Below are positions 1 through 64,000 of a stretch of 64,000 nucleotides of DNA, one piece after another. The DNA lies in assembly GCA_005116955.1 (NCBI GenBank), contig SWDI01000001.1, forward strand, positions 1-64,000, read 5' to 3'. The notes under the pieces were generated by a model. The model was not told where the DNA came from, did not search any database, and saw only the letters and a list, made by a program, of their open reading frames with translations. How positions within the stretch are numbered: position 1 is the stretch's first letter; every line of letters begins with the position of its first letter. Source of the stretch: Nitrospira sp. GTDB taxonomy: Bacteria; Nitrospirota; Nitrospiria; Nitrospirales; Nitrospiraceae. The translations under genes and the position numbers were made by a program.

Positions 1-98
1 GTGAGTTTCGCAACTCTATGAATTCTATGAGTATTCATATTCGGTGAGCCAATTCTATTCCAATGTTCAATGTTGGTCAAATATTTTACAAAAAACTC

Positions 99-128
99 TT
101 GACACACTGGACATATATGCCTTATACA
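99..128 (+). promoter_or_regulatory. Sigma70-like promoter for the zinc-ribbon gene
   Basis: A perfect -35 box TTGACA (99-104) is followed after 17-18 bases by TTATAC/TATACA (122-128). The surrounding DNA is clearly A+T-richer than the coding DNA downstream. It points to the gene starting at 177, with a leader of roughly 40 bases. Prediction from box similarity and spacing only. Confidence 0.55.
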
Positions 129-176
129 TTAGACATACTTATGACAGACATTGAACTTCCTGCAATGGAGGTCATC

Positions 177-446
177 ATGGCGAGAGCGGAGCAAAGAGCG
201 AGAGTCGGTGAACTTAGAAGTCAATCAGACTTCTCTCCAGCACGGTGTCAATCAAACTGCCGCAGGTGTGGTGGTCTTATGGTGAAGGAAGTCTCTATGG
301 ACCTGTGGAATAGCACGAGCGAATTGGAATGCGTCACAAGACGCTGCGTGCAGTGCGGTGACATCATCGATGCCATCATTCTGAGGAATCGCTCAATTCA
401 TCACCAGACAGTAGCGACACAGCATCGGTCGGCATCGGTCCATTGA
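177..446 (+). CDS. Small zinc-ribbon-like protein, function unknown
   Basis: An 89-residue, cytoplasmic, basic protein. Two Cys pairs (CRRCGG near residue 23 and CVQCGD near residue 54) are spaced like a four-cysteine zinc ribbon; metal binding is inferred from this spacing. The reading frame is open further upstream, but I chose the ATG at 177 because GGAGGT lies at 167-172 just before it and a good promoter lies at 99-128. No enzymatic motif is visible and I cannot name a family. The tail after residue 65 is polar and probably disordered. It stands alone on the plus strand ahead of the SUMF1-fold gene group; a regulatory nucleic-acid-binding role is possible but unproven. Confidence 0.55.
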   Translation: MARAEQRARVGELRSQSDFSPARCQSNCRRCGGLMVKEVSMDLWNSTSELECVTRRCVQCGDIIDAIILRNRSIHHQTVATQHRSASVH

Positions 447-510
447 GGAAATAGATTGAGTTGCACTTAAACACGCGAACGAAATCGCGTCTGTATCGAG
501 GGAGGATGTC

Positions 511-600
511 ATGACAACAAGGAGCACATTGAGAAATGAGTTGATCACCCGAGCCATAGGAAAGGAAACCGAGGCGTACTTCATCTTGGAATTGGCCTGA
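511..600 (+). CDS. Possible 29-residue peptide
   Basis: An ATG at 511 follows GGAGGA at 501-506 with four bases between, and opens a 29-codon frame (MTTRSTLRNE...) ending in TGA at 598-600. There is no signal peptide or membrane segment. The ribosome-binding site is the main argument that it is translated; the remainder of 447-694 shows nothing else. It could also be a leader peptide for the gene starting at 695. Confidence 0.35.
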   Translation: MTTRSTLRNELITRAIGKETEAYFILELA

Positions 601-694
601 GAAATGGCCAAGCATTGGAATTCGTTGAGATAATCACAGTTGCATTTTTGCTGTACCAGGGTGGTCCTGGTGTTCCAAATCAAGGAGGTCTCTA

Positions 695-1639
695 ATGCGG
701 AGTCTAACAGTGTTTCAGGTGGGATTGGGGATGGCAGTGATGGTAGGAGCTGTCTCAGTGTCCACAGCGTCGGACATGGTGCTCATCCCGAAGGGAGAAT
801 TTACCATGGGCAGTAGCGAGCATTCAGATGAAGCCCAGCACCAGGTCGTGCTTGATGCCTATCTGATCGACAAGTTCGAAGCCTCGAATGCGCGCTACAA
901 GGAATTTATGAAGGCAACCAGTCACCCGGCACCGGCCTATTGGGATGACCCGAGGCTCAGTAAGTCTAACCACCCAGTTGTCGGTGTGAGCTGGACTGAT
1001 GCCAACGCATTCTGCAAATGGGACGGTAAACGGCTTCCGACGGAAGCAGAGTGGGAGCGAGCGGCTAAAGGTCCACAAGGCGACAGACACTACCCATGGG
1101 GTCACATGCTTGATCCTAAGAAGGCCAACTATGGGCAGAACGTGGGCCGGACGACGCCTGTCGATTCCTACCCGGATGGAGTGAGCGGGTTTGGTGTCTA
1201 CAACATGGCCGGCAACGTCTTCGAATGGGTCGAGGATTGGTATGACCTGAAGTACTATAAGGAGAGCCCGGCCCTGAATCCACGGGGCGCAGAGAAGGGT
1301 TACAATTTCGCCAATCAAGGACCGGTCCGGGTGCTACGCGGCGGGTCCTGGCTCGCACCGGAAAGCTCACTGCACACGAGTCACCGCTTCTGGAATCAGC
1401 CTGACAATAACAGCTACGGCGTCGGTCTTGGATTTCGTTGCGCAAAGTCCGTACAGACGGTTTCGGACGAAGCCGTGCAAACAGGACGTGACGCCTTCAT
1501 TCAGGCACTAGTCGCCATGGGTGCCGAGAAGAATGCGGAGGCGATGGCTGCCATTGAGAAAGCGTTGGCCTCGGATCCAGGGAACCAGGAGTATCTTGCC
1601 ACTCGTGAACTGATCCAGAAGAGCATGAAGAAGAAATAG
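695..1639 (+). CDS. Exported SUMF1-fold (FGE-sulfatase domain) protein with TPR-like tail
   Basis: A 314-residue protein with an N-terminal signal peptide (residues 1-25), so probably periplasmic. Residues 27-250 carry the formylglycine-generating-enzyme/SUMF1 fold, shown by GEFTMGS, RLPTEAEWERAA, NMAGNVFEWVEDWY, VLRGGSW and GLGFRCA. In true FGE two cysteines sit shortly after the GGSW/GGSY element; here that stretch reads GGSWLAPESSLHTSHR with no Cys, so sulfatase activation is not expected. The last 60 residues resemble a single TPR helix pair (AMAAIEKALASDPGNQEYLA). The start ATG follows AAGGAGGT. It is the first of three paralogues (also 3321 and 4815), most similar to the one at 3321. 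A structural or protein-binding role is inferred. Confidence 0.85.
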   Translation: MRSLTVFQVGLGMAVMVGAVSVSTASDMVLIPKGEFTMGSSEHSDEAQHQVVLDAYLIDKFEASNARYKEFMKATSHPAPAYWDDPRLSKSNHPVVGVSWTDANAFCKWDGKRLPTEAEWERAAKGPQGDRHYPWGHMLDPKKANYGQNVGRTTPVDSYPDGVSGFGVYNMAGNVFEWVEDWYDLKYYKESPALNPRGAEKGYNFANQGPVRVLRGGSWLAPESSLHTSHRFWNQPDNNSYGVGLGFRCAKSVQTVSDEAVQTGRDAFIQALVAMGAEKNAEAMAAIEKALASDPGNQEYLATRELIQKSMKKK

Positions 1640-1700
1640 CCGAAGCCTGGGAGGGAGTATCGCCCCCTCCCCTGGCCCAAGTCGTGATGAGAGGTCTGAA

Positions 1701-3254
1701 GTGAATAAGTCTGACACCGGTCTAAGTACATCGACAGCGAGCCCAGCTGCAACCCCAGGGACCTCTCTCATCCTTCTCACTGGGGCCAGCGGATACATTG
1801 GTGGACGCCTCCTGCCGTCGTTGGAGAATCAGGGTTACCGCTTGCGCTGTGTAGCCAGACATCCAGAGATTCTTAAGCAAAAGGTCAGTCCATCAACGGA
1901 AGTTGTGGCGGGTGACGTCCTTGATCGAGCGAGTCTCGACAACGCGTTCCGAGGGGTCGACGTGGCCTACTACATGGTCCACTCCATGCGTTCGACCGGC
2001 TCGTTTGAGGAGACGGACCGGCAGGCGGCGCGGAACTTTAGCGAAGCAGCAAAGGCAGCTGGCGTGAAGGGACTGGTCTATGTGGGAGGCTTGGGCAGCG
2101 ACGAAGAGGAACTCTCGGCACATTTGCGCAGTCGGCACGAGGTCGGTGACATCTTGAGGCAGTCGGGCCTGCCGGTCTGTGAGTTTCGCGCATCCGCTGT
2201 GATTGGTTCCGGTAGTGCCTCCTTTGAGCTGGTTCGCGAGCTGGTCGAACGCTTGCCGATCATGCTCACTCCGAAGTGGGTCAAGGGGAAGGCGCAGCCG
2301 ATCGCAATCGACGACTTACTGGATTACCTAATGGAAGCGCTTCGGATTCCAACCTGCAGTTACCGTATCTACGAAGTCGGCGGAAAAGACAAAGTCTCCT
2401 ACGCGGATATGATGCGGGCATACGGGCGGCAACGCGGGCTTAAGCCTCTGATCATCCCAGTGCCGGTCCTCACCCCCTGGCTGTCTGCTCTGTGGTTGGG
2501 GTTGATCACACCGCTCTACGCTCGCATCGGCCGAGCGATTATCGAGAGCATCGTCCATGTCACGGTGGTACGAGACAATGCTGCGCTGACAACCTTCTCA
2601 GTCCGTCCGATGGGAATCGATGAAGCGATCCGCCGAGCCCTTGTCCGTGAAGAGCGACACTTCTCCGAAACGCGCTGGTCCGATGCCCTCTCTTCATCCG
2701 GCAGGCTGCCGGCGTGGGGTGGAGTGCGGTTCGGCACGCGCATCGTCGATTCACGGACGTGGACGGTCGAAGCGCCGCCAGACGTGGTCTTCAACTGCAT
2801 TGAGAGGATCGGTGGTGACCATGGCTGGTATGCGTGTGACTGGCTGTGGCGCCTGCGTGGCTCCATCGACCTGCTTCAAGGGGGTGTCGGTATGAGACGT
2901 AGACGGCCATTATCCACGACCCTGCGCGTCGGCGACACGGTCGACTCATTTCGCGTTGAGGCTATTGAGCGGAATCGCCTCCTGCGGCTCAAGTCCGAGA
3001 TGAATTTGCCCGGGCGGGCGTGGCTCGAGTTTGAGGTAAAAGAGGCCGGCTCCTCAACACAGATACGGCAGACGGCAATCTTTGATCCTGTGGGACTGAA
3101 AGGCCAACTGTACTGGTATTCCCTCTACGTGCCGCACGAGTTTGTATTCAATGGGATGTTGGGAGGAATCGCGCAAGCAGCATTGAGAGAAATGAGGGAC
3201 CTCGATATGCCGAAAATACCGAATGGGCAGACGGCGACGCAGCACCGCCGCTGA
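1701..3254 (+). CDS. SDR-family NAD(P)-binding protein with C-terminal DUF2867-like (SRPBCC) domain
   Basis: A 517-residue, apparently cytosolic protein. Residues 25-300 form an atypical short-chain dehydrogenase/NAD-dependent epimerase domain with the dinucleotide motif GASGYIGG and a typical second-strand DVLDRASL segment; the extended-SDR YxxxK is not obvious, as in NmrA-like members. Residues 345-500 look like the DUF2867/SRPBCC module found fused to such domains (TRIVDSRTWTVEAPPD, DHGWYACDWLW). The start is GTG at 1701, with GAGAGG shortly upstream. It sits between two SUMF1-fold genes on the same strand and may be cotranscribed with them. The substrate is unknown. Confidence 0.8.
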   Translation: MNKSDTGLSTSTASPAATPGTSLILLTGASGYIGGRLLPSLENQGYRLRCVARHPEILKQKVSPSTEVVAGDVLDRASLDNAFRGVDVAYYMVHSMRSTGSFEETDRQAARNFSEAAKAAGVKGLVYVGGLGSDEEELSAHLRSRHEVGDILRQSGLPVCEFRASAVIGSGSASFELVRELVERLPIMLTPKWVKGKAQPIAIDDLLDYLMEALRIPTCSYRIYEVGGKDKVSYADMMRAYGRQRGLKPLIIPVPVLTPWLSALWLGLITPLYARIGRAIIESIVHVTVVRDNAALTTFSVRPMGIDEAIRRALVREERHFSETRWSDALSSSGRLPAWGGVRFGTRIVDSRTWTVEAPPDVVFNCIERIGGDHGWYACDWLWRLRGSIDLLQGGVGMRRRRPLSTTLRVGDTVDSFRVEAIERNRLLRLKSEMNLPGRAWLEFEVKEAGSSTQIRQTAIFDPVGLKGQLYWYSLYVPHEFVFNGMLGGIAQAALREMRDLDMPKIPNGQTATQHRR

Positions 3255-3320
3255 ACCTGGCGTACCGAGAAAGACGAGACTGCTTCCAATGGGGAAACCA
3301 AGTGCTAAGGGACATCTGCA

Positions 3321-4388
3321 ATGCATACAGCAAGAATCATTGTGATCGCAGCGTTAGCAACCGCATTCACAACAGTGAACCCGGCAGTCCGTGCTGAGGA
3401 ATCCTTGATCCCGAAGGACATGGTGTACATCGGCCAAGAACCTTCGATCATGGGACTCGACAAGGAAGACGTTATGGAACAGGCTAACACCCCTGCGAGA
3501 AATCGCATACCGAGGTATCCCCTACGCAACAGAACGCCTGCTCGCACATTGAATGACGAAAGCCCGGCCCATATGGTGTTCCTCGATTCGTACCTTATCG
3601 ATAGATATGAAGTTGCCAACAAGGACTATGGAGATTTCATGAGGACGAACGGACACGGAGCGCCTGCCTATTGGGATGATCCCCGCCTCAATCGCCCGAA
3701 CCAGCCAGTGGTCGGCGTCAGCTGGTATGACGCGCGTGCCTATTGCGAGCATCGTGGCAAGAGGCTGCCGACGGAAGCGGAGTGGGAAAAGGCCGCCCGA
3801 GGGCCAAATGGCAATCTCTATCCCTGGGGCAACGACTTTGATCCGGCGAAAGCTAACTATGGAAGAACTCATGATGCCACAAGCCCGGTCGATTCATATC
3901 CCGATGGGGTCAGCTACTACGGCCTCCATCACATGGCCGGCAATGCGTTTGAATGGGTCTTGGACTGGTACGACCCACGCTACTACAGCCAGCTGGAACC
4001 CATGGTCAATCCCACTGGACCTGAAAAACCCGTATGGATAGGTGGCACCGGGACCTATGTGGATCTGCTGACACTCGGAGAAAAACGAGTGATTCGAGGC
4101 GGATCCTGGGTCGCACCAGAAGGGTCGGTTAGGACAACCCACCGATTCTGGAATCACCCTCTGAACAACAGCTACGGCGTGGGGCTGGGGTTCCGCTGCG
4201 CGAAGACTGCCCCACCAGAAATCGATCAGCGAATCAAAGACGCCACCATCTTGACCTACGTCGAAATGGGACGAGAGCGCTTTGCGGAGGCCCAGCAGAC
4301 CCTTGCTCCAGGACTGGCCCTTGACCCAAAGAATAGGGAGCTCCTGGACCTTCGACAATTGATCGAACAATCGCTGAAGCGACCGTGA
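3321..4388 (+). CDS. Exported SUMF1-fold protein with TPR-like tail
   Basis: A 355-residue paralogue of the protein at 695 with a signal peptide (cleavage near AVRAEE). Compared with that paralogue it has an extra 40-residue polar insert before the core (around residues 45-75) and another around residues 235-250. Core motifs are RLPTEAEWEKAARG, HMAGNAFEWVLDWYD, VIRGGSWVAP and GLGFRCAK. The positions of the FGE catalytic cysteines are again non-Cys (GGSWVAPEGSVRTTHR). The C-terminal 65 residues resemble a degenerate TPR pair. It follows the SDR gene by 66 bases on the same strand. Predicted periplasmic; function unknown. Confidence 0.85.
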   Translation: MHTARIIVIAALATAFTTVNPAVRAEESLIPKDMVYIGQEPSIMGLDKEDVMEQANTPARNRIPRYPLRNRTPARTLNDESPAHMVFLDSYLIDRYEVANKDYGDFMRTNGHGAPAYWDDPRLNRPNQPVVGVSWYDARAYCEHRGKRLPTEAEWEKAARGPNGNLYPWGNDFDPAKANYGRTHDATSPVDSYPDGVSYYGLHHMAGNAFEWVLDWYDPRYYSQLEPMVNPTGPEKPVWIGGTGTYVDLLTLGEKRVIRGGSWVAPEGSVRTTHRFWNHPLNNSYGVGLGFRCAKTAPPEIDQRIKDATILTYVEMGRERFAEAQQTLAPGLALDPKNRELLDLRQLIEQSLKRP

Positions 4389-4440
4389 AGGAAGATTTCA
4401 CGAGATTTGTACATGATGTGATCATGACGGAGGCGCACCA

Positions 4441-4818
4441 ATGATACTCAGCAAGATTCTTTATCGAGGGATTATCCTCATCGCCCTACTCGGAGCCTCA
4501 TCCATCCAGGCTGGTCCCATCGATTCACCCGGACACGCCCGTCAGGATAAGGCCAAGCTGGTCCAGCTGGTCCATAAAGCCAATCATGAAGTGGACCACG
4601 CATGGGAGGTCTACCACCGGGCCGCGTTGGGAGGAACAGTGGCCTCACCTGCACTGCAGGCGGAAATCGAGCAGCACCTGCACGAAGCCAGAACCCTCGT
4701 GACCCAGGCACAAGAAGCAGCTGACCGAGGAGACAAGCGCCAGGTTGAAGCGCTCATCAAGCAAGTAAGACTCCATACCGCCCAAGCCATAAAGGGTAGC
4801 AAGGAGCAGAAGAAATGA
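4441..4818 (+). CDS. Small secreted helical His-containing protein
   Basis: A 125-residue protein with an N-terminal signal peptide (to about residue 24, SIQAG). The mature part is predicted to be almost entirely helical and has regularly placed histidines (LVHKANHEVDHAWEVYH, EQHLHEA, RLHTAQ). The last third resembles the small metal-binding SmbP-type helical bundle of nitrifiers, but the match is weak and is my inference. Its stop overlaps the start of the next SUMF1-fold gene by four bases (ATGA), which implies translational coupling. The ATG is preceded by GGAGG a few bases upstream. Confidence 0.7.
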   Translation: MILSKILYRGIILIALLGASSIQAGPIDSPGHARQDKAKLVQLVHKANHEVDHAWEVYHRAALGGTVASPALQAEIEQHLHEARTLVTQAQEAADRGDKRQVEALIKQVRLHTAQAIKGSKEQKK

Positions 4819-5660
4819 TCACTGGTCTGTGGCAGAGATCAACTCAGCTCAAGAGAATCACGGTGGCAGTTGTCACAGCTCTGGCGCTGATGCCATTGCT
4901 CACCCAGGAAGCATTCGCGGGAGCGAAGGAGATTGACCCGGTGCCGATGGTCACGATTCCGGCCGGAGAATTTCTGATGGGCAATCCAGAAGGAAAAGGC
5001 CGGGAAGATGAGCGACCTCAGCGATCTGTCTACCTGGACGAGTTTGCGATCGATCAAGTCGAAGTGACGAATGAACGGTATATGGCCTTTGTGAAATCCA
5101 TTGGCCATCGCACACCACCCAATCCCTATGGCACCGGGCCCCTCCAATCTATTAAGGGCATTGAGCAACTACCGGTGGTCCAGACAACCTGGTACGACGC
5201 CAAGGCCTATTGTAGTTGGGCGAAGAAACGGCTGCCGACGGAAGCAGAATGGGAGAAGGCTGCTCGCGGGACCGACGGCCGCCTCTACCCCTGGGGGAAT
5301 GACCCACCCACGGCGAAGCGGGCAAATATTGATCGAGAGTGGGAGGACGAGCGTACCCTGCACGCGGTCGGATCCCTTCCAGATGGAGATTCGCCCTACG
5401 GGGTGAAGGATATGGCCGGGAACGTCAGGGAGTGGGTCTCCGATTGGTACGACGCGGACTACTATCAACATGCGCCTAATCGGAATCCACAAGGTCCCGA
5501 CAAAAAGGGAGTGGTTCGGTCGATTCGTGGCGGGTCCTGGCATAGTCCCGCGTCCGATATCACCACATCGGCGCGTGGCCGTGGCGGGTTCGCCTTGCAG
5601 ACTCATGGCACCGGCTTTCGCTGTGTCCGTGGTCTCCAGGAAGCGATCCAGAAGAAGTAA
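4815..5660 (+). CDS. Exported SUMF1-fold protein (third paralogue)
   Basis: A 281-residue protein with a signal peptide (to about residue 36, EAFAGA) and a compact SUMF1/FGE-sulfatase domain: GEFLMGNPEGKG, RLPTEAEWEKAARG, DMAGNVREWVSDWYD, SIRGGSW and GTGFRCVRG. The region equivalent to the FGE active site (GGSWHSPASDITTSAR) has no cysteine. Unlike the paralogues at 695 and 3321 it has no TPR-like tail. It overlaps the stop of the small His-containing protein by four bases, so the two are translationally coupled. Likely periplasmic; catalytic function unknown. Confidence 0.85.
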   Translation: MITGLWQRSTQLKRITVAVVTALALMPLLTQEAFAGAKEIDPVPMVTIPAGEFLMGNPEGKGREDERPQRSVYLDEFAIDQVEVTNERYMAFVKSIGHRTPPNPYGTGPLQSIKGIEQLPVVQTTWYDAKAYCSWAKKRLPTEAEWEKAARGTDGRLYPWGNDPPTAKRANIDREWEDERTLHAVGSLPDGDSPYGVKDMAGNVREWVSDWYDADYYQHAPNRNPQGPDKKGVVRSIRGGSWHSPASDITTSARGRGGFALQTHGTGFRCVRGLQEAIQKK

Positions 5661-5774
5661 CCGGTTGTAGTGACCCTGCGAGATAAGACGATGGCAACGA
5701 CAAGAGTTGTGAGGCCGGTTTATTGGTTTTGTAGAGGTGACGCCGAAACTCCGCACGGCGACACCCGCTGAGGC

Positions 5775-5807
5775 AGGCAGGTCCCCTCGTGATCGAGGGG
5801 CCTGTCT
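5775..5807 (+). terminator. Strong hairpin downstream of the SUMF1 group
   Basis: Arms 5775-5789 and 5794-5807 pair almost perfectly (CCCCTCG against CGAGGGG plus an outer AGGCAGG/CCTGTCT part with one bulge), with loop TGAT. There is no T-run after it, so it may be a factor-assisted terminator or an mRNA-end stabiliser. A consensus TATAAT follows at 5821-5826 and could start the next transcription unit. Confidence 0.45.
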
Positions 5808-5873
5808 CCTTGGTGAACTGTATAATCACGTACGGGCAGGTGGCTTCTACAAGTTTTGAGAAGGAGGACGGTT

Positions 5874-5999
5874 ATGGATATGAGCATTGTCTTGTTGGTC
5901 GCGATGGGATTCCTGACTTTCACGATGGTCGCTGGACTCTTTCAGGCTGTCACCGCTGTTGTTAGGAGACGGACCAACAGAAAACCGACTCGAAGGTAA
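5874..5999 (+). CDS. 41-residue single-span membrane peptide
   Basis: The ATG at 5874 follows AAGGAGGA at 5861-5868. The product has one hydrophobic helix (MSIVLLVAMGFLTFTMVAGL) and a strongly basic tail (VVRRRTNRKPTRR), the pattern of a small inner-membrane protein with a cytoplasmic C-terminus. It lies 63 bases ahead of the TIGR01777 epimerase gene on the same strand. Function unknown; confidence rests on the ribosome-binding site and the membrane-like composition. Confidence 0.5.
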   Translation: MDMSIVLLVAMGFLTFTMVAGLFQAVTAVVRRRTNRKPTRR

Positions 6000-6062
6000 G
6001 ACGCTGTCGACTTGCCAGGCGTATCAGCCGGCCTGTCGATGGCTCTTTCAGGAGCTATGTCT

Positions 6063-7001
6063 ATGAACATCGTAGTAGCTGGAGGAACAGGGTTCATTGG
6101 TCAAGCGCTGTGCCCAGCGCTCTGCCACGGTGGCCACAGAGTCAGTCTACTGACAAGACATGCAGGGCAGGTTCTTCACCGGCCCGACGCACATATGAAC
6201 GTAGTGGAATGGAATGCACGAGAGACGGGCCCCTGGGAGGAGCTGCTTGAGGGAGCCGATGCAGTCATTAACCTCGCTGGCGCGCCGATCGCCGACGGAC
6301 GCTGGACCGATGAGCGCAAGCGACTCCTTACCGAAAGCCGAGTCCTCACGACCCGCTTACTCGTCAGCGCGCTATCCCGCCGGTCATCGAAACCCCCGGT
6401 GTTGATCAGCGCCTCTGGCATCGGCTATTACGGCGCCAGCGATGACCGCCTATTGGATGAAGGCGCGGCTCGCGGCACCGGATTTCTCGCTGACCTTTGT
6501 CTGGCCTGGGAGGCGGAAGCGATGAACGCCGCAGAGTTTGGAACCCGCGTGGTCATCTTGCGGACCGGCATGGTGCTCGAACAAGACGGCGGGGCTTTAG
6601 CAAAAATGGTGTTGCCATTCAAGTTGTACGCAGGCGGTCCGATCATGCCGGGTACTCAGTGGGTCTCCTGGATTCATCGACGTGATCATATCGGCCTCAT
6701 CCAATGGGCCCTCGCCAACAGCCATGTTTCTGGCCCCCTCAACGCGGTGGCCCCGGAAGCGGTCACCATGAACGAGTTCTGTTTGAAACTTGGCCGCGCA
6801 CTGCATAGACCATCCTGGATTCCGGCGCCAGAATTCCTCTTGAAACTGGCCTTGGGAGAATTGGGATCGCTGATGACCACGGGCCAGCGCGTGGTGCCAA
6901 AGAAGGCCATTGAGAAGGGGTATGTGTTTCAGCATGCAACGCTGGACTCTGCGCTTCAGGCCCTATTTTCTGAAACGACCGTGGTCGGTCGCGTAGCGTG
7001 A
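6063..7001 (+). CDS. TIGR01777-family (YfcH-like) epimerase/SDR protein
   Basis: A 312-residue cytosolic protein. Nucleotide-binding motif VVAGGTGFIGQALCPAL at the N-terminus; VINLAGAPIADGRWT, the catalytic-type segment SASGIGYYG, and WVSWIHRRDHIGLI are hallmarks of the TIGR01777 branch of NAD-dependent epimerase-like proteins; GPLNAVAPEAVT and a final DUF1731-like segment (MTTGQRVVPKKAIEKGY) complete the usual architecture. I chose the ATG at 6063 because GGAG at 6051-6054 has good spacing; an ATG two codons earlier is also possible. The in vivo substrate of this family is not established. Confidence 0.85.
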   Translation: MNIVVAGGTGFIGQALCPALCHGGHRVSLLTRHAGQVLHRPDAHMNVVEWNARETGPWEELLEGADAVINLAGAPIADGRWTDERKRLLTESRVLTTRLLVSALSRRSSKPPVLISASGIGYYGASDDRLLDEGAARGTGFLADLCLAWEAEAMNAAEFGTRVVILRTGMVLEQDGGALAKMVLPFKLYAGGPIMPGTQWVSWIHRRDHIGLIQWALANSHVSGPLNAVAPEAVTMNEFCLKLGRALHRPSWIPAPEFLLKLALGELGSLMTTGQRVVPKKAIEKGYVFQHATLDSALQALFSETTVVGRVA

Positions 7002-7020
7002 ACGTAGGAAGGTACGACAT

Positions 7021-7119
7021 ATGGACACGATTCTGATGTATCTGGTCCTCTTAGGAGTAGTGATTATGGCTGGGAACATGTTGCTGATCTCATTGGTTCG
7101 TGTTGCCGCGCTTCCCTAA
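7021..7119 (+). CDS. 32-residue membrane peptide
   Basis: ATG at 7021 after GGAAGG, 19 bases past the epimerase stop. Almost the whole product is one hydrophobic helix (LMYLVLLGVVIMAGNMLLIS). No recognisable family. Resembles the 41-residue peptide at 5874 in size and topology but not in sequence. Confidence 0.4.
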   Translation: MDTILMYLVLLGVVIMAGNMLLISLVRVAALP

Positions 7120-7308
7120 CACCGTGGCGCAATAGGAGGAGTGATCGGGAGAAGAAGCAGATGGAACAGGTGGGCATTGCTTCTGCTTTTCACACGGGAC
7201 CGTCATCGAGTGCATCAATGCTCCGTTTACAGGAATTCATTCGTGCTGCGCTTGAGACGATGTCTCCTTGAATTGGCAGATCCTGGTAGCCCATGAGGAG
7301 GTGGGCCC

Positions 7309-7410
7309 ATGAGAATTCACAACAACTATATTCATGTTGCGGCAGGATTGTTGGCAGGCGTACTCGCAGTTGCGGCACTGTCTTTATTTGGTTTGATACG
7401 TGTTCGGTGA
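7309..7410 (+). CDS. 33-residue membrane peptide related to the neighbouring signal peptide
   Basis: ATG at 7309 with GAGGAGGTG immediately upstream (7296-7303). The product begins MRIHNNYIHVAAGLLAGVLA, closely resembling the first 15-20 residues of the PDZ protein that starts 30 bases after its stop (MRITGFHIVAGLLMGLLVV), and the DNA is similar too, so one probably arose by partial duplication of the other. It ends IRVR after a single hydrophobic helix. Another candidate frame at 7161-7271 (36 codons) has only a weak ribosome-binding site; otherwise 7120-7308 holds nothing I can support. Confidence 0.45.
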   Translation: MRIHNNYIHVAAGLLAGVLAVAALSLFGLIRVR

Positions 7411-7440
7411 GCAAGAGCGTACTTAACAGGAGGTGCTTTT

Positions 7441-7890
7441 ATGCGAATCACTGGCTTCCATATTGTGGCAGGGTTGTTGATGGGCCTTCTCGTTGTGGGA
7501 TCGGCTACAGCCGACCAAGGACCGAACCAGGCGCCGTATGGGCATGGAAACGATACCAAGCTGCCCAAGGGTGTGATCGGTCTCTCTCTCCAGATCGGAG
7601 CCGAGCGGATCGGTGATCCGGCCATCCTGTATGTCGGCATGGTCCATCCGGAGGGACCAGCTCATAAGGCGGGACTCGGACATGGCGATGAGGTCGTGAG
7701 TGTTGATGGAACACCCGTGAACGGAAAGCGTTATGAGGAAGTGGTCGGCATGATTCGAGGAGAAACAGGAACCGCCGTGAAGGTTGGAGTCAAGGGTGAA
7801 AACGGCCTCCGTGAGCTGTCCATCACACGAGTGGCAGGTGACAAGCTTTCAAGAGGCCCATCAGGATCACATGGCAACCCAGCGCCTTAG
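7441..7890 (+). CDS. Secreted single-PDZ-domain protein
   Basis: A 149-residue protein with a signal peptide (to about residue 24, SATADQ), hence periplasmic. Residues 45-130 form one PDZ domain: the carboxylate-binding-loop-like GVIGLSLQ, then HPEGPAHKAGLGHGDEVVSVDGTPV and EEVVGMIRGETGTAVKVGVK. No protease domain is attached, so it is more likely an adaptor than an HtrA/Tsp-type protease. The start has GGAGG at about 7430. It lies 23 bases before the photolyase gene on the same strand. Confidence 0.8.
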   Translation: MRITGFHIVAGLLMGLLVVGSATADQGPNQAPYGHGNDTKLPKGVIGLSLQIGAERIGDPAILYVGMVHPEGPAHKAGLGHGDEVVSVDGTPVNGKRYEEVVGMIRGETGTAVKVGVKGENGLRELSITRVAGDKLSRGPSGSHGNPAP

Positions 7891-7913
7891 CACTTCGGAG
7901 AAGGGGGCATCCT

Positions 7914-9359
7914 GTGCGAGGAATGGTTTGGTTCAGGCGCGATCTTCGATTGCACGACCAGCCGGCTCTTACCGCGGCCTGTGCGGAATGCGACGAGATC
8001 ATTCCGCTGTTTATATTCGATGAGCCGTTGCTGCACTCGCATGAGTTTGGATCAGCCTGTGTGACCTTCATGCTGGGATGCTTGGATAAGCTCCAAGCAT
8101 CCCTCGCCGCCCTCGGACTCACTCTGCAGTGGCGTCGCGGTGAGCCAGTTGAACAAATTGTTCAAACGGCAATTGATTGGAAGGCCGACGTAGTCTATTG
8201 GAATCGTGACTACGAGCCGGGCGCGATAGAGCGAGACCGCCTGGCTCAACAGCGTTTGGCAAAGCTCGGGGTGGCGGTGCGGACGTTCAAAGACCATGTG
8301 GTGTTTGAAGCATCTGAGGTTCGGGGCGCGACGGGTGAGCCATTGCAACGGTACAGCGCCTATCGCGCACGCTGGTGGACCAAATGGCATGCAACAACCC
8401 CAGCAGTTCAACCGATCCCAACTACCCTTGCAAAAAAGAAAGCCGCACCGCTGCCACTCTCTCGTCCTCTTCCCACCGCCGGTGAGCTGGGGTACGAATC
8501 CATCGTCTTGGCGTTTGAGCCTGGCGAGCAGAACGCCCTGAAGCGATTGCGCTGGTTCATGAAAGGACCGCTTCATTCCTATGCGCAAGGTAGAAACCTG
8601 CCGGCAATCGATGGCAGTTCAACACTTTCCCCGCACTTCCGGTTCGGCACACTGTCGCCGCGCGTGGCCATTCACGCAGCGTTGAATGCACTGACTAAAG
8701 GCGGACCAGTATCCCGGGCTGATGTCCTGACCTGGGTCGATGAGTTGACCTGGCGTGAGTTCTTTCAGCAAGTGTTGGCTTCGTTTCCACACGTTGCAGT
8801 GGGACCATTCCGGAAGGTGGCAGTCCCGCCAGCTCGACCAGCTGGGAGTGAACGAGATCAGCTGTTTCGAACATGGTGTGAGGGGAAAACCGGTTATCCG
8901 ATCGTGGATGCAGGCATGAGGCAACTCAACCACACGGGATGGATGCATAATCGTGTTCGGATGGTCGTGGCATCCTTTCTGATCAAAGATCTACGAATCG
9001 ACTGGCAGAGCGGCGAACAGTATTTCATGCAGCATCTGATCGATGCTGACGTGGCCGCAAACAACGGCAATTGGCAATGGTGCGCTGCAACCGGCACGGA
9101 TGCCATGCGGGGTTATCGCATTTTCAATCCTGCGCTCCAAAGTAAAAAGTTCGACCCGGACGGAACCTACATTCGTCGCTATGTCCCAGAACTTGCTCTT
9201 GTATCGGCGAAGAGGATTCATGAGCCGCATCTCATGACCGCAGATGAGCAAGAACGCGCTGGATGCCGGATTGGGACCGATTATCCTTCACCGATTGTGG
9301 ACCATCAATTCGCCCGTCAGGAATATCTCAACCTCGGGAAGCAGGAGGCAACGAGATGA
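7914..9359 (+). CDS. phrB: Deoxyribodipyrimidine photo-lyase
   Basis: A 481-residue class I photolyase/cryptochrome-family flavoprotein that uses light to split cyclobutane pyrimidine dimers. The N-terminal antenna (Rossmann) domain begins MVWFRRDLRLHDQPAL; the FAD domain contains STLSPHFRFGTLSPR, the WREFFQQVL segment, TGYPIVDAGMRQLNHTGWMHNR and DVAANNGNWQW, all typical of functional enzymes. Length is normal. The start is GTG at 7914 with GAGAAGGGGG before it; the antenna domain starts right after. Its stop overlaps the next gene by four bases (ATGA), consistent with a DNA-repair operon. Confidence 0.95.
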   Translation: MRGMVWFRRDLRLHDQPALTAACAECDEIIPLFIFDEPLLHSHEFGSACVTFMLGCLDKLQASLAALGLTLQWRRGEPVEQIVQTAIDWKADVVYWNRDYEPGAIERDRLAQQRLAKLGVAVRTFKDHVVFEASEVRGATGEPLQRYSAYRARWWTKWHATTPAVQPIPTTLAKKKAAPLPLSRPLPTAGELGYESIVLAFEPGEQNALKRLRWFMKGPLHSYAQGRNLPAIDGSSTLSPHFRFGTLSPRVAIHAALNALTKGGPVSRADVLTWVDELTWREFFQQVLASFPHVAVGPFRKVAVPPARPAGSERDQLFRTWCEGKTGYPIVDAGMRQLNHTGWMHNRVRMVVASFLIKDLRIDWQSGEQYFMQHLIDADVAANNGNWQWCAATGTDAMRGYRIFNPALQSKKFDPDGTYIRRYVPELALVSAKRIHEPHLMTADEQERAGCRIGTDYPSPIVDHQFARQEYLNLGKQEATR

Positions 9360-10309
9360 CGATCTCCCCGCTTCGCCTTGGCATCAGTCGGTGTCTTCTC
9401 GGAGATAAGGTTCGCTTCGACGGAGGACACAAGCAGGACCATTTCCTAACCGATGTCTTGGGCCGATACGTCGAATGGGTCCCGGTCTGCCCTGAGGAGG
9501 AAGCGGGATTGGGCACCCCGCGTGAAGCGATGCGCTTGGTGGGCAATCCGGATCGCCCCCGGCTGATGACAATTACGAGCAAGCACGATCACACCCAGGC
9601 GATGGAGGCACTGATCGACGCGCGTCTTGATTCACTCCACAAACAAGACCTCTCAGGATTTGTCTTCAAGAGAGGCTCACCCAGTTGCGGAGTAGAACGG
9701 GTGCGTGTGTACACCGCACAGGGGACGCCAAGTCAGAGCGGAGTCGGGATCTTTGCGAAAGCCTTCACAGCGCAGTTTCCATTGATTCCCGTCGAGGAAG
9801 AAGGGCGGCTCTGTGACCCTTCCCTTCGGGAGAACTTCATTGAGCGGGTGTTCTGCTACCGCCGGTTCCAAGATCTGGTGCAGAACGGAGTCACAAAACA
9901 GGCTCTGATACGCTTCCACACGATTCACAAATATCTGCTCTTAGCCCATAGCCAGCAGCACTACGAAAGGATGGGTCGGCTGGTCGGCCAAACGAAACGG
10001 TATGGACTCAAAGAATTGACATTGAAGTACGGTGAGCACTTCATGAAAGCCCTGACCATGAAGGCGACGGTGCGGAAACATGTCAATGTGCTGCAGCATA
10101 TTGTGGGCTACTTCAAGAGTCGATTGACCACTCAAGAAAAGACCGAGCTGTTGGGCGTGATTGCCGACTATCATGGGGGGCTTACGCCGTTGATTGTCCC
10201 TCTCACGCTGTTCAAGCATTACGTCCAGATCTTCGACGTCGGGTACATTCGCGATCAGGTCTATCTGAACCCACATCCGAAAGAGCTCATGTTGCGGAAT
10301 CATGCGTAG
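9356..10309 (+). CDS. DUF523 and DUF1722 domain protein (YbgA-like)
   Basis: A 317-residue protein. The N-terminal DUF523 domain (residues 5-150) has LGISRCLLGDKVRFDGGHK, VPVCPEEEAGLGTPREAM and FKRGSPSCGVERVRVY, with conserved cysteines that may bind a metal or a cofactor. The C-terminal DUF1722 domain (about 185-305) has HTIHKYLLLAHS and KHVNVLQHIVGYFK. I set the start at 9356, overlapping the photolyase stop as ATGA, because GCAGGAGG precedes it and the conserved domain begins there. In many bacteria this two-domain protein neighbours photolyase genes, as here; a link to light-damage repair is suggested by context only. Confidence 0.9.
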   Translation: MTISPLRLGISRCLLGDKVRFDGGHKQDHFLTDVLGRYVEWVPVCPEEEAGLGTPREAMRLVGNPDRPRLMTITSKHDHTQAMEALIDARLDSLHKQDLSGFVFKRGSPSCGVERVRVYTAQGTPSQSGVGIFAKAFTAQFPLIPVEEEGRLCDPSLRENFIERVFCYRRFQDLVQNGVTKQALIRFHTIHKYLLLAHSQQHYERMGRLVGQTKRYGLKELTLKYGEHFMKALTMKATVRKHVNVLQHIVGYFKSRLTTQEKTELLGVIADYHGGLTPLIVPLTLFKHYVQIFDVGYIRDQVYLNPHPKELMLRNHA

Positions 10310-10321
10310 AAGGGAATCGCA

Positions 10322-10744
10322 ATGCCACATGTTGTTGTAGAAGAAGCCGGAGCTTTGCAGGGCCTCTATCAGGCATTCACGCCGATGGTTCAACGAACCG
10401 GCAACGAGATACTCAAGGTTCAAGAATTCTATTTGTCGCGGAGCGGAAAAGACGCACTGCTGGAGCCCGTGGCGATCGAGCAGGGTGCGGCATGCACGTT
10501 CTTTGTCCAGCTCAAGTTGCACGAGAAAGCCATCACCGTCCGTCTGCTGCCGGCTACAGATCCTGAAAAAACCCCTGCAGTCAAGAAGCTCATGGCTCTC
10601 GTCGCGGGATTCATTCGGAAAGTGTATCCAGGGAGTCGCTATGGAAAGACCAATCTTCAAGAATACTTAGTGCCAATGGCGCACCCCTCAATCGCGGATT
10701 CCAGATCTTTCTCACCGGCTACCCGGAAGCGCGCAAGACGCTGA
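10322..10744 (+). CDS. Conserved hypothetical protein, C-terminus replaced at a deletion scar
   Basis: A 140-residue protein with no signal peptide. Residues 1 to about 117 (through RYGKTNLQEYLVPMA) look like a normal compact domain, with start MPHVVVEEAGALQ preceded by AGGGAA. From about base 10675 the DNA encodes, in another frame, the amine-oxidase-type flavoprotein that follows, so the last ~22 residues (SRSFSPATRKRARR) are an out-of-frame read-through of that gene. The original C-terminus is therefore probably lost or nearly complete at the junction. I do not recognise the domain. Same strand and spacing (12 bases) suggest cotranscription with the DUF1722 gene. Confidence 0.6.
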   Translation: MPHVVVEEAGALQGLYQAFTPMVQRTGNEILKVQEFYLSRSGKDALLEPVAIEQGAACTFFVQLKLHEKAITVRLLPATDPEKTPAVKKLMALVAGFIRKVYPGSRYGKTNLQEYLVPMAHPSIADSRSFSPATRKRARR

Positions 10745-11787
10745 ACTATGCCACGTTGGATCTCATGCCTTTTCATCCTGGAGCGCTCATTCGCTATGCC
10801 AGTCGCTTTCACTTGATGAGCGATCTCTTTCGCCGACCGCAAGATCTGGTGCGGACTTTGGTCAGCCCTATCGGCTCGCTCGCCGACAAGGTGCGAATGT
10901 TGCGTGTGCGACGGGACGCATTGCACCAGCGCCTCTGCTCTGAGATGAGCGACCCCGCCCGGCCGACTCACGAAGTCTTGCAGGCGTATCAATTTTCGGA
11001 CGCCATGGTGACGCATTTCTTCCAGCCCTTTCTCAGCGGCGTATTTTTGGAGACCGGGTTGATAACGCCCGGCTGGATTTTCGAGCTTGTCTGGGGCGCC
11101 TTCTGCCGAGGAGCAACCGCCCTGCCTCGAGATGGCATGGGCGCCATCGCACAACAACTTGCGGCTCCATTGCCTCCGGGGACGATCCGCCTCAACCAAG
11201 CCGTACAGCACATTCAGGGATCGAGTGTGAGGTTGGAGTCCGGAGAACAGCTCACGAGTGACGCGTTAGTGGTCGCGACAGATCATGCGACCGCTGCCCG
11301 CTTGCGTGGGGAGCAAGGGGCACGCCCCTCAGCGCGTAGTTCGATGACGCTCTATTTTGGTGCGCCAGCTGCTCCGCAACGAGGGCCCTGGTTGATATTG
11401 AACGGAGAAGGCAATGGGTTAGTCCGGACCGTCTGTGTGCTGAGTGAAGCAGCGCCTTCATACGCACCGACAGGACGTGCCTTGATCTCGGTGACTACAA
11501 CAGAACAGATTGGGGCACACGATGACTTTGTGCAAGCGGTGCGGCTGTTTCTCCAATCCTGGTTCGGCCCACAAGTCGACGGGTGGCGTCATCTGCGGAC
11601 CGATCACATTCACTGCACGCTGCCCCCAATAGACCTGCTGTCGCCCGGGAACCGCACAGCCTCACCGCGCGTGGCTGCGGGTCTTTACCTTTGTGGCGAT
11701 TACCGGGAGAGCGGTACGCTGGATGGTGCGCTGTTGTCCGGACGGAAAGCAGCTGAAGCAGTACTGTCTGATTACGACCTGTCGTGA
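10681..11787 (+). pseudogene. FAD-dependent amine-oxidase-like protein lacking its FAD-binding N-terminus
   Basis: The frame reads NRGFQIFLTGYPEARKTL from about 10690 and continues through LDLMPFHPGALIRYASRFH to a C-terminal GLYLCGDYRESGTLDGALL near the 11787 stop. This is the body and C-terminal FAD-binding end of an NAD(P)/FAD-dependent amine-oxidase/protoporphyrinogen-oxidase-like enzyme. The N-terminal Rossmann segment with GxGxxG and GGR that should precede it by some 50 residues is missing; upstream sequence belongs to another gene. The first start codon in frame is a TTG at 10756, which would yield 343 residues with no dinucleotide fold. I infer a broken gene. A 343-residue product could still be made, but is unlikely to bind FAD normally. 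Confidence 0.75.
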
Positions 11788-11928
11788 CTCCGACTGCCGA
11801 TGTTAGCCAGAGTCGCTCTATCCGTCGCCAGGCAATCCGCCTCGTACAGGTAGGATTTCATCTCGCGAACGCACGGATCACATGCTCATCATGAAAGGTT
11901 GAAAGCTGCAAGCCCTGTCACGAGACTT

Positions 11929-12354
11929 TCAAAGCCCACAAGCAACCTTCATGAGTACTGCAGTGGACGTCCCTGAGATGGAGGTTGTCAGTTTGCCTAT
12001 AGCTCCAGTAGTGCGCCCTACTGCTCCGGAACCCATGTGGTCGGCATACCATGTCGTTTTCACTGGCTGGCTCTTTTGATTCTGACAGTCGTATTCTCGC
12101 ACGGTGATTTTTGAGAGCGCCGAGATGTCACCCTCCGTCTGTGCCGTCTTATAATCGAACAGATCAGACATGGTGACGGTTTCGTCCGCTTTCCGAATGC
12201 TCCCACGGTCAGCGTAGTAGACGTATATATCCGTCTCGCCAACTTTTGACCAATCAGCTACAGAGATCGTCGTCGGACCTGATGACGGCTCCCCTCCTGT
12301 ACAGGCCGTCATCCACACACAACTCAGCACCAGCAACATACATCGTCGCGGCAT
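11929..12354 (-). CDS. Lipoprotein with surface-adhesin-E-like domain
   Basis: A 141-residue protein with a lipoprotein signal (LSCVWMTACTGG; lipobox Cys near residue 18). The mature part has the pattern of the surface-adhesin protein E family: ADWSKVGETDIYVYYADRGSIRK near the start, a VREYDCQNQ element and a final MKVACG with a second Cys. Most likely anchored to a membrane and facing the periplasm or surface. It follows the similar gene at 12377 by 22 bases, and the two are probably tandem duplicates; this one lacks the typical W-x-x-V-x-PGS element before the last Cys. Confidence 0.65.
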   Translation of the reverse strand: MPRRCMLLVLSCVWMTACTGGEPSSGPTTISVADWSKVGETDIYVYYADRGSIRKADETVTMSDLFDYKTAQTEGDISALSKITVREYDCQNQKSQPVKTTWYADHMGSGAVGRTTGAIGKLTTSISGTSTAVLMKVACGL

Positions 12355-12376
12355 ATCACCCCCTGCTATCCATGAC

Positions 12377-12802
12377 TCAACCTCGATGGGCCTGCCGACA
12401 AGCCACCTTCATTTCAGCATCATCATCGCTACCGGGAACCACGCGGGACCACTCGCGCGTCGCTGGCGCAGCATACAACACGAGGCCTTGCGCCATGCCA
12501 TCTGGATAGTACCGAGTGCGGAGCGGCCGGCTTTCCCTCTGACTGCAGTCGTACTGACGCTTGATCGTCAGTGACCGATAGGGACCCTGCGGAATGGCTC
12601 GCTCGACACGAAAGTCCCGGAGTGTCCAGAGCGTGACCCTCTGCCCCGACACCCCAATGGTGGTCATATCCACATAGCGGTCGTATTTATGGGTCCCTCC
12701 AACTCTTGCCCACTCAGCCGCTGCCAAGTTGGCACGCAGCGTGTCCTGCAGAAAGAGCCCCACACAAATAATAAACATGATACTGAACCGATGCATCCAC
12801 AT
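12377..12802 (-). CDS. Exported surface-adhesin-E-like protein
   Basis: A 141-residue protein with an N-terminal signal peptide (about 28 residues). The mature domain carries AEWARVGGTHKYDRYVDMTTI, VTLWTLRDF, IKRQYDCSQRESRPLR, YAAPATREWSRVVPGS and MKVAC, the ordered pattern of the surface-adhesin protein E family with two cysteines probably forming a disulfide. It precedes the lipoprotein paralogue at 11929 in the same direction and follows the glutathione peroxidase gene by 26 bases, so all three may share the promoter at 13494-13522. Confidence 0.7.
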   Translation of the reverse strand: MWMHRFSIMFIICVGLFLQDTLRANLAAAEWARVGGTHKYDRYVDMTTIGVSGQRVTLWTLRDFRVERAIPQGPYRSLTIKRQYDCSQRESRPLRTRYYPDGMAQGLVLYAAPATREWSRVVPGSDDDAEMKVACRQAHRG

Positions 12803-12828
12803 TCCTCGTTCCTTATTGACATGCGGTT

Positions 12829-13449
12829 TCAGCTTTTCGCCAAGGCCTTTTCCACATCGGACAGAATGGTGGGCGATAAAGGGTTCATGCCGGGATCATA
12901 CTTCCCGATCACGTTGCCGGAGCGATCCACCAGATATTTCTGGAAATTCCACGTCACGCGGCCAGGGAATGGACTCCGCTCAGTTAAATATTGATAAAGT
13001 GGATGCTTCTCTTTCCCAACCACGCTGATTTTGGAGAACAGGGGGAAGCTGATGCTGTATTTTGTGTAGCAGAATCCTTTAATTTCTTGATTCGTACCCG
13101 GCTCCTGCTGCCCAAAATCATTGGCTGGAAACGCCAGGACCTCGAACCCCCGCTCCTGATACCGCTCATACATCTCCTGAAGGCCAGCATACTGAGGAGT
13201 ATTGCCGCACATGCTCGCGGTATTCACAATTAACAGAACTTTACCCTTGTACGTCTTGAGATCGACGGGATGACCATCGATGTCTGGGAGACGAAACCCA
13301 TAGAAAGGTGCCATCGAGATCTCAGCATGCGACGGCATATTGAATTGTTTCTCCCTTGCATTAATGTCTGACTCCGTGATCGCAAAGAGTCCCAGTCCGA
13401 AAAAGACGAGACTGGATAAACCTAAGATAGTTTTTGAATAGATCGCCAT
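12829..13449 (-). CDS. Glutathione peroxidase family protein (cysteine type), membrane-anchored or exported
   Basis: A 206-residue thiol peroxidase. An N-terminal hydrophobic stretch (TILGLSSLVFFGLGLFAI) places it in the periplasm or attached to the inner membrane. The peroxidatic Cys lies in NTASMCGNTPQYAGLQ, followed by LAFPANDFGQQEPG (the conserved Gln and Asn region) and VTWNFQKYLVDRSG (the conserved Trp and Asn). It is the cysteine, not selenocysteine, form; such bacterial members often use thioredoxin as reductant. The frame is open upstream, but the ATG at 13449 has GGGAGGAGG before it and a matching promoter, so I chose it. Confidence 0.9.
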   Translation of the reverse strand: MAIYSKTILGLSSLVFFGLGLFAITESDINAREKQFNMPSHAEISMAPFYGFRLPDIDGHPVDLKTYKGKVLLIVNTASMCGNTPQYAGLQEMYERYQERGFEVLAFPANDFGQQEPGTNQEIKGFCYTKYSISFPLFSKISVVGKEKHPLYQYLTERSPFPGRVTWNFQKYLVDRSGNVIGKYDPGMNPLSPTILSDVEKALAKS

Positions 13450-13493
13450 GTCGAGTGCCTCCTCCCTTGGTCTAACCATCAAGACTATTATTG

Positions 13494-13522
13494 ATAATAC
13501 TATGTCGTCATATGTTTGTCCA
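13494..13522 (-). promoter_or_regulatory. Promoter for the glutathione peroxidase gene
   Basis: On the minus strand TGGACA (13522-13517) and TATTAT (13499-13494) are 17 bases apart, about 45 bases ahead of the peroxidase start. It lies in an A+T-rich stretch and is nearly back-to-back with a plus-strand promoter candidate at 13531-13559. Confidence 0.5.
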
Positions 13523-13530
13523 TATATAGC

Positions 13531-13559
13531 TTGACTAACATTGGACGTTATGGTAAAGT
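13531..13559 (+). promoter_or_regulatory. Promoter candidate ahead of the truncated amoC
   Basis: TTGACT (13531-13536), a 17-base spacer and TAAAGT (13554-13559) form a plausible sigma70-type promoter reading toward the amoC fragment. The implied leader is about 215 bases, long enough to hold the small frame at 13584 or a regulatory RNA structure. Prediction only. Confidence 0.4.
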
Positions 13560-13583
13560 TGTCATGAACTTGATATCGGCCTC

Positions 13584-13709
13584 GTGAAAAAGAGAGACCC
13601 ATGTCGCCAAGTAATCTCCAGGCCGCGCGTCGTATCATCGGGGGGGCTACTTGCGTTTCTCATGATCCTCTTGCATGGCATCGGCCTGCGCATGGCAAGG
13701 TGGCAATAG
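13584..13709 (+). CDS. Possible 41-residue leader peptide with hydrophobic segment
   Basis: A GTG-started frame (MKKRDPCRQV...) with a hydrophobic stretch (SGGLLAFLMILLHGIGL) and a stop at 13707-13709. It begins about 25 bases after the predicted promoter, but I see no clear ribosome-binding site, so translation is doubtful. Apart from this and the two promoters, the 334 bases between the peroxidase and amoC genes show nothing definite. Confidence 0.2.
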   Translation: MKKRDPCRQVISRPRVVSSGGLLAFLMILLHGIGLRMARWQ

Positions 13710-13783
13710 AGGCAGTGGTGGGTCTTTGGCTTTTCATGAAGAGTTCGTCAATGCGGAGGTTCGTCTAACAAGGAGGTCAGATC

Positions 13784-14260
13784 ATGGCCAGTGAGAGAGC
13801 GTATGACATTTCGCAGTGGTACGATTCGAAGCCGGTGAAGCTCGGGTGGTTGGGGATGTTGGGGATCGGCGTGTTTTGGGTGCTGTACCAGCGGACGTTG
13901 TACATCACGTGCGGCGTGTCGAGTTATCTGTATGCGCAGACACGGTTGCCGCTGTATAGCCAGGCCACGTCGTTCCCGTTGGTGGCGGCGGTGGTGGGGC
14001 CGATGTTCATTCTCCCGAACGTGGGACTCAACGAGTGGGGGCATGCGTTCTGGTTTGTGGATGAGCTGTTCGCGGCGCCGTTGCATTGGGGCTTTGTGAC
14101 GTTGGGCTGGTGTGGGTTGTTCGGAGCGGCCGGGGGCGTCGCGGCGCAGATCGTCAGCCGGATGTCGAATCTGGCGGACGTGATCTGGAACAACGCGCCT
14201 AAGGCCATTCTGGATCCGTTCCCCAGCCAGGTCGGCCCGGGTGCGAAGTCGGTCTACTAA
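13784..14260 (+). CDS. amoC: Ammonia/methane monooxygenase subunit C, internally deleted orphan copy
   Basis: A 158-residue frame with a strong ribosome-binding site (AGGAGGTCAG before ATG). Residues 1-38 (start [19 protein letters not shown], then membrane helix 1) match the N-terminus of AmoC, and residues 39-158 match its C-terminal half: [41 protein letters not shown] and the polar tail. AmoC/PmoC proteins are about 250-290 residues, so roughly 110 residues between Thr38 and Leu39 are missing in frame. That segment normally holds the Asp-x3-His-x12-His copper ligands (Asp156, His160, His173 in Methylococcus PmoC); no such motif exists here, the only histidines being in EWGHAF and PLHWGF. 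No amoA or amoB is adjacent. Its codons are unusually rich in G-ending triplets. It may be a relic or a structural or regulatory variant. The function cannot be that of a full subunit. Confidence 0.85.
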
Positions 14261-14287
14261 TCGATCGTGTGAGTGGTATCAGGATGC

Positions 14288-14319
14288 GGCCCGGAATTCC
14301 CATCAAGGGATTCCGGGCC
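14288..14319 (+). terminator. Terminator-type hairpin after amoC
   Basis: Arms GGCCCGGAATTCCC (14288-14301) and GGGATTCCGGGCC (14307-14319) pair with one bulge around the loop ATCAA, 28 bases after the amoC stop. A CT-rich but not T-only stretch follows. The next gene's ribosome-binding site lies directly after it, so it separates amoC from the CbiX-like gene. Confidence 0.65.
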
Positions 14320-14340
14320 GAACTCTCTCTAGGAGGATTC

Positions 14341-14874
14341 ATGAAGACGGAAACACGAGGCGTCATTTTGGTGGGTCATGGTGGCATTCCCAAGGGATGC
14401 CCACAAGAACTCATCACGAAACTGAAACGGCTGGAAGGTCAACGCCGGGCGGCGAAGCTTCCTCCTTCGGCGGAAGAGCTTGAGCTGGATGCTAAGGTCC
14501 GCCAGTGGCCCAGAACGGCGGAAACGGACCCCTACCAAGCAGGTCTCGAACAAATCGCAGCACGGCTTCGAGCGCAACTCAATGGCGATCTCTTTGCCGT
14601 GGCCTACAATGAGTTCTGTGCTCCAACATTGGAGGAATCAGTCGAGTCATTGATCAAGCAAGGGGCAACTCACATTACCGTGACGACGACCATGTTCACG
14701 CCAGGCGGGTCACATTCGGAAGTCGAGATTCCTGAAATCCTCGATCAGTTGCGGCCACAGTATCCCGAGGTCGAACTGCGTTACGCCTGGCCATTTGATC
14801 TCGACTCAGTCGCCAACACGTTAGCTGAACAGGTCCGGAGGTTTTCCGAAGCAGTTCCAATCGGAAAGGCGTGA
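14341..14874 (+). CDS. CbiX/SirB-like chelatase-domain protein
   Basis: A 177-residue cytosolic protein. The start VILVGHGGIPKGCP has the His of the sirohydrochlorin cobalto-/ferrochelatase (CbiX) fold, and the second half ITVTTTMFTPGGSHSEVEIP has the second metal-binding His and Glu. Between them is an insert of about 40 charged residues (LPPSAEELELDAKVRQWP), longer than in minimal CbiX. Single-domain CbiX proteins insert cobalt or iron into sirohydrochlorin; with the insert, the real substrate is uncertain. The ATG at 14341 has AGGAGGATTC upstream and is preferred over upstream in-frame starts that lie in the terminator hairpin. Confidence 0.8.
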   Translation: MKTETRGVILVGHGGIPKGCPQELITKLKRLEGQRRAAKLPPSAEELELDAKVRQWPRTAETDPYQAGLEQIAARLRAQLNGDLFAVAYNEFCAPTLEESVESLIKQGATHITVTTTMFTPGGSHSEVEIPEILDQLRPQYPEVELRYAWPFDLDSVANTLAEQVRRFSEAVPIGKA

Positions 14875-14946
14875 AAAGGTATGTTCCCTTCAGGTCACTC
14901 AGTGTAAAATGCTCCCACCTTTTAGTTAATGCACAGGGGAGAATTC

Positions 14947-15525
14947 ATGGGGACTGTTCGGGAGCAACTGGCGCAAGCGTTTCACGATACGCAGTCGTTT
15001 AAATGGGATCGTGACAAGGGATTCAAGCTCGCCTCAGGCGAGGTCAGTCCTTTCTATGTCGATTGTCGCGCCCTTATGGCGCACCCAGAGGCGCGTCGGC
15101 TGGTCGCCCAGCTGGCCTATGAAGCGCTCACTGACATTGAATTCGATTGTCTGGGCGGTCTCGAACTCGGAGCTATCCCGATCGCCATGACTGTTTCAGA
15201 TTTCGCCTGCGCTGCTTCGCGTCAGCGTCTCTGGCGAACGTTCGTCGTTCGAAAGCAGCCCAAAGACCATGGACTGGGAAAGTTGATCGAAGGTAGCATC
15301 CGTCCCAACGATCGAGCGCTGATCGTGGACGACGTGCTTACGAGCGGTGGGTCATTGCTGAAAGCGGTGGGAGTGGCGCGGGAGTTCGGACTTCGTGTGG
15401 ATCATGCATTAGTGATTGTGGACCGCCAAGAGCAGGATGGGAGAGCACGAGTGGAAAGAGAAACGATTCAGCTGATCAGCCTTTTAACCATTCAGGACCT
15501 CATGACCACGATGAAGAATGGCTAA
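14947..15525 (+). CDS. pyrE: Orotate phosphoribosyltransferase
   Basis: A 192-residue enzyme converting orotate and PRPP to orotidine 5'-phosphate in pyrimidine synthesis. FKLASGEVSPFYVDCRAL is the family N-terminal signature, GGLELGAIPIA the substrate loop, VVRKQPKDHGLGKLIEGS the catalytic loop with Lys and His, and ALIVDDVLTSGGSLL the PRPP-binding motif. Length is normal. I chose the ATG at 14947 because GGGGAG precedes it; another ATG lies 18 bases upstream without a ribosome-binding site. It stands alone; the following genes are convergent. Confidence 0.95.
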   Translation: MGTVREQLAQAFHDTQSFKWDRDKGFKLASGEVSPFYVDCRALMAHPEARRLVAQLAYEALTDIEFDCLGGLELGAIPIAMTVSDFACAASRQRLWRTFVVRKQPKDHGLGKLIEGSIRPNDRALIVDDVLTSGGSLLKAVGVAREFGLRVDHALVIVDRQEQDGRARVERETIQLISLLTIQDLMTTMKNG

Positions 15526-15560
15526 TCCCGTCCGCGTAAATTGTGCCTTCCCTCTCACTT

Positions 15561-15878
15561 TCATTTGCACTCAAACTGAATCCCCCAGCGCCGCTCCTCT
15601 ACGAGTTCTTGCGCCCCATCAAGGGGACTCACGACTCGAGTGCGCCCCTTGGCTTCTCCCTCGCGAACGATGCTATAGGAACTACCGCCGCATTTCTCTT
15701 TCATGAGGTCGAGGGCCTCCTGGCGGAATGAAGAGAGCATCGGCCCCTGCCCTTCTTTGAACGGATAGATGACAACTCCGCCCGTGTCGTGTTGCTGAAC
15801 GATCTTTGCACCATCGGCACAGCCTCCAACAGCTAGGCACGCCACTACCAGAATGGTTGTTAGCCAAGATGTGATCAT
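15561..15878 (-). CDS. Small lipoprotein, function unknown
   Basis: A 105-residue protein with a lipoprotein signal (VVACLAVGGCADG; lipid-modified Cys near residue 17). The mature part (GGVVIYPFKEGQGPMLSSFR, MKEKCGGSSYSIVREGEA, WGIQFECK) contains two further Cys that could form a disulfide. Its start overlaps the stop of the preceding glycosidase-like gene by one base (TAATG), so they are translationally coupled. The pattern resembles small outer-membrane-linked lipoproteins, but I cannot name a family. Confidence 0.7.
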   Translation of the reverse strand: MITSWLTTILVVACLAVGGCADGAKIVQQHDTGGVVIYPFKEGQGPMLSSFRQEALDLMKEKCGGSSYSIVREGEAKGRTRVVSPLDGAQELVEERRWGIQFECK

Positions 15879-16726
15879 TACCTGGGACTCGCCCCAATCA
15901 CGGTAGGCAAGGGGATATGACTGCCCGTGCTTCCCCCGAACAAACTCTTCCAGGAAGCATGTTCTGGCACCGGGAAGTCTTTTTCCCACAATGATCCTAA
16001 AATTCGGACGTCTGAGGACGACCCTCCATCCATTGCCATCGCTTGACGCACAGCGGGAAGCGTATCTTTGAAACACTGAGCGATATCGTATAAGCGAACG
16101 GCTCCAAGGCTCTTCAAAAGAAGAATGTGTCCGGCTTCCGTTTCCGCGACAATCGTCTGATAGGCATGCTTCCCACCCTCGCGGACACGGATCTTGCCGG
16201 TCAGATCCAGTAGCATTAACGCCTGTGCTACTTCACGGTAGCCCGGTTGTCCTTCGTCGAAACGCTCTGCGGTCAGATCAAGAATCCGCGCCTTCTTCAA
16301 CCCCAAGGCGAACGGTTCTGCGACAAACAATCCCTGCCATGAAGTGTGGCGCCGGCTTCCCAACGGGCGCCCGTCCTTATAGAGAAGACCGAGATACGCA
16401 AAGTTTTCCCGGAACAACCCGGCATTGAATAGCACATGATGGCCCGTTCGTTTCTGCCATTCGTCGATCCTGGGCGGCTCTGAAAGCGCTTCTTGGGCGT
16501 AATGATGAACGGAGAACTTTGTACGTTCCGGATCCATATCGACAACCAGCATGGTCGGCACGGTAGGACACACATCGCCTGGCTTCCACACCGACACCAT
16601 GAGACCGTCAGATAGGCGCTCCCACGAAATATCTTGGGCTGGACACAAGCTAGGCAATAGAACGACGCTCAGTAAGAGGATGCGCGTGGCATGCTTGGCT
16701 CCTTTACACCACCAGGGTCTGCTCAT
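15878..16726 (-). CDS. Exported phosphodiester glycosidase-like (NAGPA domain) protein
   Basis: A 282-residue protein with an N-terminal signal peptide (ILLLSVVLLPSLCPAQ). The rest matches the phosphodiester glycosidase/NAGPA domain seen in bacterial exopolysaccharide-related proteins: an internal FNAGLFRENFAYLGL (N-A-G-F/L-type element) and the C-terminal MDGGSSSDVRILG (D-G-G-x-S) motif. Likely periplasmic or cell-surface. I placed the start at 16726, with AGGGG ahead; an upstream in-frame ATG would add 18 residues before the signal peptide. It is coupled with the lipoprotein at 15561. Confidence 0.75.
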   Translation of the reverse strand: MSRPWWCKGAKHATRILLLSVVLLPSLCPAQDISWERLSDGLMVSVWKPGDVCPTVPTMLVVDMDPERTKFSVHHYAQEALSEPPRIDEWQKRTGHHVLFNAGLFRENFAYLGLLYKDGRPLGSRRHTSWQGLFVAEPFALGLKKARILDLTAERFDEGQPGYREVAQALMLLDLTGKIRVREGGKHAYQTIVAETEAGHILLLKSLGAVRLYDIAQCFKDTLPAVRQAMAMDGGSSSDVRILGSLWEKDFPVPEHASWKSLFGGSTGSHIPLPTVIGASPR

Positions 16727-16782
16727 GACGGCCCCTACGGACATCCAGTTGGAGCGAGCAGGCAGGTCACAACAGCTCATAG

Positions 16783-18414
16783 TCAGGAACGAGTGACGCT
16801 CCGTAACTGTTCACCCGCCTCCGGTTGGTGATCGCCCCTTGTCCTCGTTGTCAGCTTCAGATCCAACAACTCACGTACGGAACTTGCCAATGCTTCTGGT
16901 GTAAACGGCTTCTGCAGAAAGGCACTCGCCGGGTCGCCGGCCCCGATACCGATATCATCTGTATACCCAGAGATGAAGAGAAGCTTCAATTCCGGTTTAA
17001 TCACGCGAAGATGCTTCGCCAGTTCAGTCCCATTCATGCCCGGCATCACGATATCCGTAAGCAATAGTTTGAGCTTCCCAATATGCGGCGTGGCCACCAG
17101 ACAAGCCTCTATACCGTTTCTTGCTTCGACGATGCGATAGCCGAGCTTACGAAGCTCATCTCGAATGAGCACACGAACCTCCTCCTCATCCTCAACAAGG
17201 AGAATGGTTTCATGGCCCTCGAGCGACTGCACCTGTACGTTCTCGTCTGCTGGCGCTTCAATCTCGCTGATCGCACGCGGGAGGTAGACATCAAAACGCG
17301 TCCCCTCTCCTAACTCGCTGATCACATCCAATCCTCCGCCACTCTCGGTCACGATACCCAACACGGTCGATAGCCCAAGTCCTGTTCCTTTTCCTTCCTC
17401 CTTGGTCGTAAAAAACGGCTTGAAGATCTGCGCCTGTACCTCAGGAGACATTCCACAGCCTGTGTCGGACACTGATATCTTCACATACTCTCCTTGCACA
17501 ATCGGATTGACCTGATACTTCGGCGCGTGGTCGAGATCGACCGATGTAATCTCAATCATCAGCTTGCCGCCGGTCGGCATCGCATCTCGTGCGTTGACGA
17601 CCAGATTCATCAGAATCTGCTCGACGAAAATAGGGTCAGCCTTGATTCGGAGATCGTCTACACTCAGCCTCAACGTCAGTTGAATATCCGCTCCTATCAA
17701 TCTCCGAAGCATGCTCTCACAGTTACTGAGGATGGTGTTCAAGCTCAGAACTTTCGATCCGGAAAGTTGCTTTCTGCTGAAAGTGAGCAACTGCCGGATG
17801 AGCACCCTCGCGCGCTCACCCGCCTTTTGCATTTCTTCCACTCTATTTCTCAGCGGGTGATCCGAATCCATTTCACTGAGCAGCACCTGACTCTGTCCCA
17901 TGATAACCATCAGTAAGTTATTGAAATCGTGCGCCAGACCTCCCGCCAAACGGCCGACGGCTTCGAGTTTCTGGAGCTGCCGAAGTTGCATTTCGCTCTG
18001 TCGCAGCGCATCCTCTGCTTGCGTTCGTGCCGCTCGTGCTTCTCGCTCACGCAGGACACGGCGCACCGATGGGACCAGTCGACCTAATCCTTCTTTGGAA
18101 ATGCAATCCGTCGCACCACGATGCATGTGCTCAATACAACGCGTTTCAGCATCTGCTGCCGAGACGAAGATAAACGGCACGTCAGGAGCTACCTGCTGAG
18201 CCACCGCTAGAGCGCCTCCCTCATCAAACCCATGAAGAGAGAACGCAGCCAAGATGAGGTCTACCTGGCCATCGTTTAGAGCGAAAGTAAAGGCGCGGTG
18301 AGTGTCTACCCGTCGCATCGCACACGACAGCCCTCCCTCAACCAATAGGGCCTCAATACGATCGCCATCCTGTGGGTTCGCCTCTAGATGCAAGACTCTC
18401 AGGGCAGTCGTCAT
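16783..18414 (-). CDS. Hybrid sensor histidine kinase with degenerate N-terminal receiver
   Basis: About 543 residues, no membrane span, so cytosolic. Order: receiver-like domain (1-120), coiled coil (about 125-150), HisKA with phospho-acceptor His in GGLAHDFNNLL (near 160), HATPase with N-box MNLVVNARDAMP, SDTGCGM and KGTGLGLS, and a C-terminal receiver with MDIVMPG-type site LLLTDIVMPGMNG. The first receiver reads LILAAFSLHGF where an acceptor Asp is expected (LAD), and LEANP replaces the acidic-pair LEDNP, so it cannot be phosphorylated normally. Start chosen at 18414 (MTTALRVLHLE), 8 bases after the response-regulator stop; starts further upstream, overlapping that gene, are possible. Confidence 0.85.
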   Translation of the reverse strand: MTTALRVLHLEANPQDGDRIEALLVEGGLSCAMRRVDTHRAFTFALNDGQVDLILAAFSLHGFDEGGALAVAQQVAPDVPFIFVSAADAETRCIEHMHRGATDCISKEGLGRLVPSVRRVLREREARAARTQAEDALRQSEMQLRQLQKLEAVGRLAGGLAHDFNNLLMVIMGQSQVLLSEMDSDHPLRNRVEEMQKAGERARVLIRQLLTFSRKQLSGSKVLSLNTILSNCESMLRRLIGADIQLTLRLSVDDLRIKADPIFVEQILMNLVVNARDAMPTGGKLMIEITSVDLDHAPKYQVNPIVQGEYVKISVSDTGCGMSPEVQAQIFKPFFTTKEEGKGTGLGLSTVLGIVTESGGGLDVISELGEGTRFDVYLPRAISEIEAPADENVQVQSLEGHETILLVEDEEEVRVLIRDELRKLGYRIVEARNGIEACLVATPHIGKLKLLLTDIVMPGMNGTELAKHLRVIKPELKLLFISGYTDDIGIGAGDPASAFLQKPFTPEALASSVRELLDLKLTTRTRGDHQPEAGEQLRSVTRS

Positions 18415-18421
18415 GGCAAGA

Positions 18422-18877
18422 TCAGTGGGTGGAACGGCAATTTTCAGGAGGGGGTTCATTGATGACACCCCAGAATGTTCCTAGCTCTTTGACCGCGGAC
18501 AAGAACTTGTGAAACTCCACAGGTTTGACGACGTAGGCGTTGGCCCCCAAGGCATAGCTCTCGGCCAGGTCACGTTCTTCTCGCGACGATGTGAGCATCA
18601 CGACAGGAATCGGACGAAGATTAACGTCCGTCTTGATGGTACGCAAGACCTCCAGGCCATTCACTTTGGGCATTTTGAGATCAAGGAACACAACAGCTGG
18701 ATTCCCTTTCAGCCGTGACTTGAATTGTCCGCGACAATACAAGTAGTCCAACACTTCAGCGCCGTCATGGCACAGCACGACTTTGTCGGAGATATGCTCT
18801 GCCTCCATGGCAGCCAAGGCCAGCTCGGCGTCTCTCGGGTTATCCTCGGCGAGTAGAATCGGTTTGACCGCAGTCAT
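18422..18877 (-). CDS. Single-domain response regulator (CheY/Rcp1-like)
   Basis: A 151-residue receiver with no output domain. The acidic pocket is in LLAEDNPRDAE, the acceptor Asp in AVVFLDLKMPKVNG, the switch Thr/Ser in VVMLTSSREERD, and the Lys in YVVKPVEF. The longer loop GQFKSRLKGNP is typical of the Rcp1 type that pairs with phytochrome-like kinases. It overlaps the upstream CHASE3 kinase gene by four bases, so it is the likely phosphorylation partner of that kinase, with the hybrid kinase downstream as a third component. Confidence 0.9.
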   Translation of the reverse strand: MTAVKPILLAEDNPRDAELALAAMEAEHISDKVVLCHDGAEVLDYLYCRGQFKSRLKGNPAVVFLDLKMPKVNGLEVLRTIKTDVNLRPIPVVMLTSSREERDLAESYALGANAYVVKPVEFHKFLSAVKELGTFWGVINEPPPENCRSTH

Positions 18878-20364
18878 GAGTCACGCCTCCTTGTCGGAAG
18901 CAGGACGTAGAACGTCGCTCCCTTGTCCGGCACACCTTCAGCCCAGGTCCGTCCCCCATGGCGATGAATAATCCGACGAACGTTGGCGAGCCCAATACCG
19001 GTTCCTTCAAACTCATCGACTCGGTGCAGTCTCTGAAATACTCCAAACAGTTTAGGGGCGTACTGCATGTCGAATCCCACACCATTGTCGCGGACGAAAA
19101 GAACGATCTCGGTCGAGCTGGGGTGCTCCACACCAATCTCAATCGTCGCAATCGGCCTGGTGCTCGTAAACTTCACGGCATTTGCGATCAAGTTCATAAA
19201 GACCTGTCGGAGCATGGCCGGATCGCCCTGTACTTCAGGCAATGCCGCGATTGTCCATGATATCTCTCGTCCTTGCAAGTCCAAGCGGAGATCGGAAAGG
19301 ATGTTCTTGATCAACTGATCCAGGTTAACGGTGGTATGAAGCATTTCTTGCCGACCCATACGAGAGAACACCAACAAGTCATCGATCAGCTGTCCCATCT
19401 GTTTGGCAGAGTCGGAGATCGTCTGCAAATAACGAGCAGCCTTGTCGTTCAGAGACTGCTCGACCGCTTTCCGCAAGAGCGCGGCATAGCCGTCAATATG
19501 TCGCAGCGGAGCTCGGAGGTCGTGGGAAACGGAATAGCTGAATGCTTCTAGTTCTTTATTTGCAGACTCCAAGAGCTCCCCTCGGCGTTGTAGCTCCCCG
19601 GCAACACGTCGCCGTTCCGTAATGTCATGACGAATGAGGTAGTATACCCATGCCAGCAGAACCAGCTGCAGCAATGCACCGATGCCCAGGAGTACGATGG
19701 TAGTTTTGGTCCCGGCGGATGATTCCACGACACGCCGACTTACTGCCTGTCGTTCATGCAAATCCATTTCCCCAATAATTTTATGAATCACGCCAAGCTC
19801 ACGTTTTCCGGCCCCTTCAAAGGCCATTTTCTTGACGGCTCGGAAGCCGCCCTCCTGAAACTTGGCTATAGCTTTTGATTCGGCATTCAGTTGCCGGTCC
19901 ATCATCCGATCGAGAAGTCCGGCCCGTTGTTGATGCTCTGGTGATTCACGGATGAGGTCATTAAGAGACTCGTTGAATGTCGGCTTCTGCTTCACAACCT
20001 GCTTGTACGCTTCCAGATACGACGCCTCTCCAGTCACCAGATAACGACGATGTGTATCTTCTGCTTCACTCATCGCCACATCGATATTGTTCAGGAGCTG
20101 GATGAGCTCCTGACTGCGGCCATCCAATCCCCTGTTCGCAAGTAGAATCTTCATATGGCTATAGGATACTACGCTCACGATAAGAATCCCCACGAACACC
20201 AGGCTAAAACCAGCTAGCACCCGTTGCTCAATGGTCAGTCGGTAAAACCACGCGATGGGAGCACGGTACAAACTGGATGAGCTGGCATGAACGGAGGATG
20301 AAGGTACGGGTTCCTCAGTCGCTAAGGAAGGAGCCTGTGAATGATGGTTGGAGGCTGATTCCAT
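18874..20364 (-). CDS. CHASE3-domain membrane sensor histidine kinase
   Basis: A 496-residue kinase. Two membrane helices (about 40-62 and 215-238) enclose a CHASE3-type periplasmic helical sensor (DGRSQELIQLLNNIDVAMSE, RYLVTGEASYLEAYK). The cytosolic part has a linker coiled coil, HisKA with FSYSVSHDLRAPLRHIDGY, N-box MNLIANAVKFTS, G-boxes VRDNGVGFD and FEGTGIGLANV: all catalytic elements present. The signal is unknown. It starts a three-gene unit (kinase, single-domain regulator, hybrid kinase) with ATGA overlaps. An isolated TACAAT about 80 bases upstream could be a -10 box. Confidence 0.9.
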   Translation of the reverse strand: MESASNHHSQAPSLATEEPVPSSSVHASSSSLYRAPIAWFYRLTIEQRVLAGFSLVFVGILIVSVVSYSHMKILLANRGLDGRSQELIQLLNNIDVAMSEAEDTHRRYLVTGEASYLEAYKQVVKQKPTFNESLNDLIRESPEHQQRAGLLDRMMDRQLNAESKAIAKFQEGGFRAVKKMAFEGAGKRELGVIHKIIGEMDLHERQAVSRRVVESSAGTKTTIVLLGIGALLQLVLLAWVYYLIRHDITERRRVAGELQRRGELLESANKELEAFSYSVSHDLRAPLRHIDGYAALLRKAVEQSLNDKAARYLQTISDSAKQMGQLIDDLLVFSRMGRQEMLHTTVNLDQLIKNILSDLRLDLQGREISWTIAALPEVQGDPAMLRQVFMNLIANAVKFTSTRPIATIEIGVEHPSSTEIVLFVRDNGVGFDMQYAPKLFGVFQRLHRVDEFEGTGIGLANVRRIIHRHGGRTWAEGVPDKGATFYVLLPTRRRDS

Positions 20365-20474
20365 CGATCAGGATGACTTGCATCACGAGACTTCGGCGAT
20401 GGTACAGAAGCCAGACAGTGAACGCGTCTCTCACTGGTAATTGTAGCAGAACTCTTGTAAGGCGGAAGCAGAAA

Positions 20475-21971
20475 CTACCCACCCAGCGAAGCGCCAGGAG
20501 GAATGATCGTCACCGAAGGACCGACAAAATTGGCGAACATGAGAGTCGCGGAGACGACCCAGTCCGTGAAGGGTTGCGGGTAAATGCCGATCACCAACGT
20601 TCCGGCTAACCCCACATAGATCACCGTCTTCATCGGACCAGAAATCGCGATCGGAGAAGGATCGATCGGCTCATTGATATACATCTGTTTTACGACGATC
20701 AGGTAATAGTACATCGAGATAACGATATTGATTAAACCGACCACGATCAACGTATAGAGACCTTCTTTGATGGCTGCCACAAAAATGTAGAGCTTGCCGA
20801 TAAACCCGGCGAGAGGTGGCACCCCGGCGAGAGACAGGAGAAATAGCAACATCGCAAACGCCAGAAACGGCGATCGTCTACTGAGGCCTCGGTAATCCTC
20901 AATCTCATCTGTTCCAATAGCCTGGCTCACCGCGATCACGACGGCGAAGGCCCCGATATTCGCAAACAGGTAGGCGAGAAGATAAAACAAAATGGCATCG
21001 TTTCCCATTTTGGTGCCTGCTGCAAGGCCGATCAATACATTCCCGACTTGGGCAATACCCGAATACGCCAGCAGTCGCTTAATGTTGCGTTGCGCAATTG
21101 CCACAATATTGGCATAGGTCATCGAGAGGATGGACACAGCCACTAAGAGAACCACCCATATCGGCTTAAATGTTCCCAAGGCGACCAGGAAAATGCGGAG
21201 CAAGATCGCAAAGGCTGCGGCCTTTGGAGCAATCGACAAAAATGTTGTTACAGGAGTCGGAGCTCCATGGTAGGTATCGGGAATCCACGAGTGGAATGGA
21301 ACGGCACCGACCTTAAATCCCAGGGCAGCAAAGATCAACAGAAACCCAATGATCAAGCCTGGCGTTGGCTGGGCGGATGCCATGTCCGAAAACACAAGCT
21401 TGCCGGTTTCACCATAGACCAGGCTGATCCCGTAGGCAAGCAAGCCGGCGGCAAGGACGCCTAGGATAAAAAACTTGAGCCCTCCTTCGTTCGAAGCCAA
21501 ATCATCACGTAGATACGAGACCAGAACATAGAACCCAAGTGTTGCAAACTCCAGGCTGACAAAGACGGACAGCAGATCATTGGCGGACACCATGAACATC
21601 ATGCCTAGTGCCGACATGACGACGAGGCAATAATATTCCCCCCGAAAAAGCGTGAAGCGATTGACGTACTCGATCGACACCAGGATGACGAGTATCGTGG
21701 CTCCGAGGATAACAATTTTAAAAAAGATCGCCATGCGATCCAGCACGAACATGTTGCCGAAAAGCGTGCCGGAAACATGATTCATGTCAAACCACGCCAA
21801 ACAGCCAAGCGTCACGACAAGACCTGCGACACTGAGATAGGCCAGTCGCTCTTTAGGTACACGCGGAAAGGAAAAATCAACGATGAGGACGACACAGAGC
21901 CAGAAGGTTAAAAAGATCTCCGGCAATAGCGGCAGAAGATCGGAGAAGGCCAAATTCAGCGAGAACGTCAT
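20475..21971 (-). CDS. nuoN: NADH-quinone oxidoreductase subunit N
   Basis: A 498-residue, 14-helix antiporter-like membrane subunit of complex I. VGAVPFHSWIPDTYHGAPTP is the family signature with the conserved Lys/His region, and LLAYSGIAQVGNVLIGL follows in the second half. It is the last gene of the cluster, overlapping the preceding nuoM by four bases (ATGA), and a 110-base gap separates it from the CHASE3 kinase. NuoN is one of the proton-translocating modules. Length and start are normal. Confidence 0.95.
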   Translation of the reverse strand: MTFSLNLAFSDLLPLLPEIFLTFWLCVVLIVDFSFPRVPKERLAYLSVAGLVVTLGCLAWFDMNHVSGTLFGNMFVLDRMAIFFKIVILGATILVILVSIEYVNRFTLFRGEYYCLVVMSALGMMFMVSANDLLSVFVSLEFATLGFYVLVSYLRDDLASNEGGLKFFILGVLAAGLLAYGISLVYGETGKLVFSDMASAQPTPGLIIGFLLIFAALGFKVGAVPFHSWIPDTYHGAPTPVTTFLSIAPKAAAFAILLRIFLVALGTFKPIWVVLLVAVSILSMTYANIVAIAQRNIKRLLAYSGIAQVGNVLIGLAAGTKMGNDAILFYLLAYLFANIGAFAVVIAVSQAIGTDEIEDYRGLSRRSPFLAFAMLLFLLSLAGVPPLAGFIGKLYIFVAAIKEGLYTLIVVGLINIVISMYYYLIVVKQMYINEPIDPSPIAISGPMKTVIYVGLAGTLVIGIYPQPFTDWVVSATLMFANFVGPSVTIIPPGASLGG

Positions 21972-23677
21972 TCGCCTTCTCCTCGCGAGACCTGAGACGA
22001 AAGCGGTAGGAGCTTGCTGGCCACGACCGGAACCGTGGAAGTCGTTCCTGGGATTATCACCTCACTCCGGGCCCCTGACCCTTCATGGGTTTGGGCAACT
22101 GGAACCACGCGCGTAATCCTCGCCACTAACGGATCGACTCCGGACCGAACGACATCATACAAACGCATCGGGAAAATTCCGAACCCAATACTGATCGAGA
22201 TCATGATCAACAAAGGGAGACGATCGACCGCGGAGATCGCATCGTGCGCATGACTATATTTTTGGTTCATCGGACCGTAGAAAAGACCTCGCATCATTTT
22301 GAACAGGTAAGCTAAGGTCAACACAATCCCTAGCATGGCCACGATGACTTGGAGGGGGTACTTATCCCAACTTCCGACGATGATCATGATTTCTGCAATA
22401 AAGTTGACCGTGCCAGGCATCCCGATTGATGCCATACAGCCGATGACAAAACACACCGAGATGAACGGCATCTTGTTGGACAGACCACCTAATGACGGGA
22501 TATCCCTCGTATGCGTTTGGTCATAGACCCAGCCGGCCATCGCGAAGAGCATGCCCGTCGCCATCGCATGGGCGAACATATAAATCACGGCCCCACTCAA
22601 GCTGATGTAATTCAACGCTGCCATGCCTAAAAATACATAGCCCATGTGGCTGGAACTGGAATAGCCGATCACGTATTTGGTGTCTTTGGCGTAAAACGCT
22701 ACGAAGCCGCCATACACAATGCTGAACATGCATAGGACCGCGGCGATCGGCATCAGCTCTCTGGTTGTTTCAGGGAGAATTTCGAAGGCCACCCGAATAA
22801 TGGAAAAGTGTCCGAGCTTCATCAAGACACCCGCATGAAGCATGCTGGTTGCGGCTGGCGCAGCCGCATGGCCCACTGGGGACCAGGAGTGTAACGGCCA
22901 GAGCGGAGCGATCGACGCAAACCCGAAGAACACCAATACCCAGATGATCTTGTCCAAAGTCGTACCAAGCACCGGAATATTCATGAGATTAGCCTGTTCA
23001 CGGAGCACCAGAATGTCGAAAGTGTTCAGGCCAGAGAATTTGTAGATGAGTAAGATGCCCATCAGCGCGGCAACGGCAAACGCTGACAAGAAGAGCACCA
23101 GTTTCATCGCCGCATATTCTTTACTGTTCGAGCCAAAGTTGAGGATAAACCCGACTGAGTCACGCAGCTTGAGCCCTTCAGAATCGGTCATCTCCAAATA
23201 CTTCTTCGTGTGGCTACCCCACATCCCCAACAATAAATACATCGGAATGACGGACATCTCGTAGAAGAAATAGAGGAAGAACAGGTCGAGGGACATGAAC
23301 ACGCCGATCGTGGCCGCAGCCAAGATCAGAAGCCAGATGTAAAACTCTTTCGCACGGTCCTTGATATGCCATGACACGAAGATGCCGGCAAACAGCAAAA
23401 TCGATGAGGCCAGCACGAGAGGCGTGCCAATCCCATCCACCCCAAGATGCAGTGAAATACCGAGCTGTTTCGACCATTCATATTTCTGGACGAACTGGAA
23501 TCCACCTTTCACCGGATCATACGCATAAAAGAGATAGAGCGAGGCAAGCAGCGATACAAACGCTGCACCCGCCGCGACGCTTCGGACGAGCAGCGGTTGA
23601 CGATTGGAAATAAAAATCAATGCCAGAGCACCCGCGAACGGCGCAAAGAGGATATAGAGCAGTGCGTATTCTCCCAT
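21968..23677 (-). CDS. nuoM: NADH-quinone oxidoreductase subunit M (distal copy)
   Basis: A 569-residue antiporter-like subunit, longer than the other NuoM here (519). It has LLFAGIFVSWHIKDRAKEFY, the conserved FFYEMSVIPMYLLLGMWG (Glu of the proton channel), and FFGFASIAPLWPLHSWSPVGH in place of the usual FAIKVPLWPFHTWLPDAH, i.e. the broken-helix Lys of FAxKxP appears replaced (FASIAP). A long insert between helices 4 and 5 (residues 160-185) accounts for part of the extra length. Two adjacent NuoM copies define the 2M type of complex I known from Nitrospira. It overlaps nuoN by four bases and follows the other nuoM by eight. Confidence 0.93.
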   Translation of the reverse strand: MGEYALLYILFAPFAGALALIFISNRQPLLVRSVAAGAAFVSLLASLYLFYAYDPVKGGFQFVQKYEWSKQLGISLHLGVDGIGTPLVLASSILLFAGIFVSWHIKDRAKEFYIWLLILAAATIGVFMSLDLFFLYFFYEMSVIPMYLLLGMWGSHTKKYLEMTDSEGLKLRDSVGFILNFGSNSKEYAAMKLVLFLSAFAVAALMGILLIYKFSGLNTFDILVLREQANLMNIPVLGTTLDKIIWVLVFFGFASIAPLWPLHSWSPVGHAAAPAATSMLHAGVLMKLGHFSIIRVAFEILPETTRELMPIAAVLCMFSIVYGGFVAFYAKDTKYVIGYSSSSHMGYVFLGMAALNYISLSGAVIYMFAHAMATGMLFAMAGWVYDQTHTRDIPSLGGLSNKMPFISVCFVIGCMASIGMPGTVNFIAEIMIIVGSWDKYPLQVIVAMLGIVLTLAYLFKMMRGLFYGPMNQKYSHAHDAISAVDRLPLLIMISISIGFGIFPMRLYDVVRSGVDPLVARITRVVPVAQTHEGSGARSEVIIPGTTSTVPVVASKLLPLSSQVSRGEGE

Positions 23678-23685
23678 CTCGTGAC

Positions 23686-25245
23686 CTAATACCCTCTTCC
23701 AGTTCGGTTGTCTTGTAGGGACACCTTCGTCTCCTGTTGGACTCGATCAACGAGTGCTTGGATCGATCCATTCATGATTCGCAGGAACGGTGACGGATAC
23801 AGACCGATCCAAAGAATCATGACGGACAGTGACACTGCAATAATCTTCTCACGCGGTTGCAGGTCGCTCATGGTCCCCTTCACCGCAGCACCCAATGGGC
23901 CGAACATCGACCGTTCGTAGTACCACAGAAAATATGCGGCCCCGAAAATCACCCCCAGAACGGCGATGGCACCGAACCACCATTTAGCCTTGAACGCCCC
24001 CAACAAGATAAGAAACTCGCCGACAAAGCCGTTGGTGCCCGGAAGTCCGATCGACGCGAGCCCGATGATGAGAAAGAAGGTCGCCAACAGAGGCACTTGC
24101 TTTGCCATTCCGCCAAACGCCGACAACTCTGTCGTCTGCTGCCGAGAATAGAGAAACCCGGCAATAAAGAAGAGCCCCGCCGTGCTGAAGCCAAGATTGA
24201 TCATCGTGAGCAAGCTGCCTTGCAGACCTTGGTAATTCAAAGCAAACAACCCGACGACAACAAAGCCAAGATGACTGACGCTGCTGTAGGCCAGCAAGCG
24301 TCGAAAATCAGCTTGGACCAAAGCCATCCACGCGCCATAAAGAATCGCGCAGAGCCCAAGCCCGACCACAACCATGACGACCGTCTCGCTTTTCGACGCA
24401 TCTGGGAGCAGCGGAATGCTGAAGCGGATGAAACCGAACGTGCCCAGTTTCAAACCCGCCAAGACCACAGCCATCCCAATCGGCCCCTCCAACAGCGCAT
24501 CGGGCAGCCATGTGTGAAAGGGAAACACGGGCGCTTTGAACGCAAAGCCCAGGAACATCAGCCAAAAGATGACGAGTTGCTGAGAGACCGGAATCGGCAC
24601 CCGCAGGAGATCAAGCAGGTCAAACGAATAAGTCTGCTCCGTGTGATGCAGCAACGCCCACTGATGATAATTGAGATCCAGTAACGCGATGCCGACCAGC
24701 ATGAAGACACTGCCCAAGAGCGTATACAGGACGAACTTCAGCGCGGCATAGTGACGCTCGGCCCCTCCCCCCCACAGTTTGATCAGGAAGTAGCTGGGAA
24801 TCAGCATCAGCTCCCAGAACACGAAGAACAGAATCAAATCCAATGACACGAACACGCCCATCGTCGTCGTCTCGAGCGCTAACAGGCACATCATGTACAG
24901 CTTGACTTGATGCCGGATCGTATCCCACGAGTACACCACCACCAGAACCGTCAGAAAAGCCGTGAGCCCCACGAACAATACGCTGATTCCATCGACTGCC
25001 AGGTGATAGCTAATGCCTAAGGCCGGAATCCATGGAACACGTTCCGTAAACTGCATGGCAGCCGATTCTGGAACGAAACGCAGCAGGACAAATACAGAAA
25101 GCGCAAGCTCAACCAGAGCAATCGTGAGGGCTGAGGTCCTGACCATGTCCTCTTCGTCGAACAGCCAGAGCACGACCGCACCGGCAACTGGGAGGAAGAG
25201 AATACAGGACAAAATCGGAAATCCGGTTGTGAGTTCTTCGAGCAT
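23686..25245 (-). CDS. nuoM: NADH-quinone oxidoreductase subunit M (proximal copy)
   Basis: A 519-residue antiporter-like subunit with canonical motifs: FFVFWELMLIPSYFLIKLWG with the channel Glu, FLGFAFKAPVFPFHTWLPDA with the broken-helix Lys, and LLAYSSVSHLGFVVVGL. It is clearly the orthodox NuoM, in contrast to the divergent copy that follows by eight bases. Fourteen hydrophobic helices can be counted. Located between nuoL and the second nuoM in the cluster. Confidence 0.95.
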   Translation of the reverse strand: MLEELTTGFPILSCILFLPVAGAVVLWLFDEEDMVRTSALTIALVELALSVFVLLRFVPESAAMQFTERVPWIPALGISYHLAVDGISVLFVGLTAFLTVLVVVYSWDTIRHQVKLYMMCLLALETTTMGVFVSLDLILFFVFWELMLIPSYFLIKLWGGGAERHYAALKFVLYTLLGSVFMLVGIALLDLNYHQWALLHHTEQTYSFDLLDLLRVPIPVSQQLVIFWLMFLGFAFKAPVFPFHTWLPDALLEGPIGMAVVLAGLKLGTFGFIRFSIPLLPDASKSETVVMVVVGLGLCAILYGAWMALVQADFRRLLAYSSVSHLGFVVVGLFALNYQGLQGSLLTMINLGFSTAGLFFIAGFLYSRQQTTELSAFGGMAKQVPLLATFFLIIGLASIGLPGTNGFVGEFLILLGAFKAKWWFGAIAVLGVIFGAAYFLWYYERSMFGPLGAAVKGTMSDLQPREKIIAVSLSVMILWIGLYPSPFLRIMNGSIQALVDRVQQETKVSLQDNRTGRGY

Positions 25246-25275
25246 GAAAGACCGTCTAACTAATCCGGTTAACGC

Positions 25276-27252
25276 CTACATCTGAGCAAATAGTTGAACA
25301 ATAAGGACTAACAGGAACAGTCCTGCAACAATGATGGCGGCATAATGATGGACCATTCCACTCTGTATCTTCCGCCCTTCGCGAGCCGCGAGGTGATTGC
25401 CATAACCGATCACGTTGAGCCCGGCATACACGATGTGCTTCTCCATCCATGTGGAGCCAGAGGCACCCCAATCCGTCAGCCGTCCCACCCCGCGCACGAT
25501 ACCGTCTATGATGGTACGATCAAACCAGTCAAGCATTGCACCCAGGCGCTTGAGCGGCTCAACAAAAAGAAGGTCGTAGAGTTCATCCACGTAGTACTTG
25601 TTCAATAAGACCCGATAGGCTCCTGAAAATCTCTCCGCCCATCCTTCCGCAGTCATCGGACTCACGGCATACAGGAAATGTGCGAGTCCCCAGCCGAGCA
25701 ACGCAATGACGATCGCGATGCACATCAGCAGAATCACCATGCCGGTACCGGCCTCATGCTCAGCCCCACCCCCGACGACCGGTCCCAAAAATCCATGCAG
25801 CCAGCCATGCTCTGGTGGAAACCCCAAGATCAATCCACCCACGATCGAGAGGAAGGCAAGGACCAGTAAGGGAACGACCATGACCATCGGAGATTCGTGC
25901 ACATGCTCGGCCGTATGAGCATCCATCCGAGACGCACCATAGAACGTCAGATAGGTCAGACGGAACATATAAAAAGACGTCATTAGGGCTCCAACGGCCG
26001 CCATGCCGTACAGAAGATAGTGGTGATGGGTGAAGGCATGGGCCATAATTTCGTCTTTGCTCCAGAATCCCGCTAGAGGAGGAAGCCCGGCGATCGCAAT
26101 GGTGCCGATCAGAAACAGACGATGGGTCCATGGAATTCGGTTGCTCAGCCCGCCCATCTTTCGGATATCTTGTTCCCCCGATAAGGCATGTATCACCGAC
26201 CCTGCCGACAAGAACAACAACGCTTTGAAGAACGCATGGGTCATGACATGAAACACCGAGGCCGTATAGGCACCGATCCCGCAACCCAGGAACATGTATC
26301 CGAGCTGGCTGACGGTCGAATAGGCTAAGACGCGCTTGATGTCGGTCTGGACGAGTCCGATGGTGGCCGCAAACAACGCGGTGCCTCCCCCGACAAACGC
26401 GACCATCGACATCGCGAAAGGCGAAAGATCAAAGATGGCGTGATTGCGGACTATCATGTAGACACCAGCCGTCACCATCGTCGCCGCATGGATCAACGCG
26501 CTCACCGGCGTCGGGCCTTCCATTGCATCGGGCAGCCATGTGTGAAGGGGAAGCTGCGCGGACTTCCCAATCGCACCAACGAGGAGACAGAGGGCAATGG
26601 CAGTGGCCATGTCCGGAGACAGTTGCCCAACCTGAGCGAAGACCTTTGTGTAGTCGAGGGTCTTAAAGTTGATAAAGACAAGAAATATGGCCACAAGAAA
26701 TCCCGCGTCGCCGATCCGGTTGACCACGAACGCCTTGGAGGCTGCTTTGGCGGCGGAAACCTTGTCATAGTAGTAACCGATCAGAAGATAGGAACAGAGC
26801 CCGACACCCTCCCAACCGATAAAAAGCACAACATAGTTGTTCCCCATGACAAGAAGTAGCATGGAGACCATGAAGAGATTCATGTAGGTGAAGAAGCGTG
26901 TAAATCCAGCTTCTCCATGCATATAGCCGACAGAATAGACGTGAATAAGGAACCCCACACCGGTGACAACCAGTAACCAGGCACAGGTCAAAGGATCAAC
27001 CAGGTAGGCTAAATTGATCGCGAGATCACCACCGAAGATCCACTGATAGACAATGACTTCATGGGAAACCCCTGTCCGCATGACGTCGGTGAAAACGCCG
27101 ACCGTACAGAGAAACGAGAGACCAACCGACCCCCACGCCAATCGATGGGCCAGGTCGTGAGAGTAGCGGGATCCCAGCAGTCCGTTCACCAGAACCGCGA
27201 GCAGCGGAAATACAGGAATCAATTTAATGAGGAGATCAGTCAAATCGGACAC
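25276..27252 (-). CDS. nuoL: NADH-quinone oxidoreductase subunit L
   Basis: A 658-residue distal antiporter-like subunit, about 45 residues longer than the E. coli protein. Motifs: LFIGWEGVGLCSYLLIGYYY, GKSAQLPLHTWLPDAMEGPTP and VLAYSTVSQLGYMFLGCG. The C-terminal part after residue 500 carries the lateral-helix region (SGAYRVLLNKYYVDELYDLL). Extended NuoL is a known trait of 2M complexes and is compatible with bridging an additional NuoM. A 122-bp palindromic repeat element separates it from nuoK. Confidence 0.95.
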   Translation of the reverse strand: MSDLTDLLIKLIPVFPLLAVLVNGLLGSRYSHDLAHRLAWGSVGLSFLCTVGVFTDVMRTGVSHEVIVYQWIFGGDLAINLAYLVDPLTCAWLLVVTGVGFLIHVYSVGYMHGEAGFTRFFTYMNLFMVSMLLLVMGNNYVVLFIGWEGVGLCSYLLIGYYYDKVSAAKAASKAFVVNRIGDAGFLVAIFLVFINFKTLDYTKVFAQVGQLSPDMATAIALCLLVGAIGKSAQLPLHTWLPDAMEGPTPVSALIHAATMVTAGVYMIVRNHAIFDLSPFAMSMVAFVGGGTALFAATIGLVQTDIKRVLAYSTVSQLGYMFLGCGIGAYTASVFHVMTHAFFKALLFLSAGSVIHALSGEQDIRKMGGLSNRIPWTHRLFLIGTIAIAGLPPLAGFWSKDEIMAHAFTHHHYLLYGMAAVGALMTSFYMFRLTYLTFYGASRMDAHTAEHVHESPMVMVVPLLVLAFLSIVGGLILGFPPEHGWLHGFLGPVVGGGAEHEAGTGMVILLMCIAIVIALLGWGLAHFLYAVSPMTAEGWAERFSGAYRVLLNKYYVDELYDLLFVEPLKRLGAMLDWFDRTIIDGIVRGVGRLTDWGASGSTWMEKHIVYAGLNVIGYGNHLAAREGRKIQSGMVHHYAAIIVAGLFLLVLIVQLFAQM

Positions 27253-27268
27253 AGTCTCGTGCCATTCC

Positions 27269-27390
27269 GAGGATGTTCACCTAGCCAACCATTGCTCACG
27301 GAGTCGGATCCTAAAGCGTACGCTTGGAAGTACGTTGAGGGCTACGAGCTACCGACTGCGCTGTTGGAGGTGATTATCCACATCCTGCTA
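27269..27390 (-). repeat. Copy A of a ~120-bp palindromic intergenic element
   Basis: Read on the minus strand it begins TAGCAGGATG, has the centre CCCTCAACGTACTTCC.AAGCGTACGC, and ends GAACATCCTC; the ends and the centre are inverted repeats, so the RNA could form a long hairpin. It fills almost exactly the nuoK-nuoL gap, and its first TAG is the nuoK stop codon. A second copy with the same plan lies at 47217-47341. I recall similar elements in other Nitrospira genomes, which is memory and not a search result. Confidence 0.6.
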
Positions 27391-27690
27391 CCACTTTAAT
27401 AGGTTCATTTCATCCACATTCGTGGAAATCTTGCCCCTGAACACAACGATGATAATGGCCAACCCAACGGCCGCTTCGCCCGCCGCAATCGCAATGATGA
27501 ACAGAGCCACAAGTTGCCCTGCCATCGATTCCAAGTAATGTGAAAAGGCGACGAGATTGATATTGGCCGCATTCATCATGATTTCAACTGACAGCAACAC
27601 AATGATGAAGTTCCGCCTGACAAGTACACCCATGAGCCCTATGATAAAAAGGACGGCACTGACGGCTGTATAAGCTGACAGCGGGATCAT
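27388..27690 (-). CDS. nuoK: NADH-quinone oxidoreductase subunit K
   Basis: A 100-residue, three-helix membrane subunit. LLSVEIMMNAANINLVAFS holds the conserved membrane Glu of the E-channel, and a second Glu lies in AAGEAAVGLAIII. It overlaps nuoJ by four bases (ATGA), and its TAG stop is supplied by the edge of a palindromic repeat element. Normal length. Confidence 0.95.
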   Translation of the reverse strand: MIPLSAYTAVSAVLFIIGLMGVLVRRNFIIVLLSVEIMMNAANINLVAFSHYLESMAGQLVALFIIAIAAGEAAVGLAIIIVVFRGKISTNVDEMNLLKW

Positions 27691-28214
27691 GATCGCTCTC
27701 TCTCCGTATCGAGCTGTTTCGGCGTCTTGGCCAGGACAATCGCACCAATGACAGCTCCAAGCAGAAAGATGCCGACGATCTCAAACTGCAAGAGATGGTC
27801 GCTGAACATCTTAATACCCACGGCGTAGGTATCCCCGTCTTGCAGCACGGCAGCGGCCGGCGTATCCCCCTTCGCCCCATCAAATGGAGACCGCAGGAGG
27901 TTGTATAGAACGTAGCTGGCCCCCAAGATCGCAGGCCCAAGAACATACAGCGCTGATTGGTGGAAATACCGTTCATCTGTTTTGAGATTCATCAACATCA
28001 ACACAAAGAGATACAGCACCAGAATGGCCCCGACATAGACGATGACTTGCACAGCCCACAGAAACTCCGCGTTCAGGAGGATGAACAGGCCGGAGACGTG
28101 CATCAGCAACACAAGCAAGGAGAGCGCACAGTGAACCGGGTGCCGTAAGGTCACCGTCAACACACCAGCGGCAATACTGACCAATGCGAAATATGTGAAA
28201 AACACTCCGACCAT
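27687..28214 (-). CDS. nuoJ: NADH-quinone oxidoreductase subunit J
   Basis: A 175-residue membrane subunit. The first half has VHCALSLLVLLMHVSGLFILLNAEFLWAVQVIVYVGAI (shown here in two parts: helices 2-3), with the typical VQVIVYVGAILVLYLFVLML segment containing the pi-bulge region. Five helices are visible. It overlaps nuoK by four bases and follows nuoI by nine. Confidence 0.93.
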   Translation of the reverse strand: MVGVFFTYFALVSIAAGVLTVTLRHPVHCALSLLVLLMHVSGLFILLNAEFLWAVQVIVYVGAILVLYLFVLMLMNLKTDERYFHQSALYVLGPAILGASYVLYNLLRSPFDGAKGDTPAAAVLQDGDTYAVGIKMFSDHLLQFEIVGIFLLGAVIGAIVLAKTPKQLDTERERS

Positions 28215-28223
28215 GGGTTCAGC

Positions 28224-28811
28224 TCAACTCAGATGTTTGGGCGGCGGTTGGGTCGACTTCTGTACCGACTGCGGGAAATAGTAGCGGTACTCGCGGCTCT
28301 GTTCGACATCTTTCTCTTGGTTGTGCGCATACAAATATTTCTTTCCATCATCGAGGTGGCGTTCGCCAATGTCGTACAACCGCTTTTTGTCGAACAGCAG
28401 ACTGCGTTTGTCGTGGGTTGAATATTCGTACATCTTGGTCATTGCCAGCGCATTGACTGGACAGGCCTCAACACAATAGCCGCAGAAAACGCATTTCGTG
28501 ATATCGATATAGAATTCGCTGGCATAGCGCTGAAGTGGACGGGTCGTATCCTCCGCACTAATCACCTTGATGCAATGCGAGGGACAGGCAACCTCGCACA
28601 GATCGCAGCCGACACACCGCTCGTGCCCATCGTCGTATCGAAGCAAGCCAAGCGCACCGCGATGCGCATCCGGAATCGTGCGCTGTTCCCGTGGATACTG
28701 AAACGTCATCGGTCGATGAAGCATGTGCCGAAACGTGACTTTCATCGCATCCCAAATCTCATAGAAGAGCGCAGCCTGAAGGATTTTTTTGGTCAGGGCT
28801 ACGACACTCAT
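28224..28811 (-). CDS. nuoI: NADH-quinone oxidoreductase subunit I
   Basis: A 195-residue peripheral-arm subunit carrying two [4Fe-4S] clusters (N6a, N6b): CVGCDLCEVACP and CVFCGYCVEACP. The N-terminal amphipathic part (TFRHMLHRPMTFQYP) is the membrane-contact region. I set the start at 28811 (MSVVALTKK) because GAGGAG precedes it; a longer open frame upstream has no ribosome-binding site. nuoH, which usually precedes nuoI, is absent between nuoG and nuoI here, the gap being only 42 bases. Confidence 0.95.
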   Translation of the reverse strand: MSVVALTKKILQAALFYEIWDAMKVTFRHMLHRPMTFQYPREQRTIPDAHRGALGLLRYDDGHERCVGCDLCEVACPSHCIKVISAEDTTRPLQRYASEFYIDITKCVFCGYCVEACPVNALAMTKMYEYSTHDKRSLLFDKKRLYDIGERHLDDGKKYLYAHNQEKDVEQSREYRYYFPQSVQKSTQPPPKHLS

Positions 28812-28853
28812 CGTAAACTCCTCGCCACGAACGGGCAACTGATAGACATCCGC

Positions 28854-31547
28854 TTATACCTGTTCAATGCTCACCCAGATCTGCTTGAACGACGGGACAC
28901 CAGTCGTGGCATCAACCGACACCGTCATCAAATCCTTGACTGGCGGTTCGTTAAAATGCTCCGGGAAAAAGCACGTGCCAGGCGCAATGGACTGGTCAGG
29001 CTGGACACCAAGCTGAAGGGAGCCCCGATCCGAGATCAGACGCACCTTCACCCCATCGTGCAGTCCCAGACGTTCCATATCTTGTATGTTCATCCGCAGT
29101 TTCCCGGTGTTCGGAGCGATCATGATAAGCCCCGACGCTTGCGTCGACATCTTTCCCGAATGCATCAGCACCTGCCCCATCAACAGCGCAAAAGGCCGTG
29201 TGAGTTCCCCTGATAAAGGTGAAGGGCGATAACGAGCCTTGACCTCCGCCTCATAACCGGTAGACAAATATTGGTCAGGAACAGGTGTGACTGTTCGTGG
29301 TTGACCAAGATTATAGTATCCGGGCAGCAGCTTCATAATTTCGGCTTGAATATCGTTGGCCGATTGGTATTCCCATTGACACCCCATGGCGTTTGCGAGG
29401 GCGGTCATGATGTGCCAGTCCGGCAGGCTTTCTCCAAGTGGATCCATCGCCTGACGAACGCGAAGCACACGACCTTCAAGGTTCGTAAAGGTCCCGTCCT
29501 TTTCCGCGTAGGTACAGGCTGGGAGTACGAAATGAGCCATCTTCGCCGTGTCGGTTAAGAAAGGATCTTGCACCACCAGCAGTTCCAGCCGATCGAGAGC
29601 AGCTCGCACCTCCATTGAAGCCGGCAAGGTCGCGAGCGGATTTTCGCCGAGCACATACAACGCTTTAATCTGGCCGCTCTTACACCGCTTCAATATTTCA
29701 ACGAGGTGGGCACTCGATCCGACCGGAGGAAGCGGCGCCTCCCATGCTCTGGCAAACCGGTCCCGTGCTGCGGGATCGTCAAACCGAGCTTGCCCAGGGA
29801 AGAACTCGGGAGCCACGCCCATATCAACGGCGCCTTGTTCGTTCGGCTCCTCCGTCACCGTGTTCACACCGCAACCTGGTTGACCAAGCTTACCGGTGAT
29901 CCAGGCGAGATCCATTAGTTTTAAGACGTTCTGATAGCCGTTGACCCGCCTGACAATCCCTTCCGCGCACAGGATGATCGACCTCGGCGATTCGGCAAAG
30001 ATAGCCGCAATTTCTCGGAAGGCTTCTACGGGAACGCCGGTCTGAGCTGCGAGCCGCTCCAACGAAACATCCGCCACCGAACTCTTGAGCGCTTCAAACG
30101 CCTGGGGATGTTTTCCAACCGCCTCTTCATCAACCAAGTCCTGATCGATAGTCGCCTTGACCAACCCATCGATCACGGCTCCTTCCGTCCCAGGCTTGAT
30201 CAAAAACGGATGCGATGCCAACTTCCCCATATTCGTGATGGCGCTGTCGAGCGTCACCACCTGAGCCTTGTAGACCCGTATGGCTTCTTTGATTCGCACA
30301 GCAGTCAGCGGGTTCGTCTCGGTAATATTGGAGCCGATCAAAATGATGGCTTTCGCTTTCGTCAGATCTTCCCAATCATTTGGCGTTCTCCCCAGTCCGA
30401 CAGCATGTTGGGAAGCGAGCACAAAGTTCATATGGCCGTAGCGGGCGCTGCTATCAAGCTGGTTGGTACCAAAAGCCGTGCGCATGAGCTTCTGAAACAG
30501 ATACAGCTCTTCATTCGTACAGCGGGCCGTCACGAGGCCTGCGATGGCATCGGCACCGTATTGGCGCTTGATTTCGGTAAAACGGTCTACGAGCAGATGC
30601 ATCGTGTCCAGCCAAGGTTTCTGCACCAACTGACCACCTTCGCGGACCAGGGGCTGTGTAAGCCGGCTCTTACTATCCAGATTTTCGAACCCAAAACGTC
30701 CACGTACGCAGAGCCCACCATGTCCCTTGGCAGTTTCCGATCGGTCTCCCCACTTGTTCTTCCAGGATAATGGGGAGGTGATTCGGACCACCTCTTCATC
30801 TTTCGTTTCCAGATGGAGTTGGCAACCGTCTCCACAGTAATTGCAGGTCGTCGTCGTCGTCTTCATCTGCCACGGTTTATAGAGATACTTGGAAAACTTG
30901 TTCGTGATGGCGCCAACCGGACAGACCGCTAAACAATCTCCGCAGAATTCGCAATCGAGTGCGAGGTCGCCCTTAGCCACAACCTGGTTGAATCCGCCCT
31001 TCTTCATGAACTGCAAGGCATCGATCATCAACACATCCTTGCAAACATTGATGCATTCCGCACAGGCGATGCAGCGATTCATGTTGAAGTCGAGCACGGG
31101 ACTTCGTGTATCTTCCGGAATGAGTTTCTGCTTGGCACTGGCCAGATTCGTCACGCCATGCTGAAAGGCCATATCTTGAAGTTCACAATGGCCGTCCGCA
31201 TCGCACACTGGACAGTCGAGAGGATGCACAGACAGGTGTTTCTCGACGGCTTTCTTCCGGGCGAGAAAAAGATCCTCGCCTTCAGTACGGATTACCATTC
31301 CCGCCGCCGCCTTGGCAGTACAGGACCGAACAGGAGCTTTCTTCCCCTCTTGCATGACGAGACACATCCCGCAAGAGCCGAACGGGTCAAATGTGTAGTG
31401 GTAACACATGGCCGGGATGATCTTGCCTGTCATCGAGATGACGTCGTACAACGACACGCCGTCCTGCGCCGTGACGGATTTTCCGTCGATGCTCAATTCG
31501 ATCCTTGCTGCTTCAACGTCTGGATTAGTAGCCGGCTTCAAACCCAT
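28854..31547 (-). CDS. nuoG: NADH-quinone oxidoreductase subunit G (molybdopterin-oxidoreductase type)
   Basis: An 897-residue iron-sulfur subunit. Residues 15-250 have the [2Fe-2S] loop (GSCGMCLV), the His-Cys3 cluster (HPLDCPVCDADGHCELQD), two further 4Fe clusters (CIACAECINVC, CEFCGDCLAVCP) and an additional CNYCGDGCQL motif. The remaining 640 residues form a molybdopterin-oxidoreductase-like body with ENPLATLPASMEV and a C-terminal molydopterin dinucleotide-binding domain (AGLIMIAPNTGKLRMNIQD-like). No nuoE or nuoF accompanies it, so electron entry in this complex may use partner proteins coded elsewhere. It follows nuoD by 85 bases. Confidence 0.95.
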   Translation of the reverse strand: MGLKPATNPDVEAARIELSIDGKSVTAQDGVSLYDVISMTGKIIPAMCYHYTFDPFGSCGMCLVMQEGKKAPVRSCTAKAAAGMVIRTEGEDLFLARKKAVEKHLSVHPLDCPVCDADGHCELQDMAFQHGVTNLASAKQKLIPEDTRSPVLDFNMNRCIACAECINVCKDVLMIDALQFMKKGGFNQVVAKGDLALDCEFCGDCLAVCPVGAITNKFSKYLYKPWQMKTTTTTCNYCGDGCQLHLETKDEEVVRITSPLSWKNKWGDRSETAKGHGGLCVRGRFGFENLDSKSRLTQPLVREGGQLVQKPWLDTMHLLVDRFTEIKRQYGADAIAGLVTARCTNEELYLFQKLMRTAFGTNQLDSSARYGHMNFVLASQHAVGLGRTPNDWEDLTKAKAIILIGSNITETNPLTAVRIKEAIRVYKAQVVTLDSAITNMGKLASHPFLIKPGTEGAVIDGLVKATIDQDLVDEEAVGKHPQAFEALKSSVADVSLERLAAQTGVPVEAFREIAAIFAESPRSIILCAEGIVRRVNGYQNVLKLMDLAWITGKLGQPGCGVNTVTEEPNEQGAVDMGVAPEFFPGQARFDDPAARDRFARAWEAPLPPVGSSAHLVEILKRCKSGQIKALYVLGENPLATLPASMEVRAALDRLELLVVQDPFLTDTAKMAHFVLPACTYAEKDGTFTNLEGRVLRVRQAMDPLGESLPDWHIMTALANAMGCQWEYQSANDIQAEIMKLLPGYYNLGQPRTVTPVPDQYLSTGYEAEVKARYRPSPLSGELTRPFALLMGQVLMHSGKMSTQASGLIMIAPNTGKLRMNIQDMERLGLHDGVKVRLISDRGSLQLGVQPDQSIAPGTCFFPEHFNEPPVKDLMTVSVDATTGVPSFKQIWVSIEQV

Positions 31548-31632
31548 GGTTCTTCTCCGTGAAAGGAAAAACGAGAACCGTAAAACGAAACCCTGATTCT
31601 ACCTTTCACTTTGCACATCTCACGCGTCACGT

Positions 31633-32877
31633 TTATCGGTCACACTCGCCCATCACAATATCGTAGGACCCGAAGATCGTACAGGCATCCGAGATCATAT
31701 AGCCTCTGGCCATATGATCGAACGCGCCCATATGGATAAAGGAAGGGGCACGAATCTTCAGTCGGTAGGGCTTTCCGCCCCCCGTACTGACGATGTAAAA
31801 GCCCAGCTCCCCCTTGTGCGCCTCTGTGCCGCAGTAGATTTCTCCTGGCGGAGCATCGAACCCCTGCGAGAAGAGCTTGAACTGTTGGATCATCGACTCG
31901 AGGTTTGTAAAAACCCGCTCTTTCGGCGGGAGCGTCACGCTGGGAACATCCGCCATGACGGGCCCTTCCTGCATCTGATCCAGACATTGTCGAATGATCT
32001 TGACGCTCTCATAGAGCTCCATCACCCGAATCCAATATCGATCGTACGTATCGCCATTTTTTCCAACCGGCACACTGAACTCGCACTTTGGATAGGCACT
32101 ATAGGGCTCGTACTTGCGAAGGTCATAGTCCACTCCGGATCCGCGCAGAACCGGCCCGCTCAGACCAAAATTAACGGCATCCTCAGCGGATATGACGGCA
32201 ACTCCTTTGGTGCGCCCGAGCCAAATGCGGTTTTTCTCGAGAAAGACCTGATATTCATCGATCTTCGGTAGAAAATAATCCAGGAATTGTTTGAGCTTGT
32301 CGATCAGCGAGGGCGTCAAGTCCCGCTCAACCCCACCAATTCGATACCAGCTGGTTGTGAGACGGGCTCCGCATAGCTCATTAAACCAATCGAGTAGAAT
32401 TTCCCGATCTCGAAAACAATAAAAAAAGACGGTCATAGCCCCGATGTCAAGCGCTTGGGCACCCAGCCAAAACTGATGCCCGATGATGCGCTGGACTTCC
32501 GCGACGATTGTCCGAAGGTATTCCGCCCGCTCTGGAACTTGTAAATTCAAGAGCTTCTCGACGGCTCTGCAGTAGGCAAAGTTGTTATACATCGCACAGA
32601 CATAATCGAGCCGATCGGTATGGGGAATGAACTGATGATATGTGCCGTCTTCAGCAAGCTTTTCGACTCCTCGATGGAGGTACCCCATCACCGGCGTGGA
32701 TTTCACCAGCCGCTCCCCTTCCAATTCCAGAATCACCTTGAGAACACCGTGCGTACTAGGGTGTTGAGGACCCAAGTTGAGCAGAAGTTCCTCCGTTCGC
32801 AAAGTCGGCAGCGACTCGCTTTCCGGATGCTCTGGGTCGATCTTATAGACAGTGGTTCTTTGATCTTCGAATGCCAT
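31633..32877 (-). CDS. nuoD: NADH-quinone oxidoreductase subunit D
   Basis: A 414-residue 49-kDa-type subunit that forms the quinone site together with NuoB. LNLGPQHPSTHGVLKVILEL contains the quinone-site His, and GYLHRGVEKLAEDGTYHQ, IGGVERDLTPSLIDKL and the C-terminal FGSYDIVMGECDR are family hallmarks. NuoC is a separate gene, unlike the fused NuoCD of E. coli. The start lies 14 bases after nuoC. Confidence 0.95.
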   Translation of the reverse strand: MAFEDQRTTVYKIDPEHPESESLPTLRTEELLLNLGPQHPSTHGVLKVILELEGERLVKSTPVMGYLHRGVEKLAEDGTYHQFIPHTDRLDYVCAMYNNFAYCRAVEKLLNLQVPERAEYLRTIVAEVQRIIGHQFWLGAQALDIGAMTVFFYCFRDREILLDWFNELCGARLTTSWYRIGGVERDLTPSLIDKLKQFLDYFLPKIDEYQVFLEKNRIWLGRTKGVAVISAEDAVNFGLSGPVLRGSGVDYDLRKYEPYSAYPKCEFSVPVGKNGDTYDRYWIRVMELYESVKIIRQCLDQMQEGPVMADVPSVTLPPKERVFTNLESMIQQFKLFSQGFDAPPGEIYCGTEAHKGELGFYIVSTGGGKPYRLKIRAPSFIHMGAFDHMARGYMISDACTIFGSYDIVMGECDR

Positions 32878-32891
32878 GCTGGTGGAGTATC

Positions 32892-33389
32892 CTATCGCGG
32901 AACTTCGTCCAGAAAATCAAACGTGTCTCGCCAGCCTTTGCCACGAAGTGGAAAATCCTTACGCAAGGGATAGCCCTCGGTATAGTCATCCGGCATGAGA
33001 ATCCGTCGAAGATCAGGATGATTCCGAAACCGGATACCCATCATGTCGAAGACTTCGCGTTCCATGAAATCGGCACCCTTCCAAAGATCCGTCAAGGAAT
33101 CAACGACACAATCGGATTCAGGCACCCGCGTCTTCAGTCGGATGCGATGCCGCTTCCGAATCGAGTAGAACTCCCACACCACTTCGAATCGCTCTTCATC
33201 GTCGGGCCAATCCACGGAACTCACATGAACGATATAATCGAAATCCATCCCAGGATCGTTGCGCAGAAACTGAGCCACTTCATGGAGTTTGTCTCGCGTA
33301 ACGGTCACCGCCGCATCACCTCGCCACTCAGCCAAGCCAGCGACTCCAACCGTAAACGTCTGCTGAATTCGTTGCAGCAATGGATGCAT
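32892..33389 (-). CDS. nuoC: NADH-quinone oxidoreductase subunit C
   Basis: A 165-residue 30-kDa-type subunit without cofactor. The signature DLWKGADFMEREVFDMMGI and RILMPDDYTEGYPLRKDFPL identify it. It is separate from nuoD. Eight bases separate it from the nuoB stop. Confidence 0.95.
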   Translation of the reverse strand: MHPLLQRIQQTFTVGVAGLAEWRGDAAVTVTRDKLHEVAQFLRNDPGMDFDYIVHVSSVDWPDDEERFEVVWEFYSIRKRHRIRLKTRVPESDCVVDSLTDLWKGADFMEREVFDMMGIRFRNHPDLRRILMPDDYTEGYPLRKDFPLRGKGWRDTFDFLDEVPR

Positions 33390-33397
33390 ACAATGCG

Positions 33398-33925
33398 TCA
33401 GACCTTCAGACCGGCCTTAACCTGTTCTGGCTGAGTCACAAACACACGTTTTTGCATAATACGCTCCTGCAGCTTCAGGATGCCGTCCAGGAGTGCCTCC
33501 GGCGTCGGGGGGCAGCCAGGCACATAAATGTCAACGGGAACAAACCGATCAACTCCCTGTACGACACTGTAACTGTCATAGATGTTCCCTGACGTGGCGC
33601 AGGAACCCATCGCAATCACATATTTTGGCTCCGGCATCTGGTCATAAATCTTTCGAATCACCGGCGCCATGCGTCGGCACACGGTTCCGGCAACAATCAT
33701 CAAATCCGACTGCCGCGGCGAACCACGAAATACTCCTGCTCCAAAGCGATCCATGTCGTACCGTGAGGAGACGGCGGCAATCATCTCAATGGCGCAGCAG
33801 GCGAGTCCGAAGGTCATTGGCCAAAGAGAACCCTTCCTCGCCCAGTTCACGGCTTTTTCAAGAGACCCCGTGATGACGTCCGGAGCCCCGTCTTTTTCAT
33901 GCCGTCCTAGTTGGATCAGTCCCAT
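33398..33925 (-). CDS. nuoB: NADH-quinone oxidoreductase subunit B
   Basis: A 175-residue subunit carrying cluster N2, the last iron-sulfur centre before quinone. All four ligands are visible: the Cys pair in [10 protein letters not shown], Cys in AMGSCATSG and Cys in [13 protein letters not shown] place the start at 33925 ([11 protein letters not shown]) with GAGGAT upstream, 8 bases after the nuoA stop; the frame is open 14 codons further into nuoA. Confidence 0.95.
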
Positions 33926-33932
33926 ACAATCC

Positions 33933-34316
33933 TCAATCCCACTCCAGTGCGCCTTTTCGCCAGGCATACACGTAGGCCACGATGAACAGCCCGATAAAAA
34001 TCATCATTTCAATCAGCCCAATCACCCCGATCTTAGTGAAAACGACCGCCCATGGGTAGAGGAAGATCACTTCAATGTCGAAGATGACAAACAACATGGC
34101 AAAAATGTAATACCTGACAGGGAACGGCATACGGGCGTCTGAAAATGGCTCGGCCCCACATTCATAGGTTGATAATTTTTCTGGCTCTGGGTACCTAGGC
34201 TGCACAAAATGACTGACGAGCAAGGTTGCCACCCCAAAGGCCAAGGCGACAAAGATAAAGAGAAAGATCGGGAAAAATTTCGTCAGATATTCAAGAAGAG
34301 CTTCGGTTCCAGTCAT
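33933..34316 (-). CDS. nuoA: NADH-quinone oxidoreductase subunit A
   Basis: A 127-residue, three-helix membrane subunit, first gene of the cluster. [20 protein letters not shown] is the signature loop (with the Cys that senses the active/deactive state in mitochondria), followed by [17 protein letters not shown] perfect TATAAT lies 38-43 bases upstream on the minus strand (34359-34354) and probably drives the complex I operon. Confidence 0.95.
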
Positions 34317-34353
34317 TTAGTTTTCTCTCACAAGGCATTGACCTGGAAAGGAT

Positions 34354-34359
34354 ATTATA
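34354..34359 (-). promoter_or_regulatory. -10 box ahead of nuoA
   Basis: The minus strand reads TATAAT at 34359-34354, about 40 bases upstream of the nuoA start. No convincing -35 box lies 16-18 bases further upstream, so this may need an activator. Position and consensus match are the only evidence. Confidence 0.4.
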
Positions 34360-34803
34360 GACCTGACCCATGAAATCTTAGTGTCCCCGTCTCGGGGATA
34401 GCAAGCGAACAAAGGACCTAATTCAGGCAGACCCGAAAGCCCTAGGGAAGGCGGTCTGGCAGCGGAGAGTAGGTTGAGCGATTACATTCTTGTTGCAACT
34501 CACGATCAGACGCCAAGTGCCGAATCTCGTTCGCCTTGCTCATCATCCCCACAAGAAGATGGGCCAGTCTGGGAACTTTCCCATTCAGATTCCAGAGGAG
34601 AAAACGCTTTGACCGTTCGTCGCCGATGGATTTGTGTATTGATTCGGTCCTTCTGGCGGAAACCCCTGAAAAGACGCTGACCATCTTTTTCACTACCATT
34701 CATCGGTCAGCCACCATGCCCCGGTCAGATAAAGAATGACAAGATCACACGCTAGCACTGGAAAGAACGGCCCGTCAAGCTTCTACCAATCCAGCTCAAA
34801 TTC
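34360..34803. other. Non-coding stretch between nuoA and the OmpA-family gene
   Basis: No supported gene. Frames on both strands (for example 34442-34699 minus, 85 codons) have no ribosome-binding site and no recognisable domain. A small hairpin CCCCG-TCT-CGGGG is present at 34384-34396; it is part of the 15-mer GTGTCCCCGTCTCGG (34381-34395), which recurs inverted at 36444-36458, beyond the OmpA-family gene. Confidence 0.4.
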
Positions 34804-34831
34804 TTGACAATACAGCGTCTTTTGCTATGGT
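34804..34831 (+). promoter_or_regulatory. Promoter for the OmpA-family gene
   Basis: A perfect TTGACA (34804-34809) and TATGGT (34826-34831) are separated by 16 bases, 37 bases before the ATG at 34868. Confidence 0.5.
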
Positions 34832-34867
34832 TTTCAAAGTAACACTAGCCTCAAAAGGAATCCACCT

Positions 34868-36436
34868 ATGAAAACCTTCGCGCCTCTCGTCTTGGTCCTG
34901 TGTTCAGGAATCGGTGTCTCGCTTGATGAAGCGTTGGCACAGGCACCAGAGATTGATTCCGTTCGATTTTCAGATGCCGCGCGCGCTTTTTCTCATGGTG
35001 CTATCCAGAAAACATCTCCAATCGACGGAATCGTAAACTTGATAACTGGTGATAATCAGTCGACGGGCAATCGCATGCTGCTTGGCAAGCGCGATTCACT
35101 CTATCTCAAGCTCAATAACCCCACTGAGGTAGCAGTTGGTGATCTTTTCACCGTTTACCGGCGTGTTCGGAAAGTGTTTCACCCAGTGACTAATGAATAC
35201 CTCGGATTTGTTGTGAATCGTTCGGCGATCGTGAAGGTGACCGAAGCCAACCACGCTCTCACGACCGTGGAGGCTGTACACAGCTATGGACCAATTTCCC
35301 CCGGGGACCCTGTCATGCGTTTTGTGGCACCGGTGCCAGACACCGAGGCAAGCCCTGCGTCGAACATCTCCGACCTGGAGGGTATGATTGTTGAACTCCA
35401 GGCCGACCGGTCAATGACCCTCGTTTCACAATCAAATGTTGTGTATGTGGATCGAGGGAGAGAGGACGGACTAAAGACCAGCGATCTCCTCGAGATTCGC
35501 CGTCACAGTGCCGGACTTCCTCCACGAAAGATCGGCCAGCTCAAGGTCCTATCGGTGGAATCCCACACGGCAACTGCCATTATCCTTAAAGCCAATACCC
35601 GCGTCTTCAAAGGAGACCGATTTAAGCTCGTTGGGTACGCTGCACCTCTTCCTCAGCCTGTAGGCGCAATCCCGGAATCGCCCACAACTCAGGCCAGCCA
35701 AACGGTTCCGGCCAATCTGGTAGTCAGCAAGCTGAAAATACAGGATGCATCAGGACAAAGCCGACTCAACCTGGGGGACCTCGCGAAGTTCCTGCACTAC
35801 GACTCAGGGGATGCGGCTATTAAGCCTGACAATTATAAAGTGCTCGATCAGTTGATTGATTACCTGCACACCAGCAGCGACATGAGGATGATCCGAATCG
35901 AGGGCCATGCAGATAACATGGAGATCGGCCCTTCACTCAAGTCGCGGTATCCAAGCAATTTGGAATTGTCCAAAGTGCGCGCGCACGGAGTCCTCCGGTA
36001 TCTTATTGAAAAGGGCGGTGTTGAACCGAAACGGATCAGTGCGGTGGGTTTGGGTGACACCAAACCAACTGCTACGAATATGGTGGAAGACGGCCGCACG
36101 AAGAATCGCCGTGTAGAAATTCTTCTGTATACTCCGGACACGGAGACTCCGGCACCTAAACCAGAGATTGAGACTCAAGTACAAAAGCCGGAAGGAAGGC
36201 TTTCCACTGTGAGTGCTCGTGATGACAACGACCAGCCGCTTCCCTCTACCACTACTTCCGCTATGACTGATTCCCCCGGTCGAGGGGCCATGACTGTCGA
36301 CGACTCTCCACAGACTCCCTCAAAGGATAGGTCAAATCCTGCCAATAACTCTGATGAGAGTGGCTCAACATCGCCCGACACAAACAAGAAAGATAGTCCT
36401 CCTCAGCAGCCAACCGCTGGAACCCAGACGGAATAG
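34868..36436 (+). CDS. OmpA/MotB C-terminal domain protein with low-complexity tail
   Basis: A 522-residue exported protein with a signal peptide (ending near ALAQAPE). Residues 60-280 look like a repeated beta-rich part with two LysM/FlgT-like modules (VAVGDLFTVYRRVRKVFHP, KTSDLLEIRRHSAG... VFKGDRFKLVGY). Residues 305-430 form an OmpA-like peptidoglycan-binding domain: IRIEGHADNMEIG, NLELSKVRAHGVLRYLIEKG, VGLGDTKPTATN and RTKNRRVEILL. The last 90 residues are Ser/Thr/Pro-rich and probably disordered. The OmpA part likely anchors it to peptidoglycan. It lies directly upstream of priA, with its own promoter at 34804. Confidence 0.85.
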   Translation: MKTFAPLVLVLCSGIGVSLDEALAQAPEIDSVRFSDAARAFSHGAIQKTSPIDGIVNLITGDNQSTGNRMLLGKRDSLYLKLNNPTEVAVGDLFTVYRRVRKVFHPVTNEYLGFVVNRSAIVKVTEANHALTTVEAVHSYGPISPGDPVMRFVAPVPDTEASPASNISDLEGMIVELQADRSMTLVSQSNVVYVDRGREDGLKTSDLLEIRRHSAGLPPRKIGQLKVLSVESHTATAIILKANTRVFKGDRFKLVGYAAPLPQPVGAIPESPTTQASQTVPANLVVSKLKIQDASGQSRLNLGDLAKFLHYDSGDAAIKPDNYKVLDQLIDYLHTSSDMRMIRIEGHADNMEIGPSLKSRYPSNLELSKVRAHGVLRYLIEKGGVEPKRISAVGLGDTKPTATNMVEDGRTKNRRVEILLYTPDTETPAPKPEIETQVQKPEGRLSTVSARDDNDQPLPSTTTSAMTDSPGRGAMTVDDSPQTPSKDRSNPANNSDESGSTSPDTNKKDSPPQQPTAGTQTE

Positions 36437-36553
36437 CATCGGACCGAGACGGGGACACGTCGGTATTGGATTCGCCCCCCAAGGGTATTGTCAAACACCT
36501 TCCTCGCCGAGAACGCCGGTGTCCTTCACATTTCCAGACTGCTAGAATGCGAC

Positions 36554-38824
36554 ATGGCTTCCGATGAGCTCTCGACCGTTCCGCGTCCAATGCAGGCACT
36601 CTATGCAGACGTTATTGTACCCCGCCATATTGCAAAGGCCTTCACCTATCTCATCCCTCCCACCTTAGCTCAGACCCTAGCAATAGGGCACCGCGTCCTC
36701 GTCCCGTTTGGACGTATGGTGCTAGAAGGGGTCGTCATCTCGCTGAGTAACCACCTTGCAACCGAGATAAAATCCACTTCCCTTAGAGAGATTCGTTCTC
36801 TCGCTCATGACGGGCAAACTTCTGCACTGTCTCCGGCGCTGTTCGAACTCTCTCGCAAGATCGCAGAGCATTACGTTGCACCCTGGGGCCAGTGTCTTCG
36901 ACTCATATTGCCCTCGCTGGCAACGCGAAAAACCTCTCCCGCGCGATACATCGTCACTCCACAGGGTTGCGCGGCGCTGGAAGCCGGCCTTTGTCCAGAC
37001 GATCTGAAGCCAATTCTGGACCGAATCGCCCGACGAACTCTAGGGGTTCTGGCCTCCACACTTCAAGCAACTCGACAGGGAAACACCGTGCGGGGGATCG
37101 ACTCCCTCATCAACAAGTCGTGGATAGCACTCATACCTTCGAGCAACGCCAACATCGAGTTCCAAAAGCCGCGCAGGACCGTCACCGTGGGCGAGGATGA
37201 TGGTCGAATGCCAGGAGATGGCATTCTGCCCACTGACACGCCTCCGAAGATCGACGCCTCCTGGAAAACGCATATCGCTCACTGCCTTCAAAGCGATCAC
37301 ATGAAAAAGCTCGTACTCCACGCCCCAGGGGAACACCGGCTCAGCCGGCTTGCCGACGCCATTCAGCAAGCCCACTCAATGAAGCGATCCACTCTAGTTC
37401 TCACCGGCGAGATCGCGAGAGCATCCTGGTTGACACAACAGCTCTCAAGACTCACTGGCCTCCAGATTACCCTCGCACACCCATCTTCACAATCCGCTCG
37501 ATGGCCACAGAACCAGGGGCAGACTCCCTCGGTAGTCGTAGGAACCCGTTCGGCCATATTTTCGCCGCTTCAATCGATCGGGCTCATCTGGGTGGAGGGA
37601 GAAGAGGACCCTTCCCTGAAAGAGCCTCAGGAGCCTCGCTATCATGCCAGAGAGGTGGCTAGCTTGAGAGCGGAGAGCGAACACGCGCTCGTTGTGCTGG
37701 CATCCGCTCATCCATCTCTTGAATCAAGGTTCGATACCGAAGCGGAGATCCATCACGTGCCACAAGAAGCGGCTCTTCAACCTACGATTGAGCTCGTTGA
37801 CCTCCGTAACGAGTCCGCAAGAACCCTCCTTAGCCATACCCTCATCCGGGCAATGCACGACGCCCTACAGAATCGTGTCAAGATCCTGCTCTTTCTTAAC
37901 AGGAAAGGGTACGCCGGGACCTTGGTATGTCGAGACTGTGGCTGGGTCCCTCGTTGCGAGTCCTGTATCGTGTCGCTGACCTATTATCGTGAAGCCGGCA
38001 GGCTGACGTGCCGCTACTGTGGTAAGGCAGATCGGTTGCCCGACCTCTGTCCTTCGTGCCGTACTCCCCATATAAGTCCTGTTGGTGGTGGCACCGAGCG
38101 TGTTGAAACCGAAGTTCGTCGTATATTCCCACAAGCCAACGTCGCCCGGCTCGATGGTGATACGCTCCGGCATTCGGCGTCCGCTCACGCTCTGCGGGAA
38201 GGTACCAGATCGGGTGTGTGGGATGTTCTTATCGGGACCCAAGCACTGTTTAGCCGAGAGCCACTACCCCGCTACGGCTTGGTGGGGATCCTTCAGGCAG
38301 ATTCCGGGTTACACGTCTCAGACTTTCGAGCGGCTGAGCGGACCTATCACCTGCTGGTTGATGCTACCAACCTAGCATGTCCGGCGTCCGCCGGAGGTCG
38401 AGTCATCGTACAGACGCACCTTCCTACACATCATGCTGTACAGGCCTTGATCTCAGGAGATCCCAATCAATTTTACAATGAAGAATTCACGGCACGCCGG
38501 CTTCTTCACTATCCTCCCATCTGTCATTTGGCTGATCTTTCGGTAACTGGGCAAGACCTAAGAACCGTCGAAGAGGCCGCCACGCGATGGGGTGCAGACC
38601 TAGAACGGAACGCACATGATCAGAAGCCGCTGATTGTTTTAGGACCCGTCCCCACAATACGCAGACCTCCCAAAGGCCGTCGGCAGTATCGCCTCTTAGT
38701 AAAGGGAACGGATCGCACCGCCCTTAGCCGCCGGATCCATAATTCCGTCCAAAATATGGAGCGAGAGTACCGAAAAGGACAGATCAAATTCCTGGTCGAC
38801 ATCGACCCGGTCGAGAATGGATAA
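36554..38824 (+). CDS. priA: PriA-family primosomal protein N' with degenerate helicase motifs
   Basis: About 756 residues. The N-terminal DNA-binding domain (YADVIVPRHIAKAFTYLIPP, GHRVLVPFGR), the zinc region with four Cys pairs (CRDCGWVPRCESC, CRYCG, CPSC; residues about 458-503) and the C-terminal domain (LLHYPPICHLADL, LGPVPTIRRPPKGRRQYRLL) are all PriA-like. The ATPase core is eroded: where motif I (GxTGSGKTE) belongs it reads HAPGEHRLSRL (near 255), motif II (DEEH) reads VEGEEDPS (near 345), and motif VI (GRAGR) reads TNLACPASAGG (near 605). It may act in replication restart without helicase activity, as described for some other bacterial lineages. Start at 36554 (MASDELSTV) is uncertain, since no strong ribosome-binding site is visible. 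Confidence 0.85.
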   Translation: MASDELSTVPRPMQALYADVIVPRHIAKAFTYLIPPTLAQTLAIGHRVLVPFGRMVLEGVVISLSNHLATEIKSTSLREIRSLAHDGQTSALSPALFELSRKIAEHYVAPWGQCLRLILPSLATRKTSPARYIVTPQGCAALEAGLCPDDLKPILDRIARRTLGVLASTLQATRQGNTVRGIDSLINKSWIALIPSSNANIEFQKPRRTVTVGEDDGRMPGDGILPTDTPPKIDASWKTHIAHCLQSDHMKKLVLHAPGEHRLSRLADAIQQAHSMKRSTLVLTGEIARASWLTQQLSRLTGLQITLAHPSSQSARWPQNQGQTPSVVVGTRSAIFSPLQSIGLIWVEGEEDPSLKEPQEPRYHAREVASLRAESEHALVVLASAHPSLESRFDTEAEIHHVPQEAALQPTIELVDLRNESARTLLSHTLIRAMHDALQNRVKILLFLNRKGYAGTLVCRDCGWVPRCESCIVSLTYYREAGRLTCRYCGKADRLPDLCPSCRTPHISPVGGGTERVETEVRRIFPQANVARLDGDTLRHSASAHALREGTRSGVWDVLIGTQALFSREPLPRYGLVGILQADSGLHVSDFRAAERTYHLLVDATNLACPASAGGRVIVQTHLPTHHAVQALISGDPNQFYNEEFTARRLLHYPPICHLADLSVTGQDLRTVEEAATRWGADLERNAHDQKPLIVLGPVPTIRRPPKGRRQYRLLVKGTDRTALSRRIHNSVQNMEREYRKGQIKFLVDIDPVENG

Positions 38825-38826
38825 GA

Positions 38827-39261
38827 CTACACGCCTTTCTTCTTTTTGTTCGCCCGGGAAGTTGGCACTGTCACAACCTGCTCCTCTAATAGGGCCGGAT
38901 CCAGCTTGCGTGCTCGTTTGAACAGGCCGTAAGAAAACGAAATCCAAAACACGGAGGAGAAGAGACCCAGCACGACGGCTGAGAGGATCGTTCCCATCTC
39001 AGATTCAGGAAGTGAGTCAGCCTGGCCTCTGAGTTGAATCATCAACACCACGGGCCAGGCAAAGCTTTCCAGGCCGAGCAACAAGGTAGACCAAGCCCAT
39101 AGTCCCGTGATCGACTCCGCCATGAACCATAAAAACAGCCCTACGCTCAGGGCCCATCCAACTACGAGGGCTGGCGCGACAGTCCCCCCCCAGATGAGCC
39201 AGAACCCGATGGCAGTCACGAGGGTCCCCAGAGACAGATTGAGCACTATCATGATGGGCAT
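38827..39261 (-). CDS. Four-helix membrane protein, function unknown
   Basis: A 144-residue protein with four predicted membrane helices (LSLGTLVTAIGFWLIW, PALVVGWALSVGLFLWF, a third about residues 55-75, and LSAVVLGLFSSVFWISFSYG) and a short basic cytoplasmic tail rich in lysines (RANKKKKGV). No family recognised. It converges with priA, its stop lying only two bases after the priA stop. Confidence 0.6.
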   Translation of the reverse strand: MPIMIVLNLSLGTLVTAIGFWLIWGGTVAPALVVGWALSVGLFLWFMAESITGLWAWSTLLLGLESFAWPVVLMIQLRGQADSLPESEMGTILSAVVLGLFSSVFWISFSYGLFKRARKLDPALLEEQVVTVPTSRANKKKKGV

Positions 39262-39343
39262 GATCCAGGCATGGCAGGCAAAGTCTGACGGGACCTTGGC
39301 CTGATGTCAATGTGAAGCGCGTTGAGCGTACCCGGCGAGTTCT

Positions 39344-39715
39344 CTAGACGGTCAGTTCAGCAGCTACCGTATCGAGGAGGACGTTCAGCTCGAATGGCTT
39401 GTGAAGCGTCCGCCTGGCTCCAAACATCTTTGCAACATCCAATAAATCGAGGACGCCGATCGTATCACTTGCCCCTGTCATCGCAATCACACGCGTATCG
39501 GGAAACTCCCGGCGAAGCGTCATGATGGCCTCAAGCCCATCTTGGTCTGGCATGAGAAGATCCATGATGACAAGATCCGCCGATTTAGCCCTATACCGCT
39601 CCACTCCCTCTTTCCCATTAGAGGCCTCTTCGACCTCGTACCCAGCCTGCTCCAAGGTTTCTCGGATGAGCTGACGAACTTGGTCTTGATCATCAACCAC
39701 GAGGACTGACGGCAT
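39344..39715 (-). CDS. Single-domain response regulator
   Basis: A 123-residue receiver: acidic pair in VLVVDDQDQ, acceptor Asp in LVIMDLLMPDQDG, Thr in VIAMTGASDT, Lys in RTLHKPFELN. No output domain. It overlaps the upstream hybrid kinase gene by 23 bases, so it is translated with it and is its likely partner. The start MPSVLVVDD at 39715 is chosen because the conserved domain begins there. Confidence 0.85.
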   Translation of the reverse strand: MPSVLVVDDQDQVRQLIRETLEQAGYEVEEASNGKEGVERYRAKSADLVIMDLLMPDQDGLEAIMTLRREFPDTRVIAMTGASDTIGVLDLLDVAKMFGARRTLHKPFELNVLLDTVAAELTV

Positions 39716-41828
39716 CCGACACCTCAATCGATATTCTTGATGGTTCTGGGCCAGAGTTGGCCGGCGCACCCGTAGTTTCGGAATACGTGGGAGACTGGGC
39801 CAAGGCCCGACGGATAGCATACGCCAACTCATGCAACGTGAGCGGTTTGAGGAGGCATTCCGTCATGCCCTGCGAAGAGACGTCGTCCATCCCAGGTGCA
39901 CCATGTGACCCGCTGCAGAGAATGACGGAGAGATCTGGGCGAAGTTTCCGACATTCTCGTGCTAGACGATCCCCACTCATGCCAGGCATCATCCGATCGG
40001 TCATTAGCAAGTCGAACCGTGTGGGCTCAACTTGAAAGATCTCCAAGGCTTCTACGGCTGTTCTACAGACTACTGGATGGTAGCCAAGAGATGTCAGCAC
40101 CTCTCTTCCCAAACGGGCCACGGCGTCTTCGTCATCGACGAATAAGATACATTCGTGTCCATGAGGAAGGGGATCATCCTGTTGAATCGTTGATGGGGCA
40201 CAAGCCCCGAGAACAGGGAGGTAGGCCGATACGGTCGCACTGGTGCCAATGTGGCTCTCAACCGCCAAGATACCGCCATGCGCCGAGACGGTGTCGTAAA
40301 CGACCGCGAGTCCCACACCCTGTTCCTCGCTGACGGTCTTGGATGTCGCAAGCGAGTCGACCAATCGACTGATGCTCTGGGGGTCTAAGCCCTCGCCCGT
40401 ATTCCGGGCACTCAAGCAGACATACCTTCCAGCAGGGAGTCGACCGGAGGGCATGATTTGATCCGTAGCAAACTCCCTGTTCTGAAGCTGAACATCGAGG
40501 ACTCCTCCCGTCTTCTGCATCGCACGGACGGCGTGATCGACCAGATGGAAAATCATCTCATGCATCTGCATGGCATTGGCCGAAATCGGGTTGGTCGCAT
40601 GCGCAATCTGCGTTCTGAGTTCAACCCACAGGGGGATTGTGGGACGAAGGAACCTGAGGGATTCTTTTACCAAGGAGTGGAGTAACAATGGACATCGACC
40701 GTGGTCGTTCTGCCCACCGAAGGCCAGCAACTGTTGGATCAGTTCACGAGATTTTTGGGCCGCCGCCACCACTTGCCCGACATGGCGATGCGACTTCGCC
40801 TCAGCCGGAATCAACGGAAGCGCCAACTCACTGAAGCCGAGCACGGCCGTGAGATCATTATTCAACTCGTGAGCGATACCGCCGGCAAACGCGCCGATCA
40901 CCTCCATCCGTGCTGACTCACGCCAACGAGCCTGAACGTTTTTACGATCGGTCACATTGACGACCGTCCCGAGCGTACGGACCGGTTGCCTCGATGAACC
41001 ATCGCCATCAAACGACGTCAGAGAACGAAGACGGATGTGTCGCATGGCACCGTCTGGCCTGATGAGACGGTACTCAATCTCATGCAGGCCATTGCCTGTC
41101 ATAGCACGGGCTCGTTGTACCGTAGAGACCACGCGGTCCCGATCATCGGGATGAACGAGTTCAAGGTAACGCTGCCAAGAAGCTGGCTCATCGGTACCGA
41201 CGCCGGAGATATCCCGCAGGATCGGTGACCAAGAGAGAGAATCTGTCCGGTGATCATGCTCAAAGAACCCAACCTGCCCGACCTGCACGGCAAGATCAAG
41301 TCGCGCCTCGCTATCCCGAAGCGCCTGTTCGACCTGCCGACGCGCGGCGATAGCTTCGCCCTGGGTCTTCTCAGGCGCTTCGGTGATCTGCCCAAATTGT
41401 GATACTTCGCTCATCGTCCAAACAACCGACGTCACCCGACCCAGGCGGTCTTTCAACGGGGACAGCGAGACATCACTCCAAAATGAGGTGCCGCGCTTGC
41501 GGTAATGACAGATCCGCACACGACACGCCCATCCATCTTGGAGAGCCATCGCGAGCTTTTCCATTGAGGCCCGATCTGTATCCGGCCCAGTCAAGATCGA
41601 CGTCGTTTGACCGATCACTTCCTGCTCGGCATAGCCGGTCAGTACCAGGAAGGCTGGATTGACATAGACGATGGGATGATGGGACACCCTTGCATCCGTC
41701 ACGAGCACACTACAATTCGCCGCCGTGATGACGGTTGAATTCAGAATGTTCTCTTGGCGTTGTCGAAGCAGTATCCAAAGAACACAACTAAGAGACAGGA
41801 GCAACCCTAGGAAGAGACCAGCAACCAT
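39693..41828 (-). CDS. Membrane-anchored PAS hybrid histidine kinase with degenerate ATP-binding domain
   Basis: About 711 residues. One N-terminal membrane helix (GLFLGLLLSLSCVLWILL), PAS/PAC 1 (about 40-150, YVNPAFLVLTGYAEQEVIG), PAS/PAC 2 (about 180-295, SPILRDISG), HisKA with GGIAHELNNDLTAVLGFSEL, HATPase-like domain, and a C-terminal receiver with acceptor Asp in DLLMTDRMMPGMSG. The HATPase is altered: the N-box Asn is His (HLVDHAVRAM), the G1 Asp is Asn (ARNTGEGL), and the G2 box reads EQGVGLA instead of GTGLG. ATP binding is therefore doubtful. The ATG at 41828 has GGGGAGG nine bases upstream and is preferred over the TTG at 41837. Confidence 0.85.
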   Translation of the reverse strand: MVAGLFLGLLLSLSCVLWILLRQRQENILNSTVITAANCSVLVTDARVSHHPIVYVNPAFLVLTGYAEQEVIGQTTSILTGPDTDRASMEKLAMALQDGWACRVRICHYRKRGTSFWSDVSLSPLKDRLGRVTSVVWTMSEVSQFGQITEAPEKTQGEAIAARRQVEQALRDSEARLDLAVQVGQVGFFEHDHRTDSLSWSPILRDISGVGTDEPASWQRYLELVHPDDRDRVVSTVQRARAMTGNGLHEIEYRLIRPDGAMRHIRLRSLTSFDGDGSSRQPVRTLGTVVNVTDRKNVQARWRESARMEVIGAFAGGIAHELNNDLTAVLGFSELALPLIPAEAKSHRHVGQVVAAAQKSRELIQQLLAFGGQNDHGRCPLLLHSLVKESLRFLRPTIPLWVELRTQIAHATNPISANAMQMHEMIFHLVDHAVRAMQKTGGVLDVQLQNREFATDQIMPSGRLPAGRYVCLSARNTGEGLDPQSISRLVDSLATSKTVSEEQGVGLAVVYDTVSAHGGILAVESHIGTSATVSAYLPVLGACAPSTIQQDDPLPHGHECILFVDDEDAVARLGREVLTSLGYHPVVCRTAVEALEIFQVEPTRFDLLMTDRMMPGMSGDRLARECRKLRPDLSVILCSGSHGAPGMDDVSSQGMTECLLKPLTLHELAYAIRRALAQSPTYSETTGAPANSGPEPSRISIEVSDAVSPRG

Positions 41829-41984
41829 ACGGGACAACCTCCCCGTGTGTGCACGCGGAGTAGTTACGTATACTAATAATTTGATGCTACACTACATGAA
41901 GCGCGAGTAGAATGCCCAGGGATGAAGGATAGCTGCAAAACTATTTTTTTGCACCTAAAAGCAGTAGATCCGAATGTTGGTCGC

Positions 41985-42641
41985 TCATCCTTGACGTTTC
42001 ACAAAAAAGGCAGCCGCTTGCGCACGCCGGGTGATGCGAAGCTTTTGAAAGACGTTTGCCAAGTAGTTCTTCACGGTCTTATCGCTGAGCCCGAGTGCGG
42101 CGGCGATTTCCTTGTTGGTCTTTCCCTCGGCAACCAAAGCAACGACTCGTTCTTCCTGAGAGGACAGTTGGTCCGTACCAGAGGTTGCTGGCAGATCGTG
42201 AAGCCCTCTCAGCCACCGCAGAGCCCGTTCCGTCACATGAGAGTCCAAGATCGATTGACCTTTCGCCACAGAGCGGATGGCTTCGAGCAAGGCGGGTGAA
42301 TCGATTTCTTTAAGGACATAGCCATGAGCGCCAGCGAGCACGGCAGCGAGCACGGAGTCGTCGTCAGCATAGGACGTCAGGAAAATGACCCGTGTCCCCG
42401 GCAGCGTTCCGAGAATCTCCCGACAGGCATCGATACCGGACCCGTCCGGTAGTCGGACATCCATCAAGATCACGTCGGGCTTCAACCTCTGCGCTTGCGG
42501 GGCGGCTTCCGCCATGGTGCCCGCTTCCCCTACAACCGCGATGCCCTGGGCTTGGCCGAGCACCGTCCGCAGTCCCACGCGAATCACCTCATGATCATCG
42601 ACAAGCAGCACTCGAATAGCATGAGTTCTAGTTGTGAGCAT
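41985..42641 (-). CDS. NarL/FixJ-family response regulator
   Basis: A 218-residue regulator. Receiver with VLLVDDHEVIRVGL, acceptor Asp in VILMDVRLPDGSG, Thr in FLTSYADDDS and Lys in YVLKEIDSP, followed by a LuxR-type helix-turn-helix (LSSQEERVVALVAEGKTNKEIAAALGLSD, here in two parts, and KTVKNYLANVFQKL). It overlaps the 1423-residue kinase gene by 14 bases; kinase and regulator form a NarX/NarL-like (DevS/DevR-like) pair that controls unknown promoters. Confidence 0.92.
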   Translation of the reverse strand: MLTTRTHAIRVLLVDDHEVIRVGLRTVLGQAQGIAVVGEAGTMAEAAPQAQRLKPDVILMDVRLPDGSGIDACREILGTLPGTRVIFLTSYADDDSVLAAVLAGAHGYVLKEIDSPALLEAIRSVAKGQSILDSHVTERALRWLRGLHDLPATSGTDQLSSQEERVVALVAEGKTNKEIAAALGLSDKTVKNYLANVFQKLRITRRAQAAAFFVKRQG

Positions 42642-45600
42642 AATGAGTATCCTTTGGAAGATCGAGTGAGATCCTCGTCCCCTTGTCCGGTTTCGACTGG
42701 ATGGCGAACAAGCCCCTGACTTTTTGAGCCCGTGCCGCCATGTTGACTAATCCATGGCCAACCCCCTGAACTGAACGGGTACTAAACCCGATGCCGTCAT
42801 CCGTCACAGCCAGACGATCAGAGCGGATGAGATCCCGAAGCGAGACGGTAATCTGTTTGGCACGGCTGTGGCGCAATGCATTACTCACCCCCTCCCGTAC
42901 GATGTTGATGATATGGAGTGCCTGTTCGGTGGAAAGCCGCCGTGCGGCCTCATCGTCGATTCTGACCCGGCATCTGGTGGAAGAGGAGATAGACATCGTT
43001 TCGACCATAGTCCGCAGGGCGGTCGAAAAGTCTCCACCCTGCAATACTTGAGATTCGAGACCGGCAATGAAATTCCTGACTTCCGTCATGACCTGGTTGA
43101 GCTGCCCAATGGCGTGATCCAGTGTCGCCATGAACTTCTTCGCCACAGGATCGCGTCGCTTCCTGATCAGTGGCTTACACGCTTCTAACCCAAGTCCAAC
43201 AGCATAGAGGGATTGGAGAATACCATCGTGGAGATCCTGGCTAATCCGCTCTCGTTCTTGAAGTGCGGCGCTCAAATCTCGTTCACGTTGTACGAGGATC
43301 TCCTCCATCCGTTTGCACTCCGTGATATCCGTCGCGGCACCCAGCACCATGTGAACCTGTCCTTGATCGTCGTAAATCGGCCGCTTGACCGTCTGTAACC
43401 AGCGCGTCTTTCCCTCAGCATCGGTCAGCCTTTCCTCCGGGATGAACCGATCCCTCCCGGAATAGATCACCTCAAGATCGTTCCGCCGAAAGAACTCCAC
43501 CTCTTCGGCATTTGCATTGAAGTCGGAATCCGCTTTCCCGATCAACTCTTCTACCGTCGTACCATACCAATCGGCCACGGCCTTGTTGGCCACCGTAAAA
43601 CGACCGTCGCGATCCTTGGCAAAGATGAGGTCGGGATCGGTGTCGATGACTTGTCGCAAGAATGTATGGGAGCGACGGAGCTCGGCTTCAGCCCGTTTAC
43701 GTTCTCCGATGTCCCGCAAGATCATGCAGGCGTACTCTTTCCCTTCATGCTGCAGATAATTGACGGTCACATCCGTCTGCAAGACGAGTCCACTTCGTGA
43801 CCAAAACTTCGCATCGAATGTCAACGCTCCCTGCTGTTTGAGATTCTTCCAATGAGTCACCCACCGCTCTACGGGGAAATCTGGGTCAATATCATGGACC
43901 GTCATGCCCAGCAGTTGCTCACGTGAGTACTCCAACATTCGGCATGCGGTATCATTGACACTGAATATTCGAGCGTTCGGGTCTAACCACAAGATCGCCT
44001 CGACGGCCTGATCCACGGAAAACTGGGTCAACCGAAGCGCTTTTTCCAAGCGCTTGCTCTCGGTAATATCGTCGCCAACCGTCACACTGCATTGCTTGCC
44101 GTTTAACTCAATCAGTTCCGAGGACAGAAGGATCTGGCGGATTTCCCCGTCTCCCCTCCGCATGGTCACTTCCATGTTGCGCACTGACCCGACACTCTTC
44201 AACTGTTCGACAAAGCGGGCCCGTTCCTCCGCCAAAGGCCAGAGTCCTATTTCCAACGTAGTGTGCCCCAAGCCATCTTCTTTGCGATATCCCAACAGCT
44301 GACAGGCGGCATCATTGGCGTCCACCACGAGACCAGAGTCCAACTCGCTAATGACGACCGGATGGGGACTGGCTTGGAACGCCTTGGCAAAACGCTCTTC
44401 GCTCCTGCGAAGCGCTTCTTCGGCTTGCTTGCGATCCGTGATGTCATTAGCGACGGTCACGATACAGAGCGTTCCGTTGAGCTCCGCGAGATCAGCGGAG
44501 GCCAGAAGGTAGCGCGATGCACCCGATTTCATCTTTAAAACAAACTCCATGTTGCGCACCGGCTGCCCAGCTTTCAAGCGCTCGATGACCTGCGCTCTAT
44601 CCTCGAGATTCGGCCAGATACCTAGCATCAACGTAGTGTTTCCGATCACTTCCTCTCGACGAAACCCGAACAGCTCAAGACAGGCATCGTTCACCTCAAT
44701 ACATCGGCCCGTTGCTGCCTCCGTGATTCCGATCGGATGAGGACTTGTTCGGAAGGCTTTGGAGAATCGTTCTTCGCTTTCTCGAAGGGCTCCCCCCGCA
44801 TGCCTGCGCTCGGTGATATCGTCGCACACGATCAGTGCCAATGATTCTCCAACCTCGCGTTGCAGCACACGCACAAACTCATGTACCCACAACACAGTGC
44901 CATCGCCTCGCACCTTGCGGAATTCCCATTGTGCGACTCCTTCAGGATGACGAAAGAATGCTTCCATCTTGGCACAGATGCACTCTCGGTCTGCTTCGAA
45001 GATGATAGCCTCCACCGACTTCCCGACAAGATCCTCGACGCGATAGCCCAAGTACCGCGCGCCGTACTCGTTGACTGACCTGATGATTCCCTTTCCGTCC
45101 ACGGTGAAATACATGGAGGGAGTTTCATCATAGAGAGTCCTGTATCGTTCCTCGCTCTGGCTCAGAGCGTCCAGAGCCGACCGACGATCCATCTCACCGC
45201 CGAGCCACCGCGCCATGAGTTGTATGAAATCCCGTTCGGAATAGGTAAACGGTTTCTGCCGGGGTTCGACACTCGCAAAACACAGGGTCCCGTAGGTGCG
45301 CTCCTGTCCGTTCATCGCTGTCCCGATGTACGATTCCAACTTCAGCGCGGCGTAGGCTGGGTGCTGCTGCCATTCCGGAGAAGCACCGGCATGCTCGAAA
45401 CTCAACGTCCCGTTCTGGCGAAGGGCCTCGCTGCAGTACGTCTTGCTCAGAGCTACGCGCATGCCCGGATGGAACGCCATGCCGAGCGCATGTACTTGCC
45501 CCACCTCCAACTCGTCGCCCCGGACAAAGGTCTCCATCCCGATCGGCAGGTCGAAGAAGCGGCACCCGAGCTGAAGCAACGCTTCAACCCGCTCCTTGAA

Positions 45601-46899
45601 CGAGTGGCCCTGCGCCGACGAAATATCGTGGAGCGCGCGAATTGCCTGCCGGCTTTTCCAGAGAGCCTGTTCCGCCTGTTTACGCTCGGTAATATCGGAG
45701 AACAAGCCGATGATGGCAGGCTTCCCGTTCCACGTAATCCGAGCTGCCTCGACCTGGACCGGAATTGGTGTGCCGTCCATCTTCAGATAGATTCGCTCCG
45801 CACTATGAACGGACATTCCGCCGCTCAGCAGGCGTTTCACATTCTCCCTAACTTCTTGATGATAGTCCGGATGGATGAATTGAAAGGTCGGCCGGTCCAG
45901 AATTTCCTGCGCAGCATTCGCTCCCAGGAGGACAGTGCCCGTGTGGTTGATGTAAGCGGTTCGTCCTTCACTAAAGACGAAGACACCCGATGGTGAAAGC
46001 TCGACCAACGTCCTGTACCATTCTTCACTCTCCCGTACCGACTCCTCCATCCACTTGCGATCAGTAATATCGGTATGTGATCCGAGGAGACGAATCTGTC
46101 GGCCATCTGCCTCTGTGACAAACGAGGCTCGTGCTTCAATCCATCTATACTCCCCATCCTTGTGCTTCAGCCGAAATTCCTGGCGATAGTCTCCTTCGCG
46201 ACGAGATACGTAGTCTCGTACGTAGGCCATCGCCGCATCACGATCCTCTGGGTGCAGAAGCGTCATCCATGCCTCAAAAGAATCTCGAATCTCCGCCGAC
46301 CCGTATCCCAGCTGGCATTTCCATTCCTCGGAAAAGACCACGTCGTTCGTTTCCGTGTTCCATTCCCAGAGTCCAGTCCCTGACGCACGGAGGGCCTGTC
46401 GGAGTCTTTCTCGCGAAGTCCGAAGCATCGCCTCCGTACGCTTACCATCGGTAATGTCCAAGGCCGTCCCGGACATACGAAGAGGTTGACCGCCGCTATC
46501 ACGCACGACCTCGCCGCAACAATGAATCGTCCGTACTTCACCATCGGGACGAACGATTCGGCATTCCATGTCGTAGGCTGCGGCCCCTGCCAACGCATCA
46601 TCGATCGACGCCAGCACCCGATCATGATCGTCCGGCAGTACCGCCGACACAAAGCTGTCGAAGGTGATCGCTCGCGCTCGAGGTTCATAGCCGAAGATCC
46701 GGTAGAGTTCGTCGGACCATTCCACCTCGCCACTTGCGATGTCCCAATTCCAACTCCCCAGGTGAGCAAGAGCTTGTGCGACCTCGAAGTGACGAGTCTG
46801 TTCGCGCAACACTCGATCCCGTTCGGCAAGCTCACGTGCGAGATCAGCAACCTGCCTGCGCAGCAGATCTAATTCATGACGGTGACTCGTAGGACTCAT
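42628..46899 (-). CDS. Giant multi-PAS/GAF sensor histidine kinase (HisKA_3 type)
   Basis: A 1423-residue soluble kinase. After an N-terminal coiled coil come PAS 1 (about 40-150), PAS 2 (150-280), PAS 3 (285-405), a GAF domain (425-585), PAS 4 (590-705), PAS 5 (715-830), PAS 6 (840-955), PAS 7 (965-1085), PAS 8 (1090-1210), HisKA_3 with RISQDLHDGILQSLYAVGLG (near 1220), and a HATPase (EGVSNALRHS, VTDDGIGF, GHGLVNM). PAS 5 and 6 are very alike (FRTSPHPIGI/FQASPHPVVI), suggesting internal duplication. No membrane helix is present, so signals are probably intracellular. It is coupled to the NarL-type regulator at 41985. Confidence 0.9.
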   Translation of the reverse strand: MSPTSHRHELDLLRRQVADLARELAERDRVLREQTRHFEVAQALAHLGSWNWDIASGEVEWSDELYRIFGYEPRARAITFDSFVSAVLPDDHDRVLASIDDALAGAAAYDMECRIVRPDGEVRTIHCCGEVVRDSGGQPLRMSGTALDITDGKRTEAMLRTSRERLRQALRASGTGLWEWNTETNDVVFSEEWKCQLGYGSAEIRDSFEAWMTLLHPEDRDAAMAYVRDYVSRREGDYRQEFRLKHKDGEYRWIEARASFVTEADGRQIRLLGSHTDITDRKWMEESVRESEEWYRTLVELSPSGVFVFSEGRTAYINHTGTVLLGANAAQEILDRPTFQFIHPDYHQEVRENVKRLLSGGMSVHSAERIYLKMDGTPIPVQVEAARITWNGKPAIIGLFSDITERKQAEQALWKSRQAIRALHDISSAQGHSFKERVEALLQLGCRFFDLPIGMETFVRGDELEVGQVHALGMAFHPGMRVALSKTYCSEALRQNGTLSFEHAGASPEWQQHPAYAALKLESYIGTAMNGQERTYGTLCFASVEPRQKPFTYSERDFIQLMARWLGGEMDRRSALDALSQSEERYRTLYDETPSMYFTVDGKGIIRSVNEYGARYLGYRVEDLVGKSVEAIIFEADRECICAKMEAFFRHPEGVAQWEFRKVRGDGTVLWVHEFVRVLQREVGESLALIVCDDITERRHAGGALRESEERFSKAFRTSPHPIGITEAATGRCIEVNDACLELFGFRREEVIGNTTLMLGIWPNLEDRAQVIERLKAGQPVRNMEFVLKMKSGASRYLLASADLAELNGTLCIVTVANDITDRKQAEEALRRSEERFAKAFQASPHPVVISELDSGLVVDANDAACQLLGYRKEDGLGHTTLEIGLWPLAEERARFVEQLKSVGSVRNMEVTMRRGDGEIRQILLSSELIELNGKQCSVTVGDDITESKRLEKALRLTQFSVDQAVEAILWLDPNARIFSVNDTACRMLEYSREQLLGMTVHDIDPDFPVERWVTHWKNLKQQGALTFDAKFWSRSGLVLQTDVTVNYLQHEGKEYACMILRDIGERKRAEAELRRSHTFLRQVIDTDPDLIFAKDRDGRFTVANKAVADWYGTTVEELIGKADSDFNANAEEVEFFRRNDLEVIYSGRDRFIPEERLTDAEGKTRWLQTVKRPIYDDQGQVHMVLGAATDITECKRMEEILVQRERDLSAALQERERISQDLHDGILQSLYAVGLGLEACKPLIRKRRDPVAKKFMATLDHAIGQLNQVMTEVRNFIAGLESQVLQGGDFSTALRTMVETMSISSSTRCRVRIDDEAARRLSTEQALHIINIVREGVSNALRHSRAKQITVSLRDLIRSDRLAVTDDGIGFSTRSVQGVGHGLVNMAARAQKVRGLFAIQSKPDKGTRISLDLPKDTHYAHN

Positions 46900-47129
46900 T
46901 GATGAGGCTCCTTGCCGCGCGACGCCGACAGTACCTCAACAGCCAGCTCAACTCACAGGAGCGACCATGTCACGTGGCGAATGATGATTGATGGTGACGG
47001 CCCAGCCTACTGCTTCCTAAGATTAAAGACCTCAAGAGAGGGCTAGTGTCCTATGGGAATAGGCGAAAGTCTAGATCCAAATGGCCCGGAGGCACTAGCT
47101 GGAAATCGGAGGGAGCTGCATCGATATGA

Positions 47130-47213
47130 TGGTGCCGAAGGCGGGACTTGAACCCGCACGGCTTTCGCCACACGCCCCTCAAACGTGCGTGTCTGCCATT
47201 CCACCACTTCGGC
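47130..47213 (-). tRNA. tRNA-Leu (anticodon GAG)
   Basis: On the minus strand the 5' acceptor GCCGAAG pairs with CTTCGGC before an encoded ACCA. The anticodon stem CACGT/GCGTG encloses TTGAGGG, giving anticodon GAG (reads CUC/CUU). The variable arm TGGCGAAAGCCGTG has the long form of tRNA-Leu and the T-arm contains GGTTCAAGTCC. A palindromic repeat element lies directly upstream of its 5' end. Confidence 0.93.
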
Positions 47214-47216
47214 ACT

Positions 47217-47341
47217 CAGCAGGATGTTGAAACGAAGCCTACACCTGCGTCTGGCATCTCTCAAACCCTCAACGTACTCAGAAGTACGCCTCAGGCTTTC
47301 GCTCGCTGCGGCCTTGTTGCAGGCTTGTTTGACCATCCTGC
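47217..47341 (+). repeat. Copy B of the ~120-bp palindromic intergenic element
   Basis: Begins CAGCAGGATGTTGAAA, centre CCCTCAACGTACTCAGAAGT followed by ACGCC, end TTGACCATCCTGC. Ends and centre are inverted repeats. It shares the plan and several blocks with copy A at 27269-27390. It abuts the 5' end of tRNA-Leu and precedes the HAD gene's promoter. The rest of 46900-47129 (upstream of the giant kinase) shows only a small palindrome CCTATGGGAATAGG at 47050-47063. Confidence 0.6.
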
Positions 47342-47406
47342 ATTCTGGCCTCCTGTCAGCATATGAGGGGAAAAGGAGTGCGCATTATAGAAGTAGGGTA
47401 AAATTG

Positions 47407-47435
47407 TTGTCAATCAACCGGACGTTCGGTAGAAT
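47407..47435 (+). promoter_or_regulatory. Promoter for the HAD phosphatase gene
   Basis: TTGTCA (47407-47412), 17-base spacer, TAGAAT (47430-47435); the ATG follows about 30 bases later. Confidence 0.5.
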
Positions 47436-47465
47436 CGGCATCTCATTGTCCTAGGTTGCTCTTTC

Positions 47466-48146
47466 ATGACGCAAACAGACGAACAAGGCCTCTCCTCTTC
47501 CATTGCAGCGTTTTTTGATGTCGACAATACCATTTTACCTGGTGAAGCGAGTGAAATGAGATTTTTCCGCTGGCTGTGGCGACGCGGTATCGTCGGGTGG
47601 CCTGAAGCTCGTGAGAGCGTGTCGTGGCTCCTGCGACATTTCCCGACATTGTCGCTGCACCCGCTCCGCAAGCGGAAGCTGTACCTGGCCGGAAAACCTT
47701 CGCAAGTGATTCAACCGTTGGGCGAGGAGTTTTGTCGCGAGGAGCTCTGTCCTCGTGTCTCCCCCGCTGCGATGCGGATGCTCGACGAGCATCGCCGTGC
47801 CGGCCACGCCATCGTGTTCGTGACAGGTTCCATCGATTTTCTGATCGCCCCCATCGCGGACGCGCTTCGAGCTGATCGTTACTTTGCCACTCAATTGGAG
47901 CAGCAGAATGGACTCTATACCGGTTTCCTTGTGCCACCCCTGCCGTATGGGGAGGGGAAACGCCAACTCATTGATCGATTGTCCCATGAACTGACGTTGG
48001 ACCTATCCCAATGCTATGCGTACGGGGATAGCCCGGGTGATTTTGACTTGCTCCGTGCCGTGGGGCATCCAACAGTGGTGAACCCAATTCGTGGCATGGC
48101 CTCCATCGCCCGACAGCAGAACTGGCCAATCGTCAAATGGCGATAA
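47466..48146 (+). CDS. HAD-IB family hydrolase (SerB-like)
   Basis: A 226-residue cytosolic phosphatase-type protein. Motif I AAFFDVDNTILPG with the nucleophile Asp, motif II VFVTGSIDFL, motif III Lys in YGEGKRQLI and motif IV YAYGDSPGDFDLLRAVG are all present. Such subfamily IB proteins dephosphorylate phosphoserine-like or phospholipid-derived substrates; the exact one is not evident. No strong ribosome-binding site precedes the ATG, but a good promoter does. Confidence 0.88.
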   Translation: MTQTDEQGLSSSIAAFFDVDNTILPGEASEMRFFRWLWRRGIVGWPEARESVSWLLRHFPTLSLHPLRKRKLYLAGKPSQVIQPLGEEFCREELCPRVSPAAMRMLDEHRRAGHAIVFVTGSIDFLIAPIADALRADRYFATQLEQQNGLYTGFLVPPLPYGEGKRQLIDRLSHELTLDLSQCYAYGDSPGDFDLLRAVGHPTVVNPIRGMASIARQQNWPIVKWR

Positions 48147-48223
48147 GTGACTCCTTGTGATCGAATCAACCGCCTGCTCGGTGAATCATCCAATCGACGA
48201 TTCAGTTAGTCCACACACAGCTC

Positions 48224-48859
48224 ATGCGCGTCACTGAAATTTTTCATAGCGTTCAAGGCGAGTCGACCTTTGCCGGCCTCCCCTGCGTGTTCGTACGTCT
48301 AACCGGTTGCCCGCTGCGATGCACCTGGTGTGACACGGAGTATGCGTTCTTTGGCGGAACGGACCAATCCATCGATGACATTCTCGACACGGTACGATCC
48401 TATGGTTGTCAGTTGGTGGAGGTGACGGGAGGTGAACCGTTAGCGCAACCGGATGCCAGCACGCTGCTTCGTCGATTGTGCCATGAAGGATTCACAGTCC
48501 TCCTTGAAACGAGCGGAGCCGTGGATACCGCCATCGTCGATCCATCGGTCCGTATTATCTTGGACGTGAAATGCCCGGGAAGCGGCATGACGGAACGGAT
48601 GCACTGGCCCAATGTCGAACGATTGCGGCCACAGGATGAAGCAAAATTCGTCATGCAGGACCGGAGTGATTACGAATGGGCGAAAAGTATTCTGGATCGC
48701 TTCCAGTTGACCAATCGTTGTGCAGTGCACTTTAGTCCGGTATTTGGTGCCCTGGATCCACAACGGTTGGCTGAATGGCTCTTGGCGGATCGATTACCGA
48801 TTCGCCTTCAGTTGCAACTCCACAAGCACATCTGGGCACCCAACATGCGCGGAGTGTGA
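48224..48859 (+). CDS. queE: 7-carboxy-7-deazaguanine synthase
   Basis: A 211-residue radical SAM enzyme of queuosine/7-deazapurine synthesis that forms the 7-deazaguanine ring from 6-carboxytetrahydropterin. FHSVQGESTFAGLPCVFVRL is the QueE N-terminal signature, GCPLRCTWCDTEYAF the C-x3-C-x2-C cluster motif for the SAM [4Fe-4S], and VEVTGGEPLAQ binds SAM. No other queuosine genes are nearby. The start is the first ATG ahead of the conserved MRVTEIFHS. Confidence 0.93.
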   Translation: MRVTEIFHSVQGESTFAGLPCVFVRLTGCPLRCTWCDTEYAFFGGTDQSIDDILDTVRSYGCQLVEVTGGEPLAQPDASTLLRRLCHEGFTVLLETSGAVDTAIVDPSVRIILDVKCPGSGMTERMHWPNVERLRPQDEAKFVMQDRSDYEWAKSILDRFQLTNRCAVHFSPVFGALDPQRLAEWLLADRLPIRLQLQLHKHIWAPNMRGV

Positions 48860-48952
48860 AGAATATCGCCGTCGAGTACGGTGAAGAAATCCCGATGACA
48901 ACCAACAATTGGCTGATGCTGCTTGCTTATTGATGCATCAAAGGAGAATCGA

Positions 48953-50464
48953 ATGCCCATTCTTCGAGTTCACGCGAAACAAGGACACGTCGACACCGAG
49001 ACTACAGACGCGCTAGTCATCCTGCTGTGTGAAGGGGAGGGACTTCCCAAGGAAGGTGGGGCGATTCTGGATAGAGCGCTCGGTGGAGCCCTCCGTGATC
49101 TTCTCCAGTCACAGGAGTTCGATGGAAAGATCGGTGAGGTAGTTTTATTTCATACACACGGGAAAATTCCGGCAAAGCGGTTGATTCTGGTCGGGCTCGG
49201 TAAAAAACATGACCTGGGTTTAGATCAGATCCGACAGGCGATGGGCCATGCCGTCAAACGGGTTCGCCAAGCCAAATCCGGTGCTTTTGCAGTGGCGCTG
49301 CCGAGCATTGTGCCGCATGGGGCGTCGCCGATTGACATTGGCCAGACCATGACTGAAGGGGCGATCTTAGGAAGCTATCAATTCACGGCTTATCGCAGTG
49401 ACGCCCCGACGGGTAAGGGAGTGACGGCGATGACGGTTCTGGCTCCGCGGAAAGATCAACTGCGCCAGTTGTCGGAAGGGATTCGTCGCGGTGTCGCGAC
49501 CGCTGAAGCAACGGTCTACGTTCGGGATCTCTGTAACCATCCATCTAATGTGATGACACCGACCAGGATCGCCAGTGAGGCAAAAACCGTGGCGAAGGAA
49601 GTCGGCGTGAATCTCAAGATCCTCGAACAAAAGGAGATGGAACAACTCGGCATGGGTGCGCTACTGGGAGTTGCAAAAGGCAGCCACGAACCGCCGAAGT
49701 TCATTATTCTCCAGTACCACGGAGCCAAGAACAAAAACGACCGCCCGGTCGTGCTCGTCGGCAAGACGATCACCTTCGACACGGGTGGAATCTCGCTCAA
49801 ACCGGCTGAGAATATGGAACAGATGAAAGCCGACATGACCGGTGGAGCTGAGGTATTAGCTACGATGCGGGCAGCGGCTCGTCTGAAGCTACCTCTCAAT
49901 CTCATCAGCATCCTCCCGGCGGCAGAGAATATGCCCGGCGGCCGGGCGATGCGACCTGGCGACGTGGTCAAGACCCTTTCTGGCAAAACCGTGGAGGTAC
50001 AGAACACGGACGCCGAGGGCCGCCTGATCCTATCTGACGGCCTTGCCTATGCGACGCGATTCAAGCCGGCCGCGCTCATCGACATTGCCACGTTGACGGG
50101 GGCGTGTGTCGTCGCGCTGGGTCAGTTCGCGATCGGCATGTTCGGCACCGATGCCACGTTGAAAGATGCCATTCAGAAGGCCGGCCTTCGAGCAGGCGAG
50201 CGGGTATGGGAAATGCCGTTGTGGGACGAATATTTTGAGCAACTGCGCAGCGATGTGGCCGACATGCGGAACATCGGTGGACGTGGAGGTGGCATGATCA
50301 CTGCGGCTCTGTTCTTAAGTAAGTTCGTTGGCGACGCCCCTTGGGTGCATCTCGACATCGCCAGCACCGATTGGAGCGAGCGGGAACGGGCGTATATCCC
50401 CAAAGGGCCAACCGGCATCGGCACCAGACTGTTGATCCAGTTCCTCATCAATCGCTCACTGTAG
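48953..50464 (+). CDS. pepA: Leucyl aminopeptidase (M17 family)
   Basis: A 503-residue cytosolic di-metal aminopeptidase. VGKTITFDTGGISLKPAENM holds the metal-binding and catalytic Lys/Asp region, ADMTGGAEVLA follows, and the signature VQNTDAEGRLILSDGLAYA carries Asp, Glu and the catalytic Arg. Length matches PepA. The ATG at 48953 has AAGGAGAATCGA before it and is preferred over the upstream in-frame start. Followed after 23 bases by nagZ. Confidence 0.95.
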   Translation: MPILRVHAKQGHVDTETTDALVILLCEGEGLPKEGGAILDRALGGALRDLLQSQEFDGKIGEVVLFHTHGKIPAKRLILVGLGKKHDLGLDQIRQAMGHAVKRVRQAKSGAFAVALPSIVPHGASPIDIGQTMTEGAILGSYQFTAYRSDAPTGKGVTAMTVLAPRKDQLRQLSEGIRRGVATAEATVYVRDLCNHPSNVMTPTRIASEAKTVAKEVGVNLKILEQKEMEQLGMGALLGVAKGSHEPPKFIILQYHGAKNKNDRPVVLVGKTITFDTGGISLKPAENMEQMKADMTGGAEVLATMRAAARLKLPLNLISILPAAENMPGGRAMRPGDVVKTLSGKTVEVQNTDAEGRLILSDGLAYATRFKPAALIDIATLTGACVVALGQFAIGMFGTDATLKDAIQKAGLRAGERVWEMPLWDEYFEQLRSDVADMRNIGGRGGGMITAALFLSKFVGDAPWVHLDIASTDWSERERAYIPKGPTGIGTRLLIQFLINRSL

Positions 50465-50487
50465 GGTAAGAGAAAGACGGTTCGACG

Positions 50488-51585
50488 ATGTCGTACGACC
50501 AGATTGGCCAACTCTTCATGATAGGGTTCGATGGCACCACTGTGTCGGCTGATCTCGCCTCCTTCATCAGAGAATATAAGCCCGGTGGAATTATCCTGTT
50601 TTCGAGAAATCTCGAATCGATCGCACAGATCGTGGAATTGACAAGCGATCTTCAACGCTGCAGTCCACACTCCCCCCTCCTGATCTCTATCGATCAAGAA
50701 GGTGGACGGGTCTCACGGTTACCAAAAGACTTTACAATTTTTCCACCATGCGAAGTCCTTGGGCAATGCCGTTCTTCTGAACTAGCCTACGCAGCGGCAG
50801 CCACGACCGCAACAGAACTCAAGGCCGTCGGCATCAACATGAATATGTCTCCGGTGCTTGATGTGAACAGTAACCCCGCCAATCCGGTAATCGGTGATCG
50901 AGCCTTCGGCACAACGCCTGACCTCGTGGCTGAATTGGGGTTGGCCACAGTGGGAGGCCTCCAGGACAATCGTGTCGTGGCTTGTGGGAAGCATTTTCCT
51001 GGTCATGGCGACACCAACTCGGACTCGCACAAGGAGTTGCCCATCGTCACGGCGCCGCGCGAACGATTGGAGCATATTGAGTTTCCTCCATTCCGGCGAG
51101 CGGTGGCGAACGGCGTGGCAACGATGATGACGGCCCACGTGCTGTATCAGGCGTTGGATGAGAAACGGCCGGCAACCTTGTCCCCGACGATCATCGGAAG
51201 ATTTCTTCGTGAGGAGTTGCACTACGACGGTGTCGTGTTGACGGATGATCTCGAGATGCATGCCATTATCGATCATTATGGTATCGGCGACGCAACAATC
51301 CAGGCCATCCAAGCCGGTTGCGACATGCCGTTGATCTGTAAAGACCGCAACCGCGTCATAGCCGCGATGAATGCCGTTGACAAAGCTGTGGCCGACGCGG
51401 ACATCTCGGCCGGACGGTTGGCCCAGTCCCTTGCGCGTATCCGTCGCGTGAAAGAGCGCTTCCTGCTTCCCTATCGCCCTGTAATGATTTCAGATGCCAA
51501 ACTTGTGGTGGGGTGCCGAAGCCACAAAGCGCTCTTGCGCTCCATCGATCGGACACGAGAACGAGTCGCGAAAGCCGACCTATGA
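50488..51585 (+). CDS. nagZ: Beta-N-acetylhexosaminidase (GH3), peptidoglycan recycling
   Basis: A 365-residue cytosolic glycoside hydrolase family 3 enzyme that releases GlcNAc from anhydro-muropeptides. Motifs: ISIDQEGGRVSRL (substrate Arg), NMNMSPVLDVNSNP, CGKHFPGHGDTNSDSHKELP (the NagZ-specific catalytic loop with Asp-His), TAHVLYQALD and VVLTDDLEMHAI with the nucleophile Asp. All catalytic residues are present. It lies 23 bases after pepA on the same strand and may be cotranscribed. Confidence 0.93.
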   Translation: MSYDQIGQLFMIGFDGTTVSADLASFIREYKPGGIILFSRNLESIAQIVELTSDLQRCSPHSPLLISIDQEGGRVSRLPKDFTIFPPCEVLGQCRSSELAYAAAATTATELKAVGINMNMSPVLDVNSNPANPVIGDRAFGTTPDLVAELGLATVGGLQDNRVVACGKHFPGHGDTNSDSHKELPIVTAPRERLEHIEFPPFRRAVANGVATMMTAHVLYQALDEKRPATLSPTIIGRFLREELHYDGVVLTDDLEMHAIIDHYGIGDATIQAIQAGCDMPLICKDRNRVIAAMNAVDKAVADADISAGRLAQSLARIRRVKERFLLPYRPVMISDAKLVVGCRSHKALLRSIDRTRERVAKADL

Positions 51586-51779
51586 CCTTTGCTTTTTTCT
51601 TTTCAACATAAAAGAGTGGACAACTTTATGCCGTGTCTCTCAGGAGAATTCCTCAAGTTACGCAGAGATGGAAGACCTCCTCTCACTCAAGTGAAGAAGC
51701 GAAACCTCTGTCCCTCTACCGAATACCTTGCCCTCCTCTCATCTCTTGTGGCATCATGAATGTTCCTTTGGAGGGCCTT

Positions 51780-52220
51780 ATGGCCTCATTGCTCGAGTAC
51801 GTTGGATCTGTCCATATTTTTCTTGGGCCCTACCGGGGCAATCCGATCGCGATCTATTTGCGGCGGACGGAATCTGGCTGCCAGATTGGCCCAAAAGTCT
51901 ATCCTTGGAACAATGTCATGGGCCTTGGTGAAACGCCGAATAAGGCCGCTGCTGATTTCGAGGAAAAATGGAAGACCAAGGGCTTAACGGCAAACATGTA
52001 TTCAGGCCCAGCCTGGGAAGGAGGCATTAAGCCAGAAAGACCAGCGCCGCCCAAGCCAGCTGCCCCCCCACCCAAACCGGCCATTCCGCCAAATGCCGCA
52101 GCCGCTCCTGTAGACACAGCCCCTGGATCGCCTGTCCCGGCTGCTACCGCAGTTCCCGCTGAAGAGACTTCTACCACAGCACCCGTTTCCGCAACCCAGC
52201 CCTCTGGAAAGTCGGACTAG
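51780..52220 (+). CDS. Small protein with Ala/Pro-rich tail, unknown
   Basis: A 146-residue protein: a compact first half (EYVGSVHIFLGPYRGNPIAI, GCQIGPKVYPWNNVMGLGET) and a second half of Pro/Ala repeats (PKPAAPPPKPAIPPNAAAAP) that is likely disordered. No signal peptide or membrane helix in this version. The ATG at 51780 has GGAGGG ahead and I prefer it; the open frame continues 49 codons upstream without a matching start signal. No family recognised. Confidence 0.6.
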   Translation: MASLLEYVGSVHIFLGPYRGNPIAIYLRRTESGCQIGPKVYPWNNVMGLGETPNKAAADFEEKWKTKGLTANMYSGPAWEGGIKPERPAPPKPAAPPPKPAIPPNAAAAPVDTAPGSPVPAATAVPAEETSTTAPVSATQPSGKSD

Positions 52221-52245
52221 ACTCCTTACTAGAATTGTTCCTTAT

Positions 52246-53694
52246 TCATCGTGACGGCGGACTACTATTGACAGCCTGAGCGGCTAGTTTGCTGTGTTTC
52301 ATCCCATACGCCGCATACACGAGAATGCCAATAACGGTCCATACCACAAAACGGATCCATGTAGCCCAAGGCAAACCAGCCATGAGGTATAGACATGCCG
52401 CGATGCTCATGATGGGCACTAAAGGCATGAAGGGAAGACGAAAGGGCCTGGGCAGATCCGGCTTTGCGTACCGGAGTAGCATGACCCCAAAACTCACGAG
52501 GATAAAGGCAAAGAAGGTTCCGATGTTGGTCATATCGGCCGCTTCCCCGATCTGGAACAACGCCGCCAGGATCGCGACAACCACTCCGGTCAGAATCGTT
52601 GCCCGATGGGGCGTTCCAAACGTTGGATGAACCTGTGAGAGCCTCGGGCTTAACAGCCGATCGCGCGACATAGCAAAGAACACGCGGATTTGTCCAAGCA
52701 TCATAACGATCAATACACTCGTGATACCCGCCACGGCTCCGATAGCCACAATAGCAGCGCCCCATTTAAACCCCACGACGCTGAGCGCTTCAGCCACTGG
52801 AGCGTGTATGTCAATTTGGCTGAGGGGAATCAGGCCGGTGAGGACCGCTGCCACGGAAATATAGAGCACGGTACACACCGCCAGCGAAGCAAGGATACCC
52901 AACGGAACGTCTCGTTGGGGGTTTTTAGCCTCCTCTGCCGCAGTTGAGACCGCATCGAACCCAATATAGGCAAAAAAGATGATGGCAGCCGCGGCACGGA
53001 CCCCTTCAAATCCGTTCGGCATGAAAGGTGTCCAGTTGTCAGTACTAACAGACGGAGCCCCTACGGCGATGAAGAAGAGAACCACCGCAAGTTTCAGCAG
53101 TACGATCATGCCGGCGGCACGGGCACTTTCCTTGATGCCTATCACGAGGATGGCCGTGACCAACAAGACGATGATGGCAGCTGGAAAATTGGCGATACTT
53201 CCCTCCGGACCACCCGCCCAATGCGGTGGATTCGTCGCCCAATAGGGCAATTCCAAGCCAGCGAGCGTCAATAATTTGTTGAAATAGCCGGACCAGCCGA
53301 TCGCAACCGCGACGCAGGCCACACCATATTCCAAAATGAGATTCCACCCCGTGAGCCAGGCCAGAAACTCACCCAGTGTGGCGTACGAAAAGGTATACGC
53401 AGACCCTGCAACCGGGATCATCGATGAAAATTCGGCATAACATAGCGCGGCTAACGCGCAGGTAATGCCGGAAAGAATGAAGGAGAGAACAATCCCTGGT
53501 CCCGCTCCTGGCCGGTGGGCATCACCGACGATGGCGGTTCCGACCAGGACGAAAATGCCGGTCCCAATAATCGCGCCGATCCCAAGCGCCGTGAGATCCC
53601 ACGCCGTCAATGTTTTCTTGAGACGATGCTCCGGATGTTCGGCATCAGCCAGAATTTGATCGATGGGTTTCGTTCGGAGCAGTTGGCTAATCAC
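52246..53694 (-). CDS. Amino acid permease (APC superfamily, cationic amino acid transporter type)
   Basis: About 482 residues with 12 or more membrane helices. LGIGAIIGTGIFVLVGTAI is the APC first-helix signature with its unwound glycines, SGITCALAALCYAEFSSMIP the second; AIIFFAYIGFDAVSTAAEEA and NPQRDVPLGI are typical of the YfnA/CAT group. Likely imports amino acids by proton coupling; the substrate is not deducible. I chose the GTG at 53694 because GGGAGG lies four bases upstream; a TTG start 18 bases earlier is possible. Confidence 0.9.
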   Translation of the reverse strand: MISQLLRTKPIDQILADAEHPEHRLKKTLTAWDLTALGIGAIIGTGIFVLVGTAIVGDAHRPGAGPGIVLSFILSGITCALAALCYAEFSSMIPVAGSAYTFSYATLGEFLAWLTGWNLILEYGVACVAVAIGWSGYFNKLLTLAGLELPYWATNPPHWAGGPEGSIANFPAAIIVLLVTAILVIGIKESARAAGMIVLLKLAVVLFFIAVGAPSVSTDNWTPFMPNGFEGVRAAAAIIFFAYIGFDAVSTAAEEAKNPQRDVPLGILASLAVCTVLYISVAAVLTGLIPLSQIDIHAPVAEALSVVGFKWGAAIVAIGAVAGITSVLIVMMLGQIRVFFAMSRDRLLSPRLSQVHPTFGTPHRATILTGVVVAILAALFQIGEAADMTNIGTFFAFILVSFGVMLLRYAKPDLPRPFRLPFMPLVPIMSIAACLYLMAGLPWATWIRFVVWTVIGILVYAAYGMKHSKLAAQAVNSSPPSR

Positions 53695-53825
53695 GGTCCC
53701 TCCCACGCTCAACGTACCGGAATTCGCTGTGATGGGGTCACGACGCTACGGCTCCATCTGAGATCAACGTATGGCCAGAGACCAGGGAACGAGTTGGCGG
53801 TGCTTGCTGGAACGGTCCGGAGAGA

Positions 53826-54566
53826 TCATGCACGCGTCCGGCGAGCCGCACGGAGCAGGGCTTCAAACAGCCGCCGATGGACCACATGCCGCTCGAACAA
53901 GAATTCGGGGTGCCATTGGATCGCGAGGAGAAATCGATGTGCGGGGGATTCGATCGCTTCGATGATCCCATCAGGTGCCATGGCACTCGCGCAGAGCGAC
54001 GGAGCGACTGTCTTGACCGATTGGTGATGGGAACTATTCACCATGAAGATTCTCTTTCCGACCACCTTGTTCAAGAGACTCTTGGGTGTCACGGTCACCG
54101 AGTGAGCGACATGGATCGCTTTCGCTTTTTGACGATGATCTAACGCACTGGGGACTTGTGCAGGAATGTCCTGATACAGGCTCCCTCCACAGGCGACATT
54201 CACCGTCTGCATCCCTCCGCAGATTCCTAGGAGGGGAAGATCCCGCTTCTTGGCCTGAAGGACTAACTCCAGCTCAAAGTTGGCACGGCGCTCGCTCACC
54301 AGTGGAAACTTGTAGCGCTGCCGCTCTCCATAGAGACTCGGCGGAAGGTCAGGCCCACTGCCGGTGAGGAGCAACCCATCAACACGGTCAAGAAGCCGTC
54401 GCCGGGCAGACGGTTCCGTTACCAGAGGAAGGATCAGAGGAATACCACCGAGTTCTTCAACAGCCCGAATGTAGCGAGCCCGCAAAAAATAGGTTGGCTC
54501 GTGACCACCCATGTCCTTCCTGTCACCGGCATTAAAGTCTGGGGTCACGCCAATTACAGGCTTCAT
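53826..54566 (-). CDS. Gamma-glutamyl-gamma-aminobutyrate hydrolase-like class I amidotransferase
   Basis: A 246-residue PuuD-like (peptidase C26) hydrolase. The N-terminus IGVTPDFNAG, YIRAVEELGGIPLILP and LLLTGSGPDLPPSLYG are family features, and the triad is visible: Cys in LGICGGMQTVN, His and Glu in AIQWHPEFL. Members cleave gamma-glutamyl bonds in polyamine or similar catabolism; the substrate here is unknown, as no putrescine genes are adjacent. Divergent from nothing nearby; 15 bases before it ends the frame of the following membrane protein. Confidence 0.9.
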   Translation of the reverse strand: MKPVIGVTPDFNAGDRKDMGGHEPTYFLRARYIRAVEELGGIPLILPLVTEPSARRRLLDRVDGLLLTGSGPDLPPSLYGERQRYKFPLVSERRANFELELVLQAKKRDLPLLGICGGMQTVNVACGGSLYQDIPAQVPSALDHRQKAKAIHVAHSVTVTPKSLLNKVVGKRIFMVNSSHHQSVKTVAPSLCASAMAPDGIIEAIESPAHRFLLAIQWHPEFLFERHVVHRRLFEALLRAARRTRA

Positions 54567-54580
54567 ACTCGATGCGCAGG

Positions 54581-54961
54581 CTAGTTCGTCGGAGCAGGAA
54601 CGACGGAGGTTCCCTCATTTTCGGCACCAACACCGAGGAAACGTACCGGACGATCGCCACTGAGATGCTCCGGGGTAATGAGGTAGGTCCCGTACACGCT
54701 GGGGACCCAGATACTTTTCGCCGTTGGCTCACTGAATCCCGAAAACACATAGGCGAGACCACCGACGATTCCACCGCCAATAGCAAATGCTGCTTTAAAC
54801 GGGAAATACAAGATTGTGGCGGCAGCTGAGGCAGCTCCCATGCCGGCCCCGGAAGCCGTCCCTTGCTGTGTGTCAGCGGACGACGACTGACTCCAAGCCG
54901 GAGCAACAAACATCGAACAGTAGGTGATGATGACGACGAGAACCACGATTGGGAGTCTCAC
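54581..54961 (-). CDS. Exported glycine-rich membrane protein, unknown
   Basis: A 126-residue protein with a signal peptide or N-terminal anchor (IVVLVVIITYCSMFVAP) followed by a Ser/Gly-rich linker and a second hydrophobic glycine-rich segment (AFAIGGGIVGGLAYVFSG). The last part (GTYLITPEHLSGDRPVRFLG) is soluble. I chose the GTG at 54961, which has AAGGAGG nine bases upstream; a longer frame begins 30 bases earlier. No family named. Confidence 0.6.
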   Translation of the reverse strand: MRLPIVVLVVIITYCSMFVAPAWSQSSSADTQQGTASGAGMGAASAAATILYFPFKAAFAIGGGIVGGLAYVFSGFSEPTAKSIWVPSVYGTYLITPEHLSGDRPVRFLGVGAENEGTSVVPAPTN

Positions 54962-55082
54962 GTGAAGCGCCTCCTTCCTTTTCAGATCCACAACGACGGG
55001 ATATCCAAATGATCATACACTAGTCCACGCGTGCGTTATAACAAATTCTCTCCCGAATGCAACCCCCGAGGGGTCTCGATCC

Positions 55083-55553
55083 TTAACAGGATGATGGCAC
55101 CGAATGATCAGGAGTCAGATCCAACTCTCCCAAGATGTAAGCGAGCACATCGTCTGCACGATTATTGGTCTCCTGATCTAGTTCAATGGACATCTCATCA
55201 ACATGGATTCGCTGATTTTCTTGGACCACACCCGCTTGCAGTCTTAGATCCAGCTTGCACCAGCAAACAGCTTGTGCAAAGCAATCCGCTATACGCTCTT
55301 GATAGTGAGGACGCTCCTGAGGGTCGAGTGTCGTCAAACTCTTTGCGAGTCGATCATCAAGTCGCATCCTTTGGCGAAGCCCCGCCACCTGGTCGGTTCT
55401 CATCTCGACGGAGATCTGAATGCCTGCTTTCCAACTCCGTTTTTTCACGTTGAACACACAGGCCAGCACATCGGGGCGCCCCTCGACGGGCTCAGGCCCG
55501 AAGAAGAACGTGACTCGATAAGATGGGACGTCCCGATTTGATTCTGGAACCAT
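55083..55553 (-). CDS. Conserved-looking hypothetical protein with a REP-like motif in frame
   Basis: A 156-residue soluble protein, start MVPESNRDVPSYRVTFFF, with many charged residues and Cys in CFAQAVCWCK. Base composition and absence of internal stops support coding, but no ribosome-binding site is clear. The stretch FFGPEPVEGRPD is encoded by CCTCGACGGGCTCAGGCCCGAAG (55481-55503 plus strand), the kind of REP-like palindrome that often reads PEPVEGR in proteins. I cannot name a family. Confidence 0.5.
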   Translation of the reverse strand: MVPESNRDVPSYRVTFFFGPEPVEGRPDVLACVFNVKKRSWKAGIQISVEMRTDQVAGLRQRMRLDDRLAKSLTTLDPQERPHYQERIADCFAQAVCWCKLDLRLQAGVVQENQRIHVDEMSIELDQETNNRADDVLAYILGELDLTPDHSVPSSC

Positions 55554-55634
55554 GGGGCATCATTGTACCATGATTGACACAGAGACTCGGAGCTTGATTG
55601 ACGCCTCTGTACCCCAAGGCTAAGATGGAAACCC

Positions 55635-56837
55635 ATGAGCGACAGTGCCCATCATACACGGATCGCTGAGATCCAAAACGCCCTCGGAAACATGGACAGC
55701 GTTGATGGGTGGCTTTTTTATGACTTTCGCGGCAGCGACCCGCTCGCGTATCGAGTGTTGCTCCTTGATCCGACCCAGCATGTCACTCGACGCTGGTACT
55801 ATTGGATACCGACAAGGGGGGAACCGGTCAAACTCCTTCATATGATCGAACCACATGTGTTGGATGAGTTACCCGGCCAAGTCCAGCAGTACGTGTCATG
55901 GGAACAACAACGTTTGCTCTTGGCCTCGCTGTTGCGAGATCGACGGAAAATTGCCATGCAGTATTCACCGTTCAACGCGGTTCCGTATCTGTCCAGAGTG
56001 GATGCCGGCACCGTTGAGTTGATCAGAAGTTTTGGGCTTGAGGTGGTCACATCAGCCGATCTCGTCCAACGATTTGAGGCAGTCTGGACAGATGAACAAC
56101 TGGAATCCCATCGGTATGCCGTGACAACGCTTAGGAACATCGTCGACGAGGCCTTCGCCCATGTGGCGTCATGTATCACCAACGAACGTCGGTTATCTGA
56201 ATATGATCTACAGCAGTTCATTCTCTCACGTATTCGCGATACAGGCATGACCACGTCCAGCGCTCCAATTGCAGCGGTTGATGCCCACAGCGCCGATCCC
56301 CATTATGGGCCGACTGCGTCAAGCTCCTCTCTCATCACTCGGGACAATTTGGTTCTGATCGACTTATGGGCAAAACAAACAGCACTGGGCTCGGTCTATG
56401 GGGATATCACCTGGACAGGCTATACCGGCACGGACGTACCAGCAAAGCAGCGCATGATCTTTGAACAAGTACGGCGCGGACGCGATGCAGCACTGTCGTT
56501 TGTCCAGGATCAGGTGGCTACGGGCCGATTTCCGTGCGGATGGGAAGTTGATGATGTCTGCCGCACGACGATTCGCACGGCGGGCTACGGTGACTTCTTC
56601 ATACATCGAACCGGCCACTCGATCGGTGAAGAAGTTCATGGTAATGGGGCCAATATCGACAACCTGGAAACTCAGGATAGCCGTCGGCTTCTGCCGAGAA
56701 CCTGCTTCTCTATCGAGCCGGGGATCTACCTGCCGGGAGAGTTTGGGATCAGGAGTGAGCTTGACGTCTATATATCGGATCGCGAAGCCGTGGTGTATGG
56801 GCTACCACTTCAAAGCGAAATCGTGTCTCTTCTCTGA
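55635..56837 (+). CDS. M24-family Xaa-Pro aminopeptidase-like protein
   Basis: A 400-residue creatinase/prolidase-fold metallopeptidase. The N-terminal domain (1-150) is creatinase-like. In the C-terminal pita-bread domain the expected metal ligands are visible: Asp in LVLIDLWAK, Asp in YGDITWTGY, His in HRTGHSIGEEVHGNGAN, Glu in CFSIEPGIYLP and Glu in GIRSELDVYIS. Thus likely an active dipeptidase or aminopeptidase P relative, acting in the cytosol. The start ATG at 55635 lies in TGGAAACCC ATG context with a weak ribosome-binding site. Confidence 0.9.
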   Translation: MSDSAHHTRIAEIQNALGNMDSVDGWLFYDFRGSDPLAYRVLLLDPTQHVTRRWYYWIPTRGEPVKLLHMIEPHVLDELPGQVQQYVSWEQQRLLLASLLRDRRKIAMQYSPFNAVPYLSRVDAGTVELIRSFGLEVVTSADLVQRFEAVWTDEQLESHRYAVTTLRNIVDEAFAHVASCITNERRLSEYDLQQFILSRIRDTGMTTSSAPIAAVDAHSADPHYGPTASSSSLITRDNLVLIDLWAKQTALGSVYGDITWTGYTGTDVPAKQRMIFEQVRRGRDAALSFVQDQVATGRFPCGWEVDDVCRTTIRTAGYGDFFIHRTGHSIGEEVHGNGANIDNLETQDSRRLLPRTCFSIEPGIYLPGEFGIRSELDVYISDREAVVYGLPLQSEIVSLL

Positions 56838-56871
56838 CATTTCTGTCTGAGCATTCTGCTTCGACCCTTTC

Positions 56872-56901
56872 TTGACACCATGTCTAAGGGGCGGCTAGAT
56901 T
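56872..56901 (+). promoter_or_regulatory. Promoter for the TatA-like gene
   Basis: A perfect TTGACA (56872-56877) and TAGATT (56896-56901) separated by 18 bases, 46 bases before the ATG at 56948. Confidence 0.5.
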
Positions 56902-56947
56902 CAGTCATCCCACAAGGGCACTCTCCGGATCACACGCGAGGCCGTGC

Positions 56948-57748
56948 ATGTTCGGCACAATGGGTTTCTCAGAACTCATTCTCATTCTCGTCATCGTGCT
57001 CATCATTTTTGGAGCAGGCCGTCTGCCACAGATCGGCGAGGGGGTCGGCAAGGCGTTGAAAGGCTTTCGAAAAGAAGTCGCCGACGTGCCTCAACCCGCT
57101 TCAGACCAGGTCCAACAAGAAACCGGGCAACCACAGGCAATTCAGACTCCGGCAAGTATCGCAGCAACAGTTCTACCACCGGCCACAGGATCATCGTCAG
57201 CAACAACGAGGCCGCACGCTCCCTATGTCCCTGGTCCGGAACTGACACCCGGCACCACGGCTTCTTTGCTGTACAACACAAGCCTTCAGAATCCGCAAAC
57301 AACCACGTTTCCCCCAAATCAAGCATCTCCATCTCCATCTGCCTCCAGCCCCGTGCTCTCGATGGAGGAACGGGCTGCAGCTCCCCCTCCAAGAGCTCAC
57401 GCGTCGTATCCACCGTTGCCGGCTGGTTCCCAGGCAAAACCGACCACCAAACGTCCTTCCGCTATTGTGAACAAAGATGCGGTGGCCCGCGTACAGGCAC
57501 AACAGGCCGCGCTCAAAGCTACACAATCAGCAGCGGTATCGCCCAATGACCTTCAGCATTTCGGTGAAGGACTCGGAGAGGTCGTACGAACGTTCCGGCA
57601 AGCCGTGACCGATGTCCGTAATAGCGTCGACCCTCAAATGAGTACGATTCAGGCCGAACTGGATGCGGCCAAAAAAGAAATCCAACAATCTATGGAAGCC
57701 GCTAAAGAATTACCGCCGCCGCAAGAAGATCCCCAGAAATCTGTGTGA
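56948..57748 (+). CDS. tatA: Sec-independent translocase TatA/TatB-type protein with long tail
   Basis: A 266-residue protein, far longer than the usual 60-100 (TatA) or 170 (TatB). Residues 1-47 are classical: short membrane helix (FSELILILVIVLIIFGAGRL), the FGAGRLPQ hinge and an amphipathic helix (GEGVGKALKGFRKEVADV). A Pro/Ser/Ala-rich linker of 150 residues follows. Residues 204-223 (HFGEGLGEVVRTFRQAVTDV) repeat the amphipathic helix, and a helical Gln/Glu-rich part (STIQAELDAAKKEIQQSME) precedes the end. TatB-like function is possible because of the long C-terminal region; no tatC is adjacent. Twin-arginine protein export across the inner membrane is the expected process. Confidence 0.88.
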   Translation: MFGTMGFSELILILVIVLIIFGAGRLPQIGEGVGKALKGFRKEVADVPQPASDQVQQETGQPQAIQTPASIAATVLPPATGSSSATTRPHAPYVPGPELTPGTTASLLYNTSLQNPQTTTFPPNQASPSPSASSPVLSMEERAAAPPPRAHASYPPLPAGSQAKPTTKRPSAIVNKDAVARVQAQQAALKATQSAAVSPNDLQHFGEGLGEVVRTFRQAVTDVRNSVDPQMSTIQAELDAAKKEIQQSMEAAKELPPPQEDPQKSV

Positions 57749-58124
57749 CCCTCATCCATAGAGCCTCCCCATATTTCACTCACATTCTTGCCGACTGATG
57801 TTTGCCCTCTTCGCACCACTCACATAAGGGATCGCTATCGCTGTAAGCGTTACCAAAATGCTCCAGCACCCGACCCTGACGTGACCCTTGAACAGGCTCA
57901 GTCGAACAGTTAAAGAGCCATTGATGCTTTAGAGAAAACGAGGGTTGGTCAGACAGTGCTACGTCTACTGGATCGGCTATGGGAGAGGCGGTCATTTTCT
58001 TTGTTCTGGCGGGAAGTGCCTACGAGCTTGGGGGAATAGATCCATATCGGAAAAATAGCAGCTGTTGGCCAGCAGAACGATAGTCTGGACGACACATGCT
58101 GATTCGGAAAAGCTTGCTCGTTAT
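57749..58124. other. Intergenic stretch between tatA and the PilZ gene
   Basis: No well-supported gene. A minus-strand frame (57780-57995, 71 codons) ends in a Cys-pair motif (LCEWCEEGK) but lacks a ribosome-binding site. Its interior STEPVQGS is encoded by the REP-like sequence listed separately, so I do not call it. Confidence 0.35.
57885..57909. repeat. REP-like palindrome remnant
   Basis: CCCTTGAACAGGCTCAGTCG plus AACAG resembles the common bacterial REP-like sequence centred on an AGGCTCAG core. A related sequence is at 55481-55503 inside a gene. Only two loosely similar copies, so low confidence. Confidence 0.35.
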
Positions 58125-58643
58125 TCAGGAGGGATTTCGACTTCGATTCAGGGCCTCAACCAGTCCGACCAATTCCTCTTGTACCGTCTTCTCCAACTCC
58201 ACAAACTGAATGCCCATGCCTGGAAATAGAAGGTATCGCTCCGGCTTGTTGCGGACCCAGGCAACCTTCGCCTTCGCTTTCAGCTTGTCCCACGGCCGAT
58301 CTGGCAACGCAAATTCGACCGTCAACTCGGTGCCTGGACTGAGAGGGGCACCACTCTCGATAAAGAGCCCGCCGCCCCCGATTCCCCCGGTGAGACTATC
58401 GAACTGCTTTCCTTCTGGCGTCGTACACCGGACCTTCAGCGCGAGAGGCGCACGGGGCTGCGCACGACAATGGGCAAATCGGCCATCTTCACCACTGACA
58501 ACCACGTGCTCGATAATGGCACCCCATGACATGCTACCCAATAACTGTCCAGAGGTGTCGTGTACGTTGATCGTCTCTTGCCCAGAATCAATAATGAGAG
58601 ACTTCCCTCGATGCCTCGTAGTGGAAACGACAGGAAACGTCAT
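58125..58643 (-). CDS. PilZ-domain protein
   Basis: A 172-residue cytosolic protein. The domain spans about residues 60-165: RAPLALKVRC (RxxxR-like first motif, somewhat altered), DSLTGGIGGGGLFIES (D/N-x-S-x-x-G motif, altered), PGTELTVEFALP and a C-terminal PGMGIQFVELEK. PilZ domains sense cyclic di-GMP, but here the first arginine motif is imperfect (RAQPRAPL), so binding is not certain. A tandem paralogue lies 37 bases upstream at 58681. Confidence 0.8.
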   Translation of the reverse strand: MTFPVVSTTRHRGKSLIIDSGQETINVHDTSGQLLGSMSWGAIIEHVVVSGEDGRFAHCRAQPRAPLALKVRCTTPEGKQFDSLTGGIGGGGLFIESGAPLSPGTELTVEFALPDRPWDKLKAKAKVAWVRNKPERYLLFPGMGIQFVELEKTVQEELVGLVEALNRSRNPS

Positions 58644-58680
58644 ACATCCCTTTTCCGGGTGGCGTAAGCCAGGAGTGGAA

Positions 58681-59208
58681 TTATGCTGCGTGCCCTATGC
58701 TCTGGGTTGATTTCACTAACTCATGAATTCGATCGCGGACATTCTCTGCTATTTCAGTGAACCGGATCCCCATTCCAGGACTGAAAGTATATTGATCAGC
58801 TTTTGGACAAACCCAGGCGACAGTTCCTTTTGCCGGCATCCATTCTTCGGATTTCTCTGGAAACGAGAACTCCATAGCCAGTCTGGTCCCTACAGGAAGA
58901 GGGGTCTGGCTTTCAATAAATAATCCTCCACCGCCAATACCACCAGCGCGACTCTCACATCGTGGTCCTTCTGGGCTGTTGTAGCGCACCCGGAACGCGA
59001 GCGAAATCCGAGGCTCTGACCGGACTTCTTTTTGTGCACCCACAACATCCACCTTGCGGTAGGCGAGTATTTGATCAATGACGAAGTCCCAGGGCAGGGA
59101 GCCAATTACCTCCCCCTTAACACCCAACAAGACAACCATTTCACGGGACGTGTCAAGTTCAACGACTTTGCCCTTGTGGCGAAGGCTCAAAGAGACAGGG
59201 TATTTCAC
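58681..59208 (-). CDS. PilZ-domain protein (paralogue)
   Basis: A 175-residue paralogue of the protein at 58125, with the same layout: SEPRISLAFRVRY (closer to RxxxR), SRAGGIGGGGLFIES, VGTRLAMEFSFPE, SPGMGIRFTEI. A helical end follows (VRDRIHELVKSTQ). Cyclic di-GMP binding is plausible but not proven. I placed the start at the GTG at 59208, with GGAGGG ahead. It precedes the other PilZ gene in the same direction. Confidence 0.8.
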   Translation of the reverse strand: MKYPVSLSLRHKGKVVELDTSREMVVLLGVKGEVIGSLPWDFVIDQILAYRKVDVVGAQKEVRSEPRISLAFRVRYNSPEGPRCESRAGGIGGGGLFIESQTPLPVGTRLAMEFSFPEKSEEWMPAKGTVAWVCPKADQYTFSPGMGIRFTEIAENVRDRIHELVKSTQSIGHAA

Positions 59209-59310
59209 AGGCCCTCCATCTGAAACACGCACGAAGCAAGTATAGCGCGGCGTTTCTGATTGTCGAGGAAAATGATGGGGTTAGGAGAAGCGAGGGAAGG
59301 AGCTAACGGC

Positions 59311-59340
59311 AGGGGGGGGGAATATCAATTTCCCCCCCCT
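59311..59340. terminator. Poly-G/poly-C hairpin between clpX and the PilZ genes
   Basis: A run of nine G is followed after a short A+T loop (AATATCAATT) by eight C, so both strands can form a long G-C stem. It follows the clpX stop by 50 bases in the direction of transcription and may end the clp transcript. There is no T-run. Homopolymers of this length are error-prone in sequencing. Confidence 0.45.
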
Positions 59341-59389
59341 ACGAATGATTAGCTAGATAGGCCTATCAATCAATAGAATGTGTCAGCTT

Positions 59390-60646
<1,257 letters not shown>

Positions 60647-60659
60647 GCACCCTCCTGCG

Positions 60660-61286
60660 TTACTTACCTTTGATCCCGTCGCCGGATTCTACTGCTTTCA
60701 TAAGTTTGGGTGGTCGTGTGATGACCTCGTCGATGAGGCCGTACCGCTTCGCTTCTTCGCCGGACATGAAATAGTCTCGTTCTGTGTCATGTGCGATCTT
60801 CTCAATCGGCTGGCCAGTGTGTTTGGCCATGATTTCATTGAGACGTTCACGAATCTTGAGAATTTCCCTGGCATGGATGTCAATTTCCGTCGCTTGTCCT
60901 TGGAACCCACCCAACGGTTGATGGATCATCACCCGAGCATTGGGTAGGGAAAAACGCTTGCCTTTTGTTCCGGCGGTCAATAGGAGCGCACCCATACTGG
61001 CAGCCTGACCGAGGCAGATGGTGTTGATCGGGGGCTTCACATATTGCATGGTATCGTAGATGCCCAATCCGGCAGTCACACTACCTCCCGGAGAGTTGAC
61101 GTAGAGATTAATATCTTTCTCGGGATCTTCTGATTCAAGAAAAAGCAGTTGCGCAATCACCAAGTTGGCAAACACATCATCGATTGGGGCTCCAAGAAAA
61201 ATGATGCGATCTTTGAGAAGGCGTGAGTAGATGTCATAGGCTCGTTCGCCTCGATTGGTTTGTTCGACTACCATCGGAACCAACAT
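60660..61286 (-). CDS. clpP: ATP-dependent Clp protease proteolytic subunit ClpP
   Basis: A 208-residue serine protease. Nucleophile Ser in [13 protein letters not shown], His in [11 protein letters not shown], and the Asp region [32 protein letters not shown] is the start signature. I placed the start at 61286 ([18 protein letters not shown]), with AAGGAA upstream; an open frame of 47 further codons upstream lies in the intergenic region after tig. Normal length; barrel-shaped tetradecamer in the cytosol with ClpX. Confidence 0.96.
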
Positions 61287-61335
61287 ATTGTTCAATTCCT
61301 TTCCCGGGCAACTCCGTACCCAACACCCGCCACGC

Positions 61336-62652
61336 CTATCCTTGAATGAACGCTTGACGATAGACAACATCCAGCGCCTTATCGGCCAAGATCCTCGCGC
61401 GTAATTCCTCAATAGAATCCTGGCCACCTGCCTGGATCATTTTCACGAGATCGGCCATCGGTACCCTGAGCTCCGTAGCTAGTCGAGTCACTTCATTATT
61501 CAGATCGTCCTGGGTCACCGACAAGCTTTCTTTCTCCGCGATGGCCTCAAGAATCAACCCTGCTTTTACACGACGATTTGCGTCCTCACGGTGCTCTTCG
61601 CGAATCTTCTTCAATTCTTCCGCATCTGGCGGAGAAGGGGAATCGGTGACGTTGCCGGGCTGTCGTGCTTGTAATTTCTGCTGCACAATCGTGCTGAGCT
61701 CTCGTTCTACAAGTGTATCAGGGAGATCAAAATGATGGGTCTCGATAAGGCGTTTGAGAAGAGTATCTTTGTAGGACTCCTCAATATCCCTCTTGAGCGC
61801 CTTTTCCATTTGGCCACGCAACTTGTCCCTTAACTCGTGGAGCGACGCATATGGTCCGCAGTCCTTGGCGAACTCATCGTCAAGGGTAGGGAGCTTTTTC
61901 TGTTTAACTCCCTTTATGACGAGGCGGAAGCTGACAGCTTTTCCCGCGACCCGTTGATCCGGATGGCTCACCGGATAGGTCTGAGGAATTTCTACCATAT
62001 CCCCTGCCTGTCTTCCGATCAGATGAGTGTCGATTTCAATCCCCAGCAAAGCGGCTTTTGACCCCACTCTATGGAGCTGGCCTTCCTTCTTTGTACCTTC
62101 GAGAGGAGCACCTTCCAGAAATCCTTCGAGATCGACGATGGCATAATCCCCTTCGGATAAAACCGTACCAGCTTGAGCCTCGTCCAGCCGAGCCTGTTGT
62201 TCACGCAACACTTCCAGAGCACGGTCTATCTGTTCCTCTGCAACCGTGCGCTTGTCGGCCTGGAGCGAAATGGGACTGGGGGACTTATAGTCGCGAAGTT
62301 CGATCGTCGGTTTGATTTCGACAGTCGCCGTGAACGTAAACGGGGCGTCTTTTTGGATTTTGACCCGATCCAGAGGGGGAATATCCACTACTACTGGACT
62401 AATCCCGGCCTCTTTGATGGCCCGACCATAGAAATCCGGCACGAGCTTTCGAATGACATCTTCTTCGATTGTTTTGGCATAACGCTTCTCTAAAATAGCC
62501 ACCGGGGCTTTCCCTGGTCGAAACCCTGGAATCCGAACCTGACGGTTGAGTTCCAAATAGGCTCGTGAAAATTGTTGCGCCACCTCATCGGCCGGCACCT
62601 CGATTTTCAAGGCGCGTTTCATCGGTCCTAACTCAGTCACTTCCATCTTCAT
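61336..62652 (-). CDS. tig: Trigger factor (ribosome-associated chaperone and prolyl isomerase)
   Basis: A 438-residue protein with the three family parts: the ribosome-binding N-terminal domain (motif GFRPGKAP at about residue 50), a PPIase (FKBP-like) domain around 160-245 ([19 protein letters not shown]) and the C-terminal chaperone arms (about 260-430). It is the first gene of tig-clpP-clpX. The start at 62652 (MKMEVTELG) is chosen because it begins the conserved domain; the open frame continues upstream into the tRNA fragment region. Confidence 0.95.
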
Positions 62653-62693
62653 CGTCGAAATGAGACTCCCTACTCCATAAGTGTTCGTTATAG

Positions 62694-62725
62694 TGGTGCG
62701 AGAGGGGGGACTTGAACCCCCACGG
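62694..62725 (-). pseudogene. tRNA-Leu-like 3' fragment
   Basis: The minus strand reads CGTGGGGGTTCAAGTCCCCC followed by CTCTCGCACCA: a complete T-arm and 3' acceptor with CCA of a class-II (Leu-type) tRNA. The matching 5' acceptor GCGAGAG and a credible D-arm or anticodon arm cannot be found in the next 150 bases. It could be the duplicated half left at an integrase attachment site or a decayed tRNA. Confidence 0.55.
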
Positions 62726-62891
62726 TTATCAAGCAATGTGGATGCCATGCCGGTTCCCGCTCCGCATACGATCGGACACCATCGTGGACGTTGCCAGTCC
62801 CGTACTTAGCCGGAGAATAGGGGACAGGCCGGTCACCTTGCTGGTCATGAACACGCATGCTAAGATGCTCTCCCTTTACACTTCTCGATGC

Positions 62892-62981
<90 letters not shown>

Positions 62982-63087
62982 TACCGCATTTTGTGTGTAC
63001 CGCCTGTTCTTTATCGCTGTATCGTAATTCCGCGGGCGGATAGACACCTGAAGCTTGGGCGGGGCTAGAAGGTCTCGATCGAGAATA

Positions 63088-63188
63088 GGGGCTGGGCCCT
63101 GTGCAATAGAACCCTGTGAACCCCGCCAGATCCGGAAGGAAGCAACGGTAAGCAGTCAGTTCTATGTGCCGCAGGATCACCTAGCCCC
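63088..63188 (+). ncRNA. ffs: Signal recognition particle RNA (4.5S-like)
   Basis: About 101 bases. The ends GGGGCTGGG and CCTAGCCCC pair, and the apical SRP signature AGATCCGGAAGGAAGCAACGG-type sequence (63127-63148, with the GGAAG tetraloop region and the AGCA internal loop) is unmistakable. This RNA with Ffh targets nascent membrane proteins. Its location directly ahead of dnaX is common in bacteria. A small hairpin AGGGAC/GTCCCT (63217-63236) followed by TTTTCTT may end it. Confidence 0.92.
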
Positions 63189-63283
63189 ACTCTCTATCAA
63201 AAAACTTGGCGCATTTAGGGACATCATGGCGTCCCTGAATCTCAGGTTTTCTTAAGACTTAATGTAGGGGAGCAACGCGACAA

Positions 63284-64000
63284 TTGGATTACCAAGTCTC
63301 CGCGCGCAAATATCGGCCCGGCACATTTGACGATGTGATCGGTCAGCCCCATGTCGTCCAAACGTTGATGAACGCGGTCTCGACGAAGCGAGTCGCGCAT
63401 GCGTATCTCTTTTCCGGCACACGAGGTGTGGGGAAAACGACCGTCGCACGAATCCTCGCGAAGGCACTCAACTGTGAACGAGGACCGACAAGTCACCCCT
63501 GCGACATCTGTGAAAATTGCCGTGAAATTGCACAGGGGAATTCGGTTGATGTCATCGAAATCGACGGCGCGTCGAACACCAGCGTGGATGATGTGCGAGA
63601 GATCCGCGAGAACGTTCGATTCACGCCGTTTCGTGGTCAGTTTCGCGTCTACCTTATCGATGAAGTCCACATGCTCTCTAACTCAGCGTTTAATGCTCTC
63701 TTAAAGACACTCGAAGAACCACCAGCACATGTCGTGTTCATCTTTGCGACAACGGAGATTCACAAAATCCCCGCGACGATTCTCTCGCGATGTCAGCATT
63801 ACAACTTTCGTCGGATCGCCAGGACCGAAATTATCGAACGACTTCGGCACGTAGCAGCGCAAGATCAGTTATCGCTTGAGGAACGGAGCTTCGTGGCCCT
63901 GGCTCGTGCCAGTGAAGGGAGTATGCGTGACGCCTTAAGTTTGCTTGATCAGGCCATTGCCTACGGTGGCAAAACCATCAGCCACGCGGATCTCGAACTG
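63284..64000 (+). CDS. dnaX: DNA polymerase III subunit tau/gamma (partial, runs off the window)
   Basis: The first 239 codons of dnaX, open to the last base. TTG start at 63284 with AGGGGAG about 12 bases upstream; the product begins MDYQVSARKYRPGTFDDVIG, exactly as expected. Clamp-loader ATPase motifs: Walker A FSGTRGVGKTTVARILAKAL, the zinc module (CERGPTSHPCDICENC), Walker B VYLIDEVHMLS and ILSRCQHYNF with sensor 1 nearby (FIFATTEIHKIP). It assembles the beta clamp on DNA during replication. The gene continues beyond 64000. Confidence 0.95.
   Translation, partial: MDYQVSARKYRPGTFDDVIGQPHVVQTLMNAVSTKRVAHAYLFSGTRGVGKTTVARILAKALNCERGPTSHPCDICENCREIAQGNSVDVIEIDGASNTSVDDVREIRENVRFTPFRGQFRVYLIDEVHMLSNSAFNALLKTLEEPPAHVVFIFATTEIHKIPATILSRCQHYNFRRIARTEIIERLRHVAAQDQLSLEERSFVALARASEGSMRDALSLLDQAIAYGGKTISHADLEL

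Follow-up and report, generated by a model that had tools for sequence, protein, structure and literature searches.

The N-terminal segment of amine-oxidase-type flavoenzymes holds the FAD-binding beta-alpha-beta unit. Genes for amine oxidases occur in runs with photolyase, CFA synthase, DUF1365 and DUF1295 genes, and such runs are light-responsive in some bacteria. Parts of a study of Vibrio cholerae describe that blue light induces photolyase-family operons and the CFA synthase gene (PMC5241685). Our literature search found nothing joining Nitrospira, photolyase and amine oxidase, nor anything on the gene or the deletion described here. The locus lies in a 64,000-nucleotide stretch of Nitrospira sp. 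DNA, which is called the window. It shares with these runs the photolyase gene and the DUF1722 gene upstream, but has none of the block that in G042 separates the hypothetical gene from the flavoprotein gene. Our reading, to which we give a probability of about 0.85, is that a simple deletion of ~240 bp beheaded the flavoprotein gene and gave the preceding gene a new tail, and that the remnant is a recent pseudogene. The features of the locus are as follows.

7914 to 9359, forward strand: DNA photolyase gene (phrB), first of the run (Pfam)
9353 to 10309, forward strand: DUF523-type (2-thiour_desulf) plus DUF1722 gene, the upstream neighbour (Pfam)
10322 to 10744, forward strand: hypothetical gene, 140 aa (ORF list, Pfam and NCBIfam scans, comparison with the related locus L061)
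10681 to 10686, no strand: deletion junction, 6 bp where L061 has 243 bp; the filler may reach 10690
10687 to 11787, forward strand: remnant of an amine-oxidase-like flavoprotein gene, codons 54-419 plus stop, a headless frame without internal stop
10756 to 10767, forward strand: candidate in-frame start codons of the remnant (TTG 10756, ATG 10765), from which translation may begin

Proposed deletion junction

The window was compared with genome collections holding one genome per species, and 116 genomes were searched: the source genome, members of its genus and more distant genomes within the same order. By their records, five of the six named relatives are Nitrospira MAGs and the sixth belongs to Nitrospiraceae. 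The left flank (window 4908-10680) aligns with L061 1-5769 at 92.0% DNA identity, the right flank (10687-13624) aligns with L061 6013-8954 at 94.5%, and the gene order of L061 is identical to that of the window. Both flanks match L061, L062, G019, G063 and G013 in one common order; therefore, the match is not due to chance. Compared with L061, the hypothetical gene in the window is short of its final three codons and stop codon, the spacer is absent, and the flavoprotein gene is without its start codon and residues 1-53, which include the GxGxxG and GGR segments of the FAD-binding domain. All of this would have been removed by a simple deletion of ~240 bp that left 6 bp in its place; the net loss is 237-242 bp when L061, G019 and G063 are taken as references. 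The distance from the EY of the hypothetical gene to the (D/N)RGFQ of the flavoprotein measures 23 bp in the window, compared with 260 bp in L061, 265 bp in both G019 and G063, 289 bp in L062 and 376 bp in G013, counting only loci with both anchors on one strand and leaving out the value of -4604 for L064. In L062, the N-terminal flavoprotein DNA was read by eye, and the tail of 365 codons is open. A 33-base junction pattern, allowing up to three mismatches, was found in one of 79 genus genomes, the source genome, and was absent from the other 78. The headless form is peculiar to the source genome among the genomes compared, one per species.

A sequence-only reading of this DNA had proposed a deletion of intergenic DNA and about 50 N-terminal codons, to be checked against syntenic Nitrospira loci. 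The comparison bore this out: in relatives with the same gene order, the spacer is intact and the flavoprotein has 419 residues, whereas the spacer and 53 N-terminal codons are missing from the window. The junction that was placed at about 10670-10680 is confirmed, but it lies a few bases to the right, at 10681-10686. It was also said to fuse the two genes, which holds for the DNA but not for the frames; these are not the same, and the stop codon of the upstream gene is at 10742-10744.

One right-flank base, at 10690, differs from the relatives, and the filler possibly extends to this base. Neither GCACCC nor GCACCCC occurs on either strand of L061 4901-7200; a single reverse-strand GCACCC lies in L032 1001-3300, and GCACCCC is found at the flavoprotein start codon in G013. 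We considered two deletions that left a start-codon scrap as filler, but a lone match of seven bases in a single, more distant relative is insufficient to settle this. We also considered whether the gene became headless through the loss of an 8-kb block in the lineage of the window. This was rejected because the anchors are 260-289 bp apart in L061, L062, G019 and G063 and 376 bp apart in G013; among the loci measured, only G042 has a block of ~8 kb between the two genes.

Hypothetical gene upstream of the junction

The 140-aa ORF at 10322-10744 (forward strand) ends in ...SRSFSPATRKRARR. Its residues 1-120 align to the form in L061, which has 123 aa and the C-terminus VPTAGPE, and its residues 121-140 are an out-of-frame tail encoded by flavoprotein DNA. 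Thus, the earlier observation that this gene runs into the flavoprotein DNA in another frame was correct. Pfam and NCBIfam scans gave zero matches at E<=1; the gene is present in 27 of the 116 genomes, the source genome counted (E<=1e-6). In 10 of 11 relatives, the protein ends before the start of the window's out-of-frame tail or 1-4 residues past it, and the exception, L037 (G042), has a longer tail. These 11 relatives were drawn from 22 loci, L032-L053; motif extraction gave 12, from which L053 was dropped as a wrong protein, and L043-L052 were left out. With its conserved part intact, the upstream gene is probably still functional. The 140-residue ORF should not be annotated at its full length.

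Flavoprotein remnant and its full-length relatives

The flavoprotein frame can be recognised from 10690, as first noticed in the DNA, and reads NRGFQIFLTGYPEARKTL from there. Residues 54-419 are retained, with N in place of D55, and the 365 remaining codons are all open, with neither a stop nor a frameshift. The longest listed ORF in this frame runs from 10756 to 11787 (forward strand) and encodes 343 aa from TTG; its frame differs from that of the hypothetical ORF. Pfam Amino_oxidase (PF01593), the flavin-containing amine oxidoreductase family, matches the window frame well above the cut-off (98.6 bits against 19.8) but only at profile positions 37-443, without the N-terminal 36 positions; NAD_binding_8 (PF13450) gave no match to the frame in the Pfam scan. 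The GxGxxG dinucleotide-binding segment and the GGR motif were not found in the flavoprotein frame upstream of 10687. The best NCBIfam match of the headless frame is hydroxysqualene dehydroxylase HpnE (TIGR03467), an identity that we did not assign, as 29.8 bits is far below the cut-off of 283.05. No second close copy of the flavoprotein was found in the source genome.

The flavoprotein is present in 41 of 116 genomes at E<=1e-20, that is, in the source genome and in 40 of the 115 others. The full-length protein has 419 aa in L004, L002 and L061, and the D of DRGFQ is residue 55. In L004, the Amino_oxidase match starts at profile position 1 (159.1 bits) and residues 10-73 match NAD_binding_8, in line with the claim that the window frame lacks the N-terminal GxGxxG/GGR part. 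The first ~64 residues of L004 are the part best matched by solved flavoenzymes (residues 7-73 by phytoene desaturase 5mog, 7-61 by renalase 4zcc and 5-64 by LSD1). N-termini were printed for 29 of the 40 other carriers. In all 29 loci, DRGFQ is preceded by a G-A-(G/E)-x-A-G-L segment, and G-x-G-x-x-G is seen in 28 of them, L024 having GAEPAG. For G001, G092, G094, G096, G101, G112 and G114, only the open-frame lengths were read (417-439), and G061, G016, G089 and G104 were partly read. It had been held that related genomes with the same 343-residue form and a conserved start would speak against a deletion; such a form was seen in 0 of the 29 relatives with a printed N-terminus.

Because the GxGxxG beta-alpha-beta segment and the GGR motif are gone, the remnant would be unable to bind FAD as its relatives do, which points to a recent pseudogene. 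The gene is disrupted, and relatives have intact orthologues. Most likely, judged from these comparisons, it is a recently broken gene, a case of ordinary bacterial gene decay. It resembles the general kind of bacterial pseudogene that arises through a small deletion: relatives are intact, both start codon and cofactor site have been lost, and it has no special feature beyond this. An enzyme function should not be assigned to the 343-residue ORF. The locus would be a further example of the erosion of an accessory gene that adjoins the Nitrospira photolyase, carried by 41 of 116 genomes and beheaded here.

Selection on the remnant and alternative explanations

We wrote a branch-model likelihood for the selection analysis. 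In a two-ratio codon model of 365 codons from the window and nine relatives, omega on the window branch was 0.305, compared with 0.241 on the background (difference not significant, p 0.589), and omega = 1 on the window branch was rejected (p 0.0066). A smaller sequence set gave 0.258 and 0.229, respectively. Taken as single branches, L061, L002, L003, L004 and L006 had omega values of 0.12 to 0.41, none differing from the background; the tree around the window has weak support (59 and 68%). A long-dead gene would show neither a frame free of stops and frameshifts nor a rejection of omega = 1, which speaks against a pseudogene, and the deletion account therefore requires a recent loss. From the 365 open codons and a branch dN/dS at background, it follows that the loss was recent or, less likely, that the remnant is still constrained. 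The dN/dS values thus fit a loss late on the branch, and they fit equally well an intact gene hidden by an assembly error or a remnant still in use.

The deletion is read from one assembled genome, and the organism might have an intact spacer and gene from which the assembly dropped ~240 bp. This is unlikely, although there is a single assembly of one strain and an intact gene would also show a branch dN/dS at background: the contig is 879,579 bp long within an 8-contig genome, the 6-bp filler is absent around the L061 locus on either strand, and no repeat was seen by eye at the break points, which is unusual for a collapsed repeat. We give considerably less weight to a headless protein whose translation would restart at ATG 10765 or TTG 10756, just behind the stop of the hypothetical gene, and which selection would retain for an FAD-independent role such as substrate binding. 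These start codons are in frame, 11 and 20 bases downstream of the hypothetical-gene stop for TTG and ATG, respectively, the 365 codons are open, and the window-branch omega (0.305 against 0.241, the neutral value being rejected) agrees with retention. However, a recent loss gives the same selection signal, no designed headless form occurs among the other relatives read, and the missing part is the cofactor-binding segment. No Shine-Dalgarno-like AGGAG was seen in the bases read at this site. A programmed -1 frameshift yielding a hypothetical-flavoprotein fusion could be imagined because both frames overlap from the junction to 10744, but we rejected it as extremely improbable, since no slippery heptamer of the form XXXYYYZ lies between 10661 and 10744 and the product would still be without the FAD-binding segment.

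Apparently broken copies in relatives and the surrounding DNA

At least two same-genus relatives apparently have a frame-broken flavoprotein, with the breaks at other places than in the window: in G061 (L067) the protein is split over two frames, and in G016 (L069) the N-terminal part is encoded in a different frame, which has a stop. The flavoprotein match contains one stop in G089 and two in G104. Sequencing errors in the four assemblies may lie behind these broken frames.

In L070 (G042), positions 2532-9686 between the hypothetical and flavoprotein genes hold CMAS, DUF2878, DUF1295, lipocalin, a second amine oxidase, DUF1365 and a second CMAS gene. The DUF1365 and second CMAS genes had no match at E<=1e-10 in the source genome, G019, G039 or G063 (89% complete); in G013, they are on another contig.

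G039, G013 and G042 have, directly behind the DUF1722 gene or the hypothetical gene, a short fragment that resembles the 5' portion of the gene at 14269 in the window (window 14328-14489), and in G061 the match to this gene continues for ~2.3 kb at this place. The coordinates of the 14269-gene-like DNA are L002 1190-1309, L038 1924-2040, L070 2304-2440 and L068 1929-4187. These fragments suggest rearrangement around the locus. Downstream of the remnant, the adjacent ORFs at 11929-12354 and 12377-12802 (reverse strand) have 141 aa each, an N-terminal signal-like stretch and, by eye, a similar layout, and are possibly a duplicated pair.

Follow-up and report, generated by a model that had tools for sequence, protein, structure and literature searches.

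Most bacteria conserve the ATPase activity of PriA although E. coli can live without it, which raises the question of why the activity has been retained. The closest described system to the protein considered here is PriA of D. radiodurans, which in vitro shows no ATPase or unwinding activity, binds single-stranded DNA (ssDNA) and forks near-normally, and contacts DnaB (Lopper et al. 2015, PMC4504706). The same paper reports that the K230R substitution abolishes the ATPase of E. coli PriA, and calls Deinococcus-Thermus notable exceptions, with Nitrospira unmentioned (PMC4504706). In E. coli PriA, cryo-EM has shown that fork binding swings the cysteine-rich region (CRR), and that the CRR, HD2, and C-terminal domain (CTD) frame a pore for lagging-strand ssDNA (PMC10175261), while docking surfaces are exposed upon fork binding (PMC10175261, PMC13377028). 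Here we describe a PriA orthologue from Nitrospira that, with a probability we put at roughly 80%, has turned into a pseudohelicase acting as an ATP-independent clamp that recognizes forks and brings in the machinery for DnaB loading.

The gene is an intact, full-length open reading frame of 756 codons at 36554..38824 (+) of the window, the 64,000-nucleotide stretch of Nitrospira DNA analyzed here; its start codon is uncertain because the open frame extends upstream as far as a TTG at 36488. The product scored 360.6 bits against the NCBIfam priA model TIGR00595 (cut-off 230.35), with residues 269-753 spanning model positions 17-509 of 509, and its PDB sequence matches were all PriA. The 3'-DNA-binding domain (residues 19-120; 36608..36913, +; PF17764, 5.6e-21), the zinc ribbon of the CRR (37928..38059, +; PF18319), and the CTD (residues 655-752; 38516..38809, +; PF18074, 2.9e-11) all exceeded curated Pfam cut-offs, in agreement with the initial annotation, which had described the two terminal domains as PriA-like and eight cysteines as intact. 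The latter were located at residues 459, 462, 468, 471, 486, 489, 499, and 502, and all eight occur in every one of 57 motor-dead relatives. By profile, domain, and predicted fold, the protein is a true PriA orthologue.

Alignment with E. coli PriA revealed that most of the motor motifs have been replaced. Motif I (Walker A), GVTGSGKTE in E. coli, reads HAPGEHRLS (residues 255-266, LHAPGEHRLSRL; 37316..37351, +); motif II (Walker B), DEEH in E. coli, reads EGEE (residues 347-354, VEGEEDPS; 37592..37615, +); motif III, GSATP in E. coli, reads ASAHP (residues 382-390, LASAHPSLE; 37697..37723, +); and motif VI, GRAGR in E. coli, reads NLACP (residues 605-615, TNLACPASAGG; 38366..38398, +), which reproduces the four replacements first noticed in the sequence. 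The Q-motif glutamine (E. coli Q203) is absent, and motif V is changed from KGHxFP to SREPLP. The earlier statement that all helicase motifs are eroded thus holds for motifs Q, I, II, III, V, and VI but not for motif Ib (GTRSAIF, residues 330-336; 37541..37561, +) or motif IV (LFLNRKGYA, within LFLNRKGYAG, residues 446-455; 37889..37918, +), both of which are intact. The second glutamate of DEEH, equivalent to E322 of E. coli, is retained, and R262 occupies the place of E. coli K230 and is invariant across a 15-member family alignment. As a control, the same alignment procedure returned intact motifs in 26 canonical Nitrospirota PriAs and 60 sampled PriAs from outside the Nitrospirales. The window PriA lacks the features of an active SF2 motor, namely Walker A GxTGSGKT, Walker B DEEH, and motif VI QxxGRxGR, and combines descent from PriA with loss of both Walker motifs, as a pseudohelicase does; these replacements suggest that its ATPase activity has been lost.

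An AlphaFold2 model of the window PriA, built from 75 sequences, had a mean pLDDT of 90.4 and matched fork-bound E. coli PriA (8fak_H) over 623 residues at 2.6 Å (Z 33.6, 27% identity), a closer fit than to structures of free PriA. When a canonical relative was modeled with the same alignment, its best fit was likewise to 8fak (2.9 Å, versus 4.0 Å for 6dcr). The pore-like conformation is therefore non-specific, and we rejected the idea that motor loss has locked the protein open. Likeness to active SF2 motors was lower for the motor-dead model than for the canonical control, with Z of 18.1 versus 27.9 for RecG (1gm5) and 21.2 versus 35.0 for Mfd (6x26), a comparison of one pair of models which hints that the scaffold has been kept while the ATPase geometry drifted.

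A second, canonical priA, considered in the initial annotation, was sought by profile search of the host genome (3.65 Mb, 99.8% complete) and none was found; the remaining TIGR00595 hits are partial matches to Mfd, UvrB, RecG, and a Cas3-like helicase. Among the priA genes of 21 genomes of the host's own genus, dN/dS (Nei-Gojobori, median of pairs) was 0.18 over the entire gene, 0.17 in HD1, 0.18 in the CRR, and 0.12 in HD2 after the CRR, the most constrained stretch, with the winged-helix/linker part the loosest domain at 0.34. The altered motifs also show partial conservation within the genus, LASAHPSLE for instance showing 97% identity to the window sequence. The motif losses recur in every PriA read of the genus and order, including that of Nitrospira moscoviensis, so their conservation across Nitrospira, which the annotation had left to be checked, holds. 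Because the losses are conserved and the gene is under purifying selection, both sequencing error and recent decay are excluded. Such constraint does not by itself establish restart as the function under selection. No PriA was picked up by a 75-relative profile in two genomes of the same genus, G102 (2.0 Mb, 99% complete) and G256 (94% complete), and these absences could be true losses or assembly gaps.

Across Nitrospirota, nearly all of 295 genomes surveyed gave a PriA profile match, a small number of these matches being to other helicases only, mostly in incomplete genomes; for motif classification, PriA sequences were read from 84 genomes. Canonical motifs were present in the members read of families f4, f5, f6, f9, f10, f13, f14, f16-f20, f22, f32, f34, and f36. 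The motifs were gone from f1, f2, and f3 of the window's order, from f8 of the same class, and from f15, f21, f23, f25-f31, f33, f35, and f38 of another class. In a scan of named genomes by family-level alignment, 20 Nitrospirales PriAs, that of N. moscoviensis among them, were all motor-dead, and motifs I and II were canonical in 60 PriAs of other groups. Two families stand midway. In one genus of f37, DEEQ is kept, GIAGSGKTE is kept in G203, and motif VI reads AEKVGTG or AERVGTG (L099, L276); in the other genus the P-loop is lost and DEEQ is kept. Family f42, which belongs to the order of the window, retains DEEH and has lost motifs I, V, and VI. Judged by the motifs they carry, f37 and f42 are intermediate stages of motor loss. 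The half-eroded PriA of the second f37 genus (G279, L105/L270) is interrupted by an in-frame TAA lying between its winged-helix region and HD1; the related pair G203/G296 has an open frame over the part compared, with a dN/dS of about 0.24.

Rapidly evolving dead PriAs might group together artefactually, so the losses were counted on RpoB rather than PriA. On a tree of 48 genomes, built by a brief search with SH-aLRT as its sole support measure and with f42 left out, the motor-dead families formed two separate clades. The first consists of the window's order and f8 (joined with a support of 89), with f7 as sister; the second (support 100) is surrounded by canonical f22, f32, f34, f36, and f39, where f7, f12, and f39 were counted as canonical by high profile scores and f39 also by one sequence read. 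The f37 pair sits outside both clades. The tree requires at least three changes of motor state, with canonical families in between, and a single ancestral loss for the whole phylum was accordingly rejected. Two irregularities were seen in the RpoB sequences themselves. The frame of one f20 genome (G010, L150) is 1730 residues long, with a large unaligned insert between profile positions 219 and 254. The host rpoB is broken in the assembly, outside the window (G000:C3:164000-182500, L152): the segment coding for residues 1-1028 is found downstream of that for residues 989-1337, tuf-like sequence stands at the ends of the break, and the apparent order is tuf start, rpoB end, rpoC, rpsL, rpsG, fusA, tuf, nusG, ribosomal proteins, rpoB start, which is probably a misassembly through two tuf copies.

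We compared residue loss at 126 alignment columns that reach at least 85% conservation among canonical relatives; 38 of these columns lie in catalytic motifs. Both clades have lost 21 of the 38 catalytic columns; outside the motifs, no column of the CRR, 3'-DNA-binding domain, or CTD was lost in both, and just 3 of the 50 motor-lobe columns were. Catalytic columns were lost far more often than others (odds ratios of 9.7 and 9.4 by clade, Fisher p ~2e-7 each, a value that serves only as a guide because alignment columns are not independent), and the pattern of loss was similar in the two clades (correlation 0.72 over the 126 columns). Besides the eight cysteines, the dead PriAs largely keep the G and R of GTR, the arginine of YHAR, NRxG, PDFRxxE, and the C-terminal GP and K, and the residues replacing the lost motifs differ between clades. 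We consider it reasonably probable that motor loss has been recurrent, with at least three losses in one phylum and living intermediates, and that, since much the same non-catalytic core survives each loss, this core defines a minimal ATP-free restart clamp.

Profile searches of the host genome did not find PriC or DnaT; the sole PriB match was sub-threshold and was the SSB gene adjoining rpsF, and the best match to the DnaC/IstB family was DnaA, leaving no DnaC-type loader found. DciA is encoded at C1:111711-111965 and occurs in 51 of 51 good genomes of the order and 121 of 127 good genomes of the other class. Being equally present beside canonical PriA, DciA leaves the motor loss unexplained, and it was rejected as its cause. 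RecG is canonical in the host genome and a UvrD-type helicase is also present; a compensatory gain of UvrD-type helicases was rejected, as 25 genomes showed no such pattern. SSB usually carries an acidic tip ending in PF that binds PriA and other partners; the host SSB beside rpsF (G000:C5:97403-97645, L286), outside the window, ends in ...HDEPGYEMGEEG without this tip.

In the mechanism we propose, the clamp would recognize the fork and serve as a loader platform without ATP, its retained CRR, HD2, and CTD forming a pore for lagging-strand ssDNA. The DnaB loading machinery would then be recruited, perhaps through DciA, the PriA-DciA contact being a guess. Duplex on the lagging strand would need other enzymes, such as RecG and the UvrD-type helicase, to clear it; alternatively, only forks with an ssDNA lagging strand would be used. 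The initial annotation's suggestion that restart may rely solely on recognizing structure and recruiting the loader would match both the D. radiodurans biochemistry and the E. coli cryo-EM mechanism.

Three other readings were weighed against the clamp. If the gene were decaying towards a pseudogene after another route had taken over restart, the in-frame stop in the P-loop-less PriA of the f37 genome G279 and the two congeneric genomes without PriA would be expected; yet dN/dS is low in every domain (0.12-0.34), all 57 motor-dead relatives are full-length with their cysteines, the protein has been maintained across the order and a second clade, and the absences number only two, which assembly gaps could explain. 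Decay is thus already largely refuted, and we regard it as extremely improbable. Scarcely better is the prospect that nucleotide is still bound and hydrolyzed at a rewired, non-canonical site. The invariant arginine in place of the Walker lysine would suit such a site, as would the acidic residues that persist at motif II (VEGEED, DQEE, and DEEH in f42), but the Q-motif, P-loop, motif V, and motif VI arginines are all gone, the replacements differ between clades, and the model's likeness to active SF2 motors, exemplified by RecG, falls below that of the canonical control.

The protein might instead have left restart for another DNA-binding or structural task, given that its defining activity is lost and that no partner proteins of the E. 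coli type were found in the genome. Against this, it is the genome's only PriA and has kept the fork-binding architecture. Mycobacteria likewise lack DnaC, DnaT, PriB, and PriC, and their PriA is nevertheless listed as essential (PMC5694481), and the Deinococcus precedent retained fork and DnaB binding (PMC4504706). We therefore consider a change of task very unlikely, and favour the ATP-independent clamp, for which fork binding, a pore, and recruitment of DnaB and DciA are what the retained parts would predict.

A full-text literature search of partial coverage found no paper on PriA in Nitrospira, and the label 'primosomal helicase PriA' is misleading for this genus. A motor-dead PriA is an already known kind; repeated loss across a phylum, with intermediates, looks new and appears unreported. 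The Nitrospirota losses, standing beside canonical relatives and families caught midway, provide a natural experiment, in which residues required to recognize forks and recruit the loader can be told apart from those serving unwinding only.

With canonical PriA (E. coli and K. pneumoniae; 8fak, 4nl4), the window PriA shares domain order, the eight cysteines, motifs Ib and IV, and the fold; unlike it, it has no P-loop, Walker B, motif V, or motif VI, and its genome lacks detectable PriB, PriC, DnaT, and DnaC-type partners. Actinobacterial PriA has also been described as a PriA without helicase motifs, and the PRK14873 models, annotated as having none detectable, are those we take to represent it; the window PriA scores 195.6 bits at best against these and 451.1 bits against the PRK05580 models, which places it outside that lineage. 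The nearest likeness is to D. radiodurans PriA, a precedent for the ATPase-less restart protein that the initial annotation had mentioned from other lineages (PMC4504706). Both are PriA orthologues that have lost Walker A and B and kept the DNA-binding parts, with arginine in place of the Walker lysine. They differ in phylum, and the Nitrospira erosion extends over motifs Q, I, II, III, V, and VI. The D. radiodurans protein has been assayed, whereas that of Nitrospira was analyzed here by sequence and predicted structure. Because the motor-dead families are nested among canonical Nitrospirota PriAs, as placed by an RpoB tree of Nitrospirota, the Nitrospirota loss most likely arose separately from that in Deinococcus.
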